64,000 nt of DNA, from NCBI GenBank assembly GCA_031254335.1, contig JAIRUP010000012.1, positions 1 to 64,000 on the forward strand. The letters are read 5' to 3'. Shown here piece by piece: positions 1 through 64,000 of the stretch. The stretch comes from Rickettsiales bacterium (GTDB lineage Bacteria; Pseudomonadota; Alphaproteobacteria; Rs-D84). Positions within the stretch are counted from its first letter, which is position 1; each line of letters starts with the position of its first letter. Made by a program: the position numbers and the translations under genes. Below the pieces are notes generated by a model. The model worked only from the letters and a program-made list of their open reading frames with translations, had not been told where the DNA came from and made no database searches.

Positions 1-136
1 TGGTGCGCTGCCGAGGGCCTGGTCCTCGTTGCCGATCGTCGTGCGGCCGCTGGCGGAGGAGGGGGGCGGTAGACTGCAAAGAAAATATGCGCATTAACCG
101 CACATATTCAACCATGGAACAAAGAAAGGAAGAAAG

Positions 137-334
137 ATGAAAAAACTTTTATATCTTGTATTGCTTGCCGCGCCTATGGCCGCTAACGCGGTTCCTTATG
201 CCCCTGGGCAGGATTTAAAACTCCCCACTATGAATAAGTGCAAAGGGGCTGAAAATCCGAAGCAATGCGTGTTTGATTGCAAAGCAGCTTGTCAGAAGTC
301 ATTCGACATCTGCCAAAAATCCTGCACATATTAA
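137..334 (+). CDS. small secreted cysteine-rich protein
   Basis: The 65-residue product starts with a clear signal peptide: two Lys, a Leu/Val/Ala core, and a likely cut after the Ala-Asn-Ala at residue 18. The mature part is about 47 residues with six Cys at 35, 44, 48, 52, 59 and 63, so the last five follow a CX3CX3CX6CX3C spacing. That suggests a small disulfide-stabilised helical protein in the periplasm or outside the cell. A GGAAG Shine-Dalgarno precedes the ATG. I recognise no family. It is followed directly by a palindromic repeat that may act as its terminator. Confidence 0.75.
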   Translation: MKKLLYLVLLAAPMAANAVPYAPGQDLKLPTMNKCKGAENPKQCVFDCKAACQKSFDICQKSCTY

Positions 335-342
335 TCCTTATA

Positions 343-474
343 TGTCATGGTCGGGCTGCGACCCGACCATCTAGGTAATAAGAAAGTCGCCGCTTCCGCG
401 GCGACTCCTATGTCATACCCGTTAATGCAGAGCCTTCCCCCACCCGTCACCCTGACGAAGGCAGGGGTCCATTG
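343..474. repeat. palindromic repeats R1 plus R6
   Basis: R1 starts with TGTCATGGTCGGGC and its inverted arm GACCCGACCAT, then CAGGTAATAA-like sequence and a second hairpin made of AGTCGCCGC and GCGGCGACT. Positions 425-474 carry R6, which begins ATGCAGAGCCTTCCCCC and ends with GGTCCATTGTAT. R1 recurs at 9570, 10126, 11923, 36233, 53896 and 56087; R6 recurs at 10020 and 10062. Both are non-coding here. Confidence 0.8.
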
Positions 475-490
475 TATAATGATTGGTGAA

Positions 491-673
491 TTATCTCTGC
501 CGCGCCTTTCTGTCGGCGATTTTCTTTCTTATTGTGTCCATGACAGTCCATTCCTTTTTCAGAACTCGCGCCATCTTCGGATTGTCCTTGTCAAGGATTT
601 CCATCAGCTCCCTGTCCGTATCCTCGTTGGCAAGGGCGGCAAGGATTTCATTGTCAAGCGGCATAAACTGCAT
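491..673 (-). CDS. small charged hypothetical protein
   Basis: This 60-residue protein is rich in Asp, Glu, Lys and Arg and looks helical, without a signal peptide or membrane segment. I chose the ATG at 673, which has AAGGTG just upstream, because the open frame further upstream reads antisense through the neighbouring gene. It lies 20 bp downstream of the gene ending at 694 and is probably the last gene of the operon that begins at 2112. I do not recognise the family. Confidence 0.6.
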   Translation of the reverse strand: MQFMPLDNEILAALANEDTDRELMEILDKDNPKMARVLKKEWTVMDTIRKKIADRKARQR

Positions 674-693
674 TTTCACACCTTGTTGATAAA

Positions 694-1101
694 TTACTTT
701 TCGTTGTGTTTGGTCATGCTGATGATGGCCCAGGCGTCGAATTCCTCGGCCTCGCGTTTTTCGGCAAGAAGTCTTTCGTCGGTTTTTTCTTTTAGAAGCT
801 CGGCGGCTGCGTCTTCCAAAGCCTTGTTTCTGGCGGCAAGGGCTTTGTCCTTGGCGCATAATGCAAGCGCGACAAGGCATTCAATCGCGGAATAGGCGGT
901 CGTGCGGTTTTTTTTCGATAGCAGGGCGGTCCTTGCTATGGCTTGAATGCTGTCCGCCATCAATGACGCGCTTGTTATCGCCGCCGGCAGCAGGCTGTGC
1001 GTTTTTATTGAAAGTCCGACGCCCGCCATTAGTAGCGTCGCCCAGGCTGGCATCATGTGGCGGAAGCCAAGGGTTGCGAAATATTCGTTGTATTTTTTCA
1101 T
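694..1101 (-). CDS. hypothetical membrane-associated protein
   Basis: The 135-residue product has a hydrophobic N-terminal half (about residues 18-62, room for one or two membrane helices) and a strongly charged, probably coiled-coil C-terminal half rich in Ala, Lys and Glu. GGAAG lies before the ATG. It sits third in a minus-strand operon of unknown small membrane proteins. No family recognised. Confidence 0.65.
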   Translation of the reverse strand: MKKYNEYFATLGFRHMMPAWATLLMAGVGLSIKTHSLLPAAITSASLMADSIQAIARTALLSKKNRTTAYSAIECLVALALCAKDKALAARNKALEDAAAELLKEKTDERLLAEKREAEEFDAWAIISMTKHNEK

Positions 1102-1119
1102 GGTGTCTTCCGCCTGTAT

Positions 1120-1356
1120 TTATTTGCAGTCGTGTGAATAATGTTTTTGGAGCATAAGCGGAATGGCCGCGCTGTCGGCGCGCTGCGGCATGGTGTCCGT
1201 ATCCTGCGCCGCCTCGGTCTTCTTCGCGTTTTCTTTATGGTCGGACGCTTCCTTCTTTTCGCACATGCTGGCAAGCAATGTTATCGCCACGGCGAAAAGC
1301 ATTAGAACGGGCCATAATCTTTCGGTTTCGGTCTTGTGGTTTTCAAGATGGTTCAT
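1120..1356 (-). CDS. hypothetical single-pass membrane protein
   Basis: The 78-residue product has one hydrophobic segment at about residues 15-31 followed by a charged tail rich in Lys, Glu and Ala with three Cys in all. AGGAG precedes the start. It is the second gene of the minus-strand operon and lies 12 bp after the gene ending at 1369. Function unknown. Confidence 0.6.
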   Translation of the reverse strand: MNHLENHKTETERLWPVLMLFAVAITLLASMCEKKEASDHKENAKKTEAAQDTDTMPQRADSAAIPLMLQKHYSHDCK

Positions 1357-1368
1357 TGAAGGCTCCTG

Positions 1369-2112
1369 TTAATAAATTATCTGTCCGCCGATTTTGGCGT
1401 TGGCGGGAAGCGGCCCGAAGGATGTCCCCTTTCCGACATAAATGTTGCCGCGAACTTCCATGCAGCCGCAAAAGCTTAGCCTGCGGACATTTCGGACTAT
1501 CATGTCGCCGCGGACTTTGGTGCCGCAGGGAACGACATAGCGGTCCATGTTTTGGATATACAGGTTGCCGTTGATTTCGGCCATGGGCGGAAGGTTTTTG
1601 ACGCGCGCGGCGGGGCGGATGGATTCTTCCTGGCGAAGCCATTCGGCGTTGGAAATCGCATATCGCGGCTTGGACGCGGCCTTTTGCTCTGCGGCGGAAT
1701 ATTTCGGCGCGGGCTTGGATTTTTTTGCGGCCTTTTGGGATTTGTTGATTACGCCCTTCATCGGCAGTTCGATTTTTGTCATGCCGGTCTTGGTGTCCAT
1801 GGATACCTTCGCGGGAACATTGGCGTGAACGATTTTGGGCTGGCTCGCGCGGTATTTTTGGGAAACCGCGGTCTTTCCTGCAAGGCGGTTGTTGTCCTGA
1901 ACGACCTTTATAAGAACAACCATCATGGCGATGGCCAAACACAGGACGATTACATTGGTCCAAGTCGCAATGTCGCGGGACCTAAGCCAGGCCCAGGCGC
2001 GGCGCGCTCGGCCCGTAAAGGACGCGCGAAGACTGGCCTTGTTGGCCTGTGCAGTATTGTGCATCATATAATTCTTGACAGAATTATTAAGGTTTTGAGC
2101 TTTGTTTTCCAT
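1369..2112 (-). CDS. membrane-anchored protein with bactofilin-like beta repeats
   Basis: The 247-residue protein has a cytoplasmic N-terminus, one membrane helix at about residues 53-72, a Lys/Ala-rich linker, and a C-terminal domain (about 178-247) made of short repeats of the form x-G-N-(L/I)-Y-I and x-G-D-M-I-V. The repeat pattern is like the beta-helix of bactofilins or polymer-forming proteins, but the similarity is only in pattern. GAGGGAATG precedes the ATG. It is the first gene of an operon with the three genes downstream and has a good promoter at 2148-2175. It may be a scaffold at the inner membrane; this is inference. Confidence 0.65.
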   Translation of the reverse strand: MENKAQNLNNSVKNYMMHNTAQANKASLRASFTGRARRAWAWLRSRDIATWTNVIVLCLAIAMMVVLIKVVQDNNRLAGKTAVSQKYRASQPKIVHANVPAKVSMDTKTGMTKIELPMKGVINKSQKAAKKSKPAPKYSAAEQKAASKPRYAISNAEWLRQEESIRPAARVKNLPPMAEINGNLYIQNMDRYVVPCGTKVRGDMIVRNVRRLSFCGCMEVRGNIYVGKGTSFGPLPANAKIGGQIIY

Positions 2113-2147
2113 AACATTCCCTCGATTTCTTTGGGTTCTATGCCACT

Positions 2148-2175
2148 AATATAAAACATTTAATAGTTTTGTCAA
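2148..2175 (-). promoter_or_regulatory. sigma70-type promoter of the 2112-491 operon
   Basis: On the minus strand a perfect -35 TTGACA (2175-2170) and a -10 TATATT (2153-2148) are separated by 16 bp. The predicted start of transcription lies about 25-30 bp before the ATG at 2112. Confidence 0.7.
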
Positions 2176-2256
2176 GCATTTTGTCAAATAAAGAGTCAAG
2201 ATATAGATAGGCCTATTATTTATGTATTGACCTAATGTATATACATCATATATTAT

Positions 2257-2718
2257 CTACTTGTTCTCGGCGGCTATTTCCGCCGCGCTGCACCATTGGT
2301 CCCGTTTGCCGCCTTTGTATGGAACGGCATGGCCTTCCTTTATCATCTGTATTCCGACATCGCCGTCCGCGTTAAGGACATTGGCGTCTATTCGGCCCTG
2401 ATACTTGTCGTCCTTTATATTGGCCAGCCGGACGGTGCTGCCGACGGGGATAATTTCGGCCAATCGGTCTTTGCTTGCAAGGGCCATTTTTCGTTCCCGC
2501 TCGCATTCCCCGGATATTTCCGGCGCATCGTTGTTTATGAAGCGGACTTTGGTCTTGATTTTCGCGCCGTTTTCCAACGCCGCGCGCGCGACGAAGGTAT
2601 CGCCGTCGATTATATATTCCACCGCGGCGTCAAGCGGCGGCAGCTCGGCCTTTGCCATACCTTGGCATGGCAGCAACGCCGCCATTAAAATAATGAGTTT
2701 GCGCAATCCCGACCCCAT
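2257..2718 (-). CDS. secreted thermonuclease-like (SNase fold) protein
   Basis: The 153-residue product has a signal peptide (n-region with Arg and Lys, hydrophobic run, likely cut after Ala-Lys-Ala near residue 24). The rest matches the staphylococcal nuclease domain: IDGDTF, then VRFINNDAPE with the Arg, Asp and Glu expected in the active site, and YQGRI carrying the second catalytic Arg. It ends with a Trp-Cys motif seen in many secreted SNase-like proteins. It probably degrades nucleic acid in the periplasm or outside. No Shine-Dalgarno is visible before the ATG at 2718, and the first codons overlap a degenerate R1-like palindrome, so the exact start is uncertain. Confidence 0.75.
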   Translation of the reverse strand: MGSGLRKLIILMAALLPCQGMAKAELPPLDAAVEYIIDGDTFVARAALENGAKIKTKVRFINNDAPEISGECERERKMALASKDRLAEIIPVGSTVRLANIKDDKYQGRIDANVLNADGDVGIQMIKEGHAVPYKGGKRDQWCSAAEIAAENK

Positions 2719-2900
2719 AAATTAAAAGTGGTCGGGAGTTAAAACAATCAATACAGATTGACCCCGTTGTCTTGCGAGCAACGGCATCCCGACCATTTAG
2801 GTTGGGACATAATCGTTAACCTGTATTTCGGGTGTTTTATGCCCTAAAACTATGTCTTGCCCCAATTATAGAATTTTTTCCACGCCAATGCAAGTATAGC

Positions 2901-2928
2901 TTGAATACATCCCAAATTCATTTATAAT
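2901..2928 (+). promoter_or_regulatory. promoter of ileS, predicted leaderless
   Basis: TTGAAT (2901-2906) and TATAAT (2923-2928) are 16 bp apart. Only six bases separate the -10 box from the ATG at 2935, so transcription is expected to begin at or next to the start codon. The rest of 2719-2900 holds only degenerate palindromes. Confidence 0.7.
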
Positions 2929-2934
2929 CCCCGC

Positions 2935-5931
2935 ATGTCATACCCAAAAACAGAACCAAAAGCCGATTTTCCAAAGCTGGAACAGGAAGTCCTCTTATCC
3001 TGGCGCGAAGACGACACCTTCCATAAAACCCTGAACGCTACGGCTGGGGGCAAGTCCTTTACAATCTATGACGGGCCGCCGTTTGCGAACGCGCTTCCGC
3101 ATTGGGGGCACCTCAGCATATCCTCGAACAAGGATTGTGTCTGCCGCTATCAAACGATGAAGGGCCGCCATGTGGCGCGGCAGCTCGGCTGGGACTGCCA
3201 CGGCATGGCGGCTGAGGGCGCGGTCGAGAAAAAGCAGGGCAAATCCGCCCAGGACATAGTTGCCGCAAAAGGCGTGGGCGAATTCTGCAAAATGTGCGAA
3301 TCCTTGGTCATGACATATTCGAACGAATGGTTGGGTTTCTTTGAACGCCTTGGCCGCTGGACCGAAGGCGGAGGCGATAAGGGATACCGCACCCTGGACA
3401 AGAATTATATGGAATCCGTGATTTGGGCGTTGAAGCAGCTTTATGACAAGGGCCTGCTTTACCGCGATTTCAAGGTGAACCCGTATGACTGGAAGCTCGG
3501 CACGGTCCTTTCCCACGCCGAAGCCTCGCAAGACTACCGCACGATACAGGACGAAGCTGTAAGCGTCTGGTTCGAGCTTGAAGACGGCCGCCGAATGGTT
3601 GCATGGACTACGACGCCTTGGACTCTTCCGGCGAATTCTGCGCTGGCCGTCAGCCGCGACTTGAAATACGCGCAGCTTAAAAATTCGGACGGGCATACAT
3701 ATATAATCGCCGCCTCGCGCATAAAGGCCTATGAGAAAGTCTTCGCGGACGCCGAAAACATCGGCGAAGTCGCGGGCGCGGACCTGGTCGGCTTGAAATA
3801 CGCCCCCTTGTTCGATTTTTATAAGGATAAAATTGATTTTGCGGTCGTCGCCGCCGACTTCGTGTCGGACTCGGACGGAACGGGGATTGTCCATCTCGCG
3901 CCCGCGTTCGGCGAGGACGACTATTGGGCGGTCAAGGCAATCGACCCGAAATTCCCTGTTATTGTTAATGTGGACGACTACGGAAACTTCGATAAAACCG
4001 TCGTCGGATTCGCGGGCATGAACATATTCGACGCGAATCCGAAAATAATCTCGGCATTGAAAGAGCAGGGCCGATTGGTGAAGCGCGAATCCTATTCGCA
4101 CCAGTATCCGCACGGCGACCGCAGCAAAGAAAAGCTGATATACCGCGCGACCGAGGCCTGGTTCGTGGATGTCCCGAAAATAAAGGACAGGTTGATTGCG
4201 AACAACAAGAAAACGAACTGGACCAGCGCGGGCGAAAGATACGCGAAATGGATTGAAGGCGTGCGCCCATGGGGCATATCTCGGAACCGCTTCTGGGGAA
4301 CGCCGCTTCCGATTTGGACCAAGGGCGGCGAATATAAGATTTTCGGAAGTATGGCGGAAATCGAAGAGTTCTTCGGCGTGAAAATCGCGGGACTCCACCG
4401 CGACGATTTGGACGGGTTGGAGAAAGACGGCTGGAAAAGAATCCCGGATGTCCTGGACTGCTGGTTCGAGAGCGGCAGCATGCCGTTCGCGTCGTTGCAC
4501 TATCCGTTCGAGAACAAGGACAGGTTCGCGGCGGAATTCCCGGCGGATTATATCGTGGAAGCCCAGGACCAAACTCGCGGCTGGTTTTATACCCTGAATG
4601 TTCTGGCGACCGCGCTGTTCGATAAGCCCGCGTTTAAGACGGTGGGCGTCAGCGGACTTGTGGTGGACGAGCATAAGAAAAAGCTGTCGAAATCGGTGGG
4701 AAATTATTCCGACCCGACGGAAACGGTGGAGAAATACGGCGCGGACGCGGTGCGCCTCTTCATGCTTGGCTCGAATTTGATGAAGACGGAACCCGTAAGC
4801 GTGGATTTGCATGGAACGGTTTTCTTGGAGCCCATAAAGACGGTTTTGCTTCCGCTTTGGAACGCGTATCATATATTTACGCTCTACGCGAACGCGGCGA
4901 ATATAACGGCGGCCGAGCCGAATCCGAAGAACGATTTGGATAAATACATCCTGTCCAAGCTGTCGGATTTCGAGAAATCCGTGCGATGGTCTTTGGACGA
5001 TTACAAATCGGATATAGCGGTGCGCGAGGCGGCGAAATTCATGGACACCCTGAACAACTGGTATGTCAGATTGTCGCGCGAAAGGTTCTGGAACGAGGAT
5101 AAGTCCATTTTCGATTGCATGCACTTCGTGCTGAAAAATTTCTGTAAAATCATCGCGCCGATGGCTCCGTTTTTATCGGACTATATATATCGGAATCTTA
5201 CGGGCGAAGGGTCGGTCCATCTCGCGCGCTGGCCGGAACTTTCCATAAAGCCGGACGCGGAGCTGTCCCGGAACATGGATAAAGTCCGCGATATAGTATC
5301 CGTCGGAAAAATGCTGCGCGAGAACGCGGGGCTTCGCAATAGATTGCCTTTGCCGAAAATCACAATCGCCGGGGACATGGCGGACGGGTTCGATGATATT
5401 ATAAAGTCCGAGCTTAATGTGAAATCGGTCGCGGTATCGAAAGACATCGCGTCGGTCGCGGATTCGTTCGTGTATCTGCTCACGCCGAAAATCGGCGCGC
5501 GCCTTGGCGCGGGGCTGAAAGAAATAATGGCGGCGTCCAAGGGGCCGCATTTCGACCCGAACGCGTTCGGACTGCTGCCGGAAGAATATGAGAACCGTCT
5601 GACGGTCCGGCCCGGTATAACGGGCGCGGCTCTGCCCGACAATACCGCGGTGGTCGTGCTGGATACTAACATCACGCCGGAATTGCAGGCCGAAGGGCTT
5701 GTGAACGACGCGTTAAGGTTTATCCAGGATTCGCGCAAAGCCGCGGGCTTGGATGTTTCGGATAGAATAACGATTGAATATTCGGCGGACGACGAGCTGG
5801 CGGCGGCAATCGAAACCCACCGCGCGCGTGTCATGGAAGACGCGCTTGCGACCAAGCTGGAACGCGGCAAGGGCGGCGCATATGAAACCGAAATCGAAGG
5901 GCGTAAGTTTTCGATTGATATAAGGAAATGA
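2935..5931 (+). CDS. ileS: isoleucyl-tRNA synthetase, type 2-like
   Basis: This class I synthetase (998 residues) charges tRNA-Ile. The HIGH motif is HWGH at residues 56-59 within GPPFANALPHWGHL, and the KMSKS motif is KLSKS at 583-587. The tryptophan-rich GISRNRFWGTPLPIW segment and the DVLDCWFESG motif are typical of the family. The YDGPPFANALPHWGH pattern, the KLSKSVGNY form and the lack of a C-terminal zinc finger fit the type 2 (eukaryote, Rickettsiales and Chlamydia-like) class better than the common bacterial type 1. In that class mupirocin resistance is known; here it is inference. The gene is followed by tRNA-Val. Confidence 0.95.
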   Translation: MSYPKTEPKADFPKLEQEVLLSWREDDTFHKTLNATAGGKSFTIYDGPPFANALPHWGHLSISSNKDCVCRYQTMKGRHVARQLGWDCHGMAAEGAVEKKQGKSAQDIVAAKGVGEFCKMCESLVMTYSNEWLGFFERLGRWTEGGGDKGYRTLDKNYMESVIWALKQLYDKGLLYRDFKVNPYDWKLGTVLSHAEASQDYRTIQDEAVSVWFELEDGRRMVAWTTTPWTLPANSALAVSRDLKYAQLKNSDGHTYIIAASRIKAYEKVFADAENIGEVAGADLVGLKYAPLFDFYKDKIDFAVVAADFVSDSDGTGIVHLAPAFGEDDYWAVKAIDPKFPVIVNVDDYGNFDKTVVGFAGMNIFDANPKIISALKEQGRLVKRESYSHQYPHGDRSKEKLIYRATEAWFVDVPKIKDRLIANNKKTNWTSAGERYAKWIEGVRPWGISRNRFWGTPLPIWTKGGEYKIFGSMAEIEEFFGVKIAGLHRDDLDGLEKDGWKRIPDVLDCWFESGSMPFASLHYPFENKDRFAAEFPADYIVEAQDQTRGWFYTLNVLATALFDKPAFKTVGVSGLVVDEHKKKLSKSVGNYSDPTETVEKYGADAVRLFMLGSNLMKTEPVSVDLHGTVFLEPIKTVLLPLWNAYHIFTLYANAANITAAEPNPKNDLDKYILSKLSDFEKSVRWSLDDYKSDIAVREAAKFMDTLNNWYVRLSRERFWNEDKSIFDCMHFVLKNFCKIIAPMAPFLSDYIYRNLTGEGSVHLARWPELSIKPDAELSRNMDKVRDIVSVGKMLRENAGLRNRLPLPKITIAGDMADGFDDIIKSELNVKSVAVSKDIASVADSFVYLLTPKIGARLGAGLKEIMAASKGPHFDPNAFGLLPEEYENRLTVRPGITGAALPDNTAVVVLDTNITPELQAEGLVNDALRFIQDSRKAAGLDVSDRITIEYSADDELAAAIETHRARVMEDALATKLERGKGGAYETEIEGRKFSIDIRK

Positions 5932-5952
5932 TGTGTTAGACTTCGGTCAATC

Positions 5953-6029
5953 GGATGACTGGCTCAGCTGGTTAGAGCGCTTCGTTCACATCGAAGAGGT
6001 CGGGGGTTCGAGTCCCTCGTCATCCACCA
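5953..6029 (+). tRNA. tRNA-Val (anticodon CAC)
   Basis: The 77-nt gene folds as a full cloverleaf. The acceptor stem pairs GGATGAC with GTCATCC, and A plus an encoded CCA end it at 6029. The anticodon stem CTTCG/CGAAG encloses the loop TTCACAT, giving anticodon CAC. The T arm has GGTTCGAGTCC. It starts 21 bp after ileS. Confidence 0.95.
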
Positions 6030-6031
6030 AA

Positions 6032-6075
6032 TTTAATTCCCCTCTTGGGAGGGGTGGCCCGAAGGGCCGGGGTGG
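6032..6075. repeat. palindromic repeat R4
   Basis: AATTCCCCTC and GAGGGGTGG form a hairpin followed by GGCCCGAAGGGCC and GGGGTGG. The element lies between tRNA-Val and the PAP2 gene and ends next to that gene's start. Related copies are at 30593, 42937 and 51714. Confidence 0.75.
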
Positions 6076-6083
6076 GAATCGAC

Positions 6084-6689
6084 ATGAAAAAAATCATAAT
6101 CTCGATATTGTTGTCCGCATGCTTCATAAATTCAAGCCACGCGTTTTGGTTCGACGGCAAATACCATAGAACGACGGGCAGGGGGCATTATGTGAACCGC
6201 ACGGAAGCCACTTTTGGCGAATTCGGAGATTGGTTGCAAGTGTTTATCCCGCTGTCCGCGCTCGGATATTCGACATATATCGGCGACTGGAAGGGCAACG
6301 GCCAGCTGGCTCTTTCGTTCGGCTCGACCTGGGCGGCGACGGAAATTCTGAAATATACCGTCGATGAAGAACGCCCGGGCCAAACCGAAGACGCGAAGCA
6401 CGGCCGTTCGTTCCCGTCGGGCCATACAAGCGCGGCGTTCGCTGGCGCGGGCTATTGGCAGATGAGATACGGCTGGGAAGTCGGCGCGCCGATGTATGCG
6501 CTTGCGTCGTTCGTGGGATATAGCCGGGTCGCGACGAAAATGCACAACTGGGCTGATGTCTTTGCGGGTGCCGCCATCGGAATCGGATTCAATATGCTGT
6601 TCACCAGCCGATACAATAGCAAAGACACAACCGTTTCATTGTCGCCAACGCCCAACGGCGCATACCTTCGCTTCAACACCACATTCTAA
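6084..6689 (+). CDS. PAP2-family phosphatase
   Basis: The 201-residue protein (start at the ATG at 6084, followed by an ideal signal-like sequence) carries the complete three-part acid phosphatase signature. KX6RP is K90-R97-P98, PSGH is at 111-114, and SRX5HX3D is S147-R148, H154 and D158. A likely signal peptide ends at about residue 20. Such enzymes remove phosphate from membrane lipids such as undecaprenyl pyrophosphate or phosphatidate, or act as periplasmic phosphatases; the substrate cannot be told. It is transcribed in the direction of ileS and the tRNA, with R4 repeat between. Confidence 0.9.
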   Translation: MKKIIISILLSACFINSSHAFWFDGKYHRTTGRGHYVNRTEATFGEFGDWLQVFIPLSALGYSTYIGDWKGNGQLALSFGSTWAATEILKYTVDEERPGQTEDAKHGRSFPSGHTSAAFAGAGYWQMRYGWEVGAPMYALASFVGYSRVATKMHNWADVFAGAAIGIGFNMLFTSRYNSKDTTVSLSPTPNGAYLRFNTTF

Positions 6690-6691
6690 TC

Positions 6692-6770
6692 TCCCCCCAA
6701 CTCCCCCCTTGCGGGGGGGGGGGGGGAGTCGTCGCGCCGGCGCGAAGCGCAGGCGGACGGTGGGGGGTTG
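6692..6770. repeat. palindromic repeat R3 with a G14 tract
   Basis: The element starts AACTCCCCCCTTGC and has an uninterrupted run of 14 G at 6713-6726, then GCGCCGGCGCG and GGTGGGGGGTTGAG. It separates convergent genes. In related copies (14932, 15372, 25347, 51286) the G run at this position is only five long, so this copy seems to have expanded. Confidence 0.75.
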
Positions 6771-6778
6771 AGTTATCA

Positions 6779-7366
6779 TTACTTCCTATTCGTCCTATCG
6801 CGCAACTTGCCCCATCCGACGGCCACTTCCTCGCCGTTGCGGGTCTCGCGCGTCAGCACGATTTTGGAATTGTTAAGGTCGTCCGCGCTCGTCCCGTTTA
6901 TAAGGAAGCTCATCCTAACCTGTCCCTTGCTGTTTGTTTGCAGTTTCGGGGTGACTATGTCCTGGCGGACTTTTTCGCAGCTAGCAAGCCATTCGGCGCG
7001 CTTCGCGGCTCTTTCCTGTTTGCTCATGCCGTCTTTTTTCGCGCCGCACGAGGTTGTCTTCTCGTCGCAGTTGCTCAGGTCATAGACGACGACCTGGAAG
7101 TCGCTGTTCGCGCGCAGGTCGCGCAAGTCGACATGCATTCGCACGGTCGAATCGCGTTCCGAGAACCCGATTGTTCCGATTTCGTTTTTGTTGTCGGCTC
7201 GCTTCAAGAACATCCTTGCGCGGACTTTCTGGACGCCCGAGTCTTCGGCCTGGGCCATGTTGGAATCTCCGCCGCGGTCGCTGTCGCTTGTGCATCCGCC
7301 TAGGGCGACGGCTGCGAAAACGGCTGCAATCGCAAGCATTGAAAGTTTTTTGATATTGTTTGTCAT
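6779..7366 (-). CDS. lipoprotein of unknown function
   Basis: I start the gene at the ATG at 7366, which has AAAGGAG upstream and opens a 195-residue protein with a lipobox (Leu-Gly-Gly-Cys, Cys near residue 25). The C-terminal part has alternating strands (GTIGFSERDSTVRMHVDL and following) that recall the Cu/Zn superoxide dismutase beta-barrel, but the copper- and zinc-binding His are absent, so no such activity is claimed. Four Cys beyond the lipid anchor suggest disulfides. Function is unknown; it is probably membrane-anchored in the periplasm. Confidence 0.65.
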   Translation of the reverse strand: MTNNIKKLSMLAIAAVFAAVALGGCTSDSDRGGDSNMAQAEDSGVQKVRARMFLKRADNKNEIGTIGFSERDSTVRMHVDLRDLRANSDFQVVVYDLSNCDEKTTSCGAKKDGMSKQERAAKRAEWLASCEKVRQDIVTPKLQTNSKGQVRMSFLINGTSADDLNNSKIVLTRETRNGEEVAVGWGKLRDRTNRK

Positions 7367-7508
7367 AGGGTTTCTCCTTTTTGGTTGTTGAGATATTCTA
7401 TCGCATTTTTTTCGGTTTTTCGTTAGGAGCCTATCCCTAATTATCATCCGCCCTTCTACCTTAAAAAATGTGTTGCGGCGTCAAGTTTCATTCCGCTATA
7501 CTCAGTTT

Positions 7509-7856
7509 ATGAGGAAGCTCTTTTCATTTTTTTTACTAATTGTCGCATTATCCGTCCCCGCCCGTGCGGATTGGTGCTATGTGCCGACCGGCGTGGTTGG
7601 GGCGACCGGCTTGACGCAATGCGACGCCCATAACCCGACATGGGTCGCTTGCGGCGAATGGACCGACGGCGAAACCATATACGCCCCTAATTGCAAAAAG
7701 AATAATAGCAAGCCCGATAAAAACAAGAACGACGCGATGACAAACACCTTGATTGCGGCGGGCGTCGGCCTGGCGTTTATCGGCGCAATGTGGTATATCT
7801 TCAAGGCTCCGCCGTCCTCGAACAATCCCGGCCAAGTCCGCCTGCTTGCGTTCTAA
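7509..7856 (+). CDS. hypothetical protein, signal peptide and one C-terminal TM
   Basis: The 115-residue product has a signal peptide (cut near residue 20, after Ala-Arg-Ala), a short domain with four Cys and many Trp and Asn, a Lys/Asn-rich spacer, and one membrane helix at about 83-97. The chosen ATG at 7509 lies six bases after a TATACT box (7497-7502, with TTGCGG at 7473-7478), so the mRNA is probably leaderless. Family unknown. Confidence 0.6.
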   Translation: MRKLFSFFLLIVALSVPARADWCYVPTGVVGATGLTQCDAHNPTWVACGEWTDGETIYAPNCKKNNSKPDKNKNDAMTNTLIAAGVGLAFIGAMWYIFKAPPSSNNPGQVRLLAF

Positions 7857-7873
7857 GGACTGGAAAAAACAGA

Positions 7874-7901
7874 TTGCATTTTCGGATTTTGCCGTTATAA
7901 T
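7874..7901 (+). promoter_or_regulatory. promoter of tRNA-Met/Ile(CAT)
   Basis: TTGCAT (7874-7879) and TATAAT (7896-7901) are 16 bp apart and end 20 bp before the first base of the tRNA. Confidence 0.7.
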
Positions 7902-7921
7902 CGGATAACGCATGTAAAGAT

Positions 7922-7998
7922 GGGTTGGTAGCTCAGTTGGTTAGAGCGGAGCGCTCATAACGCTTTGGTCCGGGGTTCGAGTCCCTGCCAACCCACCA
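7922..7998 (+). tRNA. tRNA with anticodon CAT (elongator Met or Ile2)
   Basis: The 77-nt gene pairs GGGTTGG with CCAACCC in the acceptor stem and has an encoded CCA. The anticodon loop is CTCATAA, giving CAT. G1-C72 pairs, so it is not the initiator, which has an unpaired first base. Whether it is elongator Met or the lysidine-modified Ile tRNA cannot be decided from the sequence alone. Confidence 0.9.
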
Positions 7999-8051
7999 TC
8001 GTATGCGCGGAGAGAGATAAACGAAACGAAAACAGAAAATGGAGCAATGCC

Positions 8052-9149
8052 ATGACCTCTCTCTATAACACCGAAATATCCTATGCGGATAACAGGAAAG
8101 AATTCCCCAAAGCCCAAAAGCCCTATATACTGACCCAGGCGCAGGCCAGGGCGCAGGTCGGCGTCGCGGCGGGTCCCCTTCTTGATTACAATTTCATAAA
8201 ATACGCGGTCGATATGGGCGCGGGAATAGTCGTGTATAAAACGGTTCGCTCGCGCGGATGGCAATGCCTTCCGCATCCGAACTGCATCTTCGTGGACAAG
8301 GACTCCGAAATTATTCCCGGCGGAACCGCGTTTGCTTCGTATTCTAACGAGTCATGGACCATGACGAATTCCTTCGGCATGCCCTCGGATTCGCCGGAAG
8401 TCTGGATGGACGATGTCGCGGTTTCGCAAAAATATGCGGACAAGTTCGGCCGCCGCATGATAGTTTCCGTCGTGGGAAGCCCGGACCAAAACGCCGCGTC
8501 CCTTTCCGCGGACCAAGCGAAAAAAGCGTTGGCTTTGGATTACGCCCGCGCGGCGAAGATGGCGGTGAAAGCCGGAGCGAAAGAAATCGAATTGAATCTC
8601 TCCTGCCCGAATGTGAAGCCGGAGCTTGGAATCCTATACGCCGACGCGGACTTTGTCGCGGGAATCGTGGAAGCGGTCAGGAATGAAATCGGTTGGGACA
8701 TCCCGGTCTTTATCAAAGTGGGCTGGTATGCGAAAAAGGAAAACGCGCTGGAATCGGATATAAATAATATGGCGCTCGTCGCGCAAGAGGCGATGATTGC
8801 CGGCGCGGACGGCATAGTCGGAATCAACACGATTTCGATGAATGTCGTGAACTCCGACGGAACGCCCGCGCTTCCGGGCAGAACGAAAGCGGACGGCAGC
8901 CCGAATGCGGTTTCCGGCGTCTGCGGCAGGAACATAGAGCCGTTCGCGGACAAATGGCTGGAAGATATGGTCCGCGTGCGCGAGCATTTGGGCGGAATTG
9001 GCAAACTTCAAATCGGCAGCTGCGGCGGCGTGGTCCACGGAAGCCAGTTCACCGGGCGGCTTGCAAAGGGCGCGGATATGGCGTTCACGGCCAGCGGCGC
9101 GATAATGAATCCGCTGATATTCGCGCAGTATCACGGTTTGGCGAAATAA
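8052..9149 (+). CDS. dihydroorotate dehydrogenase-family flavoprotein
   Basis: The 365-residue protein, starting at the ATG at 8052 (GGAG upstream), is a TIM-barrel FMN enzyme of the DHODH / dihydropyrimidine dehydrogenase family. Visible marks are AAGPLLDYNF near the N-terminus, ELNLSCPNV, FIKVGWY, and the FMN-phosphate loops GSCGGVVHGSQF and FTASGAIMNP near the C-terminus. Class 1 DHODHs convert dihydroorotate to orotate in pyrimidine synthesis. The sequence is divergent, and no electron-transfer partner gene lies nearby, so the substrate remains uncertain. A 70-residue gene follows 11 bp later, probably co-transcribed. Confidence 0.75.
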   Translation: MTSLYNTEISYADNRKEFPKAQKPYILTQAQARAQVGVAAGPLLDYNFIKYAVDMGAGIVVYKTVRSRGWQCLPHPNCIFVDKDSEIIPGGTAFASYSNESWTMTNSFGMPSDSPEVWMDDVAVSQKYADKFGRRMIVSVVGSPDQNAASLSADQAKKALALDYARAAKMAVKAGAKEIELNLSCPNVKPELGILYADADFVAGIVEAVRNEIGWDIPVFIKVGWYAKKENALESDINNMALVAQEAMIAGADGIVGINTISMNVVNSDGTPALPGRTKADGSPNAVSGVCGRNIEPFADKWLEDMVRVREHLGGIGKLQIGSCGGVVHGSQFTGRLAKGADMAFTASGAIMNPLIFAQYHGLAK

Positions 9150-9160
9150 GAGGCGCGGAA

Positions 9161-9373
9161 ATGGAATGCCCGAAAATGGAGTTCGTTGAAAAATACAACG
9201 AATGGTTTATCTTCTCGCAAGGCTATGAAGGCGAAAGCAAAACCTTCATAGCGACGCTTAACAAGGACATGAATAAAAGGTCCAAGGACAGGGTCGAGCT
9301 TGGCGGCACGGGAAGATTTTTCTATGATATAAATGACTTGAAAGCCCGCCTGAATTCCGGCCGCGACCGTTAA
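9161..9373 (+). CDS. small hypothetical protein
   Basis: The 70-residue product is charged and soluble, with aromatic residues grouped in KYNEWFIFSQGYEG and RFFYDINDL. GAGG lies upstream of the ATG at 9161. It is 11 bp downstream of the dehydrogenase and likely in its operon. I do not recognise it. Confidence 0.55.
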   Translation: MECPKMEFVEKYNEWFIFSQGYEGESKTFIATLNKDMNKRSKDRVELGGTGRFFYDINDLKARLNSGRDR

Positions 9374-9379
9374 ATGAAT

Positions 9380-9671
9380 TGTCCCCCCGGGACGCCGGGG
9401 GTCTCATCATAAAGTTCCCCTCCCTCCGCCGTCATTCCAGCGAAAGCTGGAATCCAGGTCATAAAGCCCGCCTCCGGCGGGTGTCATTCCGGGCAACCGC
9501 GCCGAAGGCGGGGCGACCCGGGACCTCATCATTATTGCTTGCCGCCCGAAGCCTTGGCGAAGGGGGTGGTCATGGTCGGGCTGACTAGGGCCATCCAGGT
9601 AATAAGAAGTCGCCGCTTCCGCGGCGACTTCTTAATTGTCATTCCCCGGCTTGACCGGGGAATCTCGGCAA
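9380..9671. repeat. composite cluster of palindromic repeats, no gene
   Basis: This 300-bp gene-free stretch is a mosaic of small palindromes. It includes CCCCGGGACGCCGGGG, GTCATTCCAGCGAAAGCTGG, GCCCGCCTCCGGCGGG, an R1 copy at about 9570-9633 with its AGTCGCCGC/GCGGCGACT hairpin, and an R2 copy at 9637-9671 (GTCATTCCCCGGCTTGACCG and its inverted arm). The elements abut as if they had inserted next to or into each other. Confidence 0.8.
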
Positions 9672-9674
9672 TTC

Positions 9675-9884
9675 CTACGCCGCCATCTCTCTCTGCCTAT
9701 TCAGCGCAAGTTTCCGAAGCCAATCGAACATGAATTCCTGCTTTTTTGTCAGGTCCAGGTATTTTTTCGCCCAAAGCCAATCCCTTTTGGATAAATCGGC
9801 CTTGCAAAGCTCGTGCGTTTCGTCGATTTTTTCTTTAAGTATTTGCTGAACGGCCGGCGTCGCATGTATTTCTGATGTAAGCAT
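9675..9884 (-). CDS. small hypothetical helical protein
   Basis: The 69-residue product begins at the ATG at 9884, which has a strong GGGAGG upstream; the longer frame starts without one. It is highly charged and looks all-helical, with Trp/Phe-rich KRDWLWAKKYLDL. It has its own promoter at 9917-9944 and sits alone between two repeat clusters. No family recognised. Confidence 0.6.
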   Translation of the reverse strand: MLTSEIHATPAVQQILKEKIDETHELCKADLSKRDWLWAKKYLDLTKKQEFMFDWLRKLALNRQREMAA

Positions 9885-9916
9885 TTTTTCCTCCCTTGCT
9901 TTTAATCTCAAAAGGA

Positions 9917-9944
9917 ATTATATCACAAATTTGTCAAATTGCAA
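9917..9944 (-). promoter_or_regulatory. promoter of the small gene at 9884
   Basis: On the minus strand TTGCAA (9944-9939) and TATAAT (9922-9917) are 16 bp apart, about 32 bp upstream of the ATG. Confidence 0.65.
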
Positions 9945-9978
9945 TTTGACTAAAAACCAGCTAATTTCAAGCATTTGC

Positions 9979-10185
9979 GGGGGGGGGGGGGCGATTCGCC
10001 CCAATTTCCCCTTTGCCAAATATGCAGAGCCTTCCCCACCCGTCACCCCAGCGAAGGGATGGATGCAGAGCCTATCCCTACCCGTCACCCCCGGGACGCC
10101 GGTGGTCCATTGTATTAATCCTTATATGTCATGGTCGGGCTTGACCCGACCATCCAGGTTATAAACTGTCGCCGAAGGCGACTCA
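9979..10185. repeat. G13 tract followed by R6, R6 and R1 repeats
   Basis: A run of 13 G (9979-9991) is followed by two R6 copies (10020 and 10062, both beginning ATGCAGAGCCT) and one R1 copy (10126-10185) ending in CTGTCGCCGAAGGCGACT. No gene lies between 9945 and 10195. The second R6 copy shares GGTCCATTGTAT with the copy at 425-474. Confidence 0.75.
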
Positions 10186-10195
10186 TTATATATTT

Positions 10196-11902
10196 TTATC
10201 GAATAGTAGTCATACCCAGGAACTTCTCGCCGCGCGTTTTCGGCAATTCGTCCGGGTCTTGCTTGCCAAGCTCGTCCAAACCGCCCGCAATGGCCTGCGA
10301 CAGGTTGTCCATCGCGGACTTCCAATCGGTATGCGCGCCGCCCTCCGGCTCCGCGATGATTTTATCGATTAAGCCAAGTTTCATGGTGTCCTGCGCGGTA
10401 AGTTTCATGGCCTGTGCGGCGTCGCCCTTGAACTTGTTGTCCTTCCAGCAAATGCTTGCGCAAGATTCGGGGGCTATGACGGAATAAACGGCGTTTTCCA
10501 TCATGAAAACCTTGTCTGCGGCGGCGATTGCAATCGCGCCTCCGCTTCCGCCTTCGCCGACAATCGCGGCTATGAACGGGGTCTTGACCGAAAGCCCGAC
10601 CTGTATGGAGTTCGCGACGGCCTGGGATTGTCCGCGTTCCTCGGCTTCCTTTCCCGCGAACGCGCCCGCGGTATCGACAAGCGAAATGATTGGAAGTTGG
10701 AATTTCTCGGCAAGCCGCATAAGCCGCGCGGCCTTGCGATAACCTTCGGGGTTGGGCATTCCGAATCTGTGCTTTGTTCGGGTGGCGGCGTCGCGGCCTT
10801 TTTCCTGGCCCATGACGACGACGGGTCGGCCCTGGAAATATCCCAAGCCGCCGATAAGGGCGGGGTCTTCGGCATACAGGCGGTCGCCTGCAAGCGGGAT
10901 GAACCCGTCAATCATGCCGTTGATATAGTCCAAAAAGTGCGGGCGGTTTTCGTTCCGCGCAAGCAGGACTTTTTTATAAGCGTCGGTGGTTTCGGCCGCC
11001 GGTTTGACCGCGGGCAGGGCAGGGGTCTTGATTTGCTTGTCGGCTTTGTATTTTCCGCCGCTTGTCTTGGTTATGATTTGAAGGATGTTCCCCAAAATGT
11101 CTTTAAGCTCGGCTCGCTTGGCGACGATGTCGACCATGCCGTGGTCAAGCAGATATTCTGCGGTCTGGAAATTGGCGGGAAGTTTTTCATGAAGGTTCTG
11201 CTCGATGACCCTGCGCCCCGCGAAGCCGATTCTCGCGCCGGATTCGGCGATGTGTATGTCGCCAAGCATGGCGAACGAAGCTGTTACTCCGCCGTATGTC
11301 GGGTCGGCCAGAACGACGATGTATGGCAGACCTGCGTCGCGCAGCTTGTTGATTGCGACGGTGGTGCGCGCCATCTGCATAAGGGAAAGCAGGTTTTCCT
11401 GCATGCGCGCGCCGCCGCTGCTGGTCACCATTATAAAGGGCTGTTTGTTGGCAAGGGCGTGTTCCGCTGCGGCGACGATTCCCTCGCCGACGCTTCGCCC
11501 CATCGAGCCGCCGATGAATTCCATGTTCATCGCTGCGACGGTGGACGGCACGCCGTGAATTTCGCCGGTCGCGGCGGCAAGGCCTTCCTTCATGCCTGTT
11601 TCCGCGCGCGCGTCCAGCAGTTTTTCCTTATAGGGTTTGATGTCGCAAAATTCCATTGGGTCGTCCGGGAAGGACGGCATGTCCAGTTTTTTGAATTCAA
11701 GGTCGTCGAACAGCATCTTGAATCTGTGCGACGGCGGCATCTGGAACGAGTGTCCGCATTCCGGGCAGGTGCGGAGTTTTTTATAGTCTTTATAGAAGAC
11801 CAGCTTGCCGCAATGCTCGCATTTCAGCCACATGAGTTTTTTGACCGAGTTGTAAAGCTCGTTCTTGATTATTTCTGCGGCGCGCCTCGATTTCCAAAAC
11901 AT
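10196..11902 (-). CDS. accDA: acetyl-CoA carboxylase carboxyltransferase, AccD-AccA fusion
   Basis: This 568-residue protein joins both subunits of the carboxyltransferase that makes malonyl-CoA for fatty acid synthesis. Residues about 24-280 are the beta (AccD) half, with a zinc ribbon at C28, C31, C46 and C49 and the SSGGARMQE motif. From about residue 300 the alpha (AccA) half follows, with GEGGSGGA and ISLVDTAGAFAGKEAEERGQ. In most proteobacteria accA and accD are separate genes, so the fusion is unusual. GGAAGGG lies 8 bases before the ATG. The gene is downstream of ihfB on the same strand with an R1 repeat between. Confidence 0.93.
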   Translation of the reverse strand: MFWKSRRAAEIIKNELYNSVKKLMWLKCEHCGKLVFYKDYKKLRTCPECGHSFQMPPSHRFKMLFDDLEFKKLDMPSFPDDPMEFCDIKPYKEKLLDARAETGMKEGLAAATGEIHGVPSTVAAMNMEFIGGSMGRSVGEGIVAAAEHALANKQPFIMVTSSGGARMQENLLSLMQMARTTVAINKLRDAGLPYIVVLADPTYGGVTASFAMLGDIHIAESGARIGFAGRRVIEQNLHEKLPANFQTAEYLLDHGMVDIVAKRAELKDILGNILQIITKTSGGKYKADKQIKTPALPAVKPAAETTDAYKKVLLARNENRPHFLDYINGMIDGFIPLAGDRLYAEDPALIGGLGYFQGRPVVVMGQEKGRDAATRTKHRFGMPNPEGYRKAARLMRLAEKFQLPIISLVDTAGAFAGKEAEERGQSQAVANSIQVGLSVKTPFIAAIVGEGGSGGAIAIAAADKVFMMENAVYSVIAPESCASICWKDNKFKGDAAQAMKLTAQDTMKLGLIDKIIAEPEGGAHTDWKSAMDNLSQAIAGGLDELGKQDPDELPKTRGEKFLGMTTIR

Positions 11903-11922
11903 ATTGTTTATCCCTTCCTACA

Positions 11923-11959
11923 TGTCATGGTGGGCTAGGGCCCGACCATCCAGGTAATA
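11923..11959. repeat. palindromic repeat R1 (short form)
   Basis: TGTCATGGTGGGC and GCCCGACCATCCAGG form the inverted pair, without the second hairpin. It lies between ihfB and accDA. Confidence 0.75.
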
Positions 11960-11963
11960 ATCA

Positions 11964-12248
11964 TTATTTCTTATCATTCATTTCTTTCGACAGGTCCGCG
12001 CTTATTTTGAAGTGCAGCCTTGTGGACGCCGGCACGGCAATCATTTCTTTGGAATATGGGTTGTATCCGATTTTGGTCGCGCGCTTTCTGCTCTCGAAAG
12101 TGCCGAACCTGCGGATTTCCACGCGTTTTCCGGCGGCGGTCTGTTCGCGCAGGGTGTCGAAGAACGCATCGACGACGCGTTCGGCCTCGGCCTTTCCCAT
12201 GCGGTCGAATCTTACCTGAATTGTGCGTATTAAGTCGGAACGCTTCAT
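11964..12248 (-). CDS. ihfB: HU/IHF-family DNA-binding protein (IHF beta-like)
   Basis: The 94-residue protein (ATG at 12248) is a histone-like DNA-bending subunit. It has the family core RRFGTFESRKR followed by the arm region with YNPYSKE, where Pro normally intercalates into DNA. Its N-terminal MKRSDLIRTI matches IHF beta better than HU. The partner alpha subunit is probably the product of the gene at 14647. It would help compact DNA and shape promoters. Confidence 0.8.
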   Translation of the reverse strand: MKRSDLIRTIQVRFDRMGKAEAERVVDAFFDTLREQTAAGKRVEIRRFGTFESRKRATKIGYNPYSKEMIAVPASTRLHFKISADLSKEMNDKK

Positions 12249-12326
12249 GGTTTCTAATAACCCTTTGTTTCTTGCATGGCGATTGTAGGGCAATTTCCGC
12301 GTTATTTCAAGCAATTCTTTTTTCCC

Positions 12327-12354
12327 TTGAAAAATATCCCGGGCCGTGTATCAT
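12327..12354 (+). promoter_or_regulatory. promoter of the rpmF-plsX-fabH operon
   Basis: TTGAAA (12327-12332) and TATCAT (12349-12354) are 16 bp apart, about 30 bp before the rpmF ATG. Confidence 0.6.
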
Positions 12355-12385
12355 AGGCGGCGACCAACCAAAGGAAAATAAAGCC

Positions 12386-12559
12386 ATGGCAGTTCCAAAG
12401 AAGAAGAAAAGCAAATCCCGCTCGGCGATGCACAAATCCCACAATTCCCTAAGCGCGATGCCCGCCTCCGTCTGCAAGAAATGCGGCGAGAACAAACGCC
12501 CGCACCATGTCTGCGGCGCGTGCGGCGCATACGACGGCAAGGCTGTTCTTGTAAGCTAA
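12386..12559 (+). CDS. rpmF: ribosomal protein bL32
   Basis: The 57-residue protein begins MAVPKKKKSKSRSAMHKSH, the standard bL32 N-terminus, and keeps the zinc site CKKCGE and CGACG. AAAGGAAAA precedes the ATG at 12386. It heads the alphaproteobacterial rpmF-plsX-fabH-ihfA-merR gene order. An R2 repeat separates it from plsX. Confidence 0.92.
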   Translation: MAVPKKKKSKSRSAMHKSHNSLSAMPASVCKKCGENKRPHHVCGACGAYDGKAVLVS

Positions 12560-12569
12560 TAAATTAAAT

Positions 12570-12603
12570 TGTCATTCCCCGGCTTGACCGGGGAATCTCG
12601 GCA
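12570..12603. repeat. palindromic repeat R2
   Basis: GTCATTCCCCGGCTTGACCG with its inverted arm GGGGAAT lies inside the rpmF-plsX operon. It ends ten bases before the plsX start. Related copies are at 9637, 17355, 18295, 20932, 24978, 40117 and 46417. Confidence 0.8.
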
Positions 12604-12612
12604 AAATAACTT

Positions 12613-13680
12613 ATGTCCAACATAAAAAACATATTTGCTATCGATGGATTTGGGGGCGACAACGCCCCCAAGGCCGTTTTGGGCGGCCTGAATCAATTCC
12701 TTTTTTCGGAACCCGAAATGTCCGAGAAAATCCATTTCAGGATATTCGGCGACTCTGCGAAAATCGGGCAGCTGATGTCGCTTTATCCTCGCGTCCAGGC
12801 CAAATCGGAAGTCGTCCACGCGCCGGATGTGGTCGGCGCCGGGGACAAGGTGCGCGATGTTATAAGGAATGCGAAAAACACCAGCATGTATATGGCCATC
12901 GACGATGTGCGGAAGGGCAATTCCTGCGGCGTTGTGTCGGCGGGCAATACGGGCGTCCTGATGGCGCTGTCGAAACTCGCGCTTAAAACGGTGGAGGGAA
13001 TCTCGCGCCCGGCGATTACCTCGACGCTTCCGGCGGGCGACCGCGGACACCGCCGCGTGGTTTTGCTGGACCTTGGCGCGAACGCGATTTGCGACGAGGA
13101 GAATCTGACGGACTTCGCTATTCTCGGGGCGGCGTATTATAAAACGGTTGTCGGCTCTCCGCGCCCGCGCGTGGGACTGCTTAATATCGGCGAAGAAGAC
13201 CAAAAGGGCCTGGACACCATCCGCAATGTGAACGAGGTTTTCAAGAAGAACCTGGGCAGGCTGCCGTTCGAGTATATCGGGTTTGTCGAGGGCAACGATA
13301 TTCCAAGCGGCGATGTGGATGTGGTTGTTACGGACGGCTTCACGGGCAACATAGTCCTTAAAACGGTGGAAGGCACGGCTCGCCTTATAAAAAATGTTTT
13401 GAAAGATACGCTCACCAAGTCTATAATCGCCATGTCGGTTTCGTTCCTGCTGTTCCATGTGTTCAAAAGGTTGAAGTCGAAAATAGACCCTCGCTCTTAC
13501 GCGGGCGCGGCGTTCGTGGGGCTGAATGGATTCGTGGTGAAGACGCACGGCAATTCGGACGCCTTGGCGTTCTCGAACGCGGTGAAGTATGCGGTGCAAA
13601 TGTCGCGGGCGGATTATAACACGCAGATAAGGCAGGATGTCGCGCTTATGGCCGATGTTAAAAAGGAATTGGTGAAATGA
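12613..13680 (+). CDS. plsX: phosphate acyltransferase PlsX
   Basis: PlsX makes acyl-phosphate from acyl-ACP for phospholipid synthesis. The 355-residue protein has the N-terminal signature AIDGFGGDNAP (usually AVDAMGGDHAP) at residues 9-19, and GNTGVLMA and VTDGFTGNIVLKT later. The stop codon overlaps the fabH start as ATGA, which is typical of translational coupling. No clear Shine-Dalgarno is visible because the R2 repeat abuts the start. Confidence 0.93.
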   Translation: MSNIKNIFAIDGFGGDNAPKAVLGGLNQFLFSEPEMSEKIHFRIFGDSAKIGQLMSLYPRVQAKSEVVHAPDVVGAGDKVRDVIRNAKNTSMYMAIDDVRKGNSCGVVSAGNTGVLMALSKLALKTVEGISRPAITSTLPAGDRGHRRVVLLDLGANAICDEENLTDFAILGAAYYKTVVGSPRPRVGLLNIGEEDQKGLDTIRNVNEVFKKNLGRLPFEYIGFVEGNDIPSGDVDVVVTDGFTGNIVLKTVEGTARLIKNVLKDTLTKSIIAMSVSFLLFHVFKRLKSKIDPRSYAGAAFVGLNGFVVKTHGNSDALAFSNAVKYAVQMSRADYNTQIRQDVALMADVKKELVK

Positions 13681-14621
13681 TGACGGGGAACAAACTGATT
13701 GGATACGGATATTACGCGCCCGACCGGGTCGTGCCGAATTCCGAGCTTGAAAAGATTATGGACACGACGGACGAATGGATTGTGTCGCGCACGGGAATAA
13801 AGCAGCGTCATGTCGCAAGGGACGACGAAACGGTGGTCGATATGGCGGCGGTCGCGTCCAGGCGCGCGCTTGATATGGCGGGCCTAAGTCCGAACGACAT
13901 CGATTGCGTCATATTTGCGACAATATCGGGCAAAAGGGACTTTCCGGCCGAGGCGGAGTATCTTTATTCAAGTCTGGGCATGACGAATAATGCGCCGGCT
14001 TTCGATGTCAAGGCCGCCTGCACGGGGTTCGTGTATGCGATGCACATCGCAAGGGCGTTCTTCGCGGCGGGAATGTATCGGCGGATTTTGATTGTCGGGT
14101 CGGAAAAGATGTCGGGCATGATTGACTGGACGGACAGGAACACGGCGGTGCTTTTCGGCGACGGCGCGGGCGCGATGGTGTTCGAGGGAACCGATGAAGC
14201 GGGCCTGGGCATAGCGGCGTCGGAAATATTCTCGGACGGCGCGAACGCGGGACTGCTGTATTCGGACGAAGCCGGGCGGGTCTGCATGGACGGAAAGGAA
14301 GTTTATAAGCACGCGGTCCGCAATATGGGCGGGGTCGCCCTTGCGGTTATGGAATCGGCGGGCCTGTCCCGGGAAGACATAGACTGGCTTCTTCCGCACC
14401 AGGCGAATATGCGGATTATCGCCAGCGCGGCGGAGAAAATCGGCTTCCCGATGGAGAAAGTGATAACCAATGTGGCTCAATTCGCCAATACCAGCGGCGC
14501 GTCCGGGGCCCTTGCGTTCGCCTATGCCGCCGAACAGGGGCTTATAAAGCCCGGCCAAAGGATTTTATACACGGCGTTCGGCGCGGGCTTGACTTGGGGC
14601 GCGGCCGTTATTAAGATATAG
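13677..14621 (+). CDS. fabH: beta-ketoacyl-ACP synthase III
   Basis: FabH starts fatty acid synthesis by joining acetyl-CoA to malonyl-ACP. The 314-residue thiolase-fold protein has the full Cys-His-Asn triad: C115 in AACTGF, H241 in LPHQAN and N271 in FANTSGAS. Its ATG overlaps the plsX stop. It precedes ihfA by 25 bp in the conserved alphaproteobacterial order. Confidence 0.95.
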   Translation: MMTGNKLIGYGYYAPDRVVPNSELEKIMDTTDEWIVSRTGIKQRHVARDDETVVDMAAVASRRALDMAGLSPNDIDCVIFATISGKRDFPAEAEYLYSSLGMTNNAPAFDVKAACTGFVYAMHIARAFFAAGMYRRILIVGSEKMSGMIDWTDRNTAVLFGDGAGAMVFEGTDEAGLGIAASEIFSDGANAGLLYSDEAGRVCMDGKEVYKHAVRNMGGVALAVMESAGLSREDIDWLLPHQANMRIIASAAEKIGFPMEKVITNVAQFANTSGASGALAFAYAAEQGLIKPGQRILYTAFGAGLTWGAAVIKI

Positions 14622-14646
14622 ATATAAGCATGGAAAAGGTGCGAGC

Positions 14647-14928
14647 ATGAGAAGCATAACCCGTTCGGACTTCGCAAATATAATCAATCGGCTGGTTGGC
14701 CTGTCCAAAGCCGAAAGCTATGATATGACCGAAGTCATCTTCAAGGAAATATCGGATAGTCTGATAAAGGGCGAAGAAGTCAAAATCAGCGGCTTCGGCA
14801 CATTCAAGGTCTTGGAAAAGCGCGCGCGCATGGGCAGAAACCCGAAGACGGGCGAGCCTGCGGTAATATCGGCCCGCCGCACGGTCAGCTTCCATCCCTC
14901 CGCCAAATTAAAAAAGAAATCAAGTTAA
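14647..14928 (+). CDS. ihfA: integration host factor alpha subunit
   Basis: The 93-residue HU/IHF-fold protein has VKISGFGTFKV and MGRNPKTGEP, the DNA-intercalating arm of IHF alpha. Position after fabH and before a MerR-type gene is the usual place of ihfA in alphaproteobacteria. It should pair with the beta-like protein encoded at 11964. Confidence 0.9.
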   Translation: MRSITRSDFANIINRLVGLSKAESYDMTEVIFKEISDSLIKGEEVKISGFGTFKVLEKRARMGRNPKTGEPAVISARRTVSFHPSAKLKKKSS

Positions 14929-14931
14929 ACC

Positions 14932-14988
14932 AACTCCCCCCATGCGGGGGAGTCTGCGCCTCCGGCGCAGGTGGGGGGTCAAAGAGAG
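14932..14988. repeat. palindromic repeat R3 upstream of merR-type gene
   Basis: AACTCCCCCCATGCGGGGGA is followed by CTGCGCCTCCGGCGCAG and GTGGGGGGTCAAAGAGAG. The last bases directly precede the ATG at 14989, so the repeat end acts as the gene's leader and possibly its ribosome-binding region. Confidence 0.8.
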
Positions 14989-15363
14989 ATGTCGGATTCC
15001 AACGCATACTTTTCATCGATTTCGGATGTGTCCAAAAAGCTGGGCCTTCCGTCCCATGTGCTAAGATTTTGGGAGCGGCAGTTTCCTAATTTCATAAAGC
15101 CTACGACGGGCGCGGGCGGCCGGCGGTATTACCGCGCGGCGGATATTTCCACTTTGGAACAAATAAAGGATTTGCTGTATCGGCAGGGCTATACGATACG
15201 GGGCGTTAAAAAATTGCTTGCGGCGGGGGGCGCGTCCATGGTGTCGGGCGCGGCTGCGGCGAAACCTGCGCCCGCTCCGCGCGCGGTGCCGACGGGTGAA
15301 ATCGACCAGGCGATAGAGCTGTTGTTGTCCGCCAGCCTGGCCCTGAAAAGCACGCCCGAATAA
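14989..15363 (+). CDS. MerR-family transcriptional regulator
   Basis: The 124-residue protein has an N-terminal winged helix of MerR type (SISDVSKKLGLPSHVLRFWE, then GGRRYYRAADISTLEQIKDLLY) and a short Ala/Pro-rich C-terminal half without a Cys-based metal site. A MerR-like gene is standard after ihfA in alphaproteobacteria; its target is not known. I chose ATG 14989 because the repeat-derived GAGAG lies just before it. Confidence 0.85.
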   Translation: MSDSNAYFSSISDVSKKLGLPSHVLRFWERQFPNFIKPTTGAGGRRYYRAADISTLEQIKDLLYRQGYTIRGVKKLLAAGGASMVSGAAAAKPAPAPRAVPTGEIDQAIELLLSASLALKSTPE

Positions 15364-15371
15364 ATTATAAA

Positions 15372-15431
15372 TTAACTCCCCCCTTGCGGGGGAGTCTGCG
15401 CCTCCGGCGCAGGTGGGGGGGGGTCAAGAGA
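15372..15431. repeat. palindromic repeat R3 with G9 next to a start codon
   Basis: It has the same layout as the copy at 14932: AACTCCCCCCTTGCGGGGGA, TGCGCCTCCGGCGCA, then G9 at 15415-15423 and TCAAGAGAG. The following gene starts at 15434, so the repeat end forms its leader. Confidence 0.8.
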
Positions 15432-15433
15432 GA

Positions 15434-17353
15434 ATGAATGTATTTTTGGTAGTCTTGGTATTCCTGTTCATGGCCGGATATTATTATCTGGGCAGCCCGT
15501 CTTTGCGCTCGGATGTCCTTTCTACCCAGGAAGTCCTTGACAATTCGGACGCGTTCGCGGCGGTGTCGTGCGTTGTCGCGGTGCATTCGGCGGCTTTGGA
15601 ATCTGCGCGTGCCGGGGCCGACGCGGCGGCCTATGAAAGCCCGTGCATTGAAAAATACAAGGTGTCCACGATTTCGGTCTGCCTGAAAGACGGCGAAGTA
15701 TCCCGGTCCTGCCGCGTCGATACGCGAAACCCGGAACCGTTCCAAAGATATATAATAACTAAATCGCCATGGGCGAATCCCGAAACTTCCGGCAGGATTA
15801 TGGACGCCATGCGCGGCAAGTATAAGGGCGTGACGGGCCTTGGCATAGTCATGGCGGCGGAATTGGAAGCCGAGGAAGACCCGGAAGCCAAAATCCGCAT
15901 GGCGATTATGTCGCCGGCCCGGAAACCGGTGTGGCTAAGCCCCGCGCTGGTGAAAGCCGCGTCGTTGAAGTCGGGCGACTTGGCTTATATGACGCAATAC
16001 ACGACCCAGGAATTGCAGGCCGAGGATTTGCGCCGAGAGGCGGCCCGGCTTGATTGCGCCAAGGGAGAGATAAAAGTCTATCGGTATAGAACATGGCGGT
16101 GCGAGCAGCCGACGCCGACCAGATTGTGCCAGGGCGACATGATTTTCGATGTGGACGCGGGCGACTGCGTGGCGAATTCGTCCGCCCGTCCGATTTGCGG
16201 CGGGGCTGAAACGGCGGTCGTCATAGACGGCGTCTGGACTTGCCGCCCTCCGGCCGAGGCCAAGGAATGCCAAAAGGGCAAAGTCCCGAGCTTCAATTAT
16301 GAAAGCCTTGAATGGGTGTGCATAGGCGACCCGTTCGCGCCCTTGTCGGCCGACGCGGGCAAATGCGCTCCGCGGGCTGCGGGCAAATCGCTTTACGGCG
16401 GAACCGCGCCGGTATCCGCAAGCCAGTGCGGCGATTGCGAAAGGGAATTGCAGGACCCCGAAACTTGCGAAACTATATGTATTCCTGATTCAAGCCGCCT
16501 CGCGTTCAAGGGCTGCTATCCGAACGCGGCGGAATGTTCGGACGGAGAGTCGAAGGCGTTCTATTTCGGCTTCCCAAGCGATGCGGCGTATAACATGGCG
16601 GCGTTAAGCAATATAGCGGGACTGGCTTCGGTCGGAATCGCGCGCGGCGATGGCCATTCCGAAAACAGGAAATTCAATTGTTTGGATTGCTCGCCGTTCA
16701 AGGTCGATTCGGCAAGCGTCTTTTATCCTTATGCCGCGTCGTGCGAATATTCCGGGACGCATTCATCGGTCTGCGGCCCGCACTCGGTCTTCGTCCCAAG
16801 CGGGGTCGGGAACAAGGGAGAGTGTGTAAGTCTGGAAGCGCGGCCCGAACTGGTGCCGCCATGCCCGGCCGGATACGCGCGCGCGACGCCAAGCGCGGCG
16901 TGCAGCCCCGCCTGGTGCGCTGGCGACAACGGCTCTGCCGGGGTCTATTGCGGCGCGTTGCGGCAGCTTATGGTGCTGGCCCCCGACGGCTGCGCATATT
17001 GCATAAACCCGCGCGAAGGCCAGGTCCCGATAATTTCGGACATATCGATAGAGATAACCAGGAACGCCGGGAACAACGGCTGGACCGGCGGAACAAAATT
17101 GTCGTGGAGCGCGGAATTCGGATACGAAGTCCCGGTCATATCGTCAAGCTTGCCCGGCTTCGATTATTTCGGCGGTCGCATGATTGCGGAAGAGAACATA
17201 TTCCAAGACGGCCGGTTTGTCGAGCTCATAGACTCAATCCGCTGGGGGGATAAAATCGGAATGCCCGTGCCGATGCCGATTCCCGTGCCGCAAAATATGT
17301 TGAATTGCAATATGTCCGGCCCGCATTGCTCCCCCGACCAAACCACCCCCTAA
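15434..17353 (+). CDS. large cysteine-rich surface or periplasmic protein
   Basis: The 639-residue protein has an N-terminal hydrophobic segment (about residues 3-19) that is a membrane anchor or uncleaved signal. About 32 Cys follow, mostly in the region 220-560 and often in pairs such as CGDC, CLDC, CETIC and CAYC. Segments such as CQGDMIFDVDAGDC and CQKGKVPSFNYESLEWVC recur loosely, as in EGF-like or disulfide-ladder domains. The C-terminus is rich in Met-Pro. I recognise no family. It probably folds outside the inner membrane. It precedes the surface-glycan cluster. Confidence 0.7.
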   Translation: MNVFLVVLVFLFMAGYYYLGSPSLRSDVLSTQEVLDNSDAFAAVSCVVAVHSAALESARAGADAAAYESPCIEKYKVSTISVCLKDGEVSRSCRVDTRNPEPFQRYIITKSPWANPETSGRIMDAMRGKYKGVTGLGIVMAAELEAEEDPEAKIRMAIMSPARKPVWLSPALVKAASLKSGDLAYMTQYTTQELQAEDLRREAARLDCAKGEIKVYRYRTWRCEQPTPTRLCQGDMIFDVDAGDCVANSSARPICGGAETAVVIDGVWTCRPPAEAKECQKGKVPSFNYESLEWVCIGDPFAPLSADAGKCAPRAAGKSLYGGTAPVSASQCGDCERELQDPETCETICIPDSSRLAFKGCYPNAAECSDGESKAFYFGFPSDAAYNMAALSNIAGLASVGIARGDGHSENRKFNCLDCSPFKVDSASVFYPYAASCEYSGTHSSVCGPHSVFVPSGVGNKGECVSLEARPELVPPCPAGYARATPSAACSPAWCAGDNGSAGVYCGALRQLMVLAPDGCAYCINPREGQVPIISDISIEITRNAGNNGWTGGTKLSWSAEFGYEVPVISSSLPGFDYFGGRMIAEENIFQDGRFVELIDSIRWGDKIGMPVPMPIPVPQNMLNCNMSGPHCSPDQTTP

Positions 17354-17354
17354 T

Positions 17355-17388
17355 TGTCACCCCCGGCTTGACCGGGGGTCTAGTCATT
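17355..17388. repeat. palindromic repeat R2
   Basis: TTGTCACCCCCGGCTTGACC and the inverted GGGGG arm lie between the Cys-rich gene and the glycan cluster. Confidence 0.75.
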
Positions 17389-17395
17389 ATAAAAC

Positions 17396-17424
17396 TTGCT
17401 TTTTAATTATCCCCATCCTATAAT
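17396..17424 (+). promoter_or_regulatory. promoter of the surface-glycan operon, predicted leaderless
   Basis: TTGCTT (17396-17401) and TATAAT (17419-17424) are 17 bp apart. Six bases separate the -10 box from the ATG at 17431. Confidence 0.65.
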
Positions 17425-17430
17425 CCACGC

Positions 17431-18237
17431 ATGAATAAAAAGCCAAAAATCATAGCAAGCATGACCTCGTTTCCGGCGGCGATACAGTTCGCGGTCCGGG
17501 CAATCGGGTCGATTCTGAATCAAACGGTCGTGCCGGATAAAATCGTTTTGTATCTTACGGCGTCGCAGTTCCCGGGCGGAAAAATCCCGGCGGAACTCGC
17601 CGCGCTGACCAAGAAGAATAAAAAAGTGGAAGTCCGTTTTTACGACGAGAACATCCGCTCGTATACAAAGCTGATTCCCGCGCTGAAAGATTTCCCGGAC
17701 GATATAATCATGACATTCGACGACGACATTCTGTATCCGCGCGGCGTGGTTGCGGACTTGCTGCGCCATCATAAAAAATACCCGCGCGCGATTATCGGGA
17801 ACCGCGTGCGGCGCGCGCGCTTCGGCGAAGACGGCCGGCTCCTGCCGCATCTGAAATGGAAGGTCTATAAAAGCCTGCGCTTTTTCTATCTTTCGACAAG
17901 GCCGCGCCTTGTGAACCATATAACGGGCGTGGCGGGCGCGCTGTATCCGCCGCATATATTTCCAAAGGAAGTCTTCGATTCGAAAATATTCATGGAAATC
18001 GCGCCGACGGTGGACGATGTGTGGTTTTGGCTTATGGCGGTGAAGAATAATGTGGGAACCGCGCCGGTCCCGTTCGGCCGCGGCACGGTCCATTTGGAGG
18101 ATATGACGAAGCCGATGGAGATTACATTGAAGTCCGTGAACATATATTCCGGGGAAGATGTGAACCTTGCGGCGACCGAGCGGATTTTCAAGAAATATCC
18201 CGACATAGAAAAGAAACTCCGGAATGAAAAAAATTGA
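17431..18237 (+). CDS. GT-A-fold glycosyltransferase
   Basis: The 268-residue protein starts with a short strand and SMTSFPAAI-type loop, and has TFDDDILYP near residue 97-105, the acidic metal-binding motif of GT-A enzymes. VDDVWFWLMAVKNN later resembles the acceptor-side acidic motif. No signal peptide or TM is present, so it acts in the cytoplasm. It begins a run of overlapping genes (its last 14 bp overlap the next gene), so it probably shares an operon with the Stealth-like and GT92-like genes. The donor sugar is unknown. Confidence 0.75.
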   Translation: MNKKPKIIASMTSFPAAIQFAVRAIGSILNQTVVPDKIVLYLTASQFPGGKIPAELAALTKKNKKVEVRFYDENIRSYTKLIPALKDFPDDIIMTFDDDILYPRGVVADLLRHHKKYPRAIIGNRVRRARFGEDGRLLPHLKWKVYKSLRFFYLSTRPRLVNHITGVAGALYPPHIFPKEVFDSKIFMEIAPTVDDVWFWLMAVKNNVGTAPVPFGRGTVHLEDMTKPMEITLKSVNIYSGEDVNLAATERIFKKYPDIEKKLRNEKN

Positions 18238-19150
18238 CCTTGTCTATCTGTGGGTGGACGGAAGCGACTTGAAATGGCAAGCCCGAAAAAATAATTGTCA
18301 TGCCCGGCTTGACCGGGCATCTCATCAATCAAGCTCCGCGACCTCCGCGAATCGCTGGCGCGACAATGACGAGCTGAAATATTCCCTGCGCTCGGTGGAA
18401 AAATTCGCGCCCTGGATTAATCATATATATATAATCACGGACAATCAGAAACCGGCCTGGCTTGCGAAGAACCCGAAAATCACAATCGTCGACCACAAGC
18501 AAATCATAAATAAAAAGTTCCTTCCGACATTCAATTCGGTCGCCATCGAATCGAGCATATATAAGATTCCGAACCTGTCCGAGCATTTCCTTTACGCCAA
18601 CGACGATATGTTTTTCGGCAGACCCGTCAAGCCCGATTTCTTCTTTGATAAGAATGGCAATCCGATAGTGATTGTGAAGCGGCGCAAATTCCCGCGCCGC
18701 GAACCGCGAAGCTATTGGCGCAAAACCCAATGGAACGCGGGGCGTTTGGTGCAGGCTGTGTTTGGATTGCGGTATAATGTCGGCTTCGCGCACAGTATAG
18801 AGCCTATGCGGAAATCCTATATGGATGATACTGCGTCGGTCGTGCTTGTGGGCTCGAATACATCGCGTTTCCGAAGCATGGACGATGTGCAAAGGATTAT
18901 TTTTCCATTGATCGATAATGCTATGGGTCGGAACACGCTTAAATTGCAGCGGCGCGGCGGCTTTTGGAAATGGATTTTGGGCAAAGCCGAATACGACAAT
19001 TACGACAAGCGGTGGAATGTCTACAATATTGTCCTGAAAAAGAGACCGGCGACATTCTCGCTTAACGATGTCGGGAAGGGCGAATCGGATAAAAAATTCC
19101 TTGAAAAATTATTTCCTAAGAAGAGCGTGTATGAGAAAGATTGTCGCTGA
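18224..19150 (+). CDS. Stealth-type sugar-phosphate transferase with in-frame repeat
   Basis: The 308-residue protein has the Stealth conserved regions: IDLVYLWVDGSD at the N-terminus, then RWRDNDELKYSLRSVEKFAP with HIYIITDNQKP, and LPTFNSVAIESSIYKIP with FLYANDDMFF. Stealth proteins are hexose-1-phosphate transferases that build phosphate-linked capsule or exopolysaccharide. Residues about 24-36 are encoded by an R2 palindrome (18295-18332) that splits the first two conserved regions without breaking the frame. Both ends overlap neighbouring genes. Confidence 0.85.
   Translation: MKKIDLVYLWVDGSDLKWQARKNNCHARLDRASHQSSSATSANRWRDNDELKYSLRSVEKFAPWINHIYIITDNQKPAWLAKNPKITIVDHKQIINKKFLPTFNSVAIESSIYKIPNLSEHFLYANDDMFFGRPVKPDFFFDKNGNPIVIVKRRKFPRREPRSYWRKTQWNAGRLVQAVFGLRYNVGFAHSIEPMRKSYMDDTASVVLVGSNTSRFRSMDDVQRIIFPLIDNAMGRNTLKLQRRGGFWKWILGKAEYDNYDKRWNVYNIVLKKRPATFSLNDVGKGESDKKFLEKLFPKKSVYEKDCR
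18295..18332. repeat. R2 repeat inside the Stealth-like gene
   Basis: TTGTCATGCCCGGCTTGACC and its inverted arm CGGGCAT, followed by CTCATCAATCAA, lie within the coding frame. The intergenic copy at 20932 shares the same CTCATCAATCAA tail. Confidence 0.85.
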
Positions 19151-20012
19151 AATCATCGCCGCATTCGTCCCGGGAAAGGTCGCGCGCAGCCGCGTGCGCG
19201 GGCTTGTGAATTTCGGAATTATCCGCGCGCTGGTTCTGCGCCGCCAAATGCGGCGGGACAAGACCCGCCCGAAATATTATCTCGCGGTCGCCGCGATTGC
19301 GAAGAACGAGGGCGAATATTTCAAGGAATGGCTGGAATGGCACAGGAAGCTCGGTGTGGAAAAGTTTTATATATACGACAACGAATCGACCGACAATACG
19401 AAAAAAGTTTTGGCCCCCTATATAAAATCCGGCTTGGTGGATTATATATTTGTCCCGGGCAGATTGAAGCAAATCCTGTCATATAACGATTGCCTGGCGC
19501 GGCATCGGACGGATGCGCGCTGGATTGCGTTCATAGACTTGGACGAATTCATCGTGCCGCTTAAAGACAAGACGATTCCAAAATTCCTGGAACGGTTCCA
19601 TGATTTCGCATTGGTGGAAATAAATTGGTTGTGCTATGGCAGCGGCGGCGCGAAGAAAAAAACGGCGGGCGATGTTATGAAGCGGTTCCTCTGCCATGCC
19701 AAGCCTGACGCCGAAGTGAACCGCCATGTAAAGGCGCTCGTGAACCCGCGCATGGTGTCGTCGTTCGTCGGGACGCATGAAGCGGTGCGCCTTTCGGGCC
19801 GCGCCGCGGACTCGCACGGAAATATAACAAGGAAACAGCACCCTGACCGCGCGCCCTTGCACGATGTGATTCGCATAAACCATTACGCGGTTAAAAGCTG
19901 GGCGGAATTTTTGGCGAAGCGCGCGCGCGGCCGCGCGACCCGCTCGCTGACGAACAGGGGGCTGGAATACTTCGATAAATTCGATTTGAACGACATAAAG
20001 GAGAAGGCATGA
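19131..20012 (+). CDS. GT92-like glycosyltransferase
   Basis: The 293-residue protein starts at the ATG at 19131, chosen because its MRKIVAEIIAAF matches the start of the paralogue at 20009. It carries AAIAKNEGEYFKEWLEWH, VEKFYIYDNESTDNT and FIDLDEF (the DXD-type metal site), the hallmarks of GT92/DUF23-like transferases. The C-terminal part ends in HYAVKSWAEF. It is one of four paralogues in the window (20009, 53946, 58525) but lacks a G tract. It overlaps the Stealth-like gene by 20 bp. Cytoplasmic; substrate unknown. Confidence 0.8.
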   Translation: MRKIVAEIIAAFVPGKVARSRVRGLVNFGIIRALVLRRQMRRDKTRPKYYLAVAAIAKNEGEYFKEWLEWHRKLGVEKFYIYDNESTDNTKKVLAPYIKSGLVDYIFVPGRLKQILSYNDCLARHRTDARWIAFIDLDEFIVPLKDKTIPKFLERFHDFALVEINWLCYGSGGAKKKTAGDVMKRFLCHAKPDAEVNRHVKALVNPRMVSSFVGTHEAVRLSGRAADSHGNITRKQHPDRAPLHDVIRINHYAVKSWAEFLAKRARGRATRSLTNRGLEYFDKFDLNDIKEKA

Positions 20013-20929
20013 GGAAATTTTTCGCAAATATCATATCGGCTTTTTTCAAGGACGCGGGCAAGCGGCACAGGGTTCGGAATATCCTGTCTTTCGGGCTTGC
20101 GAATTATTGCGTCGCGAAAATCCGTTTCAACAGGACCGAGCGTAAGCTGAAATTCCGCCATAAGCTCGCGCTGTGCGCCATCGCCAAGAACGAGGGCGCG
20201 TATTTCAAGGAATGGCTCGAGTTCCATCACATGATGGGCGTGGAAAAGTTTTATATATACGACAACGAATCGACGGACAACACGCGGTCGGTGCTTACGC
20301 CTTACATGAAAACTGGCTTGGTGGAATATACATATTGGCCTGGCCAAAGGGTGCAGCTGCAAGCATATTGGGACTGTATCAGGAAGCATAAATACGATAC
20401 GAAGTGGCTGACGATTATAGACTTGGACGAATTCCTTGTGCCGGTTCGGGACAGGACGATTCCCGAATATCTGGACGGCCTGCCGGAGAACACTTCGCAG
20501 GTTTTGGTCGGCTGGGCGATGTATGGTTCAAGCGGTCATGACAAAAAGCCCGAAGGCCTGGTTATCGAAAACTTCAAGACGCGCGCGGCCGAGAATAATT
20601 TCAAGCTACCCGGCCCGGCGCATAAAAGCATAGTGAATCCGCGCATGGTTATTGCGACCAGCTGCCACGACCAGGGAACATTGGGCGGCGGAACGGTGGT
20701 GCGGGAGTGCGACGGCAGAATATCGGACTGGAAAATCCGCTGCAACCATTACCATTGCAAATCGTGGGAGGAATACGCGCGGCGCGCGCCAAGGGGAACG
20801 GGCAGGGGCGGCGTGGCGCACGGCGCGAAGAAATACACTCGTGAATTTTTCGATAATTGCGACCATAACGAGGTCAAGGACCCGCTCATGGACCAATATA
20901 TCCCGCTCCTCAAAAAACGCCTTTCCTAA
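20009..20929 (+). CDS. GT92-like glycosyltransferase (intact paralogue)
   Basis: The 306-residue protein has the full family layout: CAIAKNEGAYFKEWLEFHH, KFYIYDNESTDNT, IIDLDEFLVP, then TIPEYLDGLP, VLVGWAMYGSSGHDKKPEGL and the C-terminal HYHCKSWEEY. It overlaps the preceding gene as ATGA. It is the best intact reference for the two disrupted paralogues at 53946 and 58525: where they have poly-G it has a normal VRDRT linker. Confidence 0.85.
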   Translation: MRKFFANIISAFFKDAGKRHRVRNILSFGLANYCVAKIRFNRTERKLKFRHKLALCAIAKNEGAYFKEWLEFHHMMGVEKFYIYDNESTDNTRSVLTPYMKTGLVEYTYWPGQRVQLQAYWDCIRKHKYDTKWLTIIDLDEFLVPVRDRTIPEYLDGLPENTSQVLVGWAMYGSSGHDKKPEGLVIENFKTRAAENNFKLPGPAHKSIVNPRMVIATSCHDQGTLGGGTVVRECDGRISDWKIRCNHYHCKSWEEYARRAPRGTGRGGVAHGAKKYTREFFDNCDHNEVKDPLMDQYIPLLKKRLS

Positions 20930-20931
20930 AA

Positions 20932-20967
20932 TTGTCATACCCGGCTTGACCGGGTATCTCATCAATC
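20932..20967. repeat. palindromic repeat R2 between convergent genes
   Basis: TTGTCATACCCGGCTTGACC, inverted arm CGGGTAT and CTCATCAATCAA tail. It separates the GT92-like gene from the convergent GT8 gene and could terminate both. Confidence 0.75.
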
Positions 20968-21853
20968 AAACCCTGTTCAATCTGTTGCGCAGTTTATGCC
21001 GCCACCGCTTGAAAGGAATCGGCATGACCAAAAGATAGACGAAGAAATTGTGTATCGCGTTGCGTCGGAATTCCTTGTAGAACGGCGACAGCTTGGCGTA
21101 TTTCCACCAAGTCGTCATGCGGCGCACCGGGAAGAACCAGGGTTTTTTGCCGGTGTAATGAATGATGGCGATGTCGCGCCCCTTGGCCCAATCGCAATGA
21201 ATGCGATAGTTGTAAAGGGTCTTGTCGTTCGGATGCATAATCATTTTTCCGGCGAACGCGACGGCCATCAGGCCCTGCTCGAAGAACAAATCCTTGTTCT
21301 CGAAAATTTTCGGAAAGGACTCGTGAACTTTTGATTCGCGGATTGCGGCAAGGTTCATTACGACGACGCCGGCGTTGAAGGTCTGCATGTCCTTGTATTT
21401 TTTGCGGTCGGCGGAAAGGCGGAAGGCGTTGCCCGGCGCGAACACCATCATGTAATTCCCGCCCATGTCGATTTTCATCAATTCGTCCAAAGGCCGAAGA
21501 ACTATGATGTCGTCGTCAAGCTGGATTACCTTGTCGACATCGGGAAGCAGGGAAAACAAATCCATTTTGTAATAGCAAACACCGCCGCCATACGCCATGT
21601 TCTTGTTGTATGGGATGGATGCGTTTTTGTAATCGAACGGAATGAAATCGATGGATGATTCCTTGTCCAATCCGGCGACGATTTCTTTCATCTGCCGCTG
21701 AACATCCTGATTTTTATACAGTTCCGGCGTCATGACGCAGTGGATTGCATAGTGCGCGCCGCCGCGGTTTTTCAGAAGCGAAATGATGGTTATAGACGCG
21801 GTCTTCCATCTGTTTCCGTCGAAGGTAAGCGCGACATCGATTTTGTTCTTCAT
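20966..21853 (-). CDS. GT8-family glycosyltransferase
   Basis: The 295-residue protein fits the LgtC/glycogenin-like GT8 family, which transfers galactose or glucose in lipo-oligosaccharide cores. It has VALTFDGN at the N-terminus, KVIQLDDDIIV as the DXD metal site, QTFNAGVVVMNL, and IIHYTGKKPW near the C-terminus. The C-terminal basic tail could bind membrane. The start overlaps the typA stop, so it is likely expressed with typA and serS, yet its role belongs with the glycan cluster that ends opposite it. Confidence 0.85.
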   Translation of the reverse strand: MKNKIDVALTFDGNRWKTASITIISLLKNRGGAHYAIHCVMTPELYKNQDVQRQMKEIVAGLDKESSIDFIPFDYKNASIPYNKNMAYGGGVCYYKMDLFSLLPDVDKVIQLDDDIIVLRPLDELMKIDMGGNYMMVFAPGNAFRLSADRKKYKDMQTFNAGVVVMNLAAIRESKVHESFPKIFENKDLFFEQGLMAVAFAGKMIMHPNDKTLYNYRIHCDWAKGRDIAIIHYTGKKPWFFPVRRMTTWWKYAKLSPFYKEFRRNAIHNFFVYLLVMPIPFKRWRHKLRNRLNRV

Positions 21854-23688
21854 TGCGACAGTTCCCGCTTGGCCTTTTTGCGCGCGTTGGAATCAAGGTC
21901 TTTCTTGCGAAGTCGGATTATGTCGGGCGTTACCTCCACAAGCTCGTCGTCCTGAATATAGGAAAGCGCCTCTTCCAAAACTATTTTGCGCGGCGGCGCA
22001 AGGGTCAGCTTTTCGTCGGCGGTTACCGAGCGCATATTGGTAAGCTCTTTGCCTTTGACGGGGTTCACTTCCAAATCGTTTTCCTTGGAATGTTCGCCGA
22101 TAATCATGCCGTTATAAACCTGGGTCCCGTGCTCGATGAAAAGCGTGCCGCGCGGCTCCAAATTGTGAAGCGCATAGGCGACGGCCATCCCGTTTTCCAT
22201 GGACACCAGAACGCCGGGACGGTATTGGTCGATTGGCCCGCGGTAGGCTTCATACCCCGAGAAAATTCTGTTCATGATTCCGGTGCCGCGCGTGTCTGTG
22301 CGGAATTCGGAAAGGTATCCTATTAAACCGCGGCTGGGGGCCGAGAATACAAGGCGTGTCTTTCCGACGCCGCTTGGTCGCATCTCGACAAGGGTCGCGC
22401 GCCGCTTGGAAAGTTTTTCGACGACGCTGCCGGAAAATTCGTCGTCGACATCGATGGTGATGTCCTCGACGGGTTCAAGCATGTTTCCGCTTTCGTCTTT
22501 CTTCATGACGACGCGCGGGCGGGAAACCGAAAGCTCGAACCCTTCGCGCCGCATGGTCTCGATAAGGATTCCAAGTTGAAGTTCGCCGCGTCCCGAAACC
22601 TCGAAGGATTCGTTGTTGGCGGATTGTGAAACTTTAAGTGCGATGTTGGTTTCGGCTTCCTTGAACAGGCGTTCGCCAATCATGCGGCTGGTAAGTTTCT
22701 TGCCGCCGCTGCGTCCTGCAAGCGGCGAAGTGTTCACGGAAAAAGTCATGGTAAGGGTCGGCGGGTCGATGGGCATCGCGGGAATTGGGGCGTCCACGCC
22801 GATGTCGCAAAGTGTGTCCGCGACGGTCGCTTTCGAGAACCCGGCGATGACGACGATGTCTCCCGCGCTTGCGGATTCAAGGGATATTTTTTCGATTCCG
22901 CGGTGTTCAAGGATTTTGGAAATTTTCGCGCGCTCTATGACTTGGCCCTCGGCGTTGATGGCCTGGACTTGCTGGTTGACGCGCACTGTGCCGGATTCTA
23001 TGCGGCCGGTTAGAATGCGTCCGACATAAGGGTCGGCTTCAAGCGTGGTGGCAAGCATCTTGAACGGCGCGTCTGTGTCGCATCGGTCGCTGTTGCGGCA
23101 ATCCGGCGCGGGAACATGGTCGACGATAAGTTGGAACAAAGGGGTAAGGCCGGTCTTCTCGTCGTCCATTTTGCGCACGGCCCATCCGTCGCGCCCGACG
23201 GCGTAAAGGAAGGGAAAATCGAGTTGCGAGCTTGTCGCGCCCAGCTTGTCGAACAAATCGAAAACTTCGTTCAGGACATCGTCGGCGCGCGCGTCGGTCC
23301 GGTCGACTTTGTTAAGGACGACGATGGGGCGGAGATTGAGTTTAAGTGCCTTGCTAAGAACGAACTTGGTCTGCGGCAGCGGCCCCTCGGAAGAATCGAC
23401 AAGAAGAACGACGCCGTCCACCATGGAAAGAATCCGCTCGACTTCGCCGCCGAAATCGGCGTGGCCCGGAGTATCGATGATGTTGATTTTGTATCCGTTC
23501 CAAAGGACGGAGGTTGGCTTTGCGGAAATTGTAATGCCGCGTTCCTTTTCAAGGTCGCCGGAATCCATGACTCGCTCTGCGACTTTCTCGTTCTCGCGGA
23601 AAGTGCCCGAGAATTTAAGCATGTTGTTGACGAGCGTCGTCTTTCCATGGTCGACATGCGCGATGATTGCTATATTGCGTATCTTCAT
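21850..23688 (-). CDS. typA: ribosome-associated GTPase TypA/BipA
   Basis: BipA is a translational GTPase that helps large-subunit assembly under stress. The 612-residue protein has G1 AHVDHGKTT at residues 10-18, G3 DTPGHADF and G4 NKVDR, and EF-G-like domains ending in the BipA-specific C-terminal domain. The N-terminus MKIRNIAIIAHVDHGK is typical. Its ATG overlaps the serS stop. Confidence 0.95.
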   Translation of the reverse strand: MKIRNIAIIAHVDHGKTTLVNNMLKFSGTFRENEKVAERVMDSGDLEKERGITISAKPTSVLWNGYKINIIDTPGHADFGGEVERILSMVDGVVLLVDSSEGPLPQTKFVLSKALKLNLRPIVVLNKVDRTDARADDVLNEVFDLFDKLGATSSQLDFPFLYAVGRDGWAVRKMDDEKTGLTPLFQLIVDHVPAPDCRNSDRCDTDAPFKMLATTLEADPYVGRILTGRIESGTVRVNQQVQAINAEGQVIERAKISKILEHRGIEKISLESASAGDIVVIAGFSKATVADTLCDIGVDAPIPAMPIDPPTLTMTFSVNTSPLAGRSGGKKLTSRMIGERLFKEAETNIALKVSQSANNESFEVSGRGELQLGILIETMRREGFELSVSRPRVVMKKDESGNMLEPVEDITIDVDDEFSGSVVEKLSKRRATLVEMRPSGVGKTRLVFSAPSRGLIGYLSEFRTDTRGTGIMNRIFSGYEAYRGPIDQYRPGVLVSMENGMAVAYALHNLEPRGTLFIEHGTQVYNGMIIGEHSKENDLEVNPVKGKELTNMRSVTADEKLTLAPPRKIVLEEALSYIQDDELVEVTPDIIRLRKKDLDSNARKKAKRELSQ

Positions 23689-24962
23689 TTTTTACCTATA
23701 ACCTTTCTCCCGCCCATAAGCGGTTGCAGTTTGTTCGGAACGGCGACGGAGCCGTCGGCGTTCTGATGGTTTTCCAGAATGGCGACGAGTGCGCGTGGCA
23801 GGGCGATTCCGGTGTTGTTAAGCGTCGCGCAGAAACGAACCTTGCCGGTCGCGTTTTCGCGGTATCTTGTGTTGGTGCGGCGCGCCTGGAATTCGCCGAT
23901 GGTGGAGCAGCTTCCAAGCTCGCGGTATTTTTGTTCGGAAGGAATCCAAGCCTCGATGTCGTCCTGGCGGACTTTGTTGAAGCCCATGTCGCCGGTGCAA
24001 ACGGAAAGGACGCGGTAAGGAATCTCGAAGTCGAGCATGACCTCTTCCAAAATCTCGCGCAAATAAGCGTGCATGGCGTCGGCCTCTTCGGGCGCGCAGT
24101 AAATGAATTGCTCGACCTTGTGGAATTGGTGAACGCGTATCAGTCCGCGGGTATCCTTGCCGGCCGCGCCGGCCTCCTTTCGGAAGCAGGGCGAATAACC
24201 GGCGTATTTTATCGGCAGCTGATTTTCGGTCAGAATCTCGCCCGCATGAAGCGAGTTCAAAACAATCTCGGCCGTCCCTGCCAGAAACTTGTCCGGAACA
24301 TTAAGGGCGAAAACATCGTTGTCCATGATGGAAGTATCGCTGCCGGGAAAGTGGCCCGCGTCGAATATGGCTTGTCGTTTGACGATTGCGGGAACATTGG
24401 CGAAGACGAATCCCTTGGAAATTAATTTCTGAATGACGAATGTTTGCACGGCAAGTTCAAGCTCGGCGGCTTCGCCCATAAGGCAGTAAGTGCGCGGCCC
24501 GCAAATCTGGCTGATTTTTTCCGCGGCCCACCATTTGTTAAGGTCAAGGATTTCGTATTGCGCGCGCGGGGCGAAATCGAACTCGCGGATTTTTCCATTG
24601 CGCTTTGTCTCGATGTTTTCGGAATCGTCTTTTCCAATGGGGGAGTCTTCGGACGCAATCTGCGGCACGGACAGTAAAAGGTCGTTAAGGTTGCTTTCAA
24701 GTTCGGAAAGTTTGGATTGAAGCCCCTCGGCCTGCTCGCCGATTTTTTTGGATTCGGCGACAAGCGCGGCCTTGTCGGCGGAAGTCGGAATCTGGCGCGA
24801 CAATTCGTTTTTCTTGGCAATCAGGTTTTCGGTCTCGGTTTTAAGCGCGCGAAGTTTCTCGTCGGCTTTGAGAATAGTGTCGATGTCCGGCGCGAAGCCC
24901 TTGTTCGCGGCGTTTTTCTTCACCATCTCCGAATTGCTTCTGATTATATTTATATCTATCAT
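23685..24962 (-). CDS. serS: seryl-tRNA synthetase
   Basis: The 425-residue class II synthetase starts at the ATG at 24962 (MIDINIIRSNSEMV); the open frame upstream comes from an R2 palindrome and is not homologous. The N-terminal helical arm (about residues 25-105) is followed by the catalytic core with FRKEAGAAGKDTRGLIRVHQF (motif 2) and the C-terminal motif 3 with CATLNNTGIALPR. It charges tRNA-Ser. The stop overlaps the start of typA. Confidence 0.93.
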   Translation of the reverse strand: MIDINIIRSNSEMVKKNAANKGFAPDIDTILKADEKLRALKTETENLIAKKNELSRQIPTSADKAALVAESKKIGEQAEGLQSKLSELESNLNDLLLSVPQIASEDSPIGKDDSENIETKRNGKIREFDFAPRAQYEILDLNKWWAAEKISQICGPRTYCLMGEAAELELAVQTFVIQKLISKGFVFANVPAIVKRQAIFDAGHFPGSDTSIMDNDVFALNVPDKFLAGTAEIVLNSLHAGEILTENQLPIKYAGYSPCFRKEAGAAGKDTRGLIRVHQFHKVEQFIYCAPEEADAMHAYLREILEEVMLDFEIPYRVLSVCTGDMGFNKVRQDDIEAWIPSEQKYRELGSCSTIGEFQARRTNTRYRENATGKVRFCATLNNTGIALPRALVAILENHQNADGSVAVPNKLQPLMGGRKVIGKK

Positions 24963-24977
24963 CTTCACCCTGTCCGT

Positions 24978-25003
24978 TGTCATGCCGACGAAGGTCGGCA
25001 TCT
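24978..25003. repeat. R2-like palindrome upstream of serS
   Basis: GTCATGCCGACGAAGGTCGG and GCATCTCA form a small hairpin just upstream of the serS start. Confidence 0.65.
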
Positions 25004-25128
25004 CAAATTGTAATTTTCCATATTATAATTGCTTTCTTCCAACATTCAATCGCTTTTTTGTTGATTTTTCGGAAAAATTGCTATAACATCGGCAGCGAAC
25101 AACCAAATTCCCGCGGGAGGTGATTTAT

Positions 25129-25335
25129 ATGGTCAAAGTGTTGGTGCGCGATAATAATGTGGAGCAAGCTCTCCGCGTGTCCAAGCGCAAGTCCCAAAAG
25201 GAAGGCCTGTTCCGCGAAATGCGCGAGCGCGAAAGGTTCGAGAAACCGACGACGCTTCGTAAAAGATTGAAAGGCGAGGCGGTCCGCCGCGAGAAGAAAC
25301 GCCAGTCCAAGCAAAAAATGGTCTTCGGCTTCTAA
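25129..25335 (+). CDS. rpsU: ribosomal protein bS21
   Basis: The 68-residue basic protein [17 protein letters not shown] matches bS21 along its length and ends in a Lys/Arg-rich helix. A very strong GGGAGGTGAT precedes the ATG at 25129. A TATAAC box near 25081 with TTGTTG upstream is a plausible promoter. The gene is divergent from serS. Confidence 0.93.
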
Positions 25336-25346
25336 TTAAAAAATTA

Positions 25347-25367
25347 ACTCCCCCCTTGCGGGGGAGT
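25347..25367. repeat. short R3 hairpin after rpsU
   Basis: AACTCCCCCC and GGGGGAGTT form a compact hairpin between convergent genes and could stop transcription from both sides. Confidence 0.65.
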
Positions 25368-25380
25368 TGAATTAATTAAT

Positions 25381-25938
25381 CTACCGCACCTTTTCCCAAG
25401 TGGTAAGGTCGGTAATCTTGGGATTCCGCGCGCTGGTCGGAACGCCTCGCTCTATCTTTTGCACCGAAAAATTGTTGTGCCTCATGAATTTTTCGCTTTG
25501 AAGGTTGTCGGTCGATGTTTTTGCATAAACGGAATCCAGGCCCTTCGCGTCGAACGCATAGTCCGTAAGGATTTTCAATCCTGCCGCGCTTGCGCCGTTC
25601 CATTCGTTCCCTTTAAGGACGAAGCCCCATATCTCGGCGTTCTTTTTGATATGGTCTATATTGTCCAGCCCGCCCATCCCGGCGAACTTGCCGTTGTTGA
25701 AGAAAAGGAATTGCTCGTCATAAACCTTGGACATGATTTTCTTGCGCTTGGTGTCAAGGATGTATAGAGCCGCGAACAAAATCGTCCTTGGAAAATTCGG
25801 CGTGGTTTTTCTGCTCATCCACCAGAACCAAGGGTCAAGCCGCGCGCGGTTGTCGTCCAATTTTTCATAGAATTCCCCGGCGTTCGGCAAAAGCGTCGTG
25901 AACCCAAGTTTTTTAAGTTCTATTTTCGGTGCAATCAT
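25381..25938 (-). CDS. GNAT-like acetyltransferase
   Basis: The 185-residue protein has the layout of a RimJ/RimL-type N-acetyltransferase: strands with FLFFNNGKFAGMGGL, then IWGFVLKGNEWNGASAAGLKIL in the acetyl-CoA motif A region, and AKTSTDNLQSEKFMRHNNF typical of motif B. Motif A is degenerate, so the call is tentative. It lies 4 bp downstream of the gene ending at 25943 and is likely in the same operon. Confidence 0.55.
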   Translation of the reverse strand: MIAPKIELKKLGFTTLLPNAGEFYEKLDDNRARLDPWFWWMSRKTTPNFPRTILFAALYILDTKRKKIMSKVYDEQFLFFNNGKFAGMGGLDNIDHIKKNAEIWGFVLKGNEWNGASAAGLKILTDYAFDAKGLDSVYAKTSTDNLQSEKFMRHNNFSVQKIERGVPTSARNPKITDLTTWEKVR

Positions 25939-25942
25939 GGTT

Positions 25943-26290
25943 TTACCATCCCCTGCCGCGGTAAAGCTGCGCGTCTTTTATGCGCTGCTTCGCGCGTTCA
26001 AGTTCCATGATATACGATATGCGATCGCTCGGTTGAAGTCTTGCGGAACCCGTGGCGGCCAGCTTTTCTTCAAGCCTTTTGGCGACAAGCTCGTCGGACG
26101 CGTCGCTGCAAAGCCCAAGCGCGCGATTCACGGAAACCGCGCTGCCCGCGCCGTTGCATTTCATTATTATCAGCCCGTTCTTGCCTTTTTCCTGCTTTTC
26201 GCCGCTGTATTTGTTCTCGTGCTTTTTGTGCCCGGGTTCCTGCATGCGCTTGTTTCTGCGTTCCTGCTGTTTTAGTGTTCTGTTCGACAT
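25943..26290 (-). CDS. hypothetical basic protein
   Basis: The 115-residue product has a strongly basic N-terminus (many Lys, Arg, His and Gln) and a helical C-terminal half. No signal or membrane segment is visible. It is the middle gene of the apparent operon 27203-25381. Family unknown. Confidence 0.55.
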   Translation of the reverse strand: MSNRTLKQQERRNKRMQEPGHKKHENKYSGEKQEKGKNGLIIMKCNGAGSAVSVNRALGLCSDASDELVAKRLEEKLAATGSARLQPSDRISYIMELERAKQRIKDAQLYRGRGW

Positions 26291-26300
26291 TGCGGACTCC

Positions 26301-27203
26301 TTATTGTTGTCTTGTGTTCAGAAAGCAAAGGATTTCCCTTCGCGCGGCTTGAACTCGTTCGTTTGCGTTCGGCGTCCCATACATATGGTGGGTCCAGGCG
26401 AAGGCCTTGCTGAAAATATCGCCGCGGTGCCGCAGAAGTTTTATCTGCTCCGGGACGGTGAAGGTTCCGCGCAGCGCGGACTCCCAGTTGTATTCGGCAA
26501 GGTCCTGTTCCATTTCGCCCGCCTTTGGTGTGTTTATTTCGTGATAGGTGGAGCTGATTTTTTTCGCGGCGCGGTCTATCTCGAACTTGGTGCGAACGGT
26601 CGCGGCTCCAAGCTGAATGCCGTCCTCTATGATTGGTCGGCGGTATTTGATGCAGTCGCCGGGCATAAGTTTTTCGGATTTGCCGCATTCGCCATAGGCA
26701 AGTGCGCGGGTCAAATCGACGATGTCGTTGTTGTCCAGTTCGTATCTGTTGCCGCCCAAAGCGTTCATGACATGGGCGTGTTTTTGGAACCGCATGGGCA
26801 GGGCGAGTTTGATTCTGTTCCACGCGGCTGCTCCGACGGCTCCTGCAAGGCCCAGCCAAAGTATTCCCGCGGTGGTCCAGGCGGTCGCCTTTATGCTGAA
26901 ATCTGCGGCGGCCCTAAGGGTGTTCTTGTCAAGTGGCGCGCCGTTAAGCGCGGCGATTCCTGTCGCTCCGAACATGACGCCAGTGGTGAAAGCGGCGTAT
27001 CCGACGACGGTCTTTGTTCCGATTGAAATTCCTGCGCGAATGACATCGACATGCGGTTCAAGTTTGTCGACGACGGCATTGACGGCGTTGATGTAAGTGT
27101 CTTCGGCCTTGTCCAAAAGGCGTTCGGCCTTGTTAAGGACGGGCGCGACTTTTTCCAACGCGATTTGTTTTCTGGTCTTGGGTCTTTTTGATATTCCTAA
27201 CAT
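26301..27203 (-). CDS. hypothetical protein with two central membrane helices
   Basis: The 300-residue protein has a charged N-terminal helix (about 1-50), two hydrophobic helices at about 66-86 and 107-127, and a soluble C-terminal domain with three Cys. GGAGAG lies upstream of the ATG. A near-perfect promoter drives it (27237-27264). I do not recognise it. Confidence 0.65.
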   Translation of the reverse strand: MLGISKRPKTRKQIALEKVAPVLNKAERLLDKAEDTYINAVNAVVDKLEPHVDVIRAGISIGTKTVVGYAAFTTGVMFGATGIAALNGAPLDKNTLRAAADFSIKATAWTTAGILWLGLAGAVGAAAWNRIKLALPMRFQKHAHVMNALGGNRYELDNNDIVDLTRALAYGECGKSEKLMPGDCIKYRRPIIEDGIQLGAATVRTKFEIDRAAKKISSTYHEINTPKAGEMEQDLAEYNWESALRGTFTVPEQIKLLRHRGDIFSKAFAWTHHMYGTPNANERVQAARREILCFLNTRQQ

Positions 27204-27236
27204 TCTTGGCTCTCCATTTTGTATGACTTCGCTCCT

Positions 27237-27264
27237 ATTATAGAACGAAATAACATTTTGTCAA
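27237..27264 (-). promoter_or_regulatory. consensus promoter of the 27203-25381 operon
   Basis: On the minus strand a perfect TTGACA (27264-27259) and a perfect TATAAT (27242-27237) are 16 bp apart. Confidence 0.75.
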
Positions 27265-27344
27265 GCACAAAAAATAAATAAAAAATGTCATTTGGCGCGT
27301 GGGTGCGCGTCGCAAGGGAACGAAGGAAGGCGCAAAAAACATTT

Positions 27345-27418
27345 TGGTTGGGGCGCAGGGATTCGAACCCCGATAAAGAGAACCAAAATCTCTTGTCCTA
27401 CCGTTAGACGACACCCCA
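27345..27418 (-). tRNA. tRNA-Gln (anticodon TTG)
   Basis: The 74-nt gene on the minus strand pairs TGGGGTG with CGCCCCA, followed by A and an encoded CCA. The anticodon stem AGAGA/TCTCT encloses TTTTGGT, giving TTG. The T arm has GGTTCGAATCC. Confidence 0.95.
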
Positions 27419-27485
27419 ATAGGATTTGTCATTATATCCTGCTAGTCCCCGGAATCAACCATATTTTTTATTGCAAACCATAAAT

Positions 27486-27514
27486 AAAAAAAAAGCCGCC
27501 CGTTTCTGGGCGGC
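27486..27514 (-). terminator. Rho-independent terminator of the EF-hand gene
   Basis: Read on the minus strand, GCCGCCC and GGGCGGC (27514-27508 with 27501-27495) form a 7-bp GC stem with a 6-nt loop followed by a run of nine T. It lies 24 bp after the stop of the gene at 27538. Confidence 0.85.
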
Positions 27515-27537
27515 GATTTATAACATCCAAGTCCGGC

Positions 27538-27987
27538 TTATTGCTGAACCGGGGCCTGAACGCGTTTGATGCGTTTCGGGCGCGGAGCCGGCTGGCCTTC
27601 GCCGCCGAAGCGAACATTCTTGAACTCTTCCTTGGTTATGCAGCCGTCGCCGTCCGCATCGGCGACGCTAAGCTGTTGCGGGGTGAATTTGCCCTGCATT
27701 TTCTTTTCCATGGCGGCGACATTCAGGCATCCGTTCTTGTCGAACAAGGCCGCTCCGCCGCGGTTTATTTTTCCCATCAGGCATTTTTTGCCGCACAGTG
27801 CGCAGCAGGTCGCGAAGCCAAGACCGAAAATCACCAGCACGGCGAGCGTCTTCAACGCCGCTTTCAGGTATTTGTTTCCGCCGCATCCGCAGCCGCATCC
27901 GCATTTGGCGGCCGGGGCCGCTTTCACGACGGGAGCCGCTTTCGGGGCCGGTTTCGACGCTGTTTTCTTAACAGATTTTTTTGCCAT
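27538..27987 (-). CDS. membrane protein with Cys-Gly repeat and EF-hand
   Basis: The 149-residue protein starts at the ATG at 27987, with AAGGAGA upstream. In order: an Ala/Lys/Pro-rich N-terminus, a CGCGCGCGG run at 29-37, one membrane helix at about 45-65 that runs into a Cys cluster (C61, C62, C65, C69), and a C-terminal domain. That domain has a canonical EF-hand calcium loop with ligands at D110, D112, D114 and E121, and a weaker one near FDKNGCLN. A role in calcium sensing or metal binding is inference. The frame stays open upstream only because it runs antisense to comM. Confidence 0.75.
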   Translation of the reverse strand: MAKKSVKKTASKPAPKAAPVVKAAPAAKCGCGCGCGGNKYLKAALKTLAVLVIFGLGFATCCALCGKKCLMGKINRGGAALFDKNGCLNVAAMEKKMQGKFTPQQLSVADADGDGCITKEEFKNVRFGGEGQPAPRPKRIKRVQAPVQQ

Positions 27988-28071
27988 AGATAATCTCCTT
28001 TCTTTGGTTGAATATATAATATGAAAAAAACCTTGCCAATGCAAGCGGTTTTTCATTAAAGTTAGGAACAA

Positions 28072-29604
28072 ATGACCGCGCATATAAACTCCATCGTATT
28101 CAGCGGCCTTGTGGTTACACGGGTCAGCGTCCAGGCGCAGATTTCGCCGGGGCTGCCGAAGTTCTCGATTGTGGGCCTGGCGGACCGCGCCGTGAAAGAG
28201 GCGTCGGCGCGGATAGAGGGCGCGTTGGCGGCAATCAATCTTGGCCTTCCGGCGAAGAAATTGACCATTAATCTGGCTCCGGCGGATTTGGAAAAGACTG
28301 GCGCGCATTTCGACCTTCCAATACTCTGCGCGGTTTTGGACGCGATGGGCGTTTTGCCGGGCGGCGCGCTGTCCAAGTATGTTATCATGGGCGAAATCGG
28401 CCTGGACGGTTCGATACGAAGAACGAACGGGGTCCTGCCGGCAAGCATTTGGGCCGCGGACAACGGGCTTGGGATAATATGCCCGGGTGCCCAAGGGCCC
28501 GAGGCGAAATGGTCGGGGCTGAACGACATCCTCGCGCCGCGCCATGTTATGGATTTGATAAACCATTTCAAGAACAACCAAATCATGACCGCGCCGGATG
28601 TTGACGAGGTCCCGGCCCAAGCCCGGGACGACAAATTGGATATGTCGGAAATCAAAGGGCAGGCGGCGGCGAAGCGCGCGCTTGAAATCGCGGCGGCTGG
28701 CGGGCATGCCATGCTTATGGTGGGGCCTCCTGGCGCGGGCAAAAGCATGCTGGCAAGCCGGCTCGGGACAATCCTTCCGCCGATGACCCCGCGGGAGATT
28801 TTGGACGCTTCGGTTGTTTATTCGGTCGCGGGACTGCTGCGCGGCGGCGGACTGGTGTCCAAGCGGCCGTTCCGCAGCGTCCATCATACGGCCAGCCAAA
28901 TCGCCTTGTCGGGCGGCGGCCCGCGGGCATTGCCGGGCGAAATTTCGCTTGCGCATAACGGGGTCCTGTTTTTGGACGAGCTTCCCGAATTCCAAAGGGC
29001 GGCGTTGGAGATTCTGCGCCAGCCGATGGAAACGGGCGAAATAACGATTTCCCGCGCGAAGAAAAACGCGACATATCCTGCGCGGTTCCAGCTGATTGCG
29101 GCCATGAATCCATGCCCCTGCGGACATCTGGGGAATCCGGCCTTGTCGTGTTCCAAGGCCCCGCGTTGCGCCGAAGCGTATCAGTCGAAAATATCCGGGC
29201 CGCTTATGGACCGCATAGATTTGCATATAGAGGTCGACGCGGTGAACCCGTGGGAGCTTGGGAAAATCGAAGGGGCCGGGGAAACATCGGAACAAATCCG
29301 CGCCCGCACGGTCGCCGCAAGGGAACGCCAGATTGAAAGAAGCATGAAGCTGTTCGGCAAGGAAGTCCTGAACGCGCGGCTTGACGGTCGGGAATTGGAA
29401 GCGGCGGCGCGGCTGGAACCGGATTTGCGGGAATTCCTGAACCAATCGGCGGAAAAGATGAGCCTGTCCGCTCGCGGATACAACCGCGTTTTAAGAATCG
29501 CGCGAACGATTGCGGACCTTCGCGCCGCGGCTGAAATCGAAATGGACGATTTGGCCGAGGCCTTGTCTTACAGGTCGGTGAACCGCGGCAAATTCAAAGC
29601 CTAG
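28072..29604 (+). CDS. comM: Mg-chelatase-like AAA+ ATPase YifB/ComM
   Basis: ComM is a hexameric helicase that aids branch migration during natural transformation. The 510-residue protein has the N-terminal Lon-protease-like fold (GLPKFSIVGLADRAVKEA), a Walker A GPPGAGKS near residue 219, Walker B FLDELPEF, and the cysteine-rich AMNPCPCGHLG insertion typical of YifB. It overlaps the convergent gene at 29601 by 4 bp. No other competence gene is in the window. Confidence 0.92.
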   Translation: MTAHINSIVFSGLVVTRVSVQAQISPGLPKFSIVGLADRAVKEASARIEGALAAINLGLPAKKLTINLAPADLEKTGAHFDLPILCAVLDAMGVLPGGALSKYVIMGEIGLDGSIRRTNGVLPASIWAADNGLGIICPGAQGPEAKWSGLNDILAPRHVMDLINHFKNNQIMTAPDVDEVPAQARDDKLDMSEIKGQAAAKRALEIAAAGGHAMLMVGPPGAGKSMLASRLGTILPPMTPREILDASVVYSVAGLLRGGGLVSKRPFRSVHHTASQIALSGGGPRALPGEISLAHNGVLFLDELPEFQRAALEILRQPMETGEITISRAKKNATYPARFQLIAAMNPCPCGHLGNPALSCSKAPRCAEAYQSKISGPLMDRIDLHIEVDAVNPWELGKIEGAGETSEQIRARTVAARERQIERSMKLFGKEVLNARLDGRELEAAARLEPDLREFLNQSAEKMSLSARGYNRVLRIARTIADLRAAAEIEMDDLAEALSYRSVNRGKFKA

Positions 29605-29897
29605 CGCGTTTTGCTGAATGTCTCGCTGACGAATTTCTGATACGGGATGAATTGATAGTCGGTCGAAACAATCTCGTCGTGCTTGTCGCGGATTGTCCGT
29701 TCGAACACGGCATAGCACGAATTCATGTTGATGTCCGCGCCAAGCGGGATTTCGAATCTCATGGTTAAACCGGTCGAGCCGTCGGAATTAAGGCTTTGCC
29801 CCTGAACTTTCAGATGGTTGCCCAAGACCTTGGTGTGCCTTATGACGATTTGGTGCATTCTGACCCTGTCGCTGTAATTTCTGGCGGTGGCTTGCAT
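29601..29897 (-). CDS. small hypothetical protein
   Basis: The 98-residue product appears soluble and beta-rich, with one Cys. A promoter-like TTGCAA and TAAAAT pair, 16 bp apart, lies upstream (about 29929-29956). It is convergent with comM. No family recognised. Confidence 0.55.
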   Translation of the reverse strand: MQATARNYSDRVRMHQIVIRHTKVLGNHLKVQGQSLNSDGSTGLTMRFEIPLGADINMNSCYAVFERTIRDKHDEIVSTDYQFIPYQKFVSETFSKTR

Positions 29898-30046
29898 TGC
29901 ATAACCTCTTGGCTCTTCACAATAATTTTAATACGGCTTTCCCGGTTTGCAATGAAAAAATGCACCCGGGTGCAAGGGGGTGAAATTGCTTGACGAAACG
30001 ATATTTTAGTTATATCCTCCCTTAAAATAATCCAAAAGGCGACGAT

Positions 30047-30586
30047 ATGTTTGAAGAAATCGACAAATACGCGGGACAATACGCGGTTTATAGGCACTGG
30101 GCGAAGCAAACCTATAACGGGAAAACGGTCATGTATTCCGAAACGGACAGCTTTATGAAGCTTGAAAAAGCCTGGCCCGCGAAGAAAGCGGGGAAATTGC
30201 TTGAAATCCAAGCATTAAGCATAGGGCATGACGGCAAACATAAGCAGCCGGATATTGTCGAAAGTCCGAAATACGACCCGGCCGGCACGGCCTGCGTCGT
30301 CAGAATCAGGACGGAAAAGGGCTTTGGCTCCTGGGTCTATCTTGGACATTATGCGGCGGGCGCGGCGACCTGCGCGAATTATTGCGTCCGGGACGGCGCG
30401 TTTTATGCGGCGAACAGCCGCGTCTTCCGTTCTGCGCTGGCTTCGTCGTTTCCCGCGCCGGTTCCCGAAAGGCGCAAAAAGACCGGGGCGGACAAATATA
30501 ATCTCGAAGAGGCTTACGCGAAATTCAACAAGGCGAACAAGCACCTTCAACAGTGCATAGAACGCCAAAAAAACCCCGCCATATAA
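30047..30586 (+). CDS. hypothetical protein
   Basis: The 179-residue product has no signal peptide or membrane helix. It mixes charged segments with Tyr-rich ones (YAGQYAVYRHWAKQTYNGK), three Cys in the second half, and a C-terminal helix with Asn, Lys and Gln. Upstream are TTGCTT and TTATAT about 18 bp apart. Function unknown. Confidence 0.6.
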   Translation: MFEEIDKYAGQYAVYRHWAKQTYNGKTVMYSETDSFMKLEKAWPAKKAGKLLEIQALSIGHDGKHKQPDIVESPKYDPAGTACVVRIRTEKGFGSWVYLGHYAAGAATCANYCVRDGAFYAANSRVFRSALASSFPAPVPERRKKTGADKYNLEEAYAKFNKANKHLQQCIERQKNPAI

Positions 30587-30592
30587 GTAAAA

Positions 30593-30690
30593 TTCCCCTC
30601 CTGTGGAAGGGGTGCCGCGCCGTAGTCCGACTTGTCCACCGAAGCACGAAGTGCGAAGGAGGAAGGACGAAGGCGGGCGGGGCGGGAATT
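30593..30690. repeat. palindromic repeat R4 (long form)
   Basis: AATTCCCCTCCTGTGGAAGG opens the element, with further inverted segments GCACGAAGTGC and a final GGGCGGGAATT that mirrors the start. It lies in the 416-bp gene-free region 30587-31002, which also holds the structured element at 30795-30945. Confidence 0.7.
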
Positions 30691-30794
30691 AATTTCAATC
30701 CCAACCTATTGATTCAAGCCCATAAATTTCTTTAATAATTTATCAGCTAAAATCAACGACTTATGCCGAAAAATTACTAAAAAGCTGTTTTGGC

Positions 30795-30945
30795 TATAAT
30801 CAAACACTTATTTGGCATTTCATGTGAAATGTTTTGAAACATGCCGGGTGGCATGTTTCAAAACATGGAATAGCGTCCCCAAATCTTTGATTTGGTTGGA
30901 CGCGCCGGCGACGAAGTCGCTCATTTTGCGGGCCCATTTCACATT
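30795..30945 (+). ncRNA. candidate structured RNA upstream of era
   Basis: A TATAAT box at 30795-30800 precedes a set of inverted repeats that fit one multibranch fold. The outer stem pairs 30822-30831 with 30935-30944 (ATGTGAAATG with CATTTCACAT). Inside are a long hairpin (30829-30845 with 30850-30866, 17 perfect pairs, GGGT loop), a 12-bp hairpin with a two-base bulge (30873-30884 with 30890-30903), and a 5-bp hairpin (30908-30912 with 30916-30920). The outer stem shares three bases with the long hairpin. It matches no RNA family I can name. It could be a small RNA, an era leader, or a mobile palindrome. Confidence 0.45.
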
Positions 30946-30968
30946 TGGCGCGCTGGGGGCGTTCCCGC

Positions 30969-30996
30969 TTGCAATTCGTAAATTTTACTCCATAAT
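30969..30996 (+). promoter_or_regulatory. promoter of era, predicted leaderless
   Basis: TTGCAA (30969-30974) and CATAAT (30991-30996) are 16 bp apart, and six bases separate the -10 box from the era ATG at 31003. Confidence 0.6.
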
Positions 30997-31002
30997 CGCC
31001 CC

Positions 31003-31899
31003 ATGAAAGAAAAATCGCAATTCGGATTTATCGCAATAATCGGCCCGACCAACGCGGGCAAATCGACGCTTATGAATTCCATAATCGGCCGCAAGGTCGC
31101 AATCGTTTCGCACAAGGTCCAAACCACGCGCACCCGTTTGCGGGCAGTCAAGATGATGGGGCCGGCCCAGCTGGTCTTCGTGGATACCCCGGGAATCTTC
31201 CGCCCGGCGCGCGCCTTGGACAAGTCCATGGTGTCGGCGGCGCACCGCGCCTTTGATGAAGCCGACGCGATTCTGCTGGTCATCGACGCCATGCATGGAA
31301 TCACGGAAACCGTCCGCGGCATAATCCAAAAGCTCAAGGACAAGCCGAACATTTTCGTCGCGCTTAATAAAGTCGACGCGGTTAACAAGGAAAAACTTTT
31401 ACCAATGGCGGCAAATCTGATGACGCTCGCGCCTTTCTCGGAAATCTTCATGATTTCCGCGCTGAAAAACAAAGGCACCGGGGAAATGCTGGCGGCCTTG
31501 GCGCGGGTATTGCCGGCGGGCCCGCATATGTTCGACGACGCGGACGCAAGCGATGTCCCCGACAATCTTTTCCTGGCGGAAATGACGCGCGAAAAAGTAT
31601 ATCAGTATCTGCACCAGGAGCTTCCGTATCAAATCCATGTGAAGACGGACAAGGCGGAATACGACGCGGAAAATGTCCTGGAAATTTATCAGACGATTCT
31701 GGTCGCAAAGGACTCGCAGAAAAGAATCGTGGTCGGCGCGAAGGGTTCCAAGTTGCAGCAAATCGGCACGGCGGCAAGGCGTGAAATCCAGGACGAATGG
31801 GGCGTGAACGCAAGGCTTCGTCTGTTCGTGAAGGTGGACGAGAACTGGCAGAGCGACGCGGAAAATTACGAATCCCAAGGCCTCGAATTCAAGAAATGA
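31003..31899 (+). CDS. era: GTPase Era
   Basis: Era binds 16S rRNA and helps mature the small ribosomal subunit. The 298-residue protein has G1 GPTNAGKST at residues 14-22, G3 DTPG, G4 NKVD and a C-terminal KH domain with VGAKGSKLQQIGTAARREI. It starts an operon of four genes joined by ATGA overlaps: era, queA, an M16 peptidase and tgt. Confidence 0.95.
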   Translation: MKEKSQFGFIAIIGPTNAGKSTLMNSIIGRKVAIVSHKVQTTRTRLRAVKMMGPAQLVFVDTPGIFRPARALDKSMVSAAHRAFDEADAILLVIDAMHGITETVRGIIQKLKDKPNIFVALNKVDAVNKEKLLPMAANLMTLAPFSEIFMISALKNKGTGEMLAALARVLPAGPHMFDDADASDVPDNLFLAEMTREKVYQYLHQELPYQIHVKTDKAEYDAENVLEIYQTILVAKDSQKRIVVGAKGSKLQQIGTAARREIQDEWGVNARLRLFVKVDENWQSDAENYESQGLEFKK

Positions 31900-32881
31900 A
31901 AGTTTCCGATTTCGATTTTGACCTTCCGCCCGAACTAATCGCCTCGCGCCCTTTGCCCGAGCGTTCCGCCTCGCGCATGCTTGTGATAAACGAAACTTTA
32001 TCCGACGATTTCGTATCCGATTTCCCGAAATATTTAAGGCCCGGCGATGTCGTTGTGATGAACGATTCCCGCGTGATTCCCTCGCGCTTTACGGCGACCG
32101 CCGCCAACGGAAAATCTTACGAAATAACTTTGCATACGAATCTCGGGGGAAGCAAATGGATTGGGCTGGCGAAAAAATTCCAACAGCTTTCGCCCGGCGA
32201 AATTTTGACTTTGGCGGACGGAACCGAAATCGAAATCGCGGATAAGTCGGACGCCGGAATTGTCTTGGAACCATTGACATTCGAGACGCTTGAACGCGTC
32301 GGAAAAATTCCGCTTCCGCCGTATATGAAGCGCGATGACGACGCGGAAGACAAGGACCGCTATCAAACAGTATACTCGAATCGGCCGGGCTCGATGGCCG
32401 CGCCGACGGCGGGGCTGCACTTCACGCCCGAACTCCTGTCCGAGATAGAAAACGCGGGTGCGAAAATCGTTAAAATCACTCTCCATGTCGGCGCGGGAAC
32501 TTTCCTGCCGGTAAAATCCGAAGACACGAACGACCATAAAATGCACAGCGAATTCGGGGTTATAACGCAAGAACAAGCCGACATAATCAACGCCGCAAAA
32601 CGCATTGTCGCGGTCGGCACCACATCCCTCCGCCTGCTTGAATCCGCGGGCGGCAAGGCCTTTGATGGCGCGACGGACATCTTCATAACGCCAGGATATA
32701 AATTCAGGACGGCGGATGTTTTGCTGACGAATTTCCATCTTCCGAAATCGACGCTTTTCATGCTGGTTTCGGCATTCGCGGGCCTGCCGGAAATGCGGGC
32801 CGCATACTCGCGCGCCGTGCTTGAAAAATATAGATTTTTCAGCTATGGTGATTGCTGCCTTGTATATAGAAAGGGGAATAT

Positions 32882-32885
<4 letters not shown>
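31896..32885 (+). CDS. queA: tRNA ribosyltransferase-isomerase QueA
   Basis: QueA moves the ribosyl part of S-adenosylmethionine onto preQ1 in tRNA to form epoxyqueuosine. The 329-residue protein starts at ATG 31896, overlapping the era stop. It has FDFDLPPELIASRP at the N-terminus, the AAPTAGLHFT motif and HVGAGTFLPV, all typical. tgt, which inserts preQ1, lies two genes downstream, so the operon covers two queuosine steps. Confidence 0.95.
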
Positions 32886-35268
<2,383 letters not shown>

Positions 35269-35295
35269 CATTCCATTAACCAAAAGGGGGTCCGC

Positions 35296-36222
35296 ATGGC
35301 CAAACAGAAGGAACAAATCGAAGTAATCGACCGCGGCGGCGCAAAAACCGTCGAAAAGAAACGCTCGTTCGTGGTGAAGGTCAGGATAGCATACGCGGTA
35401 TTCGCGGTCGTATGGATTGCGCTTTTCGCGGCGGCCCCGCTGATTGTGAAGGCGAAATATTCGGAACCGATTAAAAAATCCATCGTCGTTGGAATGTTCT
35501 TCGATATGCAAAGGCAAATCAGCAAGCAGTATGAAGCCATGCTTGCCATGATAAAAAAGAATGTGAATTTGGAAAAGCCCATAAACGCGGCGATTGAAAA
35601 GATGAAGGTCGCCGACAAGGGCGTCGCTTCCGTCCAAAATACGACGGCCAAGGCGACGACGGCGACAAATAAGCTGAGCGGCGCGGCGGCGAAACTGGGC
35701 GTCAAGGCTCCGGCTGTCAATACGGTGCAGAACGCCGTGGCGAAAGTGGACGATACCGCGTCCGCCGTCAATGCCCAGCTGGACAAGGTGAAAGCCGAGC
35801 TGAACAAGACGGCCCAAGCCGAAGTCGACAAGATGATTGACGAGGAAATTCGGAAAGTCGCCAACAAGGGCCTTGGCGGGCTTGGCGATACGCTTCTGAC
35901 GAATTACGGAATCAAGCATGTTTATCCCTGGAAGCCGAGCAGCTGGCCGGTCGCGGCGAAAATCTATGCCGACTTGATGAAGTCGAGCAGCGGCACGGTG
36001 AATACCATAATGGCGACGGTCAACAGCTATTTCGGTTATGTCGCTTGGGGCTTGGTTGTTATATTCTGGCTGATTGGTTTGCTGGGCCTTATATTCATCA
36101 ATGGCAAGGTGGGCGCAATCACCAAGGGCTTTTTGGTCTGTCCGCGCTGCGGCCACGCCTATGCCGACAAGCGCACGGCGATGGGCATCCTGAAACTCTT
36201 CAAGCCGTGGAAATGGATTTAA
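35296..36222 (+). CDS. membrane protein with coiled-coil domain and zinc-ribbon end
   Basis: The 308-residue protein has two membrane helices, at about 32-50 and 248-272. Between them is an Ala/Lys/Val-rich region predicted to be helical and perhaps coiled coil, probably in the periplasm. The cytoplasmic tail has CPRCGHAYADKRT, half of a zinc ribbon. GGGGG lies upstream of the ATG. It follows tgt by 27 bp and may be co-transcribed. I recognise no family. Confidence 0.65.
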   Translation: MAKQKEQIEVIDRGGAKTVEKKRSFVVKVRIAYAVFAVVWIALFAAAPLIVKAKYSEPIKKSIVVGMFFDMQRQISKQYEAMLAMIKKNVNLEKPINAAIEKMKVADKGVASVQNTTAKATTATNKLSGAAAKLGVKAPAVNTVQNAVAKVDDTASAVNAQLDKVKAELNKTAQAEVDKMIDEEIRKVANKGLGGLGDTLLTNYGIKHVYPWKPSSWPVAAKIYADLMKSSSGTVNTIMATVNSYFGYVAWGLVVIFWLIGLLGLIFINGKVGAITKGFLVCPRCGHAYADKRTAMGILKLFKPWKWI

Positions 36223-36232
36223 TATAATCCCC

Positions 36233-36303
36233 TGTCATGGTCGGGCTATGACCCGACCATCCAGGTAATAAGAAAGTCGCCGCTTCGCGGCGACTTGTTT
36301 TTT
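36233..36303 (+). terminator. R1 repeat that forms a Rho-independent terminator
   Basis: R1 starts at 36233. Its second hairpin, AAGTCGCCGC (36274-36283) with GCGGCGACTT (36287-36296), is a 10-bp stem followed by G and six T. It therefore works as a terminator for the upstream gene. Other R1 copies have the hairpin but not the T run. Confidence 0.75.
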
Positions 36304-36304
36304 C

Positions 36305-36332
36305 TTGCATTTCCCAAAAACATCCTTATAAT
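36305..36332 (+). promoter_or_regulatory. promoter of rpsF-rpsR
   Basis: TTGCAT (36305-36310) and TATAAT (36327-36332) are 16 bp apart. A leader of about 50 nt follows before rpsF, with AAAGGAG near its end; rpsF leaders are often targets of S6:S18 autoregulation, which I cannot confirm here. Confidence 0.7.
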
Positions 36333-36389
36333 GTGCCTATTCCTGCTGGCGGGTAGTCCGTCGGCTGTTAAACCCAAAGGAGCTGCCAT

Positions 36390-36725
36390 ATGGCATTCTA
36401 TGAAAGCGTCATCGTTTTCAGGCAAGACCTGACCGACGCGCAAGTCCGCGAAAAAGCGGATAAATTCGCGAACATAATCAAAGAGCTTGGCGGAAAAATC
36501 ACGCTCACGGAATTCTGGGGGCTTCGCACCCTGGCTTATGTCATTCGCAAGAATAAAAAAGCCCATTTCGTTCTGTTCGGCACATCGATGCCGGGCGAGA
36601 ATTTGGCCGAGCTGGAACGCCGCATGAGGATAGACGAGGATGTCATTCGCTTCCTTAATGTCCGCGTGGACGAGGCTCCGAAGGGCCCGACAATAATGAT
36701 GAAAAGCACGGAAGAGGTGGAATAA
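36390..36725 (+). CDS. rpsF: ribosomal protein bS6
   Basis: The 111-residue protein begins [15 protein letters not shown] and has the bS6 core [20 protein letters not shown] with the acidic C-terminal tail. AAAGGAG precedes the start. Its stop overlaps the rpsR start by one base. Confidence 0.93.
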
Positions 36726-36952
36726 TGGCAGTCCGCACAGCAGTATATCGCAAAAAATCGAACCCGCTCAAAGGCAAAAAAATCGACTATAAGGACAAGA
36801 ACCTGCTTGAAAGGTATGTGTCCGAGCGCGGCAAAATCGTCCCGTCCCGCATTTCGGGCGTCTCGCAAAAAGACCAGCGCGAGCTGGCCCGCGCCATCAA
36901 GCGCGCGCGCCACTTGGGCCTGATTCCGTTCGTCCGCAACAACATAGGTTAA
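36725..36952 (+). CDS. rpsR: ribosomal protein bS18
   Basis: The 75-residue basic protein has the bS18 core [21 protein letters not shown] and ends with [17 protein letters not shown]. bS6 and bS18 bind the small-subunit platform together, which fits their coupling. Confidence 0.93.
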
Positions 36953-36956
36953 TCAA

Positions 36957-37071
36957 GATGAACACGAGCGTATAAGCAGACAAAAATTTTCGTTGTTAGA
37001 AAATTTTTGATTTGCGCGTCGCAAGGGTCCATGGGAAGGCAAAAAGAAACATTTAACAAAGGTAAGAGGAC
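36957..37071 (+). repeat. leader element R5, copy A, before rplI
   Basis: The 115-bp stretch between rpsR and rplI contains GATGAACACGAGCGTATAAG, a perfect 11-bp hairpin (36981-36991 with 36999-37009, CAAAAATTTTC and its complement, 7-nt loop), GCGCGTCGCAAGG and TGGGAAGGC. It ends in AAGGTAAGAGGAC directly before the ATG. A closely matching copy is at 60321-60436 and a partial one at 27303-27345. It opens with a tiny reading frame, Met-Asn-Thr-Ser-Val-stop. Confidence 0.8.
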
Positions 37072-37659
37072 ATGAAAGTTATCTTGAACGAAAAAATCCT
37101 GAAACTTGGCGTAATCGGCGACATCGTCGAAGTCGCTTCGGGTTTCGCCCGCAACTATCTGCTGCCCAAGGGCAAGGCCATGCGTTTCTCGAAGGCGAAC
37201 GCCGTCGAATTCGAGGGCAGGCGCAAGGAGTTGGAGGCGCGCTTCGCGGACCTTAAAGTCCAGGCCGAGAAAGATTCCAAGAAAGTCGCCGCCGCGAAAA
37301 TCAAAATGGTCCGCCAGGCGGGCGACACCGGCCGCCTTTACGGCTCGGTTTCAAGCCGCGATGTCGCGCGCGCGCTGAGCGAAGCCGCCGGCGTCGAGGT
37401 GGAATCGAACCAGGTCATGCTTGGCAATCCGATAAAGGAAATCGGCTCGTTCGATGTCCGGGTCCAGCTTCACGCGGATGTTATCGTGCCGGTCAAAGTC
37501 TATGTCGCCCAGACCGATGAAGAAATCAAGGCCCTTATCGAAGGCAAGTCCATCGCCAAGGAAGAGCCGAAGGCCGAGCCGGCCCCGGAACCAAAAGCCG
37601 AGGAGCCTGCGCCGGAAAAACCCAAGCGCGCTTCCAAAAAGAAAGCCGTGGAAGAATAA
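37072..37659 (+). CDS. rplI: ribosomal protein bL9 with long C-terminal tail
   Basis: The 195-residue protein begins MKVILNEKILKLGVIGDIVEV and has the bL9 signature GFARNYLLPKGKA. After the normal C-terminal domain it adds a tail of about 40 residues rich in Glu, Pro, Ala and Lys. It follows rpsF-rpsR as in many bacteria, but the R5 leader element lies between. Confidence 0.93.
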   Translation: MKVILNEKILKLGVIGDIVEVASGFARNYLLPKGKAMRFSKANAVEFEGRRKELEARFADLKVQAEKDSKKVAAAKIKMVRQAGDTGRLYGSVSSRDVARALSEAAGVEVESNQVMLGNPIKEIGSFDVRVQLHADVIVPVKVYVAQTDEEIKALIEGKSIAKEEPKAEPAPEPKAEEPAPEKPKRASKKKAVEE

Positions 37660-37663
37660 AATA

Positions 37664-37688
37664 AAGCCCCGCCTGTCGGGGCTTTTTT
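37664..37688 (+). terminator. Rho-independent terminator after rplI
   Basis: AAGCCCCG (37664-37671) and CGGGGCTT (37677-37684) pair across a 5-nt loop, followed by a T run to 37688. Confidence 0.9.
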
Positions 37689-37702
37689 CTTGGCCCGGAC
37701 GG

Positions 37703-37731
37703 TTGATTTTCCGTTTTCCCTGTTATATAAT
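37703..37731 (+). promoter_or_regulatory. promoter of the D,D-carboxypeptidase operon
   Basis: TTGATT (37703-37708) and TATAAT (37726-37731) are 17 bp apart. The short leader contains CGCCTT and AAGGCG, which can pair. Confidence 0.7.
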
Positions 37732-37758
37732 CGCCTTGAACTTATAAAGGCGTATGAA

Positions 37759-38943
37759 ATGAAGAAAATAATATTTTTAATTGCGCTTGCGCTTTGCCTG
37801 CCGGCATTCGCGCGCGCGGCGGATTTTTCGACCAACGCGAAGTCCGCGTTCCTGATGGACTTCGAATCCGGCGGCGCAATCGTGGAAAAAGACGCCGATG
37901 TCCTTATGCCGCCGTCGTCCATGATAAAGCTGATGACCATCGCGCTCGCGTTCGACGCCCTTCAAGACGGCCGCCTGAAAATGGACGACAAGATTGCGGT
38001 TTCCGACAATTCCGATTATCGCAATCCGGTTTGGAACACCGCTTCCAAAATCTGCCTGTCCAAGGGCCAGGAGATTTCCGTTCGCGACGCTTTGCTGGGC
38101 CTTGTCGTGATGTCCGGCGGCGACGCGGGCGTGGCGATGGCCGAGCGGCTTGCCGGGTCTGAGGCGGACTTTACGACCATGATGCTGAAAAAGGCGCGCG
38201 TCCTTGGCATGGAAAAATCCAGCTTTGGAAATGCCACCGGCCTGCCCGCGCCGGACAATCTTATGACATCGCGCGAGCTGGGAATCCTTGGAGCGTATAT
38301 TGTCGAAGCCTATCCCGAATTCTATCCGATGTTTAGCGCGCGCCAATTCGAGTTCGCGGGATACGAATCCGGCTGGTGCCAGCAGTGGGGAAGCCTGCAC
38401 AGCATAAGCTATAACAAATTGCTGTTCATAATGCCCGGCGCGGACGGCCTGAAAACCGGCCATACGGCCGACGGCGGATACGGCATGGTGGCGTCCGCAA
38501 AAAGGGGCAACCGCCGTTTGGTCGGCGTTATTAACGGCCTTCGCGCCAAGGACCACAACGCTTTGGCGGGCGAAATGAAGCGCATGCTGGAATACGGATT
38601 CGCGAACACGACCACGCGGACATTCTTCAAGGCCGGCGACACCGTCGCCAAAATCCCGGTCTGGTATGGCCGGCAGGAACAGGTGGAGGCTGTCGCGGCG
38701 AAAAATGTGGCGATTACTCTGCGGAACGGCCAGGGCATTTCCGGCGTGAGAATCCTTGCAAGATACAGCGACCCTGTTTCCGCGCCGGTTCGCGCGGGGG
38801 ATAGAATCGGCGACATAGTTGTCGAGAACGACGGGCGGATTGTGGCGACCGTGCCGATGGTCGCGAAATCCAATGTGAACAAGACAAGATACCTTGGGCG
38901 TATTTTCAAGAATATCGGAATCATATTCGGCGGAAAGAAATAG
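37759..38943 (+). CDS. D-alanyl-D-alanine carboxypeptidase family protein (SXN motif altered)
   Basis: The 394-residue protein (ATG 37759) has a signal peptide to about residue 20 and the S11-type penicillin-binding domain that trims peptidoglycan stem peptides. SXXK is S54-M-I-K57 and KTG is 232-234. The middle motif, normally S-X-N, is S119-G-G121 followed by Asp, so the conserved Asn is missing. The C-terminal domain and a basic, hydrophobic end fit a DacA-like membrane-attached enzyme. holB follows 2 bp later. The altered motif may weaken or change activity. Confidence 0.85.
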   Translation: MKKIIFLIALALCLPAFARAADFSTNAKSAFLMDFESGGAIVEKDADVLMPPSSMIKLMTIALAFDALQDGRLKMDDKIAVSDNSDYRNPVWNTASKICLSKGQEISVRDALLGLVVMSGGDAGVAMAERLAGSEADFTTMMLKKARVLGMEKSSFGNATGLPAPDNLMTSRELGILGAYIVEAYPEFYPMFSARQFEFAGYESGWCQQWGSLHSISYNKLLFIMPGADGLKTGHTADGGYGMVASAKRGNRRLVGVINGLRAKDHNALAGEMKRMLEYGFANTTTRTFFKAGDTVAKIPVWYGRQEQVEAVAAKNVAITLRNGQGISGVRILARYSDPVSAPVRAGDRIGDIVVENDGRIVATVPMVAKSNVNKTRYLGRIFKNIGIIFGGKK

Positions 38944-38945
38944 CG

Positions 38946-39938
38946 ATGGCGAAAAAGAAAGAAGAAAATATTATCGAAACAATCCATCCCATGAGGCGAA
39001 GCGACCTTTTGGGGCAGGCCGCGGCCGAGAAGCTCTTTTTGGACGCCTGGAAAAACCGCGATGCGCGCCCATTGCACCCGGTATGGATTTTGGCGGGGCC
39101 CAAAGGCGTCGGAAAAGCGACGCTGGCGCACCGTATCGCGCGCTTCGTCCTGTCCGGCGGCGCGGGAGCGACCCTTGAAATCCCCGCGCATGAAGCGGCG
39201 TTCCAAAGATACATCGACGGCGGCTATGCGGACCTTGCGATAGTGTCGCTTGAAACCGACCCCGAGGAAAAATCGGAAATCTCAGTCGATTTCGCGCGCC
39301 GCATGACCGAAAGCCTGCGCATGTCAGCGTCGGACGATTCCTGGCGCGTCGTCGTCATAGATTCCATCGACGACATGAACAGGAACGCGGCGAATTCGCT
39401 TCTGAAAATTTTGGAGGAGCCGCCCGCGAAGACTTTGTTTCTAATCGTCGCGCACAGGCTGGCAAGCGTTCTGCCGACAATCAAATCGCGCGCGCAGGTC
39501 GTGAGATGCGGCGTCCTGAATGAATCGGATGTCAGGAAAATATTGATTGAAAGCGCGGGCATGGACGCCGACATGGAAAAATTGGGGCGCGCGGCGGCGG
39601 CAAGCGACGGTTCTGTCGCAAAGGCGTTGTCCGTCCTGGGCGCCGGGGACGATTTCCCGGATATGTTTGCAATCGCGGGCATGGTGTCCGCCCCGGAAAC
39701 AAAGGCGTCGAAACTTGTCGAAATCTCGAAGCAGCTTGCGGCGGGGGAAGAATCGATGAGCATGCTGCTTGATGTCGTTCATTATTTGTCGCGGGCGACG
39801 CCGTCTTTGGCGCGGCTTTATTCGGAAGCGGCGGCGGAATTGGCGTCCGCGGACGCGCTGAATCTGGACCCGGATGCGACGGCGTTCAAAATCATAAGGG
39901 ACATCAGGAAATGCTTGTCGATACCCACTGCCATTTAA
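38946..39938 (+). CDS. holB: DNA polymerase III delta-prime subunit
   Basis: HolB is part of the clamp loader. The 330-residue AAA+ protein has Walker A GPKGVGKAT at 51-59, NAANSLLKILEEPP and a sensor-type LPTIKSRAQVV. The zinc-binding Cys of many clamp-loader subunits are not visible. Its end overlaps tatD by 28 bp, the usual gene pair. Confidence 0.88.
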   Translation: MAKKKEENIIETIHPMRRSDLLGQAAAEKLFLDAWKNRDARPLHPVWILAGPKGVGKATLAHRIARFVLSGGAGATLEIPAHEAAFQRYIDGGYADLAIVSLETDPEEKSEISVDFARRMTESLRMSASDDSWRVVVIDSIDDMNRNAANSLLKILEEPPAKTLFLIVAHRLASVLPTIKSRAQVVRCGVLNESDVRKILIESAGMDADMEKLGRAAAASDGSVAKALSVLGAGDDFPDMFAIAGMVSAPETKASKLVEISKQLAAGEESMSMLLDVVHYLSRATPSLARLYSEAAAELASADALNLDPDATAFKIIRDIRKCLSIPTAI

Positions 39939-40672
39939 GGATGATGGAAGGCGACATCGAAAAAGCGGTCGCCGGGGCGCGCGCCGCGGGCCTCGCTGCA
40001 TTGGTCTATTCCGCGACCGAGCCGGACGATTGGAACGCCGTCATAGCCGCGACGGAGCAATTCGATAATGTATATGGAACTCTTGGAATCCACCCGGAAT
40101 ATGCGGATAAAAAATATGTCATACCGGCGAAAGCCGGTATCTCATCCGCCAAGATTGTCGGCGTCGGCGAAATCGGCCTTGATTACCATTACGAAGGCCA
40201 TGATAAATCCGCGCAGCGCGATTTGTTCGCGGCCCAGCTGGACATGGCGCGCGAAGCCAATCTGCCGGTCGCCGTCCATTCCCGCGACGCGGAAGACGAC
40301 ACTTATGGCATCCTTGAAAAATACGACGGCGCGGGGGTCATGCACTGCTTCACGGGCACGGCCGAATTTGCGAAGAAAATGCTGGACCGCGGATTTTATA
40401 TCTCGGCTTCCGGCATAATAACATTCAAGAACGCGGACGCGCTGCGCGAGACATTCTCTAAAATTCCATTGGATAGAATCGTCGTCGAAACCGACGCGCC
40501 TTTCTGCGCGCCCGTGCCGCACAGGGGGAAAGAGTGCCGCCCGGAGTTTGTCGTTGAAACCGCCCGCGCGCTTGCCGCGCTTCGCGGCCTTGCGTTCGAG
40601 GAAATGGAAAACATCCTGCTCGAAAACACTTATAATTTATATCCGAAGATGCGGGGTGGCCATGCCGCGTGA
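39911..40672 (+). CDS. tatD: TatD-family DNase/hydrolase with in-frame repeat
   Basis: The 253-residue metal-dependent hydrolase has DTHCHL (metal ligands), GIHPEYA, VGVGEIGLDYHYE, LPVAVHSRDA, GVMHCFTGT and VETDAPFCAP, the full TatD set. Between GIHPEYA and VGVGEIG, the frame reads KKYVIPAKAGISSAK, encoded by an R2-like palindrome at 40117-40145. The insertion lies in a loop that varies in the family. smpB begins inside the last 11 bp. Confidence 0.92.
   Translation: MLVDTHCHLRMMEGDIEKAVAGARAAGLAALVYSATEPDDWNAVIAATEQFDNVYGTLGIHPEYADKKYVIPAKAGISSAKIVGVGEIGLDYHYEGHDKSAQRDLFAAQLDMAREANLPVAVHSRDAEDDTYGILEKYDGAGVMHCFTGTAEFAKKMLDRGFYISASGIITFKNADALRETFSKIPLDRIVVETDAPFCAPVPHRGKECRPEFVVETARALAALRGLAFEEMENILLENTYNLYPKMRGGHAA
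40117..40145. repeat. R2-like palindrome inside tatD
   Basis: TGTCATACCGGCGAAAGCCG and GGTATCTCATC form an inverted pair within the reading frame. It encodes the VIPAKAGIS peptide. Confidence 0.8.
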
Positions 40673-41135
40673 AATAATAAAGACCGGTCAGGTCGCCGAA
40701 AACCGCAAGGCCCGGTTCGAGTATTCCATCAACGATACGATTGAAGCCGGAATCTCGCTGACGGGCGCGGAGGTGAAGTCCCTGCGCTATGGCTTGGTGA
40801 ATATTTCGGACGGCTTTGTCCAGAACAAGGGGAATGAGCTGCTCCTTGCGAATGTTGTCATCCAGGCGCTCAAAACCGCGAATAAAATCACGGGTTTTCA
40901 GGAGCGCAGATATAGAAAACTGCTTTTGCACCGCGCGCAAATCAACCGGCTGAAAGGGCAGCTTACGGAAAAGGGCGCGACCATAGTTCCCTTGAAGTTT
41001 TACTTCAATAATGACGGTCGGCTTAAAGTTTTGCTTGGAATCGGATTCGGAAAAACGAAAAGCGACAAGCGCGAAAGCATTAAGAGGCGCGAATGGAACA
41101 AGACCAAGGCGCGCCTAATCAAGCACCGCCGATAG
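40662..41135 (+). CDS. smpB: tmRNA-binding protein SmpB
   Basis: SmpB brings tmRNA to stalled ribosomes. The 157-residue protein (ATG 40662, overlapping tatD) has AENRKARFEYSINDTIEAGI, LTGAEVKSLR and a basic C-terminal tail ending in IKHRR. The tmRNA gene itself is not found nearby. Confidence 0.93.
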   Translation: MPREIIKTGQVAENRKARFEYSINDTIEAGISLTGAEVKSLRYGLVNISDGFVQNKGNELLLANVVIQALKTANKITGFQERRYRKLLLHRAQINRLKGQLTEKGATIVPLKFYFNNDGRLKVLLGIGFGKTKSDKRESIKRREWNKTKARLIKHRR

Positions 41136-41137
41136 TT

Positions 41138-41947
41138 TTATTTCTTTTTTCTGAAACTATGCGCGATGGCGGCCGCGCCGACGATGAGCATGAGCGCGCT
41201 TAGCAGCTGGCCCATGGTAAGGCCCCAGGATGTCAGGAACCCGATGTGCGCGTCCGGCTCGCGGAATTGCTCGACGAAAATCCTGAATATTCCATACAGG
41301 GCAAGGAAGCTGCCGCCGATGAATCCCGCGCGCTCGCGGAACCATTTTATGCGATACATTATGAACATTGCCGCGAAAAGGACTATGCCTTCCAGCGCGG
41401 CTTCATACAGCGGGCTGGCGTGGCGCGCGGCGGTCTGTCCCGTGCCGTCGAATATGACGCCTATGCGGCTTTCGGTTATGCGGCCCATGACTTCCATGTT
41501 TATGAAGTTCGCAATGCGGCCCAAAAACAATCCAATCGGAGCGGCGACCGCGGCGATGTCCATAAGTTTCAGAAACGAAACCTTTTTGACTTTCGCGAAA
41601 ATGACGGCGGCGGCGATGACGCCGAGAAGCCCGCCGTGGAAGCTCATCCCGCCGTGCCACAGCGCGAATATTTCCAAGGGATGCGACAGAAAATAAACGG
41701 GATTATAGAACAATATATAGCCCAATCGCCCGCCGACGATTACGCTGACGATTCCATAGGCCATTATGTCGTCCCAGAATTTCTTCTTGTCTTTGACGCC
41801 GCCAAGGGCTTTGTATTTCTCGGCCAGCTGGCGCATAAGCCAGAATCCGAATATGAACGATATTATGTATGCAAGGGCATACCATCTGATGTCCAGCCCG
41901 AACAGGCTGAACGACACGGGCGAAATCGGGTCTATGTGTATTGCCAT
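41138..41947 (-). CDS. lgt: prolipoprotein diacylglyceryl transferase
   Basis: Lgt adds diacylglycerol to the lipobox Cys of lipoproteins in the inner membrane. The 269-residue protein has about seven membrane helices, HGGMSFHGGLLG and the signature GRIANFINMEVMGR with the essential Arg. AAGGGAAA precedes the start. It is convergent with smpB and divergent from the Bax-inhibitor gene. Confidence 0.93.
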   Translation of the reverse strand: MAIHIDPISPVSFSLFGLDIRWYALAYIISFIFGFWLMRQLAEKYKALGGVKDKKKFWDDIMAYGIVSVIVGGRLGYILFYNPVYFLSHPLEIFALWHGGMSFHGGLLGVIAAAVIFAKVKKVSFLKLMDIAAVAAPIGLFLGRIANFINMEVMGRITESRIGVIFDGTGQTAARHASPLYEAALEGIVLFAAMFIMYRIKWFRERAGFIGGSFLALYGIFRIFVEQFREPDAHIGFLTSWGLTMGQLLSALMLIVGAAAIAHSFRKKK

Positions 41948-42014
41948 TTTATTTCCCTTGATTATTACGCTGAATTATATAAAAATAATCACGGAATAAT
42001 CAAAGGAAAAAATC

Positions 42015-42740
42015 ATGGCCGCAAAAACAGGCAAAACGAATAAAACCGACATATCTTCATACTTCAAGAAAGTCTTCCTGACCATGGCCGCCGCCGTCGG
42101 CACGACGGCCCTTACGGTCTGGCTGTCGCTTACCAGCCTTGCGAATGTGGTCTGGCCCCTGATATTGAACGAAACCGGCACGGGTTTTTCCGCCGCGTAT
42201 TATATATTGGTGTTCGGCGGCCTTGGGCTTATCGTGTATGCCCAGGCGCGGATTTTCAGCCTTTCGCAGATGGCGGCGATTGCGTTCCTTTTCGTGTATT
42301 CGGTCCTTATGGGCATAACCATGATGCCGCTGATTGCCGCCGCGCTAAGCATAGACCCGGCGATGATTCTGCGCGCGTTCCTTTTGTCCGCGCTTATGCT
42401 GGCAAGCATGGCGGCGTTCGGATATAGGACGGAAAAGGACCTTTCGTTCCTTCGAGTGTTCTTGCTGGCCGGAATGATTGGTTTGATACTGGTCGGGGTT
42501 TCCAGCATATTCGTCCCGTTCGGAAGCGGCTTTGCGATGGCGGTGAGCGCGATTGGCGTTTTGGTTTTCGCGCTGTTCACGGCTTACGACATGCAGTCGC
42601 TTAAAAGGATTTTCGGCGCGGCGGGCTTATCGCCGGACGATGCGGACAAGTTCGTCGTGATGGGCGCAATCCACATGTATATCAGCTTTGTGGCTATGTT
42701 CCAGTATCTGCTTAGCCTGATGTCGCTTTCACGCAATTAA
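42015..42740 (+). CDS. Bax inhibitor-1 family (YbhL/YccA-like) membrane protein
   Basis: The 241-residue protein has seven predicted membrane helices. Its family marks are GYRTEKDLS in the middle, FALFTAYDMQSLK near the end, and the C-terminal HMYISFVAMFQYLLSL. Bacterial members are proposed calcium-leak channels or FtsH-linked quality-control proteins. AAAGGAAAA precedes the ATG. A ferredoxin gene follows 11 bp later. Confidence 0.9.
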   Translation: MAAKTGKTNKTDISSYFKKVFLTMAAAVGTTALTVWLSLTSLANVVWPLILNETGTGFSAAYYILVFGGLGLIVYAQARIFSLSQMAAIAFLFVYSVLMGITMMPLIAAALSIDPAMILRAFLLSALMLASMAAFGYRTEKDLSFLRVFLLAGMIGLILVGVSSIFVPFGSGFAMAVSAIGVLVFALFTAYDMQSLKRIFGAAGLSPDDADKFVVMGAIHMYISFVAMFQYLLSLMSLSRN

Positions 42741-42751
42741 AGGAGTTGTAA

Positions 42752-42934
42752 ATGCCATTCGAAATAAACCAGGAAAAATGCCAAAAATGCGGAGCCTGCG
42801 CGGCCGCCTGCCCGGTCGGCGCTATTGAGATGAAAGACGGCAAATTCGTCGTCGACAAGGACAAGTGCATTTCATGCGGAACCTGCGCGGCTTTTTGCCC
42901 GGTTGCCGCCATAGCCCCTGCGGCAAATAAATAA
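42752..42934 (+). CDS. 2[4Fe-4S] ferredoxin
   Basis: The 60-residue protein has two complete cluster motifs CXXCXXCXXXCP, with Cys at 10, 13, 16 and 20 and at 39, 42, 45 and 49. Such clostridial-type ferredoxins carry low-potential electrons, which suggests some anaerobic or oxygen-poor metabolism. GGAG precedes the start. The partner enzyme is not in the window. Confidence 0.92.
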   Translation: MPFEINQEKCQKCGACAAACPVGAIEMKDGKFVVDKDKCISCGTCAAFCPVAAIAPAANK

Positions 42935-42936
42935 AA

Positions 42937-43032
42937 ATTCCCCTCCTGCGGAGGGGTGGATGCGAAGCGGACGGGGTGGTCTTTTTTTCGGGGCCCCCAT
43001 AAAACCGCCTGTTGTTGTTTGGTTTTATGGGG
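42937..43032. repeat. R4 repeat followed by a 12-bp hairpin
   Basis: R4 begins AATTCCCCTCCTGCGGAGGG and continues to GGGGTGGTCTTTTTTTCGGG. The next hairpin pairs CCCCATAAAACC (42995-43006) with GGTTTTATGGGG (43021-43032) across a 14-nt loop. It may stop transcription after the ferredoxin gene or act in the leader of the MFS gene. Confidence 0.7.
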
Positions 43033-43068
43033 AAACTGTGATAAGATTCCTATAAAAGGAATTTTATC

Positions 43069-44268
43069 ATGTTTAAGAAATCCAAACCCGGCCTCAGGAA
43101 TTTTTTAACCAGCATATACGGGTTCTCGTTTTTCAACTGTTTGGTGTTTTTCTATCCGGTCTATGCGCTGTTCTTCGTCGACAACGGGATGACCGATTCC
43201 GAGATTTCGCTTCTGTTCATAATATGGACCGTGGCCCAAATGGCCGCGCAAGTCCCGATTGGCATAGCGTCAAGCCGAATCCCGCTGAAACATATAGTGA
43301 TATTCGGGCAGATTATGAAGATGGGCGGATTCTTCATTTGGTATGCGTGGCCGACATTCTTGGGCTTCGCAATCGGCTTCATGATGTGGGGCGTGATGTG
43401 CGGCATATACAACGCCGTGTTCGAAAGCATGGTCTATGACGAATTGAAGGGCCTGAAACAAAAGAAAATCTACGCGAAAATATGCGGGCGTAAATCGGCG
43501 GTGGAAACGGTCGGATATTTGCTTAGCACCACCGGTTCGCTTATGCTGTTTTGGGGATACGCGCCGGTGGTTTGGTTGTCCTTGGCGATGCTTGGCGTGT
43601 CGGTTTTGTTCATGATGAATATGAAGTCGGCGGTGAAAATCACGCGCAGCGCGGGTGCGAAATTCTTGAAGACAATCAAGATGAGCATGCGGATTTTGGG
43701 TTCGTCCGCCTATGTGACGGGCCTGCTTTTCATAGTGTCCGCCATCACGGCGGTTTCGTTCATGGACGACTATCTTGGCCTGATTGGAACCGAGATGGGT
43801 TTGCCCAAGGAATTCGTCGGCGCGACGCTTGTCGTGACGGGCATATCGCGCAGCCTTGGCAATATTGCGGGGTATAAGTTCGAGAACGCGCGGAATTTTT
43901 GGCTTGGCCTTGGGATTGCCGCGATGGGATGCGCGCTTTTCGGCGCGGCGGCGGTGTTTTCGATACCGGCGTTGGGATTTTTCGGCCTGTTCTATTTCCT
44001 TATCGGATTGCTTGGCGTCATGGCGTTCTCGAAATTCCAGCACGCGATTTCGTCGAACTGCCGGACGGTGGTCCTTTGCATAAACGACTTCTTGCAGCAG
44101 TTCATGAGCATATTCGTCTATTCGATTGTCGGATTCGGCGTCGCGTTCGGAAGCTATAAATACAGTCTGTGGATGCTTGGCGCGGCGTGCGTCGCGGTGG
44201 GTCTGCTGGCGATGGTCTTGAACCCCAAAAAGCCCGCGCCCGAATGCCGGATTGACTGCGGCCGCTAG
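43069..44268 (+). CDS. MFS-family transporter
   Basis: The 399-residue protein has about 12 membrane helices and the architecture of a major facilitator permease. The loop between helices 2 and 3 reads IASSRIPLKHIVIFGQ. The substrate cannot be inferred. AAGGA precedes the ATG. Its end overlaps the convergent gene at 44265 by 4 bp. Confidence 0.82.
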   Translation: MFKKSKPGLRNFLTSIYGFSFFNCLVFFYPVYALFFVDNGMTDSEISLLFIIWTVAQMAAQVPIGIASSRIPLKHIVIFGQIMKMGGFFIWYAWPTFLGFAIGFMMWGVMCGIYNAVFESMVYDELKGLKQKKIYAKICGRKSAVETVGYLLSTTGSLMLFWGYAPVVWLSLAMLGVSVLFMMNMKSAVKITRSAGAKFLKTIKMSMRILGSSAYVTGLLFIVSAITAVSFMDDYLGLIGTEMGLPKEFVGATLVVTGISRSLGNIAGYKFENARNFWLGLGIAAMGCALFGAAAVFSIPALGFFGLFYFLIGLLGVMAFSKFQHAISSNCRTVVLCINDFLQQFMSIFVYSIVGFGVAFGSYKYSLWMLGAACVAVGLLAMVLNPKKPAPECRIDCGR

Positions 44269-45146
44269 CGGCCGTTCGCAAGAAGGTTCTTTATAAGCGG
44301 CGCGGTTTTGTGCCGGTATGTTTCCGAAAAGACGATTGGCTTTTCCATCATTTCGCTGGCCTTCTTGAAAACCTCGTTTCCTTCCTTGGCGTAATAATAG
44401 AATGTCGAGAACGGCACAAGGGCTTGGAGCTTCTGCGGAAAGGCCAGGTAAATTTCCGCCAGCTCGCCGAATGTCTTTTTTTCTTCGGACAGTTTGTCCA
44501 GCGCGGTATTGACGGCGGCTTCCTTGACGGCCCGCTTGGCGCGGCTGCTGTTTTCTTCGATTTCGTATCCGGGCGCGATGTGTTTCAGATATTCCGCATG
44601 AACGGCCTTGTTGAATCGCGGATTGCTTTTTGATATGTGCTGCCAGAATCCGGGCAGGGATATTTCCAAATGGGGCGCGGCGTCCGCCATGGCCTTGAAC
44701 AGGGCCTCCAAAGTCGGATACCGCGCGTCCTTGGGAAGTTTCTTCATGGCGGTTGTAAGCCGCTCGGCGAATCGGTTGTATTTGACGGCGCGCTCGGTCC
44801 GCTCGAACCTTTCGCGCAGCATGGGAAGGACGGCGCGCCTTATTTCCGGCTCGAAGTCCTTTTTATTGTCCGGGTCGATTTTCGCGGAAATGGTTTTGTA
44901 AAGGAGCGTCGGGTTTATCCCGGCTATGTCGTCCGCGAATGTTTTAAGGTCGGGATATTTTTTTATTCCGGGAGCTATGGCGCGGAGTATGGAAAGGGCG
45001 GCCATGAATCTTTTTGTCCATGCGGCCTTTCGCTCCATGGACGGCATTTTGGGAATCGGCCTTTGGTCGAACCCGGCTTCAAGGGATTGGTCGGAGCAAA
45101 TCCGCCATAAATCCAGGGCGGGGGAATTCTGAATCAAGTCGCTCAT
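44265..45146 (-). CDS. hypothetical helical protein
   Basis: The 293-residue product is charged and all-helical by appearance, without signal or TM. Short segments of the type (S/L)PGFWQHISKSNPRF and NPTLLYKTISAKIDP look like two related helical repeats. A TATAAT with TTGCAA 16 bp upstream lies about 30 bp before the start; AAGGA precedes the ATG. Family unknown. Confidence 0.6.
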   Translation of the reverse strand: MSDLIQNSPALDLWRICSDQSLEAGFDQRPIPKMPSMERKAAWTKRFMAALSILRAIAPGIKKYPDLKTFADDIAGINPTLLYKTISAKIDPDNKKDFEPEIRRAVLPMLRERFERTERAVKYNRFAERLTTAMKKLPKDARYPTLEALFKAMADAAPHLEISLPGFWQHISKSNPRFNKAVHAEYLKHIAPGYEIEENSSRAKRAVKEAAVNTALDKLSEEKKTFGELAEIYLAFPQKLQALVPFSTFYYYAKEGNEVFKKASEMMEKPIVFSETYRHKTAPLIKNLLANGR

Positions 45147-45210
45147 TAATAAAATCCTTACATTGACAAAACAATTATAAGGACTTTTTACAAGATTGCA
45201 AGGATTTTAT

Positions 45211-45396
45211 TCAGATGACCTTGTTATGGGACAGGCGCGCCGCGCTGAACTTTATTTTCTTGAAATCGACCGGCTCGGAATGCGCGTTGCAATATGCGTT
45301 GAGCAGGGCGCGGTATTCGGCCTCGCTGTTCGCGCGAATCTTCATGAATTCGTCGAGCGGCATATTCTTATAGTCCGGCTTTTTTGGTTTCTTCAT
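45211..45396 (-). CDS. small hypothetical protein after trpS
   Basis: The 61-residue product is charged and soluble (PDYKNMPLDEFMKIRANSEAE). Its ATG overlaps the trpS stop as ATGA, so it is translated from the same mRNA. No family recognised. Confidence 0.6.
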   Translation of the reverse strand: MKKPKKPDYKNMPLDEFMKIRANSEAEYRALLNAYCNAHSEPVDFKKIKFSAARLSHNKVI

Positions 45397-46406
45397 TGTT
45401 TTATGCTTCTTCCAAGCATGGCCGTTTCGACCCCGGCCAGCGTCTTCTGCGCGGCTTCGCGCGCGCGCGCCGCGCCCGCCGAGAGGATGTCTTCAAGCTC
45501 GCCCGGGTTGGCGGCGAGCCTGTCGTATTCCGCGCGTGGCTTGGCCAGAAAGGAATCGACCGCTTCCAGCAGGATGTTTTTTGCGTCGCCGTATCCCATG
45601 CCGCCGTCTGTGAATTTCTTCCTGAACGCGGCAATGGACGCGGGGCCTGCGAAATGCGAATACAGCTGGAAGATGGTGGACGAATCCGGGTCTTTCGGCT
45701 CGGACGGAAGTTTGCTGTCGGTTATGATTTGCATGATTTTCTTTTTCAGCTCGGCCTGGGGCGCGAACAGGGGAATGGTGTTGCCATAGGACTTGCTCAT
45801 CTTGCGTCCGTCCAGCCCCGGTATGACCGCGGCCTCGGCCGTGATATACGGTTCGGGCAAGGTCAGTATGTCGCCGTAAATGGAATTGAAGCTGCCCGCT
45901 ATGTCGCGCGCGAATTCGATATGCTGCTTTTGGTCTTGTCCGACGGGAACCAGGGTGGAATTATACAGCAGTATGTCGGCGGCCATTAGAATCGGATAGG
46001 TGTAAAGCCCCATATTCACCCCGGCGTCCGGGTCCGCGCCGCCGGCGATGTTCTTGTCGACCAAGGCCTTGTAGGCGTGCGCGCGGTTCATAAGCCCCTT
46101 CGGCGTTATGTTCATAAGCAAGCTGCTTAGCCGCTGAACCTGGGGCAGGTCGGACTGGCGGAAGAAGACGCAGTTGTCCAGATTAAGGCCGAGCGATATG
46201 AAGGCGGCGGCGATGTCGGTCGTGTGCCGGCGGATGGCCAGGGGGTCGCGGACGGCGTTAAGCGCGTGCAGGTCGGCGATGAAAACGAAGCATTTTTGGG
46301 TCTTGGACATTTCTATGATTGGTTTTATCGCGCCGATATAGTTGCCAAGGTGCGGCTGTCCCGTGGGCTTTATCCCGGTCAGAATTATTTCTTTTTGATT
46401 TGTCAT
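45393..46406 (-). CDS. trpS: tryptophanyl-tRNA synthetase
   Basis: The 337-residue class I synthetase has TGIKPTGQPHLGNYIGA with the HIGH-type motif and GRKMSKSYGNTI as KMSKS. AAGGGAAAA lies upstream of the ATG. It charges tRNA-Trp. Confidence 0.95.
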   Translation of the reverse strand: MTNQKEIILTGIKPTGQPHLGNYIGAIKPIIEMSKTQKCFVFIADLHALNAVRDPLAIRRHTTDIAAAFISLGLNLDNCVFFRQSDLPQVQRLSSLLMNITPKGLMNRAHAYKALVDKNIAGGADPDAGVNMGLYTYPILMAADILLYNSTLVPVGQDQKQHIEFARDIAGSFNSIYGDILTLPEPYITAEAAVIPGLDGRKMSKSYGNTIPLFAPQAELKKKIMQIITDSKLPSEPKDPDSSTIFQLYSHFAGPASIAAFRKKFTDGGMGYGDAKNILLEAVDSFLAKPRAEYDRLAANPGELEDILSAGAARAREAAQKTLAGVETAMLGRSIKQ

Positions 46407-46416
46407 GATTTTTCCC

Positions 46417-46445
46417 TTGTCATGCAGGCGTTGGTCGGCATCTCA
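46417..46445. repeat. R2-like palindrome upstream of trpS
   Basis: CTTGTCATGCAGGCGTTGGT with GGCATCTCA resembles the copy upstream of serS. It lies just before the trpS start. Confidence 0.6.
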
Positions 46446-46467
46446 GATTATTATATCATAATACTTT

Positions 46468-47958
46468 TTAGAATCTATACATAAAGCCTAACTTAAATAT
46501 AGGCATGAATTGGCATTTGCTTCCGCAGTCGTTCAAAGCCTTGTTCGCGTCGTGGATTGCGTCGTTCCTCTGCTGGTGATAGTCGCCCCAAATATCGTCG
46601 ATTTTGGTTTGGATTGTGTCGCCGCCAGCGGTTCCCAGGACTTCGTCGCGGATTTGGTTCAGGGTTTCCGATACGGTGTCGCTTCCGCCCGCGATGTCGT
46701 CAAGCCATCCGCAGTTCGCGCAGGTGCCGTTTATAAGGAAGTCCGTTATATTGCCGGCAAGCTCCCTGTTGTCCGTCGGAATGGTTATGCCATATTCCAA
46801 TTCAAACTGGTCGCGGTTGGCGTTGATTTGTCCGGCGACGGCCTGGCTTACTATTGTGCGGACGATTTCATCGACATTCGGCGCGTTCATGCCGCGGACA
46901 AGCGCGGTCCAGTCGCACTGGCCGCCGTCCATGGAATAGCAGGCCTCGATTACAAGGCTTCGGTCGTCGATGTCGTTCTCCTTGATTTTAAGGGGCTTGG
47001 TCCAGACCGCGCCCGCGTCCATGTAAATCTTGAAGCCCCACAGTATGCCAAGGTCGAAACCCGCGCCCAAATACGGCCCGTTGTATTTCCAGTTCAGGTT
47101 CGCGCCGAATTTGGAGCCTCCCTTGACGCGGAATTTAAGCTCGTCGTTGGTGTTGTCGATTGCCTGGACGAATCCGTTCGTCGGCGTGTGGTTCGGGAAG
47201 AACGCGTTCGCGCCAAGCTCCAACGAGCCGGTGTAATATCCGGCGGTCGCGCGGAATCCCCCAAGGAACCATGTGTCGCCGAAGGGATAGATGTCAAGAA
47301 GCGCGCCGAAATTCTGGTGCCGCATTTCAAGCTGGGCCTTGACGCCTTCAAGGTTGATTTTCGTCCCGTCGATTTCCACCGCGTCGATTTTCTCGGAGCC
47401 GAACTGATAGTTGTAGAACCACAGGTTCGCTTCCGGCGCAAGCTCGTGTCCGCTGGCTGTATCGTGCAGGGTCGCCTTGGCGTTTAGCGTCATGGGCGTC
47501 GTTATGTCAAGGCGTCCGCCGATTCGCTTCCACCAGAAGCTGTCGAATTTCTTGTTCGCGTATCCGATGAACCAGTTGTGTCCCGGCATCACGGTCAAGC
47601 CAAGCCCGAACTGCATTCCCGTCGGCCATTTGGATTCCGCCGGTGCGGGCCTCTCGAAATTGTCGTCGTCGTCGTTTTCGGCATACGCGTCTTCATACGC
47701 GGCGAACGGATTGTCTTCCAAGGGTTCGCTTGCGGGCGTTTTGTCTTCTGTTTCCCGGCCCCTGTATCCATAGTCTATGTTCACGGTTACATCGGAATTG
47801 AGGTTTTGCGCCTCGATATACGCCTTTCTGGCCGAAGCCGCCTGGGCCTGTTCCGCGACGGGAACCCTGTTGTTGCCGTAATTCATCTCCGCGCCGGTCC
47901 CGGCAAGGGCCGGACCCGCGGCAAATAACGCAAAAATCGCAATAAGTGCTTTCTTCAT
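46468..47958 (-). CDS. outer-membrane beta-barrel protein
   Basis: I start the 496-residue protein at the ATG at 47958, which has TAAGGAATAA upstream and opens a signal peptide cut near residue 19 (Ala-Leu-Ala). After an acidic linker (EDAYAENDDDDNFE) the chain alternates amphipathic strands with many Tyr, Trp and Gly. It ends in MPIFKLGFMYRF; the terminal Phe is the usual signal for the BAM complex. A Cys-containing loop lies near the middle and end. Function as porin, adhesin or transporter cannot be told. Confidence 0.8.
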   Translation of the reverse strand: MKKALIAIFALFAAGPALAGTGAEMNYGNNRVPVAEQAQAASARKAYIEAQNLNSDVTVNIDYGYRGRETEDKTPASEPLEDNPFAAYEDAYAENDDDDNFERPAPAESKWPTGMQFGLGLTVMPGHNWFIGYANKKFDSFWWKRIGGRLDITTPMTLNAKATLHDTASGHELAPEANLWFYNYQFGSEKIDAVEIDGTKINLEGVKAQLEMRHQNFGALLDIYPFGDTWFLGGFRATAGYYTGSLELGANAFFPNHTPTNGFVQAIDNTNDELKFRVKGGSKFGANLNWKYNGPYLGAGFDLGILWGFKIYMDAGAVWTKPLKIKENDIDDRSLVIEACYSMDGGQCDWTALVRGMNAPNVDEIVRTIVSQAVAGQINANRDQFELEYGITIPTDNRELAGNITDFLINGTCANCGWLDDIAGGSDTVSETLNQIRDEVLGTAGGDTIQTKIDDIWGDYHQQRNDAIHDANKALNDCGSKCQFMPIFKLGFMYRF

Positions 47959-47990
47959 GAATTTATTCCTTATTTCTGCTGTATCATAGT

Positions 47991-49469
47991 TCAATTTTTG
48001 GCAATTTTCAAGAATATTTTCATACCAATCAGGTATGCCCCGCCCGCGATGGCGATTGCCGCGGTCAAATTGATTAGGTTTGTTGTTTCTATTGATTCCA
48101 GCCCTATAAACATTGCGGCGGCCGCCGCGGCGAACACCGCGCCTATGATAACGGTCCCGCGGCGAAGCATGAACAGCCCGCGCCGCCATGCGATGAACGA
48201 CATGGCGAACATTTTCGCCCATGCGGTTGCGGCGGTTCCGACGACAACGGAAAGGAATCCTATGAATGGATAAAGCCCGATTGCAATCAGCGCGCTGCCC
48301 AGAATTCCGGCCATGCTTACCTTTACCGGCGTCTTGGTGTCCTTGGCCGCGAAGATGGTTTTCTCGAAAACTTGTTCAAGGCTCATGGCGGGCAGGGCGA
48401 TTGAAAGCAGGGCGATTGCGCTGGCCGTTTGGACCGTGTCCGCCGCCGTGAATTCCCCGCGCTGGAAAAGTATTTGGACAATCGGCCCGGCCAAAGCGGC
48501 AAGCCCCGCGAACGCGGGCAGGGTCCAGAACAATATATGCGTTATCGCCCGGTTCTGCTGGATGTGCGCGAGTTTCGGATTATTGTCGGACAATGCTTTG
48601 GAAATCGAGGTAAGCAAAACCGTCCCGACGGCAAGCCCCACGATTGCGAACGGAAGCTGCACAAGCCGGTCGGCGTAATAAAGCCACGACACCGCGCCCG
48701 GCGTAAGGCTTGCGATAATCGTCCCGACCATTATGTTGATGTGATACGCGCCCGAGCCGACTATGCCAGGCCCCATGCGGCGGAAAAGCGTCTTCATCTC
48801 GGGCGACTTTTTAAGCCGCACCAAGCGAAGGCCGAACTGCCTTGCGCGGATGCGCGTCCACAGTATCCAAATCTGGACGACGCCGGACAGCAGGATTGCG
48901 AAGGCCAGGGCGTATGCCGCCTGCCAGCCCATGCGCATTGCGAGCATAAGGCCGCCAATCATGAAAATATTCAGAAGGGACGGCATCGCGGCGGCAAGCG
49001 CGAACCTGTTGGCCGAATTCAGGATTCCCGACATGAATCCGATGGACGAAACCAAAATCAGATATGGGAACATGACGCGCGCAAGGCTTGTCGCGTCTTC
49101 CAGCTTGCCCGGTTCCGCGCCGAATCCGGGCGCGATGACAAGCATGATGAAAGGCATGGCTATCAATGCGATTATGGTTATGCCCAAAGTAATCGCCATC
49201 AGCCAGGAAAAGGCCATGTTTGCAAAATCGCCCGCTTTCGCCTCGTCCTGTTTTCTTTTTTCCACGAACATCGGGACGAACGAAACCTGCAGGGCTCCTT
49301 CGCCCAGAATGCTGCGGAACATGTTCGGAATCTTGAACGCGGCGAAGAATATGTCGCTCGCGCGGCCCGCGCCAAGGACGGACGCGATTAGGACATCCCG
49401 GACGAAGCCCAGGACCCGGCTTGCGGCGGTCCATGCGCTTACCGATAAAAAGTGTTTGCGTATGCTCAT
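47991..49469 (-). CDS. murJ: lipid II flippase MurJ
   Basis: MurJ moves lipid II across the inner membrane for peptidoglycan synthesis. The 492-residue protein (ATG 49469) has about 14 membrane helices and starts with SAWTAASRVLGFVRDVLIA, the usual signature. IPNMFRSILGEGALQVSFVPMF also matches, including the family's conserved Arg residues. It is divergent from bamD, with 41 bp between the two starts. Confidence 0.93.
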   Translation of the reverse strand: MSIRKHFLSVSAWTAASRVLGFVRDVLIASVLGAGRASDIFFAAFKIPNMFRSILGEGALQVSFVPMFVEKRKQDEAKAGDFANMAFSWLMAITLGITIIALIAMPFIMLVIAPGFGAEPGKLEDATSLARVMFPYLILVSSIGFMSGILNSANRFALAAAMPSLLNIFMIGGLMLAMRMGWQAAYALAFAILLSGVVQIWILWTRIRARQFGLRLVRLKKSPEMKTLFRRMGPGIVGSGAYHINIMVGTIIASLTPGAVSWLYYADRLVQLPFAIVGLAVGTVLLTSISKALSDNNPKLAHIQQNRAITHILFWTLPAFAGLAALAGPIVQILFQRGEFTAADTVQTASAIALLSIALPAMSLEQVFEKTIFAAKDTKTPVKVSMAGILGSALIAIGLYPFIGFLSVVVGTAATAWAKMFAMSFIAWRRGLFMLRRGTVIIGAVFAAAAAAMFIGLESIETTNLINLTAAIAIAGGAYLIGMKIFLKIAKN

Positions 49470-49510
49470 GATTTGCCTTAACATAAAACAAAAATTTGGA
49501 AAAAGCAAAT

Positions 49511-50227
49511 ATGAAAAGATTTTTGATTCTTGCCGCGTTGCTTTCCGTCGCGGCCTGCGGCGGCGACAAACTTGACGAGTCCACCGACGCCGAAATTTTC
49601 GTGGAGGCCCGCGCCAAGCTTGAAAAGAAAAGCTATGCGGCCGCGGGCGAAAGGTTCGAGGATGTGGACAAGCTGTATCCGGCGAGTCCCCTTGTTTCCG
49701 ACGCGCTTGTCCTTGCGGCGTATTCCTATTATATGGACGGCGACTATGCGGGCGCGATTGCGGACATCGACAGGTTTCTGCGTTTTCAGCCCGGCCATCC
49801 CTATGCGGCTTATATGCTCTATTTGAAGGGTATGAGCTTCATGGCCCAGGCGTCCGACGCCCAGCGCGACGCAAGCATGACGCAGGAAGCCCTGGCGGCG
49901 TTCAATTTCCTTATAGAGCGGTTCCCGAATTCCGAATATGCCGAAAATGCGAAAAACAAGGTCGTGATTCTTCGGAACTATATGGCGGGGAAACTGATGT
50001 TCGTCGCGCGCCAGGACCAAAGGGAAAAGAACTGGCCGTCGTCCATAACGCGCCTGAACGCGCTGACGCTCGCGTTTTACGACACGGCCATGATGCCCGA
50101 GGCCCTTTACAGGCTGGCGGTCGCGTATTCCGCGCTTGGAATGCGCCGGCAGGTGGCGGTTCATCAAGAGCTTCTTCGGGTGAATTATCCTGATTCCGAA
50201 TGGCTGGCCGAGGCTATGAAATTGTAG
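49511..50227 (+). CDS. bamD: outer-membrane assembly lipoprotein BamD
   Basis: The 238-residue lipoprotein has a signal with lipobox Val-Ala-Ala-Cys (C16) and TPR-like helical repeats (YAAAGERFEDVDKLYPASP, ALAAFNFLIERFPNSEYAENA). It binds BamA and brings outer-membrane proteins to the barrel machine. The barrel protein ending in Phe at 46468 is a likely client. Confidence 0.9.
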   Translation: MKRFLILAALLSVAACGGDKLDESTDAEIFVEARAKLEKKSYAAAGERFEDVDKLYPASPLVSDALVLAAYSYYMDGDYAGAIADIDRFLRFQPGHPYAAYMLYLKGMSFMAQASDAQRDASMTQEALAAFNFLIERFPNSEYAENAKNKVVILRNYMAGKLMFVARQDQREKNWPSSITRLNALTLAFYDTAMMPEALYRLAVAYSALGMRRQVAVHQELLRVNYPDSEWLAEAMKL

Positions 50228-50279
50228 TTTGACTTTGTAGTCTTAAAACCGTTATAATCCCTGAGAAAAGGATTAAAAA

Positions 50280-50771
50280 ATGCAAAAGCTATTCTTGTCT
50301 TTAATCGCGGCTTTGGTTCCGCTTTCGGCTTACGCGGTCTGTCCGGTATGTTCCGTGGCCATGGGCGGCGGGCTTGTTTTCGCGCGGGAATTCGGCATAG
50401 ACGATGTCATAACGGGCCTTTGGTTCGGCGCGCTGACGCTGTCGATGGCGATGTGGGTCGCGAACTATATGCGCCGGCGCGGGGTTCAGGCAAGCTGGCC
50501 CTATGTCTTGGATTTGGTCGGGTTTTATACATTGACATTCTGCGTGTATTTCTTCCCGGGCGTCAAATGGGGCGCATATACGCTTTGGGGAATCGACAAA
50601 TTGTTCCTTGGGATTATAGTCGGAAGCGTTTTGTTCTGGCTGTCCGCGTTTTGGTATTCCAAAATCAAGAAGAACAACGGCGGCCACGCGCTGTTCCCGT
50701 TCCAAAAGGTAGTCATGCCTATTGCAATCCTGGGCGCGGCCACGGTAATATTCTGGCTGATTACGAGGTAA
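50280..50771 (+). CDS. membrane protein with signal peptide and CXXC motif
   Basis: The 163-residue product has a signal peptide to about residue 20, then CPVCSVAMGGGL at the start of the mature part and about four membrane helices. The CXXC next to the membrane could bind metal or take part in redox. TTGACT (50229-50234) and TATAAT (50253-50258) form a promoter 18 bp apart. AAAGGA precedes the ATG. I do not recognise the family. Confidence 0.7.
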   Translation: MQKLFLSLIAALVPLSAYAVCPVCSVAMGGGLVFAREFGIDDVITGLWFGALTLSMAMWVANYMRRRGVQASWPYVLDLVGFYTLTFCVYFFPGVKWGAYTLWGIDKLFLGIIVGSVLFWLSAFWYSKIKKNNGGHALFPFQKVVMPIAILGAATVIFWLITR

Positions 50772-50775
50772 AGCG

Positions 50776-51399
50776 GTGGCAAAAGCGAAAAAACTTACAT
50801 TGGATGAAATGATTGCGCAGCTGGACGACGCGAAGAAGGCGAACCCGCTTGATTTGTCCGCGGACCAGGACTTGTCGATTGCGCTTATGAATTTGGTTTC
50901 GCTTGAAGAGCATTTCTTTTTCAGCGGCGGCAAGACGGGCAAAACCGGATTTTACGATTTAATCGATATAGTCCGCGAGATGCGCAAAGACCTGATGGGC
51001 CGCATTGTGAAGCAAAGCGGCGGCGATAATGGCGAGGTTTGGTGCATATCGAAACACCTGCTGGCCGCCAGCATGAGATTGATGGAAGTCGGCACCAAGC
51101 AGCTTGGCCGCGGGAACAAGGACGACGCTTATAATCTTTTCAACAAGGCCTATGAATTGTATTCCCTGTTTTGGGGAATAAATATGGACCTTGTGGATTT
51201 GTCCGGCGTCCAAAGAATCACGGCCGACATATCGGAACAGGTGAAATCGATTCCGACCGGCGGCGCTTGCGGTATATCTAAAAACAACTCCCCCCATGCG
51301 GGGGAGTCGAAGGCTTCGCCTTCGGCGGGGGGTCAAAAATCCACCATCGGCAAGCTGGGCGCATGGGTCAAGGACGCCGTTAATTGCTGTATTGAATAA
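50776..51399 (+). CDS. helical hypothetical protein with in-frame repeat
   Basis: The 207-residue product begins at a GTG. Residues about 1-170 are helical and soluble. Residues about 170-190 are encoded by an R3 palindrome (51286-51338) that adds the KNNSPHAGESKASPSAGGQ stretch before a short C-terminal end. It follows the membrane protein by 4 bp and precedes the next gene with no gap, so the three form an operon. Function unknown. Confidence 0.65.
   Translation: MAKAKKLTLDEMIAQLDDAKKANPLDLSADQDLSIALMNLVSLEEHFFFSGGKTGKTGFYDLIDIVREMRKDLMGRIVKQSGGDNGEVWCISKHLLAASMRLMEVGTKQLGRGNKDDAYNLFNKAYELYSLFWGINMDLVDLSGVQRITADISEQVKSIPTGGACGISKNNSPHAGESKASPSAGGQKSTIGKLGAWVKDAVNCCIE
51286..51338. repeat. 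R3 repeat inside a coding frame
   Basis: AACTCCCCCCATGCGGGGGA, a GAAGGCTTCGCCTTC hairpin and GGCGGGGGGTCAAAAA match the intergenic R3 copies but lie inside the gene at 50776 without a stop codon. Confidence 0.8.
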
Positions 51400-51705
51400 A
51401 TGAACTCCCTCCCGAAAAGTTATGTCCGGCGCGCGCCGGAAGCGCAGTTTATCTGGCGGCTTATCGTCGCCGCGCTGCCGCATTTGGCGAAATTCAGGGT
51501 GGACGATTTCGGTTCCATGAAGCAATACTCTTATAGCGACGACGATGTTGTTTTGGAAGTAAGCCGCGAAAAGATGCCGGGCGGTCCGGACGATTATTAC
51601 GGCATGGCGAAGGACAAGGCGACGGGCGACAGGATTTACCTTAATAAGGACGGCGGGAAGATAATGTATGCGATTATCGACAAGCTATACCGCCGCCAAA
51701 AATAA
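51400..51705 (+). CDS. small hypothetical protein
   Basis: The 101-residue product is soluble, with a central strand-rich part (SYSDDDVVLEVSREKMPGG) and a basic C-terminus. Its ATG follows the stop of the preceding gene directly, which suggests translational coupling. Family unknown. Confidence 0.6.
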   Translation: MNSLPKSYVRRAPEAQFIWRLIVAALPHLAKFRVDDFGSMKQYSYSDDDVVLEVSREKMPGGPDDYYGMAKDKATGDRIYLNKDGGKIMYAIIDKLYRRQK

Positions 51706-51713
51706 TCTTCGAA

Positions 51714-51777
51714 AGTTCCCCTCCTGTGGAGGGGTGGCCCGAAAGGGCCGGGGTGGTCTTTTTTCGGGGCCCCCATG
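51714..51777. repeat. palindromic repeat R4
   Basis: GTTCCCCTCCTGTGGAGGGG and GGCCCGAAAGGGCC are followed by GGGGTGGTCTTTTTTCGGGG. It ends the operon before dnaK. The rest of 51778-51900 contains further small inverted repeats and no gene. Confidence 0.75.
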
Positions 51778-51900
51778 CTGAGCAAGCGACCGGGTTCCCG
51801 CGACCGAGCAAGCAAAGCGAAGCGCAGGTCGTGGGACGCGGGAAGCGCAGGGTAGGCATGGGGAAGACTTTCTAGGAATAAAAAAAAGTCCGAACAACCC

Positions 51901-51926
51901 CTTGAAATTCCATTTTCGCGCATTAT
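51901..51926 (+). promoter_or_regulatory. heat-shock (sigma32-like) promoter of dnaK
   Basis: CTTGAAA at 51901-51907 equals the enterobacterial sigma32 -35 consensus, and a CATTAT-type -10 follows 13 bp later (51921-51926). The transcript would have a leader of about 70 nt before dnaK. The -10 match is weak. Confidence 0.5.
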
Positions 51927-52003
51927 TATTTCCAAAAGAATAATAAGATTCAAAAAATCTTGGCGAGGTTGGATTTTTTGACAACAAAAAAGGAGATTAA
52001 ATT

Positions 52004-53887
52004 ATGGCGAAAGTATTGGGTATAGACCTTGGAACCACCAATTCCTGCGTGGCCTTCATGGACGGCAAAGAGCCGAAAATCATAGAGAACGCCGAAGGTC
52101 AGCGCACAACCCCGTCGGTTGTCGCCTTCGCGGAGGGTGGCGACGAGCAGTTCGTCGGAATCACGGCCAAGAACCAGGCCGTCACAAACCCGACAAACAC
52201 CATTTATGAAATAAAGCGTCTGATGGGAATGCGCTTCGATTCCCCCGCAATCAAGGAATTCGAGAAACTTAGCCCTTACAAAATCGTGAAGGGCGACAAC
52301 GGCGACGCATGGGTCGAAATCAAGGGCAAAAAATACGCGCCGTCGCAAATCTCGGCCATGATTTTGTCGAAACTCAAAAAAGACGCCGAGGCCTATTTCG
52401 GCGAAACCGTGAAAGACGCGGTTATCACCGTTCCCGCATATTTCAATGACTCCCAAAGACAGGCGACGAAGGACGCGGGACGCATCGCGGGACTTAATGT
52501 CCTTCGCATAGTGAACGAGCCGACCGCGGCCGCGCTGGCTTACGGATTGGATAAGAAGAAGGATGGAATCGTCGCGGTTTATGATTTGGGCGGCGGAACA
52601 TTCGACATATCCGTCTTGGAAATCATAGACGGAGTGTTCGAGGTCAAATCCACGAACGGCGACACCGCCCTGGGCGGCGGCGATTTCGACAAGCGCGTCA
52701 TGGAATATCTGCTTGCCGAGTTCAAGAAAACGAACGGAATCGATTTGAAGTCGGACAAGCTCGCGCTGCAACGCCTTAAAGAGGCGTCCGAAAAGGCGAA
52801 AATCGAATTGTCGTCCAAAACCGAAACCGAAATCAATCTGCCTTTCATAACGGCGGATGCAAGCGGACCGAAGCATTTCGCAATGAAGCTTACGCGCGCG
52901 AAATTGGAATCCTTGGTGGAAGACCTGATTGCGAAATCTATCGAGCCTTGCAAAAAAGCGATGAAGGACGCCGGTTTGGAAAAATCCCAAATTTCAGAGG
53001 TCATTCTGGTCGGCGGCCAGACAAGAATGCCCAAAGTGCAGCAGGCCGTCAAAGACTTCTTCGGAAAAGAGCCGCACAAGGGCGTGAACCCGGACGAAGT
53101 CGTCTGCATGGGCGCGGCTGTTCAGGGCGGCGTCTTGAAGGGCGATGTGAAGGATGTCCTTTTGCTGGATGTCACTCCGCTTTCCTTGGGAATCGAGACG
53201 ATGGGCGGCGTCTTCACGCGCCTTATCGACCGCAACACGACCATACCCACAAAAAAATCGCAGGTCTTCTCGACCGCCGAGGACAACCAGACCGCCGTCA
53301 CCATCCGCGTATTCCAGGGAGAGCGCGAAATGGCCGCGGACAATAAACTGCTGGGCCAGTTCAACTTGGAGGGAATCGCCCCGGCTCCGCGCGGCCTGCC
53401 GCAGATAGAGGTTTCGTTCGACATCGACGCGAACGGAATCGTCCATGTGTCGGCCAAGGACAAAGGCACGGGCAAGGAGCAGATGATTTCCATCAAGTCC
53501 GACGGCGGCCTTTCCGAAGACGATATAAAGCGCATGGTCAAAGACGCCGAGGCGAACGCCGAAGCCGACAAGGAAAAGCGCGCGCTTGCCGACGCGAAGA
53601 ACGCGGCCGAGGGCCTGTATCATTCCACGGGAAAAGCCTTGAAGGAACACGGCGGCAAACTGGACGGCGATACGAAAAAAGCGATAGATGAAGCCATGGC
53701 CGATTTGAAATCGGAAATGGAAAAATCGGATGCGACGGCGGAAGGCCTGAAAGCCAAAACCGACGCGCTTTCGGAAAAAGCCATGAAGCTGGGCGAGATT
53801 ATTTATAAGCAGGCCCAGGCCGAAACCGGCGGCGAGCCGAAGAAAAACGACGACGGCGCAATCGACGCCGACTTCGAGGCCAAATAA
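52004..53887 (+). CDS. dnaK: chaperone DnaK (Hsp70)
   Basis: The 627-residue Hsp70 has the N-terminal [16 protein letters not shown], the phosphate loops [12 protein letters not shown] and [22 protein letters not shown], and a C-terminal lid region rich in Glu, Lys and Ala. A strong AAGGAG precedes the start. No dnaJ or grpE lies next to it. Confidence 0.97.
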
Positions 53888-53895
53888 ATATCCCT

Positions 53896-53932
53896 TGTCA
53901 TGGTCGGGCTTGACCCGACCATCCAGGTAATA
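53896..53932. repeat. R1 repeat that supplies a -35 box
   Basis: TGTCATGGTCGGGCTTGACC and its arm GACCATCCAGG lie upstream of the glycosyltransferase gene. Its TTGACC is placed as a -35 box for the TATACT downstream. Confidence 0.75.
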
Positions 53933-53939
53933 TTATACT
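53910..53939 (+). promoter_or_regulatory. promoter of the GT92-like gene at 53946, predicted leaderless
   Basis: TTGACC (53910-53915, inside R1) and TATACT (53934-53939) are 18 bp apart. Six bases separate the -10 box from the ATG at 53946. Confidence 0.6.
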
Positions 53940-53945
53940 CATGAT

Positions 53946-54849
53946 ATGAATAAATTATTAATCAAAATCGCAAGCCGCTTCACGCATTCCAGGCGCGTCC
54001 TGGGCCTTCTTGAATTCGGCTTAATCAATGCGCTCAAAACGAAACTGCGCGAGCCGAAACTTGAATTCCCGCATAAGCTTTCCATCCTTGCCATCGCCAA
54101 AAACGAGGGGCCGTATTTCAGGGAATGGATTGAGTTCCACAAAATGATGGGCGTGGAAAAATTCTATATTTATGACAACGAATCGACGGACGATACCAAA
54201 GAAATCCTCGCGCCATATATAAAATCCGGTTTGGTGGAATATACATGGTGGCCCGGAATCAAACAGCAGACCAAGGCCTATAAGGACGCGATTGCCAAAT
54301 ATAAATTCGATACCCAGTGGCTTGCGATTATAGACTTGGACGAGTTCCTTGTGCCGGCTGGGGGGGGGGTATTGCAGAGTTTCGGACTGGCTGGACTCGC
54401 TGCCGCGGTCCGCCAAGCAAGTCCTTGTCGGATGGACTATGTATGGCTCTAACGGCCATGATAAAAAGCCCGAAGGCCTTGTTATAGAAAATTTCAAGAC
54501 CCGCGCGGCGGAAAATAATTTCAAGCTTCCCGGCGAAATGCACAAAAGCATTGTGAAGCCGCGCTTCGTCCTTGCGCCCAAACCGCACCGCCAGATAATT
54601 TTCGGCGGCGGGGGCCTTGCGTTTTATCACGGCCCGATTTCGGGCTGGCCGCTGCGCTGCAACCATTATCATTGCAAGTCGTGGGAGGAATATCAGAAAA
54701 GGATGGCGCGCGGTTCCGGCGTGTGCGGCATGGGGCAGGGCGGCGTCCCGAAATACAACAGGGAATTCTTCGAGAACTGCGACCATAACGATGTCCTTGA
54801 CCCGATTATGGACGAATACATCCCGCCCCTTAAAAAACGCCTGACTTGA
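53946..54849 (+). CDS. GT92-like glycosyltransferase, out of frame at a G10 tract
   Basis: The first frame codes for 168 residues with AIAKNEGPYFREWIEFHK, FYIYDNESTDDT and IIDLDEFLVP, then runs into poly-G at 54360-54369 and ends at 54452. The +1-shifted frame from there to 54849 gives the rest (WLDSLP, KQVLVGWTMYGSNGHDKKP, HYHCKSWEEY). With nine or twelve G instead of ten the whole gene reads as one protein of about 300 residues, matching the 306-residue paralogue at 20009. In this copy the gene is therefore off, or made by slippage. A sequencing error in the homopolymer is the main alternative. Confidence 0.8.
54360..54369 (+). repeat. G10 tract, candidate phase switch
   Basis: Ten G followed by TATTG lie four codons after the DLDEF motif of the glycosyltransferase. 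Loss of one G restores the frame. Confidence 0.85.
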
Positions 54850-54857
54850 TAAAAGCA

Positions 54858-54886
54858 TTGATTCCGTTCCCGTTTTCTGATAAAAT
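54858..54886 (+). promoter_or_regulatory. promoter of the small secreted protein gene
   Basis: TTGATT (54858-54863) and TAAAAT (54881-54886) are 17 bp apart, with AAGGAG downstream before the ATG. Confidence 0.6.
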
Positions 54887-54912
54887 GTTTTTTATAATCC
54901 AAGGAGTTGGGA

Positions 54913-55275
54913 ATGAAGAAAACATTAATCTTGCTCGCGGCGTTTGCCGTGTTTGGAATGATAAATTCGGCGGACGCGGGCGTCGCCCCGGAAACTGTTG
55001 AAAAATTCAGGACCGCGTGCGAGGATATGAGCGGCTCTTTCCATCAAAGCGAAATACTGGAAAAGGCGGGGTGCTGGTTCGAGGGTTCCAGCGAAGATGT
55101 TTCCCCGAAAAAAGACGAATTCATAGACGCGATTGGCGGTGAATACGACCAGGTTCTGTCTGTGGACGAATTTGGGACGACGAACCCGGCCCATTGCGAG
55201 GAACGGGGCTATTGTTCGTCGTCGGACCCTGTCGGCCACAGTATTGAATTGGACTTGTCGGAAAACAACGCTTGA
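54913..55275 (+). CDS. small secreted protein with conserved Cys
   Basis: The 120-residue product starts at ATG 54913, preceded by AAGGAGTTGG. A signal peptide runs to about residue 22 (Ala-Asp-Ala). The mature part is acidic with four Cys. Unknown family; a terminator follows. Confidence 0.65.
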   Translation: MKKTLILLAAFAVFGMINSADAGVAPETVEKFRTACEDMSGSFHQSEILEKAGCWFEGSSEDVSPKKDEFIDAIGGEYDQVLSVDEFGTTNPAHCEERGYCSSSDPVGHSIELDLSENNA

Positions 55276-55283
55276 AAGAAAAA

Positions 55284-55308
55284 CCCGCCGAATGGCGGGC
55301 TTTTCTTT
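55284..55308. terminator. terminator between convergent genes
   Basis: CCCGCC (55284-55289) and GGCGGG (55294-55299) pair with a 4-nt loop and are flanked by a T run on the right and an A run on the left, so it can act in both directions. Confidence 0.8.
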
Positions 55309-55312
55309 GTCA

Positions 55313-55924
55313 TTATAGTTTCGGCAGCTGCCATTTGTTGAAAATCGCCATCATGCGGATTATGAAAACGACCGAAAATGTTATGACCGCGCCTGCAAGA
55401 ACCGGCGTTCCCGGGAAAAATCGGTAAAGCGCGGCATATGAAAGCGCGCCAGCCAATGCCGCCGTCGCATAGACGGACTGGTGCAGGACGGCCGGAATTT
55501 CCCGCACAAGCAAGTCGCGGACGACCCCGCCGCCGACGGCGGTAAGGATTCCGCAGAAGATTACCCCGGCCGTTCCCATGCCCGAAAGATAAGCCAGCTT
55601 GCAGCCGATGAATGTGAACGCGCCAAGGCCGACCGCGTCCGCGATATTCAGCGACAGGGAATCGGATTTGATGAATTTCTTTTTATACAGCGCAAGGGTT
55701 ATGGCGGCGGTCGCCAGAATAATCCACCAATAGGCGTGGTTCAGGAAGGCTTTCGGCGGCTGGACGCCGAGAATGGCGTCGCGGATTAATCCGCCGCCAA
55801 GCGCGGTGAACACGGCAAGCGTCAAAAGTCCGAAAACATCCAGGCGGTGCTTTATGCCTTTTAGGACTCCCGTCGCGGCGAAAGCCGCCACCCCGATATA
55901 ATCCACGATGCTTATGAAGTCCAT
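55313..55924 (-). CDS. UPF0126/TRIC-type membrane protein
   Basis: The 203-residue protein has about seven membrane helices in two similar halves. Each half has the glycine-rich motif: GGGLIRDAILG in the first and GGGVVRDLLVREIPAVL in the second. Bacterial members are related to TRIC cation channels; the E. coli member YicG is reported to transport glycine. It is convergent with the small secreted gene. Confidence 0.88.
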   Translation of the reverse strand: MDFISIVDYIGVAAFAATGVLKGIKHRLDVFGLLTLAVFTALGGGLIRDAILGVQPPKAFLNHAYWWIILATAAITLALYKKKFIKSDSLSLNIADAVGLGAFTFIGCKLAYLSGMGTAGVIFCGILTAVGGGVVRDLLVREIPAVLHQSVYATAALAGALSYAALYRFFPGTPVLAGAVITFSVVFIIRMMAIFNKWQLPKL

Positions 55925-55964
55925 TTTTCAATCCTTAATCGCGCCGAAGCGTAGCGAAGGCGGA

Positions 55965-56040
55965 TGGTGGAGCCAATCGGATTCGAACCGACGACCTCTT
56001 CATTGCGAACGAAGCGCTCTACCAACTGAGCTATGACCCC
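55965..56040 (-). tRNA. tRNA-Ala (anticodon CGC)
   Basis: The 76-nt minus-strand gene pairs GGGGTCA with TGGCTCC, including the G3-U70 wobble that marks alanine tRNAs, and ends with an encoded CCA. The anticodon stem CTTCG/TGAAG encloses TTCGCAA, giving CGC. Confidence 0.95.
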
Positions 56041-56086
56041 ACAGAAACCACACTATAAAGCACATTAAAACCTTTTTCAACTTAAT

Positions 56087-56190
56087 TGTCATGGTCGGGT
56101 TTAACCCGACCATCCAGGTAATAAGTGTCGGCGAAGCCGACGGACATATGACCTGGACCCTCGGGTCAAGCCCGAGGGCGACAAGAAAGG
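56087..56190. repeat. R1 repeat and further palindromes
   Basis: TGTCATGGTCGGGTTTAACC with GACCATCCAGG, then GTCGGCGAAGCCGAC, then CCTCGGGTCAAGCCCGAGGG. No gene lies in 56041-56275. Confidence 0.75.
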
Positions 56191-56226
56191 AAGCCCGAGG
56201 ATGAGATGAAAAAAGGAATTATGTGC

Positions 56227-56254
56227 TTGACAAATAATATATTAGTCATATAAT
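56227..56254 (+). promoter_or_regulatory. consensus promoter of the methyltransferase-like gene
   Basis: A perfect TTGACA (56227-56232) and a perfect TATAAT (56249-56254) are 16 bp apart. AGGAGGG precedes the ATG at 56276. Confidence 0.8.
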
Positions 56255-56275
56255 ATCTAAAACAGGAGGGCTTTT

Positions 56276-57079
56276 ATGCCTGAAAAGAAACCGATAATAA
56301 ACCGCTTGGATTCCCAAAAGCGTGACCGCGGCGCAAGCTATTATGTAGAGGACTTGTCCTTGGATTACCATGTTCCGTTGGGCAGGGATGTGCTGCTGGT
56401 GGGGGGGGGTATTGGTTGTTATCAGGACGGCTTCCTGTGCGACGAAACCCTGCGCAAATTCGATTATACCAATATTGATTTGTTCGTTGATTCGGCTGGC
56501 CATAATAATCCTGTCGTAAGGAATATCCAGGCCGACTTCATAACCTACGACAAGTTCGTCCGGGGAATTTTCGACGAGATATGGGCGCTTTATTCGCTGC
56601 CGCTTTACGCGGTAAGCCTTGAAGTCGTGAAATTGTTCTACCTTAAAGCGATGCTTTATCTGAAGCCCGGCGGAATGCTTCGCGTGTGCGGCCCCGGAAC
56701 GATTGCGGAGTTCGACAGGTTCCGCGGCCTTTGCGGCGAGAATTACCCGGAATTCAGGCCCCTTGCCGAGGCCGAGCGCGGGATTTTGGATTTCATGGTT
56801 AAAATGGGGATGTCCGTCGTCTATGAATATTTCGACGCCGGAATGCACGAAAGGCTGCAGATTTTCAAGAAGCCCTATGACATAAGCGGCAAGGCCGCTT
56901 TGTCGGATGAATACAACCTGTTCAACAAGTTCGCCGACATCGAAAAATTCGACAGGTCGCTCCAAAACAAGATAGACGCCATAATGAACCATAGGCCGGA
57001 CATGACGCATTTCGTCGAGGTCAACGATTTGTTCAGAAAAACCACCGTGGCTTACAACATGAAAGGCGCGGGCAGATAA
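56276..57079 (+). CDS. class I methyltransferase-like protein with G9-coded loop
   Basis: The 267-residue protein resembles SAM-dependent methyltransferases. DVLLVGGGIGCYQDG near residues 38-52 is the glycine loop (motif I), and LKAMLYLKPGGMLRVCGPGTI is the typical strand-4/5 region. The three Gly of the loop are coded by a G9 tract (56401-56409), in frame here; a gain or loss of one G would end the protein early. No signal or TM is present. It lies between the two G-tract glycosyltransferases and could modify the same glycan, which is inference. Confidence 0.65.
   Translation: MPEKKPIINRLDSQKRDRGASYYVEDLSLDYHVPLGRDVLLVGGGIGCYQDGFLCDETLRKFDYTNIDLFVDSAGHNNPVVRNIQADFITYDKFVRGIFDEIWALYSLPLYAVSLEVVKLFYLKAMLYLKPGGMLRVCGPGTIAEFDRFRGLCGENYPEFRPLAEAERGILDFMVKMGMSVVYEYFDAGMHERLQIFKKPYDISGKAALSDEYNLFNKFADIEKFDRSLQNKIDAIMNHRPDMTHFVEVNDLFRKTTVAYNMKGAGR
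56401..56409 (+). repeat. G9 tract in the methyltransferase-like gene
   Basis: Nine G followed by TATTG; the sequence reads Val-Gly-Gly-Gly-Ile in the present frame. Confidence 0.85.
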
Positions 57080-57085
57080 ATTCTG

Positions 57086-57112
57086 TTGCAAAACCGTCCT
57101 GCCCGTTATAAA
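57086..57112 (+). promoter_or_regulatory. promoter of metG, predicted leaderless
   Basis: TTGCAA (57086-57091) and TATAAA (57107-57112) are 15 bp apart. Seven bases separate the -10 box from the metG ATG. Confidence 0.55.
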
Positions 57113-57119
57113 ATCCGGC

Positions 57120-58523
57120 ATGGCGAAAAAATACATAACCACACCTATTTATTATCCCAACGGCGCGCCGCATATCGGACACGCTTATACGACCGCGATG
57201 TGCGACATCCTGCGCCGCGCGTGGAAGCTGCGCGGTGACGAAGTCTTTTTCACCACCGGCACGGACGAGCACGGGCAGAAAATGCAGGAAGCCGCGAACG
57301 CCGCGGGCATGCCTTTCAAGGACTTCACCGACAGGCAGAGCGAGATTTTCCGCAAGCTTGCGGACGAATTGAACGCGACGCCTGATTTCTTCATCCGAAC
57401 CACGATGGACGAACATAAGAAGATAGTTCAGGAATGGCTGGAAGACGCGCGCGCGAAAAAAATTCTTGTGAAGAAAAAATACAAGGGCCTTTACTGCGTC
57501 GGGTGCGAGCAGTTCAAGAAGGAATCCGACCTGGACGCGCGCGGATTCTGCGCCGACCATCAGAAAGCCCCGGTCGTGATGGAGGAAGAAAATTACCTGC
57601 TTCCATTGGAGCCGCACCGCGAATGGCTGGTCGGATATATAAATGAAAATCCCGGATGGATTCAGCCCGAAAGCTATCGCGCGGAAGTCTTGAACATGCT
57701 GTCCGAGCCGCTTGACGACCTGTCGATTTCGCGCCCGAAAAAACGCGTGTCGGCGGGCATAGAATTTCCTTTCGACCCGGACCAGGTCGTTTATGTATGG
57801 TATGACGCGCTGATAAACTATATATCGTCGCTGCGCATAAACAAGTTCGACGAATTTTGGTCGGGTTCGACCCACATGATTGCGAAGGACATATTGAAGG
57901 CGCATTGCATCTATTGGCCCATCATGCTGCGAAGCTTCGGACTGCCGCCCGCGCACAGGACGCTTGTCCACGGATACTTCAACGGCGAAGGCGGAATAAA
58001 AATGTCGAAAAGTTTGGGCAATGTAATAGAGCCGTTCAAAGTCATAAACGAAATCGGCGCGGACGCGCTGCGCTTTTACTTCGCGCATAACGCGGCCATA
58101 TCGAGGGACTCGGTCATATCCGAGGATTTGATAAGGAAGGAATACGGCGTGCTTGCGAACAATTTCGGAAACCTTTATCTGCGGACATTCAAGATGATTG
58201 AGAAATACGCGCCCGGCATGGAATTGTCGGCAAAGACCGCGGCGCCGAAAATAGAAAACTTGTCCGATATAAAAACATTGGCGGAAGAAATTCTGAACAA
58301 AAGTTCCGAGCTGAACCTTTATATAGATAAAACGCAGCCCTGGTCGCTTGCGAAAGACGAGGCGAAGCGCGGCGAGCTTTTGGAAGTTCTGAAAACATTG
58401 GGCGACGGCGTTTTGGAATTGGCTTGGGCCGTCGCCCCGATTATGCCCGGAACTTCGGAAAAAATAATCGAATCGTTCAAGACGGGGCAATCCGTCGTCC
58501 TGTTCCCGAAACTGGATGATTGA
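57120..58523 (+). CDS. metG: methionyl-tRNA synthetase
   Basis: The 467-residue class I synthetase has YYPNGAPHIGHAYTT with the HIGH motif, GTDEHGQKMQE, a zinc knuckle starting YCVGCE, and IKMSKSLGNVI. It lacks the C-terminal tRNA-binding domain of longer MetRS forms. Its last bases overlap the possible first codons of the next gene. Confidence 0.95.
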   Translation: MAKKYITTPIYYPNGAPHIGHAYTTAMCDILRRAWKLRGDEVFFTTGTDEHGQKMQEAANAAGMPFKDFTDRQSEIFRKLADELNATPDFFIRTTMDEHKKIVQEWLEDARAKKILVKKKYKGLYCVGCEQFKKESDLDARGFCADHQKAPVVMEEENYLLPLEPHREWLVGYINENPGWIQPESYRAEVLNMLSEPLDDLSISRPKKRVSAGIEFPFDPDQVVYVWYDALINYISSLRINKFDEFWSGSTHMIAKDILKAHCIYWPIMLRSFGLPPAHRTLVHGYFNGEGGIKMSKSLGNVIEPFKVINEIGADALRFYFAHNAAISRDSVISEDLIRKEYGVLANNFGNLYLRTFKMIEKYAPGMELSAKTAAPKIENLSDIKTLAEEILNKSSELNLYIDKTQPWSLAKDEAKRGELLEVLKTLGDGVLELAWAVAPIMPGTSEKIIESFKTGQSVVLFPKLDD

Positions 58524-58524
58524 A

Positions 58525-59470
58525 ATGCGAAAGCTCAAATTAAAAGCGAAGAAACTTCTCATAAATATAATCGCGGGTTTTGTTCCGGGCAGGATAGACC
58601 GGGACAGGTTCAGAAACGCCATGGGGTTCGGTCTTGTGAAATCCATCCGTGCGCGGCTCGCGGAATCGAAGCTGGAATTTCCGCACAAACTTTCCATAGT
58701 CGCCATCGCCAAGAACGAGGGCGAGTATTTCCGCGAATGGATTGAATACCACAACATGGTCGGCGTGGAAAAGTTTTATATCTATGACAACGAATCGACC
58801 GATAATACGAAGGAAGTTTTGGAGCCTTACATAAAATCCGGCCTTGTGGAATATACATATTGGCCGGGCGAAAAGCAGCAGCACCATGTCTATCGTGATT
58901 GTTTGGCGAAGCGGAAGTTCGATACGAAGTGGCTCGCGCTAATCGATTTGGACGAGTTTCTTGTTGTGAACGGGGGGGGGGTATTGCCGGGTTCCGGAAT
59001 ATTTGGACGCGCTGCCCAAAGGCGTGTCGCAAGTATTGGCTGGCTGGGTCATGTATGGTTCCAATGGGCATGACAAAAAGCCCGAAGGCCTTGTCATCGA
59101 AAATTTCAAGACCCGCGCGGCGGAAAACAATTTCGCCCTTCCGGGCGATATGTATAAAAGCATAGTGAAGCCCCTGTTTATGTGCGACGCCCGGTGCCAC
59201 AGGCAGAAAATGTTCGCCGGTTCCGAAGTCATGGAATATTTTGGGCCGATTGCCGGCTGGGGATTGCGCTGCAACCATTACCATTGCAAATCGTGGGAGG
59301 AATATTCGAAGAAAGCCCCGCGCGGCGCGGCATACGGCGGATTGGAAAGGGGCCGGTCGAAATACACGCGCGAATTCTTCGACAACTGCGACCATAACGA
59401 TGTCTGCGACCCGATTATGGATAAATATATCGAACCATTGAAGAAAAGACTAGCCGATTGTAAGGATTAG
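58525..59470 (+). CDS. GT92-like glycosyltransferase, out of frame at a G10 tract
   Basis: The start at ATG 58525 gives MRKLKLKAKKLLINIIAGF, like its paralogues. The first frame has AIAKNEGEYFREWIEYHN, FYIYDNESTDNT and LIDLDEF, then meets G10 at 58972-58981 and stops at 59073 (182 residues). The +1 frame continues with VPEYLDALPKGVSQVLAGW and HYHCKSWEEY to 59470. With nine or twelve G the gene would code for about 314 residues. It overlaps the convergent xth gene by 21 bp. Phase-off state or homopolymer error are the two readings. Confidence 0.8.
58972..58981 (+). repeat. G10 tract, candidate phase switch
   Basis: Ten G followed by TATTG just after the DLDEF motif, as in the gene at 53946. 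Loss of one G restores the frame. Confidence 0.85.
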
Positions 59471-60223
59471 CGGGGCGTGGTCGCTTGCGCCCGGGGCCTT
59501 GCGCGGTGCCAAATCGATTTCGATGCTTTTCGCCAGCGGCGCGGCGGCCTTGTTAAGCAGGAAATAATCGAGCCGCAGCCCGTGTCCCTTTTCCAAACTT
59601 CCGCCGCGGTATCCAATCCAGGTATAGCCGATTTCGTTTTCCCCGCGGAGTTTCCGCCACGCGTCGACCCATCCGGCGTCCAGCCATTCCCGCATTATGC
59701 GCCGCGCGGCCGGGGCGGAAATGCTGGAACCTTCATACGCTTTCGGGTCCCATACATCCTTGTCTTCGATTGCGACATTGAAATCGCCCGTTATGATTGT
59801 CGGCAATTCGTCGTCCAACAGGGACGCGATGTGTTCCGTGAACTTCTTCATCCATTCTATTTTATAGGGGAATTTCGGGCTGTCCTCGGCCTCTCCGTTG
59901 GGCATATAGGTATTGATGATTCTTAACCGCCCGTCGATTATGCATTCGGTCATGCGCGCGCTTTCGTCGCTTGGGTATGTCGGCAGGCCCCGGGTAAAAT
60001 CCTCGATGGAGGGCTTGGAAAGGACGGCGACGCCGTTCCACGATTTTTGCCCGAAGGTTTTGACATTGTATCCCGAATGGTCGAACAGGATGTGCGGGAA
60101 CTGGTCGTCCATGGCCTTGGTTTCTTGAAGCAGGACGGCATCGGGTTTCGCCGAATTCAGAAAATCCAGGAAATTCTGCGCGTGCGCCCGGATTGAGTTG
60201 ATGTTGAATGTCGCTATTTTCAT
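59450..60223 (-). CDS. xthA: exodeoxyribonuclease III / AP endonuclease
   Basis: The 257-residue protein (ATG 60223, MKIATFNINSIR) belongs to the ExoIII/APE1 family that cuts at abasic sites in base-excision repair. Visible marks are LLQETKA (metal Glu), SWNGVAVLSK, TYMPNG, TGDFNVA, YTWIGYRGG, GLRLDYFLL and SDHAPLI with the catalytic Asp-His pair. The frame also offers an ATG at 60238. Confidence 0.93.
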   Translation of the reverse strand: MKIATFNINSIRAHAQNFLDFLNSAKPDAVLLQETKAMDDQFPHILFDHSGYNVKTFGQKSWNGVAVLSKPSIEDFTRGLPTYPSDESARMTECIIDGRLRIINTYMPNGEAEDSPKFPYKIEWMKKFTEHIASLLDDELPTIITGDFNVAIEDKDVWDPKAYEGSSISAPAARRIMREWLDAGWVDAWRKLRGENEIGYTWIGYRGGSLEKGHGLRLDYFLLNKAAAPLAKSIEIDLAPRKAPGASDHAPLILTIG

Positions 60224-60320
60224 ATTGAATGTCCCCATTTGACAAACGAATTATAGCATTGTAAAATATCCGGGTCTAGCTAAAATATAAAGGCGCGAAT
60301 GAACACGAAGTTTGGCAAAC

Positions 60321-60436
60321 GATGAAACCGAGCGTATAGGCACTCAAAAATTTTCGTTATTAGAAAATTTTTGCAGGTGCGCGTCGCAAGGTTCCGTGGG
60401 AAGGCGCGAAACAACATTAAAAAAGGTAGAATAGAC
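60321..60436 (+). repeat. leader element R5, copy B, before the acyl-CoA synthetase
   Basis: GATGAAACCGAGCGTATAGG, an 11-bp hairpin (60345-60355 with 60363-60373) with a 7-nt loop, GCGCGTCGCAAGG, TGGGAAGGCGCG and AAAAGGTAGA follow the same order and spacing as in copy A (36957-37071). It ends directly at the ATG. The opening reads Met-Lys-Pro-Ser-Val-stop. Confidence 0.8.
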
Positions 60437-62026
60437 ATGAATATGTGGCAATTATACGAAGACGCCGTTGCGAAGGCGCCGAACAATATCTTCATAGCCC
60501 GCGAGGGGATTCCCTATGCGCGCTTTTTGGAGGATATAAAGGCCCGCGCGGTCGCGTTGAAAAAAATGGGCGTCAAGTCCGGCGACAATGTCGGCGTCTT
60601 GTCGCACAATATAAAGGAATTCCCGCAGACGCTTTTCGCGCTTTGGGGCCTTGGCGCGCGCGCCATGCTTATGGACACGAACCTTACCCGCTTCGAGTAT
60701 GAGAACATGCTTGAAAGGGCGGGCGCGAAGTTCGTCGTCTGCGAGAAGAATTATATCTTCAATTCGGACAAGGGCGTCGTCTTCTACGACATAAAGACGC
60801 CGGAAGTCGTGAACAGGGAAAGCTATGAATTCGTCCCCGAGGAAGTCGCGGATGCGGACATAGCGACGCTTTCTTTCACAAGCGGCTCCACCGGCACGCC
60901 GAAAATCGTGCCGCTTACGCACTTCAATTTGGTGCAGACCGCGCGCTCCATCGACGACATGAGGGATTACATATCGAACGGCGACATGCTTTACGGATTC
61001 CTTCCGATGTATCATGTCTACGGCTTCGCGGTCGAGCTTTTGGCGGCCTTGCACTTCCAATGCTCCATCCTGTTGCAGCCCTCGGTCAACCCGAAGGAAA
61101 TCATGTCGGATTTGGAAAACTTCAAGCCGCATGTCATTCCGGCCGTCCCCAGGTTGTTCGAGGTTTTCCGCACCAAGATTATCGAAACCTTCAAGGCGCA
61201 AAGGATGTGGTGGTTCGCCGGCTTCGTGCTTCGCAGGCAGAAGACGCTGAAACTGTTCGGCCTTGGCTTTTTGGTCCGCGCCATCCAGGAGCCGGTCCAT
61301 CAGAAGTTCGGCGGGCGCGTCAAGCTGCTTATCGGCGGCGGCGCGGCGACCAAGCCCGAGGTGGAATTGTTCTATAAAAGGTTCGGGTTCAACTTCATAC
61401 AGGGCTATGGGCTGACCGAAACCGTGGGACCCATTTGCATCAGCATTCCGTGGGACAAGAGGCTTCCGTTTTCCATCGGCGCGCCGCTTACGAACAACAC
61501 CTACGAAATCCGCGGCAAGAACGCGGACGGCGTCGGCGTCCTTTGGCTGAAAGGCAATTCGGTGTTCGGCGGATACCTGAACAACGACGCGGCCAACGCG
61601 GAGAGTTTCGACGACAAGGGCTTTTTCAACACGGGCGACCTGGTGACGCTTGACAGGAACGGAGAGCTGCATTTCCAGGGAAGGAAAAAGCAGGTTGTCG
61701 TCCTGGACAGCGGCAAGAATGTCTATCCCGACGAGCTGGAAGGCCTTTTCATGCAGATTCCCGGCGTCAAGAATGTCGCCGTCTTCGAGCATAAGGTAAA
61801 GGACAAGACCGTCGTCTACGGCGTGTTCCAGGCGGAGCCGGGCCTTTGCCTTGCCGATTTGGAAAAGGGCATAAGGAAGCAGAACGCCAGGGTCGCGTCC
61901 TATAAATGGTGCACGCACTTTGCGATGACGGAAGAGGACCTTCCGACGACTTCGACCACCAAGGTCAAGCACCACGAGGTGAAGGACCGCCTTGAATCCG
62001 GCAAATACCCCGTCAGGAAAGAATAA
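60437..62026 (+). CDS. AMP-forming acyl-CoA (or acyl-ACP) synthetase
   Basis: The 529-residue adenylate-forming enzyme has the P-loop-like TSGSTGTPK, QGYGLTETVGP, and FNTGDLVTLDRNGELHFQGR with the conserved GKNVYPDELE. It activates a fatty or other organic acid to its CoA thioester in the cytoplasm; chain length cannot be told. ATG 60437 is chosen because AAAAGG lies upstream and the R5 leader ends there. ndk follows 18 bp later. Confidence 0.88.
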   Translation: MNMWQLYEDAVAKAPNNIFIAREGIPYARFLEDIKARAVALKKMGVKSGDNVGVLSHNIKEFPQTLFALWGLGARAMLMDTNLTRFEYENMLERAGAKFVVCEKNYIFNSDKGVVFYDIKTPEVVNRESYEFVPEEVADADIATLSFTSGSTGTPKIVPLTHFNLVQTARSIDDMRDYISNGDMLYGFLPMYHVYGFAVELLAALHFQCSILLQPSVNPKEIMSDLENFKPHVIPAVPRLFEVFRTKIIETFKAQRMWWFAGFVLRRQKTLKLFGLGFLVRAIQEPVHQKFGGRVKLLIGGGAATKPEVELFYKRFGFNFIQGYGLTETVGPICISIPWDKRLPFSIGAPLTNNTYEIRGKNADGVGVLWLKGNSVFGGYLNNDAANAESFDDKGFFNTGDLVTLDRNGELHFQGRKKQVVVLDSGKNVYPDELEGLFMQIPGVKNVAVFEHKVKDKTVVYGVFQAEPGLCLADLEKGIRKQNARVASYKWCTHFAMTEEDLPTTSTTKVKHHEVKDRLESGKYPVRKE

Positions 62027-62044
62027 TAAAAAAGGAAGCGCGGC

Positions 62045-62548
62045 ATGATTGAACGCACTCTTGTAATCTTGAAGCCGGACGCGGTGCGAAGGAAATTGTG
62101 CGGGAGAATCGTGTCGCGCTTCGAAGACGCGGGCCTGGACATCGTGGCGGCGAAATTTTTCGCGCCGTCAAAGGAGCTTCTGAACAAGCACTATTCCAAT
62201 TCGGACGAATACATAATGTCGCTGGGGCGGAAGAACCTTGGAGGCTCGGCCGATGACGCCGCCGCGATGAAGCAGGGGCGCGTCGTCTATGCCAGGCTGA
62301 TGGACTATATATCCGGCGATGTCATGGCGATGGTCTTGGAAGGCAACGAGGCTGTGAAAATCGTGCGGAAACTTTGCGGCCCGACGGAGCCTTTTTCGGC
62401 GGACCCCGGGACAATCCGCGGACAGTTCGCAATCGACTCCTATGATTTGTCCAACAAAGAGGAAAGGGCGTGCCGCAACCTTATGCACGCGTCCGGCACG
62501 GCTGACGAGGCGAAGTCCGAAATCGCCCTTTGGTTCCCCGGACTTTGA
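62045..62548 (+). CDS. ndk: nucleoside-diphosphate kinase, long form
   Basis: The 167-residue protein begins IERTLVILKPDAVRR and has VMAMVLEG, GPTEPFSADPGTIRGQF and MHASGTADEA with the catalytic His near residue 148. It balances NTP pools. It is about 25 residues longer than the common 140-residue bacterial Ndk, owing to an insertion after HYSNSDEYIMS. AAGGAAG precedes the start. Confidence 0.88.
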   Translation: MIERTLVILKPDAVRRKLCGRIVSRFEDAGLDIVAAKFFAPSKELLNKHYSNSDEYIMSLGRKNLGGSADDAAAMKQGRVVYARLMDYISGDVMAMVLEGNEAVKIVRKLCGPTEPFSADPGTIRGQFAIDSYDLSNKEERACRNLMHASGTADEAKSEIALWFPGL

Positions 62549-62551
62549 TGT

Positions 62552-63394
62552 TTATCTCTGTCTTTCGTTGAATTCTTTCTGCCACTTGTCGGCGTTGAAC
62601 AGCAGGTGTTCTATCTTGCCCGGGTCGGATTCGCCGCCGGTCATTGCCCCGCCGCGCGAGCAGATGTCGATTTTTTCGATTTGCCCGCCCAGCTTGCCGG
62701 CAAGGCGGGTAAGCGCGAATCCGATGTTGTGCGGCGCGATTCCGCCGCACCATGCTTCCGGAAAAATAGCCGCGGCGATTCTGTTCATGTCTTGCGGGCG
62801 GCCTTCCTCGGGGCCGACAATCCAGTTGTCGAAGGCGTTGTCGAACACAAGGGCTTTCACATAGCCCTTGTATTTGGAATTGTGTTCGGGCGCGAAAATC
62901 TTTTGGTTTATGAAGCCGGCCGTCAAAGTGGCGTGCAGCACTATGTAATAGTCGGAATTCGTGTGGCGGGGGCCGCTGGGATTCGCCCTGGTGTTCGCCA
63001 TATCGATGAATTTATCCGCGCTCCAATTCTGTTTTTGCAGGTCGGACAGGGTGTTGATGTTGTATATTACCTTGTCGGTGTTGTCGCCGATGGTCGTCCA
63101 AATGCCGCATTTGTTGTAATCGAAGTCGTCGCGGAACACGGCGCAGTATCCGTGGTTCAGGTGCGCGGCGGTGTCGTATCTCCCGGGGCCCTTGGGTTTT
63201 CTAAGGTTCAGTTCTTTAAGAAGCGCGATTCTGGGCTTGTCGTCGATTCCCGGATTTCCGTTTTCCGGGCTGCCGTAAAGCTCGACGCCGAATGATATGT
63301 TCAGGTCCGGGAAATTCTTGCGAAGTTTCAGCAGGTCCGAAATGTCTATGTTCGGGGTGATTTCGGCGATTTCGATTCGTCCAATCTTGCGCAT
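62552..63394 (-). CDS. hypothetical alpha/beta protein
   Basis: The 280-residue product has no signal or TM. The C-terminal part (CGGIAPHNIGFALTRLAGKLGGQIEKIDICSR has been shortened here to its core GGIAPHNI and KIDICSRGG) recalls the last phosphate-binding strands of a TIM barrel, but no catalytic motif is clear. AAAGGAG precedes the ATG. It is 12 bp after the small gene at 63407 and is likely co-transcribed with it. Confidence 0.6.
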   Translation of the reverse strand: MRKIGRIEIAEITPNIDISDLLKLRKNFPDLNISFGVELYGSPENGNPGIDDKPRIALLKELNLRKPKGPGRYDTAAHLNHGYCAVFRDDFDYNKCGIWTTIGDNTDKVIYNINTLSDLQKQNWSADKFIDMANTRANPSGPRHTNSDYYIVLHATLTAGFINQKIFAPEHNSKYKGYVKALVFDNAFDNWIVGPEEGRPQDMNRIAAAIFPEAWCGGIAPHNIGFALTRLAGKLGGQIEKIDICSRGGAMTGGESDPGKIEHLLFNADKWQKEFNERQR

Positions 63395-63406
63395 GGAGTT
63401 CTCCTT

Positions 63407-63625
63407 TTATCTATACAGGCTTGACCCGAATTTGGTTTTCTGCGTGTATTGGGATATGATTTTGCTTTCGGACATCCGGGCCGTTATGACCAGGGGAACG
63501 CCGTTGTAGGTCGCGTGAACCTCGGCGTATGCGCCCGCTTTCTTGGCCATCTTGGCGGAATCTTTCGCGACTTTTTCTATCGTGTTGTCGATGCCGAATT
63601 CCGCTTCGACTATTTTCGTTTTCAT
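63407..63625 (-). CDS. small hypothetical protein
   Basis: The 72-residue basic product has an N-terminal helix and a strand-rich end (HATYNGVPLVITARMSES). AAGGGA precedes the ATG. It heads a two-gene unit with the 280-residue protein downstream. Unknown. Confidence 0.55.
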   Translation of the reverse strand: MKTKIVEAEFGIDNTIEKVAKDSAKMAKKAGAYAEVHATYNGVPLVITARMSESKIISQYTQKTKFGSSLYR

Positions 63626-63681
63626 GATTTATCCCTTTTGGGCATATTATCATAAGGCTATTGTTTGTCAATAATAAAAAA

Positions 63682-64000
63682 CTATCTGTTGCACAATCCG
63701 TGCCGGCAGATTTTCACGCTGACGGTCCCGGAAAACAGTATGCACGCCGTCATCGCCAGCAGGTAATATTTCAGCCATTCGATATGCCCTGAAAAACCGA
63801 TTGTGAACAGAACCAGCAGGCTGAGGATTCGCCCCGTATCAAGGGCCATTTCGCCGGCGACGAAAAACTCCGCGCGGCTGTCCTTTTGGACGCAGGCGGA
63901 ATTCGACGCGTTCATGAAATTCGTGTCCGCGATATTGTTTATGAAATTCAGCGCGGTGGCGACGGACAGCTGATAGATTACGAAAGTTACGGCCCCGGCC
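63682..64000 (-). CDS. C-terminal end of an MFS-like transporter (partial)
   Basis: The minus-strand frame is open from the window edge to a stop at 63682. The 106 visible residues include a hydrophobic helix, a loop with KDSRAEFFVAGEMALDTGRI, and two more helices. That loop resembles the cytoplasmic loop of some MFS permeases with the E-(F/Y)-hydrophobic-G-R pattern. The N-terminal part is outside the window. The ATG at 63915 is internal and not the true start. Confidence 0.6.
   Translation of the reverse strand, partial: AGAVTFVIYQLSVATALNFINNIADTNFMNASNSACVQKDSRAEFFVAGEMALDTGRILSLLVLFTIGFSGHIEWLKYYLLAMTACILFSGTVSVKICRHGLCNR

Follow-up and report, generated by a model that had tools for sequence, protein, structure and literature searches.

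The window analysed here, the first 64,000 nucleotides of contig JAIRUP010000012.1 (assembly GCA_031254335.1), belongs to a small-genome alphaproteobacterium of the Rickettsiales whose relatives come from animal guts. At 53946-54849 it carries a gene of glycosyltransferase family 92 (GT92), inside which a run of ten Gs occupies exactly positions 54360-54369. The features of this gene, of a second split copy and of two intact paralogues are as follows:

53910-53939, + strand: sigma-70-like promoter TTGACC-18-TATACT, putative (consensus scan only, 10/12 matches), 6 bp before the start codon
53946-54359, + strand: GT92 upstream half, 138 aa, containing DLDEF as its DxD motif; Pfam Glyco_transf_92, PF01697, E=1.1e-24
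54360-54369, + strand: G10 tract, whose length modulo 3 sets the frame (10 is broken, multiples of 3 are open)
54370-54849, + strand: GT92 downstream half, 159 aa, YCRVSDW...HYHCKSWEEY; 66% identity to the 20009 gene, dN/dS 0.18-0.31
54450-54452, + strand: stop codon met in the G10 state, giving a truncated 168-aa product
58516-58971, + strand: second copy, upstream half; PF01697, E=9.4e-26
58972-58981, + strand: second copy, G10 tract at the same codon position and with the same TATTGC flank; the orthologue in the sister species G002 has G9 in frame
58982-59470, + strand: second copy, downstream half, from frame analysis; dN/dS 0.14-0.21
20009-20929, + strand: intact GT92 paralogue without a tract; its G002 orthologue likewise has none
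19068-20012, + strand: another intact GT92 paralogue, in tandem, likewise lacking a tract

A GT92 gene divided by a G10 tract

Read from the ATG at 53946, the frame is open up to the tract for 138 aa, the last residues being DLDEFLVPA. Beyond the ten Gs this frame meets the stop at 54450-54452, and the resulting 168-aa product extends 30 residues past residue 138 and ends without the C-terminal HYHCKSWEEY part. The frame that follows the tract, whose first letters are YCRVSDWLDSLP, stays open until 54849, a length of 159 aa. It lies one base apart from the upstream frame, and the two are joined only at tract lengths divisible by three. Frame analysis thereby bears out the original prediction of an intact reading frame on either side of the tract with a one-base offset. 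The claimed alignment of both halves with the complete paralogue at 20009-20929 (306 aa; PF01697, E=1.7e-31) holds as well, the upstream half being 63% identical to paralogue residues 19-151 and the downstream half 66% identical to residues 151-305. The second copy, 58516-59470, is interrupted at that codon position too and is flanked by metG on one side and an exonuclease III-like gene on the other, neighbours named from their translations alone. Neither copy has another stop or frameshift.

The promoter of the 53946 gene is probably the TTGACC-18-TATACT sequence listed above, which itself contains no tract. A role of the coding tracts as hidden internal promoters is not supported: no -35 element occurs consistently at them, and a product of the second half by itself would be without the DxD half. 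An Rfam search at the locus returned a tRNA at 55968-56040 and no other non-coding RNA.

Profile and fold comparisons place both split genes in GT92, with a predicted GT-A fold. The model of the G9 orthologue from G002 (gene C28; overall pLDDT 76) finds its best PDB match by fold in the galactan synthase GalS1 (8d3t, E=1.1e-13, TM 0.60), which is also the closest solved structure in a profile search (E=2.7e-8). GalS1 is a plant GT92 enzyme, and differs from the present protein to the extent that only 14% of residues are identical. Both aspartates of the DxD motif are invariant in the GT92 alignment. The tract-encoded glycines lie in a loop (residues 142-153 of the model, with low confidence there) that links the strand following the DxD motif to the helix after it. 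Because paralogues vary at this place, with loops of 5, 7 or 12 residues, the loop would be expected to tolerate changes in length.

The tract in a sister species and selection beyond it

G002 is a genome of the same genus, and one assembly per species was compared. It contains six GT92 genes. The tandem orthologues of the 19068 and 20009 genes (82% and 81% identity) lack a tract in both species. The orthologue of the 58516 copy, C28, carries an in-gene G9 followed by TATTGC, which is read in frame as SN-GGG-YC with no stop, and C11 carries a G8 at the equivalent place, also in frame. Two further genes have promoter tracts: G11 in C19, and G9 in C7b. The latter occupies the slot after dnaK that is held here by the 53946 gene, so that the positional counterpart of this gene has a promoter G9 in place of the coding tract. 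In the tree, the three genes with coding tracts (53946, 58516 and C28) form one clade with a support of 90/84; 58516 and C28 are the closest pair (99/94), and C7b is the sister of the three. Synonymous sites between the species are nearly saturated, yet the coding tract is still present, its length differing between G10 in the 58516 copy and an in-frame G9 in C28. From this pairwise comparison and the tree, we conclude that the coding tract was retained through speciation, at a length of 9 (open) versus 10 (broken). The original prediction had named a G10 fixed in every strain as the outcome that would speak against it; across the two species the length is G10 versus G9.

The in-frame G9 also bears on recoding, in which RNA polymerase or the ribosome slips on the G run, so that G10 DNA, itself never switched, still yields a share of full-length enzyme. 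Transcriptional slippage can arise at homopolymers of at least 8 bases, and either recoding or phase variation may lie behind a predicted frame break (PMC3711429). However, the cases described occur mainly on A or T runs (PMC3711429), and the G9 orthologue is in frame without slippage, and therefore no conserved shift site is seen. We consider recoding very improbable.

The downstream half is no less constrained than intact members of the family. Its dN/dS is 0.18 between the 53946 and 58516 copies, 0.25 between 53946 and C28 and 0.14 between 58516 and C28, with an overall range of 0.14-0.31; upstream halves and intact genes fall in the same range (0.07 to 0.32). Judged by these ratios, the sequence past the tract is under purifying selection, and because they resemble those of intact genes, the 53946 and 58516 genes are not old pseudogenes. 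They might still be recent ones, each inactivated once by a G insertion with decay to follow: both split copies are broken here, and a further GT92 copy (C12:30354-30716) is truncated. Against this stand the lack of a second stop or frameshift in either copy, the low dN/dS past the tract, the breakage of two separate copies at the same tract and the presence of that tract in an intact orthologue of another species. Recent pseudogenes are accordingly a most unlikely explanation, and the comparative evidence favours a contingency gene over a pseudogene.

Tracts are also concentrated at this gene family. A tract lies within the gene or at most 150 bp upstream at 3/5 GT92 loci of the present genome; when 40 tracts were placed at random, at least three GT92 loci were struck in 19/5000 trials. 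In G002, with 21 tracts genome-wide, four of the six GT92 genes have one (probability ~1e-5, a hand estimate). A G14 promoter tract upstream of the truncated GT92 copy (C12:30784) belongs to a family of such tracts with matching flanks, Gn-TAGACTGC...TAGGAAAAT, together with G11 (G002 C19) and G12 (G002 C34); the length difference between homologues of the two genomes is at most 3.

Long G runs across the genome and the order

Runs of G or C were counted over 678 kb of the 750-kb, 14-contig genome, 72 kb of contig 6 being left out. There are 163 runs of length 6, 11 of 7, 11 of 8, 17 of 9 and 12 of 10 to 14; runs of at least 9 thus number 29, where base composition would predict about 3.5. As the counts fall to a trough at length 7 and then rise at 9, the long runs form a separate class. 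Genomes rich in poly-G are found repeatedly within the genus, the family and the order, whereas most of the Alphaproteobacteria sampled from elsewhere have few such runs relative to genome size. Missing mismatch repair was ruled out as the source of long tracts: MutS is present with an intact frame of 822 aa, and this test gives no sign of a mismatch-repair mutator. An excess of tracts near contig ends (7/40 within 600 bp), considered as a sign of mixed lengths, was dropped because at least two of the contigs concerned (C5 and C10) end in repeated gene sequence.

The right flank TATTGC recurs at long G runs of unrelated genes (5/40 long runs, at 54360, 58972, C10:9460, C5:22416 and C12:9806; also in L106, L102 and L065), and at none of ~3160 runs that are 4 to 8 bases long. 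TA comes after long G runs far more frequently than in a reversed control in several genomes of the order. Slippage alone does not explain the peak at 9 and the frequent TA after tracts.

All four broken coding tracts with a TATTGC flank are exactly 10 long and each would be opened by 9, a coincidence with a chance of about 4% if phases were random; a technical or biological bias shared by the four is possible. A technical one would be a homopolymer length error of library or assembly, the cells having G9 and the gene being always intact. The uniform ten of these tracts fits such an error, as does the sharp peak at 9 in the lengths of the genome's long runs, where no other length is as frequent. 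On the other hand, the same assembly yields tracts of 8, 9, 10, 12, 13 and 14, homologous promoter tracts lie up to 3 apart between genomes, and a consistent gain of one base is an unusual direction for PCR or sequencing error in G runs. Length error is thus an unlikely source of the G10.

Several intergenic runs, among them 6713-6726 (G14) and 15415-15423 (G9), belong to a dispersed palindromic element, AACTCCCCC...GCGGGGGAGT, which is found elsewhere in the genome and, in G010 (L090), within the reading frame of an Ffh-like gene. As a source of tracts this element holds for several intergenic ones, but the GT92 tracts are without its flanks.

A distinct class of promoters has the form TTGACAAAA-N5-G9-TAnnnT, with a spacer of mostly 15 or 18 and nearly always exactly nine Gs. 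It numbers 21 in G001 (L118-L137), 46 in G048 (L138-L157) and 12 in G050, with further genomes also having it, and 0 in the reversed control. The genes downstream are mostly of unknown family, but dapB (in a congener) and an RpiB-like gene are among them; since the class includes dapB, not every G9 in the lineage is a contingency locus. A putative promoter of cas9 contains G9 at C9:264-272 in the present genome and G8 in G002 (L101:2048-2055), with a total spacer of 16 in both. One speculative reading, which we would put forward with considerable reserve, is that an order-wide G9-TA element (mostly a promoter, TTGACA-N6/9-G9-TAnnnT, sometimes in-gene) is kept by a common process or factor, such that dozens of genes per genome, cas9 included, would be switchable or jointly tunable and the GT92 tract would be one outlet.

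Proposed phase variation and known systems

On the basis of the tract and its homologues, we propose that the 53946 gene is likely to be a translational contingency locus, most likely a GT92 glycosyltransferase gene subject to phase variation, which the present assembly would show switched off. Slipped-strand mispairing during replication would add or remove one G in the tract. With 9 or 12 Gs, the full predicted enzyme of ~300 aa would be made, in which a short loop of glycines follows the DxD motif; at 10 Gs, the 168-aa fragment would end right after the metal-binding motif, lack the rest of the enzyme and presumably be inactive. The product may act on a surface glycan. A tract in excess of chance, a clean one-base break, an in-frame G9 orthologue, purifying selection and enrichment in the family all speak for the switch that had been predicted from the sequence, although as a whole the prediction is only partly supported.

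Other split genes of the genome follow the same frame logic, as open and broken paralogues coexist. Paralogous proteins of secreted type share a tract of ten Cs that leaves the frame open in C3 and breaks it in C5 and C10. In a methyltransferase gene (C8:27510) the break lies close to the start, and the gene of a 1650-aa Cys-rich protein (C8:7463) is open. The secreted-type family (C10, C5, C3 and C11; C10:8925-10014, C5:22073-22901) contains in-gene C/G tracts in both states, and several of its members end in a conserved RWVGADGTYSGFRYGVDAGVGVALG stretch.

Simple-repeat phase variation has been studied mainly in mucosal pathogens. If real, the switch described here would belong to an uncultured lineage related to gut metagenome-assembled genomes (MAGs), with a 0.75 Mb genome and a density of long G tracts at least that of Neisseria, and would point to selection for surface variation in such communities by host, phage or competitors. 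A literature search returned nothing on phase variation in termite-gut Alphaproteobacteria, on poly-G glycosyltransferases of the gut or on phase-variable GT92, and for slipped-strand mispairing in Rickettsiales a general review only. The kind of mechanism is known; this order-level lineage and the GT92 family appear not to have been reported for it in the searchable literature.

A parallel within GT92 comes from a Selenomonadaceae MAG (L068), in which one of three tandem GT92 genes is split by G8 at 9583-9590 and the other two are intact without a tract. As here, the frame is broken in the same loop (DEFIFPKSV-G8-IITDVV), but the phylum is another one, identity is ~37% and the flanks differ; the split is probably independent in origin. 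Because G tracts strike the same catalytic loop of GT92 in two phyla, this loop seems to tolerate added glycines, and tracts of either 9 or 12 Gs might then give an active enzyme. The MAG genome has about 40 such tracts, and an oxidoreductase-like gene in it is split by G11 (L068:2398-2408).

In porA of N. meningitidis the tract lies in the promoter spacer (PMC7864442). Related GT92 genes of the present genome and of G002 resemble this arrangement, in that a -10-like element, TAGnCT, follows immediately on a tract of G9 to G14, whereas the 53946 gene has a coding tract. This coding tract has counterparts in the pgl pilin glycosylation and LOS genes of Neisseria, where poly-G likewise lies within a glycosyltransferase gene and a one-base change shifts the frame, although enzyme family and bacterial class are different and the switching proposed here is a prediction from assemblies. 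Neisseria LOS genes have tracts of 9 to 15, and the pathogens of the genus have a modal genome-wide poly-G length of 9, with roughly 15 to 18 tracts in each genome (PMC5953494). Cj1295 of Campylobacter jejuni, as outlined in PMC3068675, is a further G-tract controlled gene of surface sugar modification, from an unrelated lineage.
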